Both the position numbers and the translations under genes were made by a program. From the IMG/VR virus record IMGVR_UViG_3300044826_000279, positions 1 through 22,470 of that record: a DNA stretch of 22,470 nt; one strand, written 5' to 3'. The first letter of the stretch is position 1. Each line of letters begins with the position of its first letter. This document shows positions 1 to 22,470 of the stretch, one piece after another. The notes under the pieces are model-generated. The model was not told where the DNA came from. It saw nothing but the letters and a program-made list of their open reading frames with translations, and made no database searches. The stretch is from a virus.

Positions 1-2055
1 ACTGCTAAATACTTTCAGGAGGCTGAGGTAACTGCAGCAGCAGATGATCAGCGGTGGACTAGTTGGTTAGCAAGGGATTATCGTCAAGACTTGGGTGCCC
101 CAGATAAGGTGGCGTTTATCGTCTTTCTGAATTCTCAGAGTTCTTTCTATGACACCTATGGCAACTTTACTCCTGAATACAGAGATGCATTGTTGAATTT
201 TGCCCCCATTCACCGTTCAAAAGATTCTTTTGCTGCTGTTTTTTATGCTCCTGGTGCTTTGCTGGAACTGCAAGATTACCTAAAAAATTCTTACGCACAG
301 GATGGAGATAATCTTTATAGCTTTAAGCGTTATGGTATTCTGATTCGTCCAGATATTCCTGTAGATTTAAGTGCCGAATCTTATCTTGCCGATATGAGTA
401 GAACTTTAACTGACTTTCAGGATTTAGAAGAGGAAAAAAGCGTTAATTTTGTCGCTCGATGCTGGGAATTGGAGCAAAAAGCGATTCCTCCATCTTTTAC
501 CGATCTCAAACAAAATTTTCCTAATCAGCTTTTCTTGCCTTTTAAGCCTAATATTGCTGATGACGATTTTTTGGCATATTTATTTTGGGTAACAGGCGAC
601 CCTTCTGATTTTAATTATTGGCGAACACTTTTGCCTGTCAAGGGGCGAAACATAAAACTTAGAAAAGTAAGCCAGCAACGAAACAGTATCGACGACCTCA
701 TGTATTACACGTATTTTGTGTACGTGGATGTGGAATTAACAGGTGGGGTTCAATCGCCAATTGTGAGAATTAGTCAGTTTGAATATAATGACTTAACCTT
801 TGCCGATTTTACAGGTCGTAATGCGTATTATAAGACTAGCACTAAGAAATCTCTTGCTGTAAGCGATCTCGCTTCTGGCTTTCAAACTCCTAATGTTGTC
901 CCTTTACAGCGCATTGCAAGTGGTGAAAGGCTTCCCGTATATTTCCGAACTGTCAAAGACCGTAGAACTAGTTATGTAATTAGAGCTTTTTATGGTAATG
1001 GTCAAATATGCCAAACTGATGTTACCTCGTCTGTCGAAGATCCAGTTACGGATATCCAACTTTACTTTGATTACAATCAAGTAACTAGAGCCTGGAGTTA
1101 CAATCTTTCTGTAATAGCAAATGGAGTCAGGACAGATGGTCTGGCTCTTTTTGATGGATTTCAGAGCATAAGCGAAGATTTTGCTCCATTAGGACTCTAT
1201 AATTTTATGGTTAGTCCAGTTGGTGCTTGGAGTTACGATGAGGATAAACTTGAGGAGGACGTGACTATCATCGAGGCTACTAATGCTCCGATTCAGAAAG
1301 TTGGGTTCACCAATCACGATGTCGCCATTGTCTTCAACGACACGGAGTTCTTGCCAAGCTACGGCGGCAATGCTCAAGCCCGCGTCCACAACGGCGATCT
1401 TGAATCAAGCAACAATACCGAGACTAATTTTATCTTGCGGGATCTTTTTAATTACGAAGACCTACTTGATGGCGTTTGGACTGGTGCCAAATTTACCGAA
1501 TGGCTTGTGGACTGGAACAATCCCGCCATTAGGTTCAAGTTAGCCACAGGTCATATTGGTCGAATAACTACCGAATCGTCACATAATGGCGGTATATCTT
1601 GCAAATTGGAAATGCGATCGCTTTTGGCGCTTCTCCAGCAAAAAAACTATTTCCTAACGGTCGAGCATTGCCCCAAAACTTTCGGGAAAGAGGGTCGTGG
1701 GAACTGTCGTAAAAATCTGTTTGGCTTAATCGATCAGTTAGAAGTGATTGATATTGTCGATCCCCTACATTTCACCACCAACAGTACCCGCACTCAGGAT
1801 GACTTTTATGGACAGGTTACTTTCTTGACAGGTAAGAGGCAAAACGTAGCTAGGATGGTGGATGCCTACTCTCCCGTAACTAAAAATATTAGGCTTAGAA
1901 GCTCCATCAGTGGTTTGGCTGTAGGAGATAAATTAAATGCGATCGCTCGTTGCGATAAGACTCTAAAAGCCTGTTTGGAATTTGACAATGCGGCTAACTT
2001 TGGCGGATTTTGGCATGTGCCGGGGATTGATAAGGTAGCGAGAACCGATAGGTAA
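1..2055 (+). CDS. Tail-tip hub protein, DUF2163/phage BR0599 type (5' end outside window)
   Basis: The frame is open from base 1, so the gene begins before the window; the TTG at 91 is only the first possible start inside it. From about 1290 to the end the protein follows the DUF2163 plus BR0599 pattern of tail-tip hub proteins (gp13 of the Rhodobacter gene transfer agent, functional analogue of lambda gpL): a FTNHD-like opening, VDWNNP, and a closing CDK...NFGGFWHVPG. Four cysteines sit at codons 1669, 1705, 1951 and 1972, the arrangement that holds an iron-sulfur cluster in related hubs. The roughly 430 residues before this domain are not recognised; they could be a fused tip domain. It should sit at the distal tail end below the tube. 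The TAA stop is the last three bases of a heptad (2049-2055), so the gene runs directly into a repeat array. It points toward the convergent exported-protein gene, 22 bases away. Confidence 0.82.
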   Translation, partial: TAKYFQEAEVTAAADDQRWTSWLARDYRQDLGAPDKVAFIVFLNSQSSFYDTYGNFTPEYRDALLNFAPIHRSKDSFAAVFYAPGALLELQDYLKNSYAQDGDNLYSFKRYGILIRPDIPVDLSAESYLADMSRTLTDFQDLEEEKSVNFVARCWELEQKAIPPSFTDLKQNFPNQLFLPFKPNIADDDFLAYLFWVTGDPSDFNYWRTLLPVKGRNIKLRKVSQQRNSIDDLMYYTYFVYVDVELTGGVQSPIVRISQFEYNDLTFADFTGRNAYYKTSTKKSLAVSDLASGFQTPNVVPLQRIASGERLPVYFRTVKDRRTSYVIRAFYGNGQICQTDVTSSVEDPVTDIQLYFDYNQVTRAWSYNLSVIANGVRTDGLALFDGFQSISEDFAPLGLYNFMVSPVGAWSYDEDKLEEDVTIIEATNAPIQKVGFTNHDVAIVFNDTEFLPSYGGNAQARVHNGDLESSNNTETNFILRDLFNYEDLLDGVWTGAKFTEWLVDWNNPAIRFKLATGHIGRITTESSHNGGISCKLEMRSLLALLQQKNYFLTVEHCPKTFGKEGRGNCRKNLFGLIDQLEVIDIVDPLHFTTNSTRTQDDFYGQVTFLTGKRQNVARMVDAYSPVTKNIRLRSSISGLAVGDKLNAIARCDKTLKACLEFDNAANFGGFWHVPGIDKVARTDR

Positions 2056-2076
2056 GAAATAAGAAATAAGAAATGG
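2049..2076 (+). repeat. Heptad repeat array at hub gene 3' end
   Basis: Four heptads in a row read TAGGTAA, GAAATAA, GAAATAA, GAAATGG. The first supplies the hub gene's stop codon. The purine strand is the sense strand of the hub gene. The array fills the short gap between two convergent genes. Confidence 0.85.
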
Positions 2077-2077
2077 G

Positions 2078-2605
2078 TTAGAGCTTGGATTCGTTAGCTA
2101 GAGAGGATTGGGTGCTGCTGTAGTGAATGAAAGTTTTGCGGGTGCTACGGTCCCAATCTTGACGAAATTTGATTAAATCTTTGTCAGTTCTCCATTCAAA
2201 CAAATCGATATTCAGAAAAGTGATGGATTTGTCGCTCGGCTGACCGTATTTATTCTTCAATGTGTCAAGTAGCGTTTCATTAGTGCCAGAATCATCTGTC
2301 AGGATCATGAAAACATCGCTTAGACTATTGCTCTCGTCAAAAATATAGCAATTGGCAAATTTGAACCCACCAGCTTGCCAGCTAGAAACTATATATTTCG
2401 GTGTTTTGCCGATAGCCCACACTGCTGCTAGCAAATTATCGCACCTATAGCTCAATGCATTGTAGTCACTTTTTGTGATCGCAATAGGGGCAGTTTGTCT
2501 AAATTCAGCTTGGCTCATACCCCATTTGGTGAATTGCCAGTCGGCGCGCGCAGGTGCGGCAACAGCTAATGCTAAGGCGATCGCCCCAATAAGTGTTTTT
2601 TTCAT
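2078..2605 (-). CDS. Exported protein of unknown function (moron-like)
   Basis: 175 residues from the ATG at 2605. This start is chosen because it begins a clean Sec signal peptide: MKKTL, a hydrophobic stretch rich in Ala, Leu and Ile, then an APARA cleavage site before DWQF. A longer reading from 2644 would bury the signal. The mature part is about 154 residues and opens with DWQFTKWGMSQAEF, a style seen in exported bacterial proteins of unknown function. It has two cysteines that could form a disulfide. Nothing in it looks structural for a virion. It is separated from the upstream gene by 91 bases, unlike the tightly packed genes before it. That fits a moron: a cargo gene with its own promoter, expressed from a resident prophage and affecting the host envelope. 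The function is not known. Confidence 0.7.
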   Translation of the reverse strand: MKKTLIGAIALALAVAAPARADWQFTKWGMSQAEFRQTAPIAITKSDYNALSYRCDNLLAAVWAIGKTPKYIVSSWQAGGFKFANCYIFDESNSLSDVFMILTDDSGTNETLLDTLKNKYGQPSDKSITFLNIDLFEWRTDKDLIKFRQDWDRSTRKTFIHYSSTQSSLANESKL

Positions 2606-2696
2606 TTGGACAACGAATATACTACATATCCCAGAATATCCCACTAAAAACAGAAGCCCTGTGATTTAAATCTCAGAGCGTCAACTTTTTCCGTTT
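2606..2696 (-). promoter_or_regulatory. Upstream region of exported protein with 10-bp-spaced direct repeat
   Basis: On the minus strand GGGATAT occurs twice, exactly 10 bp apart (plus-strand ATATCCC at 2626-2632 and 2636-2642), 20 to 37 bases before the ATG. One helical turn of spacing suits a regulator binding site. No convincing -35/-10 pair is seen, and the Shine-Dalgarno is weak. A promoter here is inferred from the gap and the change of gene type. Confidence 0.3.
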
Positions 2697-3158
2697 TCAG
2701 CTCAACAGTTTAACTGTCTTTTTCCCCACATAGTCTCCATCAAAATCATAAAACCTGGGAATTTCAAAATTCACTTGCTCAAGGGTTACTTCTCCTTGGA
2801 TTTGGGCTTGTTGCCGCCTCACCTGCTGCACCGCAGAAAAGACAGTGGTAATAAGTTTTTTGGCTTGGGTAGTTGGCTGTTTGAGGTTGTGCTGTCTAAT
2901 TGCCACCTCGAAATATTCAAAGTCTGGCTGCATGGAGGATGGTTCAACTCTGGGATCTTGATAAATTAAGCATTCGATCCCTCGTCCATCCACTACCTCA
3001 AAGCGGATATTATCCGGCACTTGTGGCGGCACAATCCGAATGGCAGGACTCCTACCTACGGCAATACCACTACTGCCCATTAGCACGTATTCTCCTAGCT
3101 CTTGAGCCAGCAGCAGTTTCAGGGCATCTCGTAGCTTTTGCGAATGTGTTGATTCCAA
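2697..3158 (-). CDS. Phage protein of unknown function, possibly a tail or neck component
   Basis: 153 residues, starting at a TTG (3158) with GGAG and AAGGA upstream and no in-frame ATG nearby. It begins with a helix (QKLRDALKLLLAQELG), then an Ile/Val-rich beta region with PAIRIVPP and a central Glu/Phe-rich segment, and ends EQVNFEIPRFYDFDGD. Size and helix-then-strand layout are like small tail-terminator or completion proteins, but no family motif is certain. It lies 26 bases after the 290-residue unknown gene and is probably in the same leftward transcript. Confidence 0.6.
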   Translation of the reverse strand: MESTHSQKLRDALKLLLAQELGEYVLMGSSGIAVGRSPAIRIVPPQVPDNIRFEVVDGRGIECLIYQDPRVEPSSMQPDFEYFEVAIRQHNLKQPTTQAKKLITTVFSAVQQVRRQQAQIQGEVTLEQVNFEIPRFYDFDGDYVGKKTVKLLS

Positions 3159-3184
3159 AATTCCTTAGCTCCAGGCGATCTCAA

Positions 3185-4057
3185 TTAACTTTGCCCTTGC
3201 AAAAACTTATCAACTTCAGCATTTCCCGTCGGCTCCAGTGCCTTCGTGAAACAAATATTAATTGCATTACGGATCTTGCCTAAACTAGTAGTTGTATCTA
3301 AATCCAACCAAGCTTCAGTACTATTTTTGACCGTTTTCAAGATTTGACAATCACCATAAAGCACGTACTTGTCAGTTTCGTCTTTGTACTTGGCAAAATA
3401 ATCTTTTACCTTGTCTCCCAATCCTAGTTCAGTGGCACGAGCAATCAACCAAGCGAGGATTGTCTGACGGCGTTTAGTGGTAATATCTGCGCGATCGCTA
3501 ATGTTGGGAAACTCTTTAGGGAGGAGTTTGAACTCTTCGGACAAACTACCATCTTCTTTGTAGAAGTAAATTTCTTTAACCCTACTTAAAGGCAATTTGC
3601 TTTTTGCATCCCAACTATATCTATATCGTTCAAAGACCACAGGTAATGCGGGTATTGACTCTTTTGTCTGAGGATCGACAGATTGATAATACACCTGAGC
3701 AACCCGCAAGCCAAAGTAGTCTATGGTTTTCGTGGTTAAGCCAACTAGCAAATCAGTGTTGAAATTTATGTCATTCGGAAAGCGATCGCGCTCGATATTG
3801 CGATCGCTAGGGAGTAAGTTATTAACCCGATAACCAATTATCGCAGGGACTGGTTCAAGTTCGCGATCGCTTAAATCTAAAGCACCATTTTCTTTTTCCC
3901 ACTGTCGCAGGTCGATCACCAAGCTGTCGCTCTCATCAAAAGACTTGTCAATAGGGTCAAAAGGCAAGGGTATTTTCAAATCTTCAATCACCACAAAGAC
4001 TATACTGACCCGTCCATTTGAATCATAAACTAATTCGTACATAGGTATAGGTATCAA
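3185..4057 (-). CDS. Phage protein of unknown function (290 aa)
   Basis: The frame starts at TTG 4057, overlapping the TGA stop of the previous gene by two bases; ATG 4042 gives a protein five residues shorter and is also possible. The protein is acidic and beta-rich in the first two thirds (MYELVYDSNGRVSIVFVVIEDLKIPLPFDP, given here in short: alternating hydrophobic strands). The C-terminal third is more helical (TTKRRQTILAWLIARATELG). There is no signal peptide or membrane segment. Its position directly after the tail-fibre genes suggests a fibre-associated or baseplate-peripheral protein, but this is position only. Four HIP1 octamers lie in or near it, so it has been in cyanobacterial DNA for a long time. 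Confidence 0.6.
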   Translation of the reverse strand: MIPIPMYELVYDSNGRVSIVFVVIEDLKIPLPFDPIDKSFDESDSLVIDLRQWEKENGALDLSDRELEPVPAIIGYRVNNLLPSDRNIERDRFPNDINFNTDLLVGLTTKTIDYFGLRVAQVYYQSVDPQTKESIPALPVVFERYRYSWDAKSKLPLSRVKEIYFYKEDGSLSEEFKLLPKEFPNISDRADITTKRRQTILAWLIARATELGLGDKVKDYFAKYKDETDKYVLYGDCQILKTVKNSTEAWLDLDTTTSLGKIRNAINICFTKALEPTGNAEVDKFLQGQS

Positions 4058-4623
4058 AGCCTTATTTTTTTTGTTTGAACAAAATAACTTAGATTTTTAG
4101 TAGGCGTTCCCGTTCTTGTTTCGACTAAAGCGATCGCCAAAGGAATGCCCGTGGAAACATCTACCACAATATTGATAGGGACAATTGCCCGAATCCAGTT
4201 ATTTGCAACTAAAGCCAGATTGGTAAAAGTATTCAGGTTAAAAAGTACCGTAGAAGTACCGTTGTTTATCTGCGTTACCGCCACATTAATATTATTCGTA
4301 CCAGATGCTGTAGTATTTTGTATTGCAGCTATAACAATATTGACTAGCAGTAGTTTGAAATTAGTTGTAAGAGGATGGACTGTAGTATTGAGAGTGGCAT
4401 TGAGAGCAGTGGTATTGGAGTTATAGCCAAAATTGCGAACCTCCTCGGAGATCCAAAAAACGCCACTGTAGATCCAAGTTTCGATGAAATTATCGGCATT
4501 GTCAAACTCTACCCAGCGATCGCCTTTGATAGGAGTAACAGGGAAAGGCGCAGCGCCTATGTATTGACGCTTGCCTCCAATTATGATTGATCGATCAACG
4601 ACTTCAAGTGTTCCCTTTTTCAA
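4054..4623 (-). CDS. Putative tail-fibre accessory or virion surface protein
   Basis: 189 residues from a TTG start four bases after the fibre gene's TAA. The N-terminal third has RWVEFDNADNFIETWIYSGVFWISEE, a carbohydrate-binding or fibre-knob style rich in Trp and Tyr. The rest is very rich in Asn and Thr with alternating Val/Ile, as in beta-structured virion surface proteins. No cysteine is present. It is translationally coupled to the fibre gene before it and the unknown gene after it. A receptor-binding or fibre-tip role is inferred from composition and neighbours; no family is recognised. Confidence 0.55.
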   Translation of the reverse strand: MKKGTLEVVDRSIIIGGKRQYIGAAPFPVTPIKGDRWVEFDNADNFIETWIYSGVFWISEEVRNFGYNSNTTALNATLNTTVHPLTTNFKLLLVNIVIAAIQNTTASGTNNINVAVTQINNGTSTVLFNLNTFTNLALVANNWIRAIVPINIVVDVSTGIPLAIALVETRTGTPTKNLSYFVQTKKIRL

Positions 4624-4627
4624 AATA

Positions 4628-5851
4628 TTAGCCTACTATCACAGCCCACCAAGTACCTGAGATCGTACCGTAAGCAGTCAAATCTACAGTCATAGTAGTT
4701 GAACTAGTCGCGGTATAGTCGTCTGCCTCAATCCGTTTATTGTTATTGTCAAAAATTTGAATCTGACAAAACTGAGTTCCGATATTGTGATTGATAGTCA
4801 GAATTCCCGAACTTAAAGCAGTATTCGTAAATCCGAGTCTAAAGACTTTAGTTTGGACTAGATCTGCGCCTAAAGTAACTCGTCCGTAAGCGTCTACCGT
4901 GACGCTATTGTAGGTGCCTGGCACTACCCCGTTAGTAGCTAAATCGATACTATCGGCATTGGCAACAATTCTCCCAGGCGTACCTACAACATCCAACTGG
5001 TTCCCAGTTTTAGTTAAACCAGAACCGCCAATGATCGCGCCGACTCCCGTGAACTGAGAGAAATTTAACGCTGTAGTACCGATAGTGATCGTCCCATCGG
5101 TAGCCAAGATCCAACCCGAATCCGCATTTTGCGTTCCTTCTTGGACAAACAAATACATTGCCGAACTTATTTCAGTCCCAGAGTCGGCATCTGTTGATCT
5201 TGTCCAAGCTCCAGTAGCGGCAGTATAGATGCCGTTTTGAGAGGCGGTAGTTTGGTTTTTAACTAAAACACGATTACCTGCTACTAAGACTATTCCGTCA
5301 ATTGCCTGTAAGCCCGTCAGAGCAATGTTTGCTGTGGTGGCTGCGCGAACGGGGAGTTTGACCGTAAAGCCTTGTACAGTCGAGTCTACATAGTTTTTAG
5401 TGGCTCCGTCTTGAGCAGTAAGAGGTTCGGCAAGGTTAGTAATCCTTTGATTGTTTAGATTAAAACCAGTCGTTGGAGCAGCCCAGTCACTTAGCGACGG
5501 TAAACCAACCCCAAAATCACCTACAACTAGGTTCCGAAAAGTTGGGGCTGCTGCTGCTCCGCTAACGGGAGATGCAAGAATTAAGTTTGCATTTTGATTA
5601 TTTATACTTAAGTTGACAAACCCTGGTGTTTGACTGCTCGTTAAAATTTGATTTAAAGGAGCAAGTACAGGGACATTAACTATTGGTTGAAAATAGCTCT
5701 CTTGCCCAGCGCTGTCCCGTTGCACCCCTAAGGTACCAATAGGTAAAGCAGGAGGTAAACTGATATCGTAATTGGTAGCCAGAGCAGTAGGTGCTTTTAC
5801 GCCAATGCGGTTTGTACCCCGTGCTAACTCAAGTAAGCCGTGTTTAGCCAT
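4628..5851 (-). CDS. Tail fibre protein
   Basis: 407 residues, ATG start, upstream AAGG. It has the standard marks of phage tail fibres: NNQRITNLAEP followed by QDGATKNYVD at residues 133-155, the segment shared by many T7-like and lambdoid side fibres. After it comes DGIVLVAGNRVLVKNQ with NGIYTAATGAWTR (residues 185-218), a beta repeat common in fibre shafts. The final 67 residues (4631-4831) form a small beta domain with HNIGT and VDLTAY that recurs in the gene just upstream. Its likely job is host receptor binding at the tail. It overlaps the upstream gene by 8 bases and belongs to the long leftward head/neck/fibre transcript. Confidence 0.85.
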   Translation of the reverse strand: MAKHGLLELARGTNRIGVKAPTALATNYDISLPPALPIGTLGVQRDSAGQESYFQPIVNVPVLAPLNQILTSSQTPGFVNLSINNQNANLILASPVSGAAAAPTFRNLVVGDFGVGLPSLSDWAAPTTGFNLNNQRITNLAEPLTAQDGATKNYVDSTVQGFTVKLPVRAATTANIALTGLQAIDGIVLVAGNRVLVKNQTTASQNGIYTAATGAWTRSTDADSGTEISSAMYLFVQEGTQNADSGWILATDGTITIGTTALNFSQFTGVGAIIGGSGLTKTGNQLDVVGTPGRIVANADSIDLATNGVVPGTYNSVTVDAYGRVTLGADLVQTKVFRLGFTNTALSSGILTINHNIGTQFCQIQIFDNNNKRIEADDYTATSSTTMTVDLTAYGTISGTWWAVIVG

Positions 5852-6170
5852 ATATTAAAACCTTATAATTTCCGTTAATCGGTGTGTAAGCTGATAGGTC
5901 AATGGCGATGACATTTGCATCTATCACCGTTATCTCCCCAGGGAAAATCTGTTCTCCAGTTTCGTCAAAAACTGATACTGATGTTGCTATAGTTCCCAAA
6001 TTGTGTGCGGCAATATAAATTCCCGAAGCATCAATATCCGCGTTGGAAAAGGTACTTTTGTAACCTGTCGCGGCTGAGTCAACCAATACTCTTAGTTCTG
6101 TCAACTCCTGGGAAAGCTCGGCTAACTCATTTTGTAATGCTTGATTGTTAGAGGGATTATAGAATTGCAC
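5844..6170 (-). CDS. Small fibre-related protein sharing the fibre C-terminal domain
   Basis: The start is taken as GTG 6170 because AAGGGAG lies 8 bases before it; an upstream TTG at 6194 has no such site and would deepen the overlap with the previous gene. This gives 108 residues. A short helix (QNELAELSQELTELRVLV) probably forms a coiled-coil trimer stalk. The last 70 residues (5847-6057) are related to the C-terminus of the next gene's fibre: SGI, then HNLGT, FDETG, then VDLSAY and G..KV.I.G, in the same order and spacing. It is therefore likely a short fibre or fibre partner with the same tip fold. Confidence 0.7.
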   Translation of the reverse strand: MQFYNPSNNQALQNELAELSQELTELRVLVDSAATGYKSTFSNADIDASGIYIAAHNLGTIATSVSVFDETGEQIFPGEITVIDANVIAIDLSAYTPINGNYKVLIYG

Positions 6171-6537
6171 TTGCGATTCTCCCTTTAGCAACAAAAGCTA
6201 GTCCAGCAGTGGCGGAGGCTATGGAGATGCGCTTATCAGCCTCTCCTTGCTCTAAAACTACTATTCCTCCTGGTTCAATTACAAAACTCACCCCTGGTAC
6301 TGCGTTCGCATCGACATTTAAAATGATTCGACCAGTACTGATATTTTGTAGAGTTACGCGATCGCGACTAGGATTGGCGCTACAGAGGTCTTGAGGAGTA
6401 TTAGCCTGAATAATCGCGCCTGAATAGTCAGGATTGCTATAGCTTATTGTGCCGATGGTGGGTGGAGTATTCGTGCCTGATTCGACAGCCTCGGCAATAC
6501 GAAGCAGCAGTTGAATTTCGTTTAATCTAGGGGGCAT
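6157..6537 (-). CDS. Small virion protein, probable fibre/neck attachment domain
   Basis: 126 residues from ATG 6537, preceded by AGGAGG about 10 bases upstream and overlapping the previous stop as TAATG. A longer frame from 6615 lacks these signals. After an N-terminal helix (LNEIQLLLRIAEAVES) the protein is all beta: DRVTLQNISTGRIILNV, then VIEPGGIVVLEQ and ADKRISI. This LQN-then-PGG pattern is common in small phage structural proteins but has no firm assigned function. It lies between the neck genes and the fibre genes. Confidence 0.6.
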   Translation of the reverse strand: MPPRLNEIQLLLRIAEAVESGTNTPPTIGTISYSNPDYSGAIIQANTPQDLCSANPSRDRVTLQNISTGRIILNVDANAVPGVSFVIEPGGIVVLEQGEADKRISIASATAGLAFVAKGRIASAIL

Positions 6538-6923
6538 TAGGACAGCCTCCTGCTTAATTCTTGTGCCATGGTGTTTTCTAGGTTGATATAGCGCTCTCTG
6601 GCAACTTTTGTCCAAGGACGAGCCGGCTTCTTCTTGCCTGAATCGGTTTCATAACCTTCATGGACATCAGCAGCGTAATCAATTAGGTAGAAGTAAAATC
6701 TGATGCCAATCCCTTTGACGGATACCAGAGAGCGTTCTAATTCTCCTGTATCCACAATGTCTCTGGGAGATGTGACCTCCTTGCCGCTTTTGCGTATCGT
6801 AGTGGTGCTATCCCATCTGTAAATCGGAGCATGAAGGGCTTTGATCTGAGCATCTTGATATTGATCCGCAGTGGCTTCAAAGGCATCATTGATTGCTTGA
6901 TTAAGCTCTTGGTAATTAATCAT
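6537..6923 (-). CDS. HK97 gp10-like neck/tail completion protein
   Basis: 128 residues from ATG 6923, with GGAGGAG 8 bases upstream and a TGATG overlap with the preceding stop. Family marks are in order: an N-terminal helix, PRDIVDTGELERS at residues 53-65, YAADVHEGY at 83-91 and ARPWTKVARE at 101-110. These are the conserved blocks of the HK97-gp10 family, which acts at the head-tail junction or as a tail completion factor. The position, after the connector-like genes and before the fibre genes, fits. No odd features. Confidence 0.75.
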   Translation of the reverse strand: MINYQELNQAINDAFEATADQYQDAQIKALHAPIYRWDSTTTIRKSGKEVTSPRDIVDTGELERSLVSVKGIGIRFYFYLIDYAADVHEGYETDSGKKKPARPWTKVARERYINLENTMAQELSRRLS

Positions 6924-7312
6924 CAATTGCTCCTCCAGAAATATCCTGTTATTGCTTGCCCCAAAGTTTCTTCAACTAAAGGAATAGGATTATACACAGG
7001 CAGAATTTCAAATTTTCCTTGATCCCAAAGATTTACGCCTCTGCGTTTTTGACATTCAACTGTGGCAGGTAGCACTAGACCTGTCGGCAGAGATCCTGGG
7101 TCCACAACGTATCCTTCAAAGTAGGTTTTAACCGAATCAACCCCAGCCGAGTAAACAGCATCGGGATCTCGCTTCGCTCTTTTGAGATAGACTTTGTAGT
7201 CAGTTGTTATTCCATCGATAGCGATCAAGTTCCCCATTTCGTCTTCACCCAATACATCGAGCATAGGGATTGCTAAAACGGCGTTGTAAAATTCTGTAAG
7301 GGGACTAGTCAA
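6923..7312 (-). CDS. Probable head-tail joining (stopper-like) protein
   Basis: 129 residues. The start is taken as TTG 7312: GGAGG lies about 7 bases before it and the gene then overlaps the upstream stop by 8 bases. The TTG at 7327 would place this Shine-Dalgarno inside the gene. The protein is beta-rich with YKVYLKRAKRD, YFEGYVVDPGSLP and a C-terminal WRSN. Length and position between DUF1353 and the gp10-like gene match head-closure or stopper proteins, but no motif proves it. Confidence 0.6.
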   Translation of the reverse strand: MTSPLTEFYNAVLAIPMLDVLGEDEMGNLIAIDGITTDYKVYLKRAKRDPDAVYSAGVDSVKTYFEGYVVDPGSLPTGLVLPATVECQKRRGVNLWDQGKFEILPVYNPIPLVEETLGQAITGYFWRSN

Positions 7313-7697
7313 AGCGCCACCTCCCAAAAAAATGCACCGCCAAGTACATCAATCTAGCGGTGATCGGGCTGACTTCTAAGCTGCGACACAATTGCCAAAA
7401 CAACAGATCAGCTTGGCGTTTGCTGTAGAGTTGCTGGTAAATTTCTCCTGCTGCGTCCCTTCTTAAGATATAGCCAAAGTCATAAAGGTAATCGTGGGCG
7501 ATCGCCGCTGTATTCCATTTGCCAAATTGCCACCAAAAAAAGGGCAACGGAACACTGGCAAGGTCGGACTTGTAGCCTTTGGGCACCACTAAAACAAACT
7601 CGTCAACCTTTGCCTCCCAATCGCGAGAGAGGATAAACTTTTTGCCGTTTTCCACTGCCAGATAAATTGGCGCTCCATCGCAAATGACTTCTACCAT
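7305..7697 (-). CDS. DUF1353 family phage protein
   Basis: 130 residues, ATG start overlapping the preceding TAG stop. It shows the DUF1353 signature: GYKSDLASVP (residues 41-50), then AAIAHDYLYD (64-73), then SKRQADLLFW (92-101), with a C-terminal MYLAVHFFGRWRF. DUF1353 proteins are found in many tailed phages among head-tail genes; their biochemical role is not established. The conserved His-Asp and Asp residues could mark a metal or hydrolase site, which is inference. It belongs to the leftward packed operon. Confidence 0.85.
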   Translation of the reverse strand: MVEVICDGAPIYLAVENGKKFILSRDWEAKVDEFVLVVPKGYKSDLASVPLPFFWWQFGKWNTAAIAHDYLYDFGYILRRDAAGEIYQQLYSKRQADLLFWQLCRSLEVSPITARLMYLAVHFFGRWRFD

Positions 7698-8059
7698 ATG
7701 ACGGTGGTGGGGTAAGATGTTGTGCCTGAAATTGTCGAGTCGCCTCTATTCCAGCGTAAATTGAGCAGGTTTGCTAGCTGCTGACGCAAGTTGGCATAAT
7801 TTAGGTGCAAGCCTTTGGCTCTAGCGCCAGCTTCCCATTTCACTACATCCGCTTGGATCAGGGCATGATTAGTGCTACCTAATTCGGCTTTTAGCTTGGT
7901 TTCGGCAATCGTTAATTCTGCCAAAAGCTCGTTCACTTCCAGCAGGATATTCTCGTCCGCCTCTGCCTCTGCCAGTGCGGCATGAACCGTCTCAGCATCC
8001 TTAATTGACATATTGAGGTACTTGATTACTTTCAGGTAAGTATTTTCAGGAAATGGCAT
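7691..8059 (-). CDS. Probable head-tail connector/adaptor protein
   Basis: 122 residues, largely helical (ETVHAALAEAEADENILLEVNELLAELTIAETKL, here summarised as two long helices, then a third around LRQQLANLL). It is the first gene after the capsid and so in the place of head-tail adaptors, which are small helical proteins. No motif confirms this. Its ATG has no Shine-Dalgarno: the bases before it belong to a pyrimidine-rich repeat array (8071-8273 read on the minus strand). Either it is read by coupling with unseen signals or the array has displaced its original leader. Internal ATG 8011 is an alternative start. Confidence 0.6.
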   Translation of the reverse strand: MPFPENTYLKVIKYLNMSIKDAETVHAALAEAEADENILLEVNELLAELTIAETKLKAELGSTNHALIQADVVKWEAGARAKGLHLNYANLRQQLANLLNLRWNRGDSTISGTTSYPTTVIW

Positions 8060-8070
8060 GGGAGGAAGGG

Positions 8071-8273
8071 GAGATAAGAAATAAGAAGTAAGAAAGGGGA
8101 AATAAGAAGTAAGAAGTAAGAAATAAGAAATAAGAAAGGGGAAATAAGAAGTAAGAAGTAAGAAATAAGAAATAAGAAAGGGGAAATAAGAAGTAAGAAG
8201 TAAGAAATAAGAAATAAGAAAGGGGAAATAAGAAGTAAGAAGTAAGAAATAAGAAATAAGAAAGGGGAAATAG
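8071..8273 (+). repeat. Higher-order heptad array: four perfect 42-bp units
   Basis: 29 heptads without a gap (203 bp). Four identical 42-bp units occupy 8099-8140, 8141-8182, 8183-8224 and 8225-8266. Each is six heptads: GAAATAA, GAAGTAA twice, GAAATAA twice, then GAAAGGG. A short four-heptad version precedes them (8071-8098) and GAAATAG ends the run. Perfect copies imply recent expansion by slippage or unequal exchange. The minus strand contains no stop codon in any frame across the array, which creates a spurious 83-codon reading frame. Confidence 0.95.
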
Positions 8274-8306
8274 GAGATCTCAACTATGGTCAGGAGCTAC
8301 GCTCTT

Positions 8307-8334
8307 TTACTTCTTACCTCTTACCTCTTATTTC
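8307..8334 (-). repeat. Heptad array at capsid gene 3' end
   Basis: Four heptads on the minus strand (GAAATAA, GAGGTAA, GAGGTAA, GAAGTAA) begin two bases after the capsid gene's TAG. They face the large array at 8071-8273 in inverted orientation with a spacer of about 33 bases, so the two could pair in RNA or DNA as a long imperfect hairpin. Confidence 0.85.
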
Positions 8335-8336
8335 GC

Positions 8337-9452
8337 CTAAGCAGGCACACAACCCCGAATTACATAGATTGCCTTTTCTTCTTGAGGTACAGGGAATCCA
8401 ACTCCTTGACCCTCTGCATCGATGTGGACAGGTTTTTCCTCACGGGGGAACAGTTTAATCACATCACCTGGTGCTGTTTCTCCCTGACACAATCCGACGG
8501 CATAATAACCCAACGTGTTGTACATCAGCATGTCCTGACCGTCAGGCACAACTAAAGCTTGCTCTCTGGGGGTAGAACCAATCAAGACAAAAGCGTCTTT
8601 AGGGATAAACGGGAAAAATCCCTGTTCGGTGTTATAACCGTTGTTATATTCAGTGATAGGCGGAATGCCTTGCTGAGAAAGAATTTGATTGATCTGGGCG
8701 TTGGTGGTAACTCCCGTCACAGGATAAACAGCGTTATTGATCGTATCTACGGTCATTCCCCCAGTGCGTCTTTGGACGATGGCATTAGAGCGCATCGCCG
8801 AAAGGGGAGCATAACTAGATACTGCTGCCTGAATTTGCCCATAGCCGAGGGATTTAAGAACATCTACTCCCTTGAAAATTTCTTCCAAAGGATCGAAGGT
8901 ATTGTCGCTCCAAAAAGCAGGTGAAATGACGCGGTTACTCGCAGGTGCATCAATAGTGACGGTGTAACTTTGACCGTTGGCTTTATTGACATTAACGACG
9001 GAATTGACAATTGCTTCCCAGCGTTGTTTTTCCTTCTTATCCAAAAGGGCATATTTGATCATGGTGTCGATCATCGAGATCATCTTTGATCGAGCACCAG
9101 TCATGTTATTTTCGTCTAGCATCTCGATGATGGCATCATAAGCGGGTCCTTCGATCGCCCGCTTGGCATCAAAGTGACCCATGGCGACTTCAGTAGATGC
9201 GGATTGGCTGAATTCCCTTTTCATCGCTGGATCGTAGCGTCCCGAATCTTCCGCGATAATCGTGCGAAAGCGTACTTCTTCTTCGACGACGATGTTGTTT
9301 TTGCTTTTCGTTTGCAAGACTTCTGGGAAAAATCTTGCTCCTAAGTAGGTTTTACGCCGTAGTTCCGAGCCGAATTGGACAAAAGGGTCACGGGCGATAC
9401 GGGTAATATCGCCATCCTTTTTCATTAGATTGAGTAAGGTAATTAAATCCAT
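8337..9452 (-). CDS. Major capsid protein, lambda gpE-like family
   Basis: 371 residues from ATG 9452; the frame continues upstream only because repeats there lack stops. It matches the phage major capsid protein E family (HK97 fold): an N-terminal LGARFFPE, an R-rich region (VEEEVRFRTIIAEDSGRYD in part), KREF, then the family's helix EGPAYDAIIEML, a central WSDNTFDPLEEI, and VLIGSTPRE near the C-terminus. It assembles the icosahedral head shell around the scaffold. It follows the decoration-like and scaffold genes, the usual order. The ATG is preceded directly by three TAGTGGG repeats (on the plus strand) rather than a Shine-Dalgarno, strange for a gene needing high expression. Confidence 0.88.
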   Translation of the reverse strand: MDLITLLNLMKKDGDITRIARDPFVQFGSELRRKTYLGARFFPEVLQTKSKNNIVVEEEVRFRTIIAEDSGRYDPAMKREFSQSASTEVAMGHFDAKRAIEGPAYDAIIEMLDENNMTGARSKMISMIDTMIKYALLDKKEKQRWEAIVNSVVNVNKANGQSYTVTIDAPASNRVISPAFWSDNTFDPLEEIFKGVDVLKSLGYGQIQAAVSSYAPLSAMRSNAIVQRRTGGMTVDTINNAVYPVTGVTTNAQINQILSQQGIPPITEYNNGYNTEQGFFPFIPKDAFVLIGSTPREQALVVPDGQDMLMYNTLGYYAVGLCQGETAPGDVIKLFPREEKPVHIDAEGQGVGFPVPQEEKAIYVIRGCVPA

Positions 9453-9455
9453 GAT

Positions 9456-9476
9456 TAGTGGGTAGTGGGTAGTGGG
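9456..9476 (+). repeat. TAGTGGG x3 tandem heptad abutting capsid start
   Basis: Three exact copies of TAGTGGG end three bases upstream of the capsid ATG (minus strand CCCACTA). It is a different heptad from the GAARTAA family, which starts only five bases further on. Confidence 0.9.
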
Positions 9477-9481
9477 TTTAG

Positions 9482-9516
9482 GAAATAAGAGGTAAGAAGC
9501 AAGAAATAAGAAGTAG
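9482..9516 (+). repeat. Heptad array upstream of capsid gene, left arm of inverted pair
   Basis: Five heptads: GAAATAA, GAGGTAA, GAAGCAA, GAAATAA, GAAGTAG. They are inverted relative to the array at 9561-9595, with a 44-base spacer holding two more partial heptads (9535-9547). Confidence 0.85.
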
Positions 9517-9560
9517 CTTCGCGTCAGTCGCATGGAGTAAGAGGCAAGACGATAATTCTT

Positions 9561-9595
9561 TTACCTCTTATTTCTTATTTCCTATTTCTTATTTA
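9561..9595 (-). repeat. Heptad array at decoration-gene 3' end, right arm of inverted pair
   Basis: Five heptads on the minus strand starting with TAAATAA, whose first TAA is the stop codon of the decoration-like gene. The purine strand is the sense strand of that gene, as at the other gene ends. Together with 9482-9516 it could form a stem of about 35 bp with mismatches. Confidence 0.85.
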
Positions 9596-9997
9596 GATGA
9601 CCTCGTATAAGGCGCGAATTTTTTGTTTAGTGGTGGCGCTCATAGTGCTATAGCCTGGGAGGGATCTTTCTAACACCTGACAACCTCGGCGATATAAAGA
9701 GCATTGCCCATCTGAGCCTAAAAATTTGTCATCAAAATCTACATCAAAGAGTAGAAGGTAAATCTGAGTATCGGTGGTGAGGTTAACGGGACCGAAACCG
9801 ATTCCTAGATCTTTTTCGGCAAACGTCCGCCCAACTAGAGTCCCTGCGTAAACAATATTGGTACCATCGGCATTAGGGAGGGCGAATTCAGATTTCTGGA
9901 GAAAACTACCTCCTGCTAGTAGCGCGTGGCGGTCAAGCTCATCTTGTGCCCAGATCGGGGAAGTGTTTTGAGTGGCGGTTTTATTAATTCCTGGCAT
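9593..9997 (-). CDS. Putative head decoration or minor head protein
   Basis: 134 residues, ATG start, 11 bases after the scaffold stop. The N-terminal segment is extended, followed by a beta-rich body: NIVYAGTLVGRTFAEKD, TQIYLLLFDVDF, CSLYRRGCQVLERSLPG, ending in a helix (ATTKQKIRALYEVI). Size and place between scaffold and capsid correspond to decoration proteins such as lambda gpD, which bind the expanded shell; the TLVGRT segment also fits. No catalytic residues are apparent. Its stop merges with a heptad array. Confidence 0.6.
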   Translation of the reverse strand: MPGINKTATQNTSPIWAQDELDRHALLAGGSFLQKSEFALPNADGTNIVYAGTLVGRTFAEKDLGIGFGPVNLTTDTQIYLLLFDVDFDDKFLGSDGQCSLYRRGCQVLERSLPGYSTMSATTKQKIRALYEVI

Positions 9998-10008
9998 GGC
10001 AAGTTAAG

Positions 10009-10650
10009 TTAATTAGCTGAAAGAAATTTTGGCACTTTGTAGTTTTGATCGAAGTAATTGTCGATCGCGCTACTAGTTTTTTCCTCCTCCTCCTCCTCAG
10101 AATCACCAGCAGGAGTTTGTTGGTGAGGTGGAGTTTTGGGCAGATTTTTATTAGCGCCGGCGGCATAAAGAGCAGGGATGAAAGCTGCTTTATTTTGCTT
10201 TACCCACTCTTTTAAAGACTGATTCTTGACTGTGACTTTCCCCGCTTCGATCGTCACCTCTTCCGTGCCCAGAACTGCCTCTAAAACTGTGGCATTAACC
10301 TTTTCGATCTCGGCAACAGAACGAATCAAAGCCTCTCGACTGTTAAGGGCGATCGTTCCCTGCAAGGTGACATTTTCAGCTTTGAGGGTTTCTCGCTCGG
10401 TATTTAAAGCGGCGATCGCCGTATTGGCAGCGTTTAATTTTTCCTCGGTGGAACCCTGATCAATACCCATGGCAGTGGTAAGAGTATCGATCTGGGTAGT
10501 CAGATCCTTGATTCTAGACTCTTGCTCATTACCCAATTGGGCTACATAATCTGTCAAACCCTGGGCTACTGCTTCGGCGTTTTCCATGCTCGATTTTTGA
10601 ATCGCGGCAATGATTTGAGTTAATTTCATGGGCTTTGTAAACGATGACAT
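10009..10650 (-). CDS. Capsid scaffold-like protein
   Basis: 213 residues from ATG 10650 (ATG 10629, MKLTQ, is an alternative). The first two thirds are strongly helical with coiled-coil heptads (LTTQIDTLTTAM, LNTERETLKAENVTLQ), followed by a basic WVKQNKAAFIPAL segment. Near the C-terminus is a run of seven acidic residues in DSEEEEEEK, then KVPKFLSAN. Helical, acidic and unstructured-ended proteins directly upstream of the capsid gene are typical scaffolds, which guide capsid assembly and are later lost. No protease motif is seen, so head maturation may use a host or unseen protease. It is the first gene of the leftward block. Confidence 0.65.
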   Translation of the reverse strand: MSSFTKPMKLTQIIAAIQKSSMENAEAVAQGLTDYVAQLGNEQESRIKDLTTQIDTLTTAMGIDQGSTEEKLNAANTAIAALNTERETLKAENVTLQGTIALNSREALIRSVAEIEKVNATVLEAVLGTEEVTIEAGKVTVKNQSLKEWVKQNKAAFIPALYAAGANKNLPKTPPHQQTPAGDSEEEEEEKTSSAIDNYFDQNYKVPKFLSAN

Positions 10651-10714
10651 CTCTAGATTGCCCAAAATAGCAGCTAAAATCGTGGTCGCCAATTGAGAAA
10701 AAGGAACAGCAAAA
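10651..10714. promoter_or_regulatory. Divergent intergenic region between scaffold and regulator genes
   Basis: Sixty-four bases separate the leftward head block from the rightward portal/tail block. On the minus strand TTGGCG (10687-10692) and TATTTT (10664-10669) are 17 bases apart, a weak sigma-70-like pair. If used, transcription would start close to ATG 10650, which would favour ATG 10629 as the scaffold start. On the plus strand AAGGAA (10701-10706) is a good Shine-Dalgarno for ATG 10715. No clear plus-strand promoter is seen. Confidence 0.4.
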
Positions 10715-10942
10715 ATGGGCAATGTTCTGGGGGTACATGGAGGCAAACAAAATAAACAAAGAATTTTATTGCTGTTGCAAGCAAATCCCCTCAAGGAAAT
10801 GAATGTGGCTGAGATATCCCAGACTCTTGGGCTGAACCAAACTAGCGTTAGAACTGCTCTCCATGAGTTGACTCGTAAACATCAAAATCTCGTGTTTTTG
10901 GCAATTACTAAGAAACAACATTGTTGGTATTGGAGAAATTGA
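10715..10942 (+). CDS. Small winged helix-turn-helix DNA-binding protein
   Basis: 75 residues, ATG with AAGGAA nine bases upstream. It is a compact wHTH: helix 1 KQRILLLLQANP, helix 2 VAEISQTLGL, recognition helix NQTSVRTALHELTRK, then a beta wing LVFLAITKKQHCWYWRN. The Q-SVR-AL-EL pattern is that of MarR/ArsR-like or phage wHTH repressors. It lies at the pivot of two divergent structural blocks, one base before the portal start, so it may control both through the 64-base gap upstream. Alternatively it could be a terminase small-subunit-like DNA-recognition protein, as it directly precedes the portal; the short length argues against a full one. Confidence 0.65.
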   Translation: MGNVLGVHGGKQNKQRILLLLQANPLKEMNVAEISQTLGLNQTSVRTALHELTRKHQNLVFLAITKKQHCWYWRN

Positions 10943-10943
10943 C

Positions 10944-12395
10944 TTGGAAAAAAACACAGTTGCCGAGCGGGCTTGGCAATATTACATCGGCGATCATCTT
11001 CAGTTTTGGAATGGTCCGACCTTGCCCGAAGAACACCCGATGTTCCAGAAAGTAGAAGATGAAATTAAACGGCTGTTTCGCATTTACAATATCTGCGCGG
11101 AGGTGGTAGACATCTATACCGCAGCATTGGTAGGGAAGCCGTTTAGCTGGTCATTAAAGGATGATCAGGGCGAAACAAACGAAGAAGCTAAATCCCTGAT
11201 CGAAAACTGGTTTGAGTGGCAAAGTGAGGTGGGCATTGATGCGGATTTGGGCGATCCAATTTCCAATTGCATCACTCAAATGCTGGTAAGAGATCAAGGT
11301 AATGGTGCAGGAGTAGGTTATCTGCGACTTTATCAACCTGATATTTATAGCAACTTAGAACCTTACCAACGGGTGATCTTCCATGCTCCCGCGCCAGGTA
11401 CTGTAAAAGCTGAACGCAATGTCCATGGCATCCTCTATAAAGCTTCCTATGCTTACGGCAAGGGGGAAGAGGAAGAATATGAGTTGCAAGAGGATGGAAC
11501 TACAAAGATTACCAATCTTAAAACCAACGAAACCAGTATTGCTGATTTTGGCGGCAGACTCCCGATCATTGAAATGAAAGGCAGATCCCTGATTAATGAA
11601 GCGGTGCAGCGAGGACAAGATGCGATTAATAAAACTCTAACTATTAAGGATATCAATGTTGAGAGTGCTGGCTTTCTTGAGCGGATCTTACTTAATGCCA
11701 TGCAACCTGGCGAATGGGTGGAAAACGATGACGGCACGAAATCTTTTAAACCAAATCCCCAAGGACTGAATATGGGTGCAGGATTGGTTACCTTTGTCTC
11801 AGGGATGCCAATCGGCGATCCTGATGCCCCCGAAGGCTATACCAAGCCAGAAGTTCGCTACCGCGATCCTGTTCCTGTGGAAACTTTTCGCGATAGTGTG
11901 GCGATCGATATTGCCACAATCTATTTTCAGACAGGATTAGCTTATCTCCTATCTTCAGGGGATGGCAAAATTTCTGGCAAATCTCGATTAACCCTCAAGG
12001 AAGACTTTTTGGTGCGACTGCGTACCTACGAAAGCAAAATTGAGGCAGCGATCCGCAAGCTTTTGGTGATCGTCATGAAAAATTTAGAAAGTGATTATCC
12101 CTTCTTCAAAGGATATAAGCCCGTGGTGGAGCTTAACTTAGCTGTGACCCCTCTCCCTGAAGAGCGACAGCAAAACCGCGAAGATGTAAAGGCGGGAATT
12201 ATGTCGATTCCCACTGCGATCGCAGCTAATGGGAGAGAGGTGCAAAAAGAGCTAGTGGATATTGAAAAGTACTTGCCGCTGTTGGGAAAACTCTATCAGG
12301 CGGGAAATCGTAATCAGAGTGGTGATACCAGCGCTCAGGAAAATATCGATGACCGTTTGCGAGAAAAAGCCAAAGGGAATACCTCAACTAGTTGA
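10944..12395 (+). CDS. Phage portal protein
   Basis: 483 residues starting at TTG 10944, eight bases after GGAG and one base after the previous TGA. Portal features: an N-terminal region with RIYNICAEVVDIYTAALVGKP, the crown-to-wing path where a receptor helix begins; beta segments of the wing; and late in the protein IYFQTGLAYLLSSGDGK followed by SGKSRLTLKEDF and a long stem/clip helix (RTYESKIEAAIRKLLVIVMK). These fit SPP1-type portals, which form the dodecameric DNA gate at one head vertex. The C-terminus (after about 450) is polar and probably flexible. Its separation and opposite orientation from the capsid gene is unusual, as these normally share one operon. Confidence 0.78.
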   Translation: MEKNTVAERAWQYYIGDHLQFWNGPTLPEEHPMFQKVEDEIKRLFRIYNICAEVVDIYTAALVGKPFSWSLKDDQGETNEEAKSLIENWFEWQSEVGIDADLGDPISNCITQMLVRDQGNGAGVGYLRLYQPDIYSNLEPYQRVIFHAPAPGTVKAERNVHGILYKASYAYGKGEEEEYELQEDGTTKITNLKTNETSIADFGGRLPIIEMKGRSLINEAVQRGQDAINKTLTIKDINVESAGFLERILLNAMQPGEWVENDDGTKSFKPNPQGLNMGAGLVTFVSGMPIGDPDAPEGYTKPEVRYRDPVPVETFRDSVAIDIATIYFQTGLAYLLSSGDGKISGKSRLTLKEDFLVRLRTYESKIEAAIRKLLVIVMKNLESDYPFFKGYKPVVELNLAVTPLPEERQQNREDVKAGIMSIPTAIAANGREVQKELVDIEKYLPLLGKLYQAGNRNQSGDTSAQENIDDRLREKAKGNTSTS

Positions 12396-12420
12396 CTAGC
12401 CAAAAAAAAATGGGAATACT
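12392..12420 (+). promoter_or_regulatory. Candidate promoter for tail tube gene
   Basis: TTGACT at 12392-12397 and AATACT at 12415-12420 are 17 bases apart, a reasonable sigma-70-like pair at the portal gene's end. A strong Shine-Dalgarno AAAGGAG (12447-12453) follows, seven bases before ATG 12461. A separate promoter would suit the high dose of tube protein needed. Confidence 0.4.
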
Positions 12421-12460
12421 AGTCTCAAAAGCTAGACAGAATAATTAAAGGAGAATTTTT

Positions 12461-13411
12461 ATGGTTGGTTTAAAAGAACGCCTCGATATGACGGATATGA
12501 TCGTTTGTAACGAGGAGATTCGGCTGTTGGTGGGTAAAGCAGTTTCTCCGAACGCGAAGTACGTTCCTGAAATTGGGCAGGATGTAGTTTTAACCGCTGC
12601 GATCTTAGTAGGAGCAACTTTTGTTACCGTAGAACCCCTAGAGGAAAATATTAAAGCGGGCACAATCTTAGCTTTCAAGAATCCAGCGGGGACAACGCTA
12701 GGATCGGTGACCGTTTCAATTCAGCCAGAAAGAAAAGATACCAGAATCTATATTTCTCCTGTTGCAACTAGCGCAGTTAATGCCTCGAACGTAGCCAAAA
12801 CTGTTGGTGTAGAACAAACTCTAACAGTAGGAACTGCTGTAGCTGCTGGCGCTCGTTCGATAACTTTGGCGGCTCCCTTAACCAATTGGATTGAAAAAGG
12901 ACGAGTTCTTTCTTTTGAAAACGGCGTGGATGTAGTGGTTAAAAACCGTACTGAAGCTGGAATTTCTACAATTTCGATTGAACCTGCACCGTTCCCCTTG
13001 GCGGTAGGCGACGATGCCATTCTTGAAAATTATCTCGAAGTCCTATCAATTAACCAGGTGGATGATAGTTCTTCTGCCAACACTCTAAACGAACGAAACT
13101 ACCGCTCAGGTTCGGGTACAGGTAAAGCCGTTACCTCTTATTCTGATACTGTGACCATTGGTGGCAACTATATCAAAGGTGACTTTGCTCTCTTTAGACT
13201 GTATAACAACAAACAAGATGCCAAACTGCGGGGCTATATTAACCACTGTCTGATTATTGAGCCTGAAGGTGGACAAGACTTGCGAGGCATGATGTGGCTC
13301 GGTCAACACGGCAATACTCGTCCTAATGACCAAACCAAGAAAATTTCCGCCACTTTAGAAGTTGATGGTATCTTGGGCAATACTTTGGTGCCTCGTCGTA
13401 TTTTTGAGTAG
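12461..13411 (+). CDS. Major tail tube protein
   Basis: 316 residues, ATG with strong Shine-Dalgarno. The C-terminal 120 residues look like a siphovirus tube domain: alternating strands SYSDTVTIGGNYIKGDFALFRLY (in part), a loop, then WLGQHGNTRPNDQTKK and SATLEVDGI. Before it are two related beta modules at about residues 42-100 and 120-175, each with a GA..(V/I)T...L...I..G..L.F pattern and ending in a (T)I.I.P segment. Such decorations are known on tube proteins and cyanophage structural proteins. The tube polymerises around the tape measure. Position just before the G/GT chaperone genes supports the call. Confidence 0.72.
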   Translation: MVGLKERLDMTDMIVCNEEIRLLVGKAVSPNAKYVPEIGQDVVLTAAILVGATFVTVEPLEENIKAGTILAFKNPAGTTLGSVTVSIQPERKDTRIYISPVATSAVNASNVAKTVGVEQTLTVGTAVAAGARSITLAAPLTNWIEKGRVLSFENGVDVVVKNRTEAGISTISIEPAPFPLAVGDDAILENYLEVLSINQVDDSSSANTLNERNYRSGSGTGKAVTSYSDTVTIGGNYIKGDFALFRLYNNKQDAKLRGYINHCLIIEPEGGQDLRGMMWLGQHGNTRPNDQTKKISATLEVDGILGNTLVPRRIFE

Positions 13412-13414
13412 ATC

Positions 13415-13642
13415 TTGAATTACCAATTTTTAACCAACGCGAAAAAATCCCTCTACCTAATTAATTGTCAGGTGGAGGGAAATATTTTGTCTTACGGGAT
13501 TGGGGTCTTTTTGCCCAATTTACCTCCAGAGCAAAAACTAATGTCAACTCCAGACAAGACGGTTAATATAGTTCTCAGTTCGGAACAAATTACCCCCAAA
13601 ACCCAGATCCGATTTAATGGAGAATTCCAGATCAATGACTGA
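13415..13642 (+). CDS. Small protein of unknown function between tube and chaperone
   Basis: 75 residues from TTG 13415, only three bases after the tube stop; the next gene starts inside its end (ATGACTGA overlap). The upstream Shine-Dalgarno is poor, so it probably relies on coupling. It is beta-like (LINCQVEGNILSYGIGVFLP; VNIVLSSEQI; RFNGEFQ). No family is recognised. Its frame is kept open between two coupled genes, which argues that it is real. A tail chaperone partner or tube-associated protein is possible. Confidence 0.5.
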   Translation: MNYQFLTNAKKSLYLINCQVEGNILSYGIGVFLPNLPPEQKLMSTPDKTVNIVLSSEQITPKTQIRFNGEFQIND

Positions 13643-14318
13643 AACGATTACAAAACCGCCCTTTTCTCTTGCTGACTTAACAGAATTAGAAAATCATCAA
13701 ATTCTTGTCTATCCTGATAATCAACATTGGCTGGCAGCGATGAGAGATCGTGTTTCGGCTCATCCAGAGGACACTACCCCCGCAGGGAAATTGATGAACA
13801 GTTTAGTAGAGTTGGGTTCTGATAACTGGGGTTTTAGTCTGCCTAAGAAATGTTGTTTATTTGTCGCAGAAAGACAGGCGATCAAAAGCCAGACTGCCGC
13901 TAGGGACAAGGCTGTAGCATCATATTTTCGCTTGATCCAGAAGATTGCCAAAGCTCTTAAAAAACCTCAGCAGGAGGTTGCTCAACTAGTAGCCCGTTCC
14001 TTTGAAAATTTGGATATCTTAGATGCGTGGCTAGAAGAAATTACCTCCGCCACTAGCCAATTACAAGCAACTGATACAGACGTGGCAACAGTCACCGTCA
14101 TGATTCAGCAGCGACTAAATAAGCATTGGACGGAATTTGATACTTTAGCCTTGCCTGAAGCTCTTTTCAATACCTTCTTGGATTACGTCCAAGGAGAGGA
14201 AACCGCTTGGAAAGAACCCGAGGTGGAAGCAGAAGAGGGGGTATTCGAGGCTGATATCACAGAAGTTTCAGAGGGAAAGCCAACACCCGTACTCAAGGCA
14301 GCAGCAGAAGCGATCTAG
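13635..14318 (+). CDS. Tail assembly chaperone, G-like (short product)
   Basis: 227 residues from ATG 13635, with GGAG 12 bases upstream; ATG 13617 in the same frame is possible but lacks a site. The N-terminal half is mixed, followed by helices (VASYFRLIQKIAKALKK, QEVAQLVARSF) and an acidic, low-complexity tail rich in Glu and Val. Its location between the tube and T-like reading frame is that of lambda gpG, which coats the tape measure during tail assembly. The heptamer GGGAAAG lies 12 codons before the stop, and ribosomes that slip there make the longer GT product. Ribosomes that do not slip stop at TAG 14316. Confidence 0.75.
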   Translation: MTETITKPPFSLADLTELENHQILVYPDNQHWLAAMRDRVSAHPEDTTPAGKLMNSLVELGSDNWGFSLPKKCCLFVAERQAIKSQTAARDKAVASYFRLIQKIAKALKKPQQEVAQLVARSFENLDILDAWLEEITSATSQLQATDTDVATVTVMIQQRLNKHWTEFDTLALPEALFNTFLDYVQGEETAWKEPEVEAEEGVFEADITEVSEGKPTPVLKAAAEAI

Positions 14319-14788
14319 AGTTTGACCAGTATCTCGAAAAACTAGAAACTTACGAACCTCCAGACTGGGAAGAAATTTTCCTCGATTTTCTCCACTGGGG
14401 GTTATGTACTATGGAAAACGCCCTAGAGCAATTTTGGCGGCAGCCAGATCAGCGAATTTTGCGGATTTGGATCAGCATCAAACGCCGTCGCCAAGAGGAC
14501 ATTAATAGTCACAGCCTTACCTGTGCGAATCTAATTGCCACTTTGGTTTCCTTCCTGCGCTCCTTTGGGGAAAATAACCAAGATCAACCAATCAGAGAAG
14601 ACTACCTACCTTTCAGGTTCATTGACTTTAATAGTCCTAAATACCAACTTCAGCGCAAAATTACCCCAGACACATTGGCGATCGCTCGTGAACTTCTGAA
14701 TGAAGGTACAATGCCACCCCGCATTGTGAAGGTGTTGTATGGGGTGGAAGGGATGATGGAGTTGCTGGAAGAAGAAAATAAGAAATAA
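13635..14788 (+). CDS. Tail assembly chaperone, GT-like fusion by -1 frameshift
   Basis: A -1 slip at 14273-14279 joins 215 residues of the G-like frame to 169 residues of the downstream frame, giving about 384 residues. The downstream frame is open from 14255 to TAA 14786. The part before its first ATG (14411) already reads like real protein (DLEFDQYLEKL, YEPPDWEEIF), so independent start at 14411 would lose conserved-looking sequence. The T-like part is helical with a basic KRRRQED stretch and ends RIVKVLYGVEGMMELLEEENKK. In lambda the T domain recruits tube protein to the gpG-coated tape measure; the same is inferred here. The stop TAA is the end of a heptad repeat. The tape measure, which should follow, is instead on the other strand. 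Confidence 0.75.
14273..14279 (+). other. Programmed -1 ribosomal frameshift site GGGAAAG
   Basis: In the zero frame the codons are GAG GGA AAG, so the heptamer reads G GGA AAG, the X XXY YYZ form. It is the same heptamer as in the lambda G-T frameshift. After slipping, tRNAs pair with GGG AAA and reading continues GCC AAC ACC in the frame of the T-like gene. No strong downstream stem is apparent by eye. Confidence 0.85.
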
Positions 14789-14835
14789 GAAGTAAGAAAT
14801 AAGAAGTAGAAGGTAGATTTTGTCTTCTACTTCTT
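14782..14835 (+). repeat. Heptad array and 12-bp stem between GT gene and S23 gene
   Basis: Five heptads (14782-14816: GAAATAA, GAAGTAA, GAAATAA, GAAGTAG, AAGGTAG) follow on from the GT gene and supply its stop. A perfect 12-bp inverted pair, AAGAAGTAGAAG (14801-14812) and CTTCTACTTCTT (14824-14835), encloses an 11-base loop. It could act as a weak transcription terminator but has no following T run. Confidence 0.8.
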
Positions 14836-14837
14836 GA

Positions 14838-14867
14838 TAGAATCGAAATAACTACATAACGATTCTA
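14838..14867 (+). promoter_or_regulatory. Perfect 8-bp inverted repeat just before S23 gene start
   Basis: TAGAATCG (14838-14845) and CGATTCTA (14860-14867) are perfect complements separated by a 14-base AT-rich spacer, ending three bases before the ATG. This may be an operator for a dimeric regulator or a leader hairpin that limits translation. No good Shine-Dalgarno is seen. Confidence 0.5.
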
Positions 14868-14870
14868 AAA

Positions 14871-15236
14871 ATGAATAATAACACTTTTATACAAGATAGA
14901 ACTAGAGCTTTTGGAGTTAGAGTAATCAAAGCTTACTCTGAACTCAATAAGCGCAAATATGACGATGCTGGGAAAATACTATCTAAACAATTCTTAAGGA
15001 GTGGAACAAGTATAGGAGCTAACTTAGCAGAAAGTCGCTTCGCCAGATCTAAACCTGATTATATCTCAAAAATATCCATAGCTTTGGCTGAAGCATCTGA
15101 AACAGAATATTGGATTAAAATGATGATTGAATCAGACATTATTTCAGAACAAAAATTTGATTTGCTTCTCAAAGAATTAAATGAAATAATTAGCATTTTG
15201 GTAACAACGCTTAACAAGTTAAAAAACAAGAATTAA
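14871..15236 (+). CDS. Four-helix-bundle protein, S23/IVP (23S rRNA intervening sequence) family
   Basis: 121 residues, ATG start. The family signature is clear: LSKQFLRSGTSIGANLAES, then SKPDYISKISIALAEASETEYW, with four amphipathic helices throughout (TIGR02436/PF05635). Family members are encoded in intervening sequences of 23S rRNA, stand alone in many bacteria, and include Avd, the accessory protein of diversity-generating retroelements. Their general role is unclear; a nucleic-acid-binding, pentameric bundle is known for Avd. The gene is much richer in A and T than its neighbours and has no HIP1 site, suggesting later arrival. It sits between inverted heptad arrays, inside what is normally an unbroken chaperone-tape measure junction, and looks like an inserted cassette. 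Confidence 0.85.
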   Translation: MNNNTFIQDRTRAFGVRVIKAYSELNKRKYDDAGKILSKQFLRSGTSIGANLAESRFARSKPDYISKISIALAEASETEYWIKMMIESDIISEQKFDLLLKELNEIISILVTTLNKLKNKN

Positions 15237-15281
15237 CTCTTACCTCTTATTTCTTACCTCTTATTTCTTACCTCTTGCTCC
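15233..15281 (-). repeat. Heptad array between S23 gene and tape measure gene
   Basis: Seven heptads. On the minus strand they read GGAGCAA, GAGGTAA, GAAATAA, GAGGTAA, GAAATAA, GAGGTAA, GAGTTAA. The tape measure stop TAA (15268-15270) ends one of them, so the last codons of that gene (RSKR, stop) come from the repeat. The S23 stop TAA (15234-15236) also lies in the first repeat. It is inverted relative to the array at 14782-14816. Confidence 0.9.
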
Positions 15282-18200
15282 TCTCCTGCATCAACTTTTG
15301 CCGTCTGGCAATCTGGCTTTCAGTGGCGCGGAAGCTATCAGCATCTTTAGCAGAGACGTTCACAGAACTACTGAAGTTGTTAATTATTGTTGCTGCGCCC
15401 CCTGAGCCAATCATGCTTTCACTGCCATAGCGGAAGTTCTCAACTTTTGATGATTGGTAGCCTGAGTTTTTCATCTGACTCCACTGCCCGTTATTTCTTA
15501 ACCGCCGCACCAGTTGGGCATCACCAGTTAAATCTGACAAGACCACTTCCCCTTTATGGAGTACGGCGGGGAAGGCATCGGGATGGTTTTCTTTACGGAT
15601 AGCTTCGTTTAGTCCTTTAGCCAAGGCGACATCTTTGGTATCTAGCCCTTGACTGGCATGGGGAATGACCATTGCTTCGGTGTCGCCTCCTTCTCTGAAT
15701 CCAAATATGAGGGGGATGAAATTGGATGCGGCTCCTATAACTGGACTCCAATCAAAACCACCTCCCGTCGGAGCAGCAGCTTTACCTTGCTTTTGACCCA
15801 CAGCACTTGCCGCCGCACCTGCTCCTATCCCTAGCACCTCGCCCCAGTTCAGACCTCCCTTTTGCTTAGTCTTGCCGCTGATATCCACCCCAGAGGAAGG
15901 TTTAGCAATTTGTTGGGTTACTCCAGCTAGCGCCTCGCCCCAGTTCAAACCACCTTTTTGTTGAGTTTTGCCAGTGATATTAACGCCCTTATCTGAATCT
16001 CCAAAGATGATTCGCAGTAGCTCATTTTTGGCAAAAGCCATCAGGATTTGAGCTAGGGAATTGAGGATGGAAGTGGCAAAATTACGCCAAGCATCGCTGG
16101 CTCTGACAGATTTATCTAAAAAGTCATCTAGCAAGCCATTGAGGGCTGGTTGTAAAACCTCGTCAAAGATATTAGCTAACTCGCTGGTTTGGAGATAAAG
16201 CTTATCTAATTTTGCTTCGTTGAGATCATCCAGAGCCTTTTTAGCATCCTTATAAGATTGTGTGAGTTCGCCGTTCTTACCTTTTAGCTGATCCAGTCCC
16301 TTTAGTTTTTGCTCGTATTCCAGGGCGATTTGCTGTTTCCCAAGTTCTCTAGTGGGGCGGTTAAAAGTCAAATCGTGGATAAACGATGGAGCCAGACTCT
16401 TGCGTTCCTCCAAGGCATCTGATTTCATCCCTAACAAGTCCGCCCGCTTCTGGAAATCCAGTTCCAGAGTTTTATCGTTTTGAGCCTGAGCTACCGCAGG
16501 GCTGATTTCAACCTGGAGACTTCTCACAATTTTGTTATTGGCGATGAATTGATCAACATCCTCCGTTAGGGTTTTAGTGTAAAAAGCTAATACATCTTGG
16601 GCTTCCTGATCCCCTGCTTTGGCTTGCAAGTCTAAAAGTCCGCCTTCAGCGATCAGAGCTTCATAAGCCTCAATGCCCTGCATCAGTTTAGACTGTTCCT
16701 CTTGCAAAGAATCGATGCGACTCTGATAATCCGAGCGCACATCTTGCCCTGCAAAATAGATTTCCTCTGGTTGTGATAGATAGCCTTTGGCACCGGCACT
16801 AAACTTTTGCAAATCGTAGTCGCGATTTCTGTTGGCGCGATCTCGATCGCGACGATTTTCTCCTACTTCTTCTTGTTTCTGATCTAAGCCACTGTAGAGG
16901 TTTGCCAAGGCGATCGCCTTTTCTTGTTCTGTGACTTGTTGTTGTTTGGCTCTTTTTTCCTCTTCTAGCTTCAGTAGTTCATCAAAAGTCTTTTCTGCTT
17001 CCGCCTCTTTACCTGTAGGAGCTGCGACACCAGGCAAAGGAGTTGGGGGGGCAGTAGGAGCGGCTAAATTGCCACTGGTAGGTAAGGGGATCGGCGTAGC
17101 GTTAGGTATTTGAGGCATTGGCGGGAGCGCGGGAGTATAGGGCACAGGGGGCGCTGAAGGCAATACCCCAGAAGTAGGCAGATTTTGTGCGGAAGGCGGT
17201 ACAGGAATAGGAGGCTTGACGACAACCGCGTAAGTTTTAGCCAGTCTTGCCTCGTTCCTGCGGCGGTTGGCATGAGTACTAGAATCAGTGGCGGCGATCG
17301 CCGTGGCAATTTTTTCCTTGTCCCCTGTTTTTGCCACTTTGACTAGGGTGCTGGTTAAAGAACCACGGTTATAAGCCACAGAGAGCAGTGCCGCTTGGAC
17401 ATTAGCATCTAGGGCTTGCCAATATTCCTTGCCCATTTGAGAGATAATCACCTTTTCAAAACGGGGTAAATCGTATTTAAGCAGTTGTGTTTCTGCTGCT
17501 TCTTTAGTGATAGTTGAGCCTTCTTTATAACTATTCGACTGATTGCCCTTATATTCCGTGCCGTAACCAACTCGCCAAGCGTTAGTATCCCAATAAGCAT
17601 TGGTGCGGAATCCTTCTTCCTGCCGCAACAGATTGGCTGCCCGTTGGTAACTGTTCCCTGTTACTTCGATTCCAGTGCTGGCTTCGGAGCCGCTGGTATT
17701 TAGTTGAGTTCTTATTTCCTCAGCTTTGGCATTTAAGGTCTGAGCCAATTGATTGAGGGCGGAAATCAAATTATTACCTTGCCCTGCCACCTGAGTACTA
17801 ATACCATCCAGACTGACCCCCAATTCTGCTGATTGAGTCGTAATGTCATACCACTTGTCCAGGTTATCCTCCCAGAGGCGTTTTTGTTGAAGGTTAAAGT
17901 CTTCCAAGTCTCGTTGCAGGGAGCGCATCTGCTCTAAGTTACTGGCTTCCAGTTCCAGCTTCTCCGTGGATAAATCCCTGATGGTGCGGCTATTCTCTAG
18001 AGCTTGAGTTTCTAAATCCAAACGAGACAGATCCTGCTCCAGTTGGATTGTCTGATCAGGCTGAACTGCCTTGAGGTAGTCGGCGTAAAGCTGCGCTACA
18101 TCCCTGCCAATGCCCTGTTTAGCTCCAAACTGTTTAATGATCGACAGATCAATTTGATTGTCGAAAATTTGCTTGTCTAACTGTGCCAAGTCAAGCTGGG

Positions 18201-21200
18201 CTTGGATTATCTGTTTTTCCAACCCTGAGATAAAATCATCATATTTCTCTTGCAGATCCCTAGCCGAACGGGCAATATCCTTTTGCGCCTGTTGCAGACG
18301 CAAGGGATAGTCTTCGATAAATCTTTGTCGTTCAATCTGATTATCCTCCTGGGAACGGGCATAATCCTTTACCTTGCTGGCTAGGTCGCGGTAACTATCA
18401 ATGTTCGACTTAAGCTGATCCGTGTAATCATTCGCCGCTTGAGCCGCATTTTGATTCGCCTCAGCAGCATCACTCGTCTTCTGGGCGTAAAGTCCCAAAG
18501 AACTTAAAAACACAGCGAGGTCATTATCTCCTTCTTCCGAAGCTTGTTCTGATAGACTTGCGAATGTTTCAGGATTCACGTTTAAGAGTTCAGGTAGTTT
18601 CGACTCAAAAATGTAGTCAAAATCATAACCATTTAAACCTTCACTATAATCCTGTGGCTTAACTAGCCCTAGAGCAAAGAGAGCATTCTGCTTGAAAGAA
18701 GAATCCTGGTTGAGGATTTTACCTTTCTGCTGATCTGCTAAAGAATTCGCGTTTTCTGCCGTAGCAAAGGCAGCTTCTTTTTTTCGCAAAGGAGTCCTAG
18801 TCTGTAGTTCTAAGGGGCTAATCTCCCCAGCCAATTTAGCGTTGATATCATCTACGGTGTTTTGACTCAAGGTGCCCTCAATCATCCAAGTTTGATTATC
18901 AAACTGTTTCTGGAGATTCTTGAACTCCCCTTCAATGTTGGTGGTGACACCTTGAAGAATCGCCTCGTAGGTTTCTTTGTTAGCAAGTTGAACGGCAATC
19001 TGCACATTAAGATCTTCCAGCGTTTTGTCGTAAACCCCCTGGGTAATGTTGTCATTGTCGATCTTCTCAGTCAGCACTGTTTTTTGGGTATTAAGTTGTT
19101 CGAGATCCTTGTTAGCTAAGAGGATTTTTTCTGCCACTGGAGAGAGGAGTTCTTCCTGTCTTTTCTTCAAATCGGCTCGTTGATTTTCGATTGCAGATAA
19201 GGCTTCATAATCGCCATTGTTAGTAGCCACTAATCGTTGGGCGTTCAGGTAGGATTGTTCACCCCGATTCTTGCTCAAGTTATCCTTAGTCAGGTCGAAA
19301 TCTTCGGTGCTTATGCCGTCGGCGATGGATTGACTCAGTTTTTGGCTTTCTTTGATGGAAGTTTGGATATCACCAACGGCAGCAATTTGGTCTAGCCCAC
19401 TAAAGTCAAAGGGATTCGGAATTGTTAGTAAATTCTTTTTTAGACGTTCAAAGTAACTAGATGAGGCGAAACTCTCACTATACTTTTTAGGGTCAGTGTC
19501 CTTGTCATTTTCTTCGTTCAACTTCTTGGCAACTTTTGCCGCCGCCGTACTCTCTTCGATGCCCGCATTCAAAGCTCTAAACACAGCATAGATCCCTGCC
19601 ATGATCACCGTACTGGGTCCAAAGGCTGCCCACATTGCTTTGGCTGCGCTAGCAGTCAAAGCGATGGCATTCCTCATTACCCCCAGTCCTCGCACCATCA
19701 GGCTGGGGCCAGAAATTGCAGCAGCTCCTGTTTGTTGGGCCAGCAGCTTCATCAAGAAAACGTTATCGGTGGTCTGTTGTCCCAATAGCTTCATAATCAA
19801 GACATTGGCTTTGGTGGCAGTAAACACCGCCGTCATTGACTTGACCCACTGCCATACTGCTCCTACCACTATCCCCGATAAGATTAGCGCAATCAATTCT
19901 GAGTTATGAGCTACTACAGTCAAAATCGCATTAGCTGCTTGTAGCCCAGGAGTCAGAGCAGGGATGATCAATTCACCGAGGATAGTTTTTAAATAATCCA
20001 CGTTGGCGGTGATACGTTCTAGTTCCGCTCCAAAGCTCCCAGCCGAGATCTCCAAAATAATCTGCGAATCGATTTCATAAAAGTTTGCCATCCGCGTCAG
20101 CAGTTCATCGGCGGGAACCAACCCCGCCTTGAGTTGAGCAGTAAAAGCTTCCATATCCATGCCCATCGCTTGGGCTGCAACAGCAAAACTTCCTGGGAGC
20201 GCTTCCGCGAGCTGTTGTCTAAGCTCTTCACTACCAGCGGTCGATTTTGACAAAAGTTGCTCAATTGCCAAGAATCCTCTGCCTTGTTGTTCGGGGGTAG
20301 ACTGCTTCGCAGCAAAAGCCTGTTGGAAGCCAGGGAAGATCTGATCTACTACCGCTTCCTTATTTGTCCCCTGGGTAGAAGCGACAAGCCCAGTATAGGC
20401 TTCGAGGGATTGCTTAAACGAAGTGCCGTATTCCTGGGAGCTGTCGTAAATCTCCTCAAATACCAGATTGGCATCCTTACCCGCCCCTGCCATGGTTTGT
20501 TTAAAGCGTTGGAACTCTCGCTCGTAAGCCACCAAACTGGTAAATCCTGCCACGATCGCATCGCTCAATTCGTAAAAGCCAAAAATCCCTACAGCCGAGA
20601 TCCCCAGATCCTTCACAAAGTCCACCACTTGTCCAAAGACAGGAGATGCCGCGCTCATTTCATCAATAAACTCGCTAATGCCGCTAAAAATATCCGCCGT
20701 GTTTGGGAGACTGTCGATGGTGGCAGCATAACTAGCGTAGGCATCTTCTAGCCCGCCTAAAGGATCTCCCCCCGACTGCATAGTTCTCGCCCAATCGCTA
20801 CTGGTCGCCACTAGTCCTTCCCAAATCCCTCCTAAGTCCACACTGCCACTGCGGAGGCGGCTCAGGCTCTCTTCTAAACTGGTAAGTCCAGTGTTAGGGA
20901 TTTCAGTGCCAAAAGTGACATTCCGCCCTAACTGAATATCATCCAAGTCCGCCGTCATGGCTTGCAGAGAATCAGCGATCGCCGATTCAGACAAGTCATC
21001 AATCCTAAAAGCCACCTCCAAGGCAGCAGGGTTAGCTAAAGCAGCTTGGAAATTATCCAACCGAGATTCTAAAGCGTCTAGATTTGACAAGAGGTCTGGG
21101 TTAGCCGCAAACATCTGTTCAATCTGGCTGCCTGGGATTGCCGCCTGGTCACGAATGTACTCAAACTGTGTTTTCAGGAACTTAGCAGTCTTCTCCCAGT

Positions 21201-22470
21201 TCGCTCTGGTGCGTTGAGATGGTCCTGGCGACCCTTCAGAGATAAATCTTTGAATGTCATAACCTTTAGTCTTAGCCGCTGCAACAAGAACATCAAACTG
21301 TTTGAGTATTTCGGTAGCTGTTTTTGCCCAATGTCCTTGAGCTTTGTCTGCGGGAATGTCAAACTGTCTCTCTAATTTATCAAGAGGGTTGGAGGAGGCG
21401 AAATTAAGTGTTCTTAATTGAGAATGGTTGTTGGCATCTTCTAGATTTAGAGTTTCATAATTTCTCCTTTGCCAAACAAGGGGGATGCGATGTTCTAAGG
21501 CAGCATCTTGAACAAAGTCTTTAGGATTATTGTTGTTAGGATCGTAAATTTGCTCGATGTTATGAGGTTCGATCTTTCCCCAACGTTGAAATTCTAAATA
21601 AGCTTCTCCTTTGTTTAGCATCTCTTCAAACATTGCCAGCAGTTTTGAAGGCTCGGAATAATAGTTCTGTCTGCTTTCTAAACTTGAATCTCCGACAGTT
21701 AATGTGGATTTTTCTAGAATTGAAGAATGTAATTTAATTAATAGTGGACTTATTCCTCCATAACCATCAATATCTCCAGAAAACATAGGTTTGTTCTGGT
21801 AAGTAGGCAGGATTGCACCGTAGACTGGATTGACATCAGGGCTGGCATAATAAGGTCTTAGTTGATCCTCAATTCCTGCATCCTTCCTAGCAGTGGTACT
21901 ACCTCTTATTCCATCTATGTCCCTGTATCCAGTTTTATAGCCTTCCTTGAGTATGCTAGACAAATGTTGAGTAGGAATAGCAATATAAGGTTCTAAAGAA
22001 AAACCTTCTGGATTATTTTTAAACTCCTCAAAGTTTTCTAATCTATTTTTTCTTCGACCTTCTAAAGGTTTATATTCTTTGGAGCTTGGATAATAAACTT
22101 TTTTCTCGTACAGCTTCTCGGCTGCTCTCATTTCTCGCAGAGATTCAGCAAATTTAACATCATAAGCTGACTCAATTTGTGAGCCTGATTGTTTAGCTGC
22201 TTGGGCGATCTCTTCCAAGTTATCCTTAACATCCTTCTCGGTGTTATCCCAATGTTCTCTAATTCTCTGTGTAGTACCAGGACTCCCTTCGGAGATAAAC
22301 CTTTGGATGTCATAACCTTTAGTCTTAGCTTCGGCTGCAAGGATTTGGAAGTTTTTAAGGATATCGGCCGTGGTATTTCCCCAATGCCTTTCGGCATTTA
22401 CCGCCCCTTGGGTAAATTTCTGCTCTAGGTCCTGGATGTTGCCAAATTTCTGATATGCTTGGAGCGCAGA
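15268..22470 (-). CDS. Giant tape measure protein with lysozyme and toxin-like domains (5' end outside window)
   Basis: 2400 codons are visible and the frame is still open at the right edge, so the start lies beyond it. From the N-terminal side: a repeated module (22171-22428), a DUF3626-like insert (about 21470-21990), a second copy of the module (21118-21378), a tape measure N-terminal domain (about 20065-20535; SEELRQQLAEALPGSFAVAA matches TIGR02675), two hydrophobic segments near 19880 and 19600, long coiled coils, a GH24-like lysozyme (about 17220-17650), a Pro-rich linker (17040-17220), more coiled coil, a lambda-type C-terminal region (16005-16115) and GFREGGDTE with AVLHKGEVVLSD. It sets tail length and is ejected on infection; the size predicts a very long tail. 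It faces the chaperone genes instead of following them. Confidence 0.9.
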   Translation of the reverse strand, partial: SALQAYQKFGNIQDLEQKFTQGAVNAERHWGNTTADILKNFQILAAEAKTKGYDIQRFISEGSPGTTQRIREHWDNTEKDVKDNLEEIAQAAKQSGSQIESAYDVKFAESLREMRAAEKLYEKKVYYPSSKEYKPLEGRRKNRLENFEEFKNNPEGFSLEPYIAIPTQHLSSILKEGYKTGYRDIDGIRGSTTARKDAGIEDQLRPYYASPDVNPVYGAILPTYQNKPMFSGDIDGYGGISPLLIKLHSSILEKSTLTVGDSSLESRQNYYSEPSKLLAMFEEMLNKGEAYLEFQRWGKIEPHNIEQIYDPNNNNPKDFVQDAALEHRIPLVWQRRNYETLNLEDANNHSQLRTLNFASSNPLDKLERQFDIPADKAQGHWAKTATEILKQFDVLVAAAKTKGYDIQRFISEGSPGPSQRTRANWEKTAKFLKTQFEYIRDQAAIPGSQIEQMFAANPDLLSNLDALESRLDNFQAALANPAALEVAFRIDDLSESAIADSLQAMTADLDDIQLGRNVTFGTEIPNTGLTSLEESLSRLRSGSVDLGGIWEGLVATSSDWARTMQSGGDPLGGLEDAYASYAATIDSLPNTADIFSGISEFIDEMSAASPVFGQVVDFVKDLGISAVGIFGFYELSDAIVAGFTSLVAYEREFQRFKQTMAGAGKDANLVFEEIYDSSQEYGTSFKQSLEAYTGLVASTQGTNKEAVVDQIFPGFQQAFAAKQSTPEQQGRGFLAIEQLLSKSTAGSEELRQQLAEALPGSFAVAAQAMGMDMEAFTAQLKAGLVPADELLTRMANFYEIDSQIILEISAGSFGAELERITANVDYLKTILGELIIPALTPGLQAANAILTVVAHNSELIALILSGIVVGAVWQWVKSMTAVFTATKANVLIMKLLGQQTTDNVFLMKLLAQQTGAAAISGPSLMVRGLGVMRNAIALTASAAKAMWAAFGPSTVIMAGIYAVFRALNAGIEESTAAAKVAKKLNEENDKDTDPKKYSESFASSSYFERLKKNLLTIPNPFDFSGLDQIAAVGDIQTSIKESQKLSQSIADGISTEDFDLTKDNLSKNRGEQSYLNAQRLVATNNGDYEALSAIENQRADLKKRQEELLSPVAEKILLANKDLEQLNTQKTVLTEKIDNDNITQGVYDKTLEDLNVQIAVQLANKETYEAILQGVTTNIEGEFKNLQKQFDNQTWMIEGTLSQNTVDDINAKLAGEISPLELQTRTPLRKKEAAFATAENANSLADQQKGKILNQDSSFKQNALFALGLVKPQDYSEGLNGYDFDYIFESKLPELLNVNPETFASLSEQASEEGDNDLAVFLSSLGLYAQKTSDAAEANQNAAQAANDYTDQLKSNIDSYRDLASKVKDYARSQEDNQIERQRFIEDYPLRLQQAQKDIARSARDLQEKYDDFISGLEKQIIQAQLDLAQLDKQIFDNQIDLSIIKQFGAKQGIGRDVAQLYADYLKAVQPDQTIQLEQDLSRLDLETQALENSRTIRDLSTEKLELEASNLEQMRSLQRDLEDFNLQQKRLWEDNLDKWYDITTQSAELGVSLDGISTQVAGQGNNLISALNQLAQTLNAKAEEIRTQLNTSGSEASTGIEVTGNSYQRAANLLRQEEGFRTNAYWDTNAWRVGYGTEYKGNQSNSYKEGSTITKEAAETQLLKYDLPRFEKVIISQMGKEYWQALDANVQAALLSVAYNRGSLTSTLVKVAKTGDKEKIATAIAATDSSTHANRRRNEARLAKTYAVVVKPPIPVPPSAQNLPTSGVLPSAPPVPYTPALPPMPQIPNATPIPLPTSGNLAAPTAPPTPLPGVAAPTGKEAEAEKTFDELLKLEEEKRAKQQQVTEQEKAIALANLYSGLDQKQEEVGENRRDRDRANRNRDYDLQKFSAGAKGYLSQPEEIYFAGQDVRSDYQSRIDSLQEEQSKLMQGIEAYEALIAEGGLLDLQAKAGDQEAQDVLAFYTKTLTEDVDQFIANNKIVRSLQVEISPAVAQAQNDKTLELDFQKRADLLGMKSDALEERKSLAPSFIHDLTFNRPTRELGKQQIALEYEQKLKGLDQLKGKNGELTQSYKDAKKALDDLNEAKLDKLYLQTSELANIFDEVLQPALNGLLDDFLDKSVRASDAWRNFATSILNSLAQILMAFAKNELLRIIFGDSDKGVNITGKTQQKGGLNWGEALAGVTQQIAKPSSGVDISGKTKQKGGLNWGEVLGIGAGAAASAVGQKQGKAAAPTGGGFDWSPVIGAASNFIPLIFGFREGGDTEAMVIPHASQGLDTKDVALAKGLNEAIRKENHPDAFPAVLHKGEVVLSDLTGDAQLVRRLRNNGQWSQMKNSGYQSSKVENFRYGSESMIGSGGAATIINNFSSSVNVSAKDADSFRATESQIARRQKLMQERSKR
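15837..15985 (-). repeat. Intragenic direct repeat near tape measure C-terminus
   Basis: Two copies of about 54 bp, 96 bp apart, encode GKT(Q/K)QKGGLNWGE(A/V)L preceded by a V(N/D)I(T/S) motif. The 32-residue period and Gly-rich character suggest a flexible linker that grew by duplication. Confidence 0.75.
17220..17650 (-). other. GH24-like lysozyme domain inside the tape measure protein
   Basis: The segment reads LLRQEEGFRTNAYWD followed by RVGYGT. The Glu at 17614-17616 and Asp at 17587-17589 are nine residues apart with the same E-G-(F/L)-R...Y-x-D frame as T4 lysozyme Glu11 and Asp20. The position of T4 Thr26 holds Arg (17572-17574). Downstream, AALLSVAYNRGS is typical of the helical lobe of this fold. 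The domain probably cuts peptidoglycan during DNA entry. Confidence 0.75.
21470..21990 (-). other. DUF3626/ADP-ribosyltransferase-like domain inserted in the tape measure protein
   Basis: About 170 residues carry, in order, IPTQHLSSILKEG, PVYG (around 21817-21828), an STLTVGDS block (21685-21708) and YLEFQRWG (21577-21600) followed by a D/E-I-I-like HNIEQI. This series resembles the RP.YG, TT..GDS, Y.E.Q..G pattern I associate with DUF3626 and related domains fused to phage head proteins and polymorphic toxins. The match is from memory and enzyme activity is unproven. It lies between two copies of another module. Confidence 0.5.

Follow-up and report, generated by a model that had tools for sequence, protein, structure and literature searches.

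A probable programmed −1 frameshift at varied slip sites in a G/GT-type tail chaperone family of cyanobacterial phages

Does the heptamer GGGAAAG near the end of a putative tail gene direct a −1 frameshift that fuses this gene to the next one, as happens in the G/GT system of phage lambda? We addressed this question for the window, by which we mean the whole IMG/VR record IMGVR_UViG_3300044826_000279 (22,470 bases, classed as linear). The heptamer lies inside a zero-frame, G-like open reading frame (13617-14318), where positions 14271-14279 read GAG GGA AAG, so that its phase is G_GGA_AAG, the phase of lambda. Twelve codons separate it from the stop of G (TAG, 14316-14318). The −1 frame (T) is open from 14255 up to a TAA at 14786-14788, and its earliest ATG, GTG or TTG is an ATG at 14411, 46 codons past the heptamer; the junction predicted for the GT fusion is ...SEGK/ANTR.... 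The initial annotation had proposed such a fusion in a cyanobacterial phage on the grounds of the right phase, closeness to the G-like stop and about 50 codons of shifted frame before a first ATG, with EGKANTR at the junction, and our reading of the window agrees with it on each of these points, the codon count within a few. Taken alone, the window is nevertheless weak evidence, since its six copies of GGGAAAG are near the mean of 4.16 in shuffled sequences (not significant alone) and about one in five overlaps of this kind holds some in-phase X_XXY_YYZ by chance (codon shuffle, mean 4.65 of 21 loci). It is the comparison with relatives that places the frameshift site far beyond chance.

Table 1. 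Slip site, reading frames and neighbouring tail genes in the window
Feature	Positions	Strand	Remarks
Major tail (tube) protein, probable	12461..13411	+	Weak tail-tube matches; homologues just upstream of G in relatives
Small ORF between tail protein gene and G	13415..13642	+	Overlaps G start
G, putative short tail assembly chaperone	13635..14318	+	227 aa; sits between tail protein and T
Slip site G_GGA_AAG	14273..14279	+	In-phase counterpart in 30/35 loci, G_GGG_GAG in the other 5
T frame (−1)	14255..14788	+	Read from 14279 in GT; homologous T in 34 loci; no start before 14411
GT fusion, predicted	13635..14279 joined to 14279..14788	+	About 384 aa
Tape measure protein, expected partner of G and GT	15268..22218	−	TIGR02675 above cut-off; tblastn to annotated tape measure proteins

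The features concerned are collected in Table 1. For G we prefer the ATG at 13635, which is preceded by GGAG, the ATG at 13617 being a possible start as well. The matches of the upstream tail protein are with phrog_820 (E 0.012) and NF047353 (E 0.0069). Counterparts of the small ORF (∼77–96 aa) were always seen between the tail protein gene and G in L190, L196, L197, L198 and L200, where they too overlap the beginning of G. At the other end of the window the ORF 91-2055 carries the baseplate-hub domains PF09931 and PF09356 and is a GTA-like hub. Residues 1527-1639 of the tape measure protein are endolysin-like and resemble the gene transfer agent endolysin BgtA (NF058676, E 4.2e-11), and near the C-terminal end of its gene there is a direct repeat of 61 nt, 80% identical (15831-15891 and 15927-15987).

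Relatives were not easily found. Pattern scans of viral contigs for G, T, tail protein, capsid, tape measure and hub, and of genome contigs for G, returned none, and neither did tblastn of the window G against phages. Candidates from a hub profile were rejected as they were generic GTA-like hubs only, at loci without the other tail genes of the window, and a first phylum-wide search with G gave marginal matches only. Because the pattern scans had failed, we turned to whole genomes. A concatenated capsid-portal-tail protein-G-T query against 391 genomes from the order to which a Pleurocapsa genome belongs revealed relatives in 11, a profile of seven T sequences recovered T in 20 of the same 391 genomes, and a larger T profile brought further loci from a second genome group. 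Tblastn with the T of one relative then reached the isolated cyanophages P-SS2, S-CBS2, S-CRES1-3, Cr-LKS4 and CrV-01T. In total we compared 35 loci, the window and 34 divergent relatives, of which 28 are loci in cyanobacterial genomes and six are isolated cyanophages (P-SS2, S-CBS2, S-CRES1, S-CRES3, Cr-LKS4, CrV-01T); their T proteins are 9–30% identical to that of the window. The window and 20 loci form a discovery set, and eight loci, absent from the T profile that found them, were held out. It should be noted that L228/L230, L200/L225, L245/L246 and Cr-LKS4/CrV-01T are near-copies, so the counts below are not all independent. Two kinds of mid-protein inserts of ∼60–100 aa were seen by eye in translated G proteins, one in L198, L227, L258 and L266 (Cr-LKS4) and the other in L245, L246 and L257. 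An HNH endonuclease gene directly follows T on the opposite strand in L263, L264 and L265 (S-CBS2, S-CRES1 and S-CRES3).

Every one of the 35 loci has T in the −1 frame, overlapping the end of G. The overlap holds a canonical in-phase X_XXY_YYZ in 30 of them (19 GGGAAAN, 9 AAAAAAN, one CCCAAAA and one CCCTTTG), and the remaining five all have G_GGG_GAG. Within the discovery set, where the overlap is 49–196 nt long in 21 of 21 loci, a canonical site is present in 18, against a mean of 4.65 and a maximum of 12 in 2,000 codon shuffles; the three exceptions (L196, L200 and L225) are all G_GGG_GAG. The held-out loci gave the same picture, with canonical in-phase heptamers in 8 of 8 (null mean 0.83, maximum 4, 2,000 shuffles) and no heptamer in either of the other phases, and even very short overlaps keep an in-phase one (22 nt in L256 and L257, 13 nt in L259). 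Distinct isolates have it in four of five cases, against a null mean of 0.38: the site is GGGAAAG in P-SS2 and S-CRES3, AAAAAAG in S-CBS2 and S-CRES1, and GGGGGAG in Cr-LKS4 and CrV-01T. The excess of heptamers is limited to the slip phase within the overlap, since discovery overlaps contain 5, 6 and 22 (slip phase) heptamers at 802 positions per phase, while the rest of the same G genes contains 31, 25 and 19 at ∼3,880 positions per phase. Counted over 34 distinct loci (CrV-01T was left out, being nearly identical to Cr-LKS4 here), the overlaps contain GGGAAAN in slip phase 19 times, against none at 6,403 positions elsewhere in G, and GGGGGAG four times, again against none elsewhere in G. We looked across the loci for a downstream stimulatory structure and found no consistent one (mean z –0.36). 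In the related L200 and L225 a GGAGG stands ∼8–12 nt upstream of G_GGG_GAG and may be a Shine-Dalgarno-like stimulator.

The heptamer could still be incidental if T were translated by itself, through re-initiation or coupled initiation at a start of its own. The public records of the isolates do give T as its own ORF, and L200 and L225 have an ATG at the stop of G. However, the most conserved motif of T, DWxEIY...RF...NF, is found after the slip site and before the first possible start codon. A conserved column of this protein is W in 29 of 35 loci, and ahead of it the T frame lacks any ATG, GTG or TTG in 32 of 35; in L196 there is no such codon in the T frame whatsoever. With so few loci offering a start before the conserved W, the conserved domain of T would be made only by fusion to G. 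The starts annotated in the records of P-SS2, S-CBS2, S-CRES1 and CrV-01T are downstream of the motif, so that the T of these records is probably truncated; they remove a conserved N-terminal part, which, like the restriction of the heptamer excess to the slip phase, speaks against independent initiation. We consider a separate T very improbable. The case that the initial annotation had named as decisive against the GT fusion, homologues whose two frames are separate, with starts of their own and without a slip site, was sought in the 34 relatives and not found, and the fusion it proposed gains support from their overlaps, heptamers and lack of start codons.

A fusion might also arise by slippage of the RNA polymerase. 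This is conceivable for the nine relatives with runs of six or more A at the site, but the window and 18 others have GGGAAAN, where no run is long enough, and the sites stay in the codon phase expected when two tRNAs slip in tandem. Transcriptional slippage thus appears to us highly unlikely, and a programmed −1 ribosomal frameshift in a tail assembly chaperone gene, yielding G and GT, is with high confidence the preferred explanation. As far as comparison of sequences can establish, there is an in-phase slip site in a −1 overlap, it persists across very divergent relatives, and T coding is conserved upstream of any start; that ribosomes slip in the host, the rate at which they do so, and the chaperone function are what we infer. 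Most ribosomes would read G through to the stop at 14318, and a minority would move back one base on G_GGA_AAG at 14273 and continue in the −1 frame to give a GT of ∼384 aa. By analogy with lambda, G would coat the tape measure protein, the T part of the rarer GT would bring the major tail protein to it, and both G and GT would leave the tail afterwards. In lambda itself, according to passages of a review (PMC5009743), both gpG and gpGT, the latter thirty-fold rarer, bind the tape measure protein, GT links that protein to the tail tube protein, and neither gpG nor gpGT is present in the virion. The table of virion-detected proteins of P-SS2 includes ORFs 061-063 and 066-067, with 064 (G) and 065 (T) absent (PMC2784084); this is negative evidence, consistent with what is expected of chaperones. 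It is also a reasonable inference, drawn already in the initial annotation, that the ratio of G to GT matters.

How close is this system to that of lambda? The heptamer and its phase are identical, the −1 overlap is 64 nt in both, and the G/GT of the window is likewise situated between a tail tube gene and a tape measure gene. In contrast, T has no detectable homology to its lambda counterpart, G of the window is longer (227 versus 140 aa), and the tape measure gene of the window is inverted. Neither G nor T of the window has a convincing match in Pfam, PHROGs or NCBIfam. None of 23 G members matched a chaperone family, and neither did that of the window in NCBIfam. T gave at best E 0.04 with Pfam PF06223 (Phage_tail_T), in 3 of 20 members, which is not significant, and hhalign with lambda T relatives returned a probability of 0.7%; a match with phrog_34388, of unknown function, was obtained for 8 of 20 members. 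T is thus, judged by its sequence, outside the lambda gpT family. Single-sequence structure predictions (mean pLDDT 41.7 for G and 46.9 for T) were too poor for a structure search. As G belongs to no recognisable chaperone family and T lacks homology to lambda T, assignment of function relies on gene position and on the frameshift. What we find is a −1 overlap between tail protein and tape measure genes, a slip-phase heptamer near the end of G, and a T apparently available only as a fusion, so that in all the sequence features open to testing the system behaves as lambda G/GT does.

Descent from lambda finds no support as the source of the shared heptamer. Placed on a maximum-likelihood tree of T, the four classes of slip site call for 12 changes, and well supported branches alone force at least six changes for GGGAAAN and at least three for GGGGGAG; the window groups with L197 (GGGAAAC) and L196 (GGGGGAG). 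Some 12 changes of class imply that it is slippage that is conserved, and not the lambda heptamer. An alignment of homologues had been suggested as a check on conservation of the heptamer: it bears out that slippage is kept at this place, but the heptamer used for it is not constant. Conservation of the lambda slip site, as the initial annotation had it, is not supported in view of this turnover and of the hhalign result. Slippage that is kept while the proteins diverge agrees with the G/GT frameshifts described for tailed dsDNA phages (Xu, Hendrix and Duda 2004, in the account of PMC5009743), and a mixture of heptamers is known from the haloarchaeal viruses HCTV-1, -2 and -5 (GGGAAAC, AAAAAAC and GGGAAAG, in passages of the same review), which the cyanobacterial family resembles in this respect. 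For G_GGG_GAG the nearest parallel is GGGGGAA, reported by PRFect at about a thousand actinophage sites and explained by G:U pairing in the A site (PMC10885494). Both are five Gs followed by A, with re-pairing in the P site and G:U in the A site, and GGGGGAG fits the same logic by analogy; the cyanobacterial site differs in ending in G and in turning up on no fewer than three separate branches of the tree of T. We lean, by a modest margin over the contrary, towards the view that this is a cyanobacterial G/GT family with no detectable kinship to that of lambda, in which slippage is strongly selected and the heptamer is freely exchanged (GGGAAAN, AAAAAAN, CCCAAAA, CCCTTTG); its sites would include the non-canonical G_GGG_GAG, recurring in no fewer than three lineages and working by perfect re-pairing in the P site and G:U in the A site.

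It is more difficult to decide on the state of the module in the window. In relatives the tail protein gene is followed by the small ORF, G, T and the tape measure gene, the last of these, wherever it can be seen, being on the strand of GT; in the window it is on the opposite one. Positions 8337-22218 comprise a capsid block (−), a portal-tail protein-GT block (+) and the tape measure gene (−), and the relative L190/L191 (G071) has its portal, capsid, tail protein, G, T and tape measure genes on a single strand. In the window T and the tape measure gene are separated by an accessory gene (14871-15236) of PF05635, a four-helix-bundle protein (23S rRNA intervening sequence protein), with 31% GC against 44–46% around it and inverted repeats on both flanks. 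It has its best relatives in genomes of Pleurocapsa, Xenococcaceae and Hyellaceae, in keeping with a cyanobacterial host. Heptanucleotide repeats (TAAGAAR or its complement) are found at gene junctions (2035-2096, 8074-8290, 9558-9594, 14768-14829 and 15233-15284) and include a 42-nt unit repeated 4.7 times; both convergent strand switches (2055/2078 and 15236/15268) bear them in inverted orientation. The repeats could have mediated inversions, or misled the assembly. The one at 14768-14829 runs into the 3′ end of T, so the last residues EEENKK and the stop are repeat-encoded.

The frameshift may therefore be real and yet the module in this genome a relic, with tail genes rearranged and the phage or prophage defective. 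The inverted tape measure gene, the low-GC accessory gene and repeats that separate it from GT, and the failure to recognise a terminase in the window would all suit a relic. On the other hand G, T, tail protein, portal, capsid and the 2,316-aa ORF of the tape measure protein are all open, and a linear record may be a fragment, so that missing genes mean little. We regard a relic as unlikely, though well within consideration; it would be compatible with ribosomal frameshifting as the best explanation for the family. The tail was earlier judged to be probably functional, which we do not uphold: the genes are intact, but the inversion sets the window apart from its relatives.

P-SS2 ORFs 064/065, S-CBS2 gp015/gp016, S-CRES1 gp72/gp73 and CrV-01T gp032/gp033 are homologous G and T with in-phase slip sites, recorded as separate ORFs with internal T starts and no frameshift annotated. 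The searched parts of the review (PMC5009743) do not name this cyanobacterial family, and we found no report of the present frameshift in cyanophages in the openly licensed papers searched. For specialists the result is confirmatory more than surprising, a known trick in a newly labelled protein family. With it a classic recoding system gains a family that current libraries do not recognise and that counts at least 35 loci of cyanobacterial phages and prophages. It also corrects the annotation of isolated cyanophages, in which the conserved N-terminal part of T is currently lost. Finally, the slip sites of this one homologous gene, G_GGG_GAG among them, form a natural set of interchangeable variants suited to testing slip-site rules in cyanobacteria.
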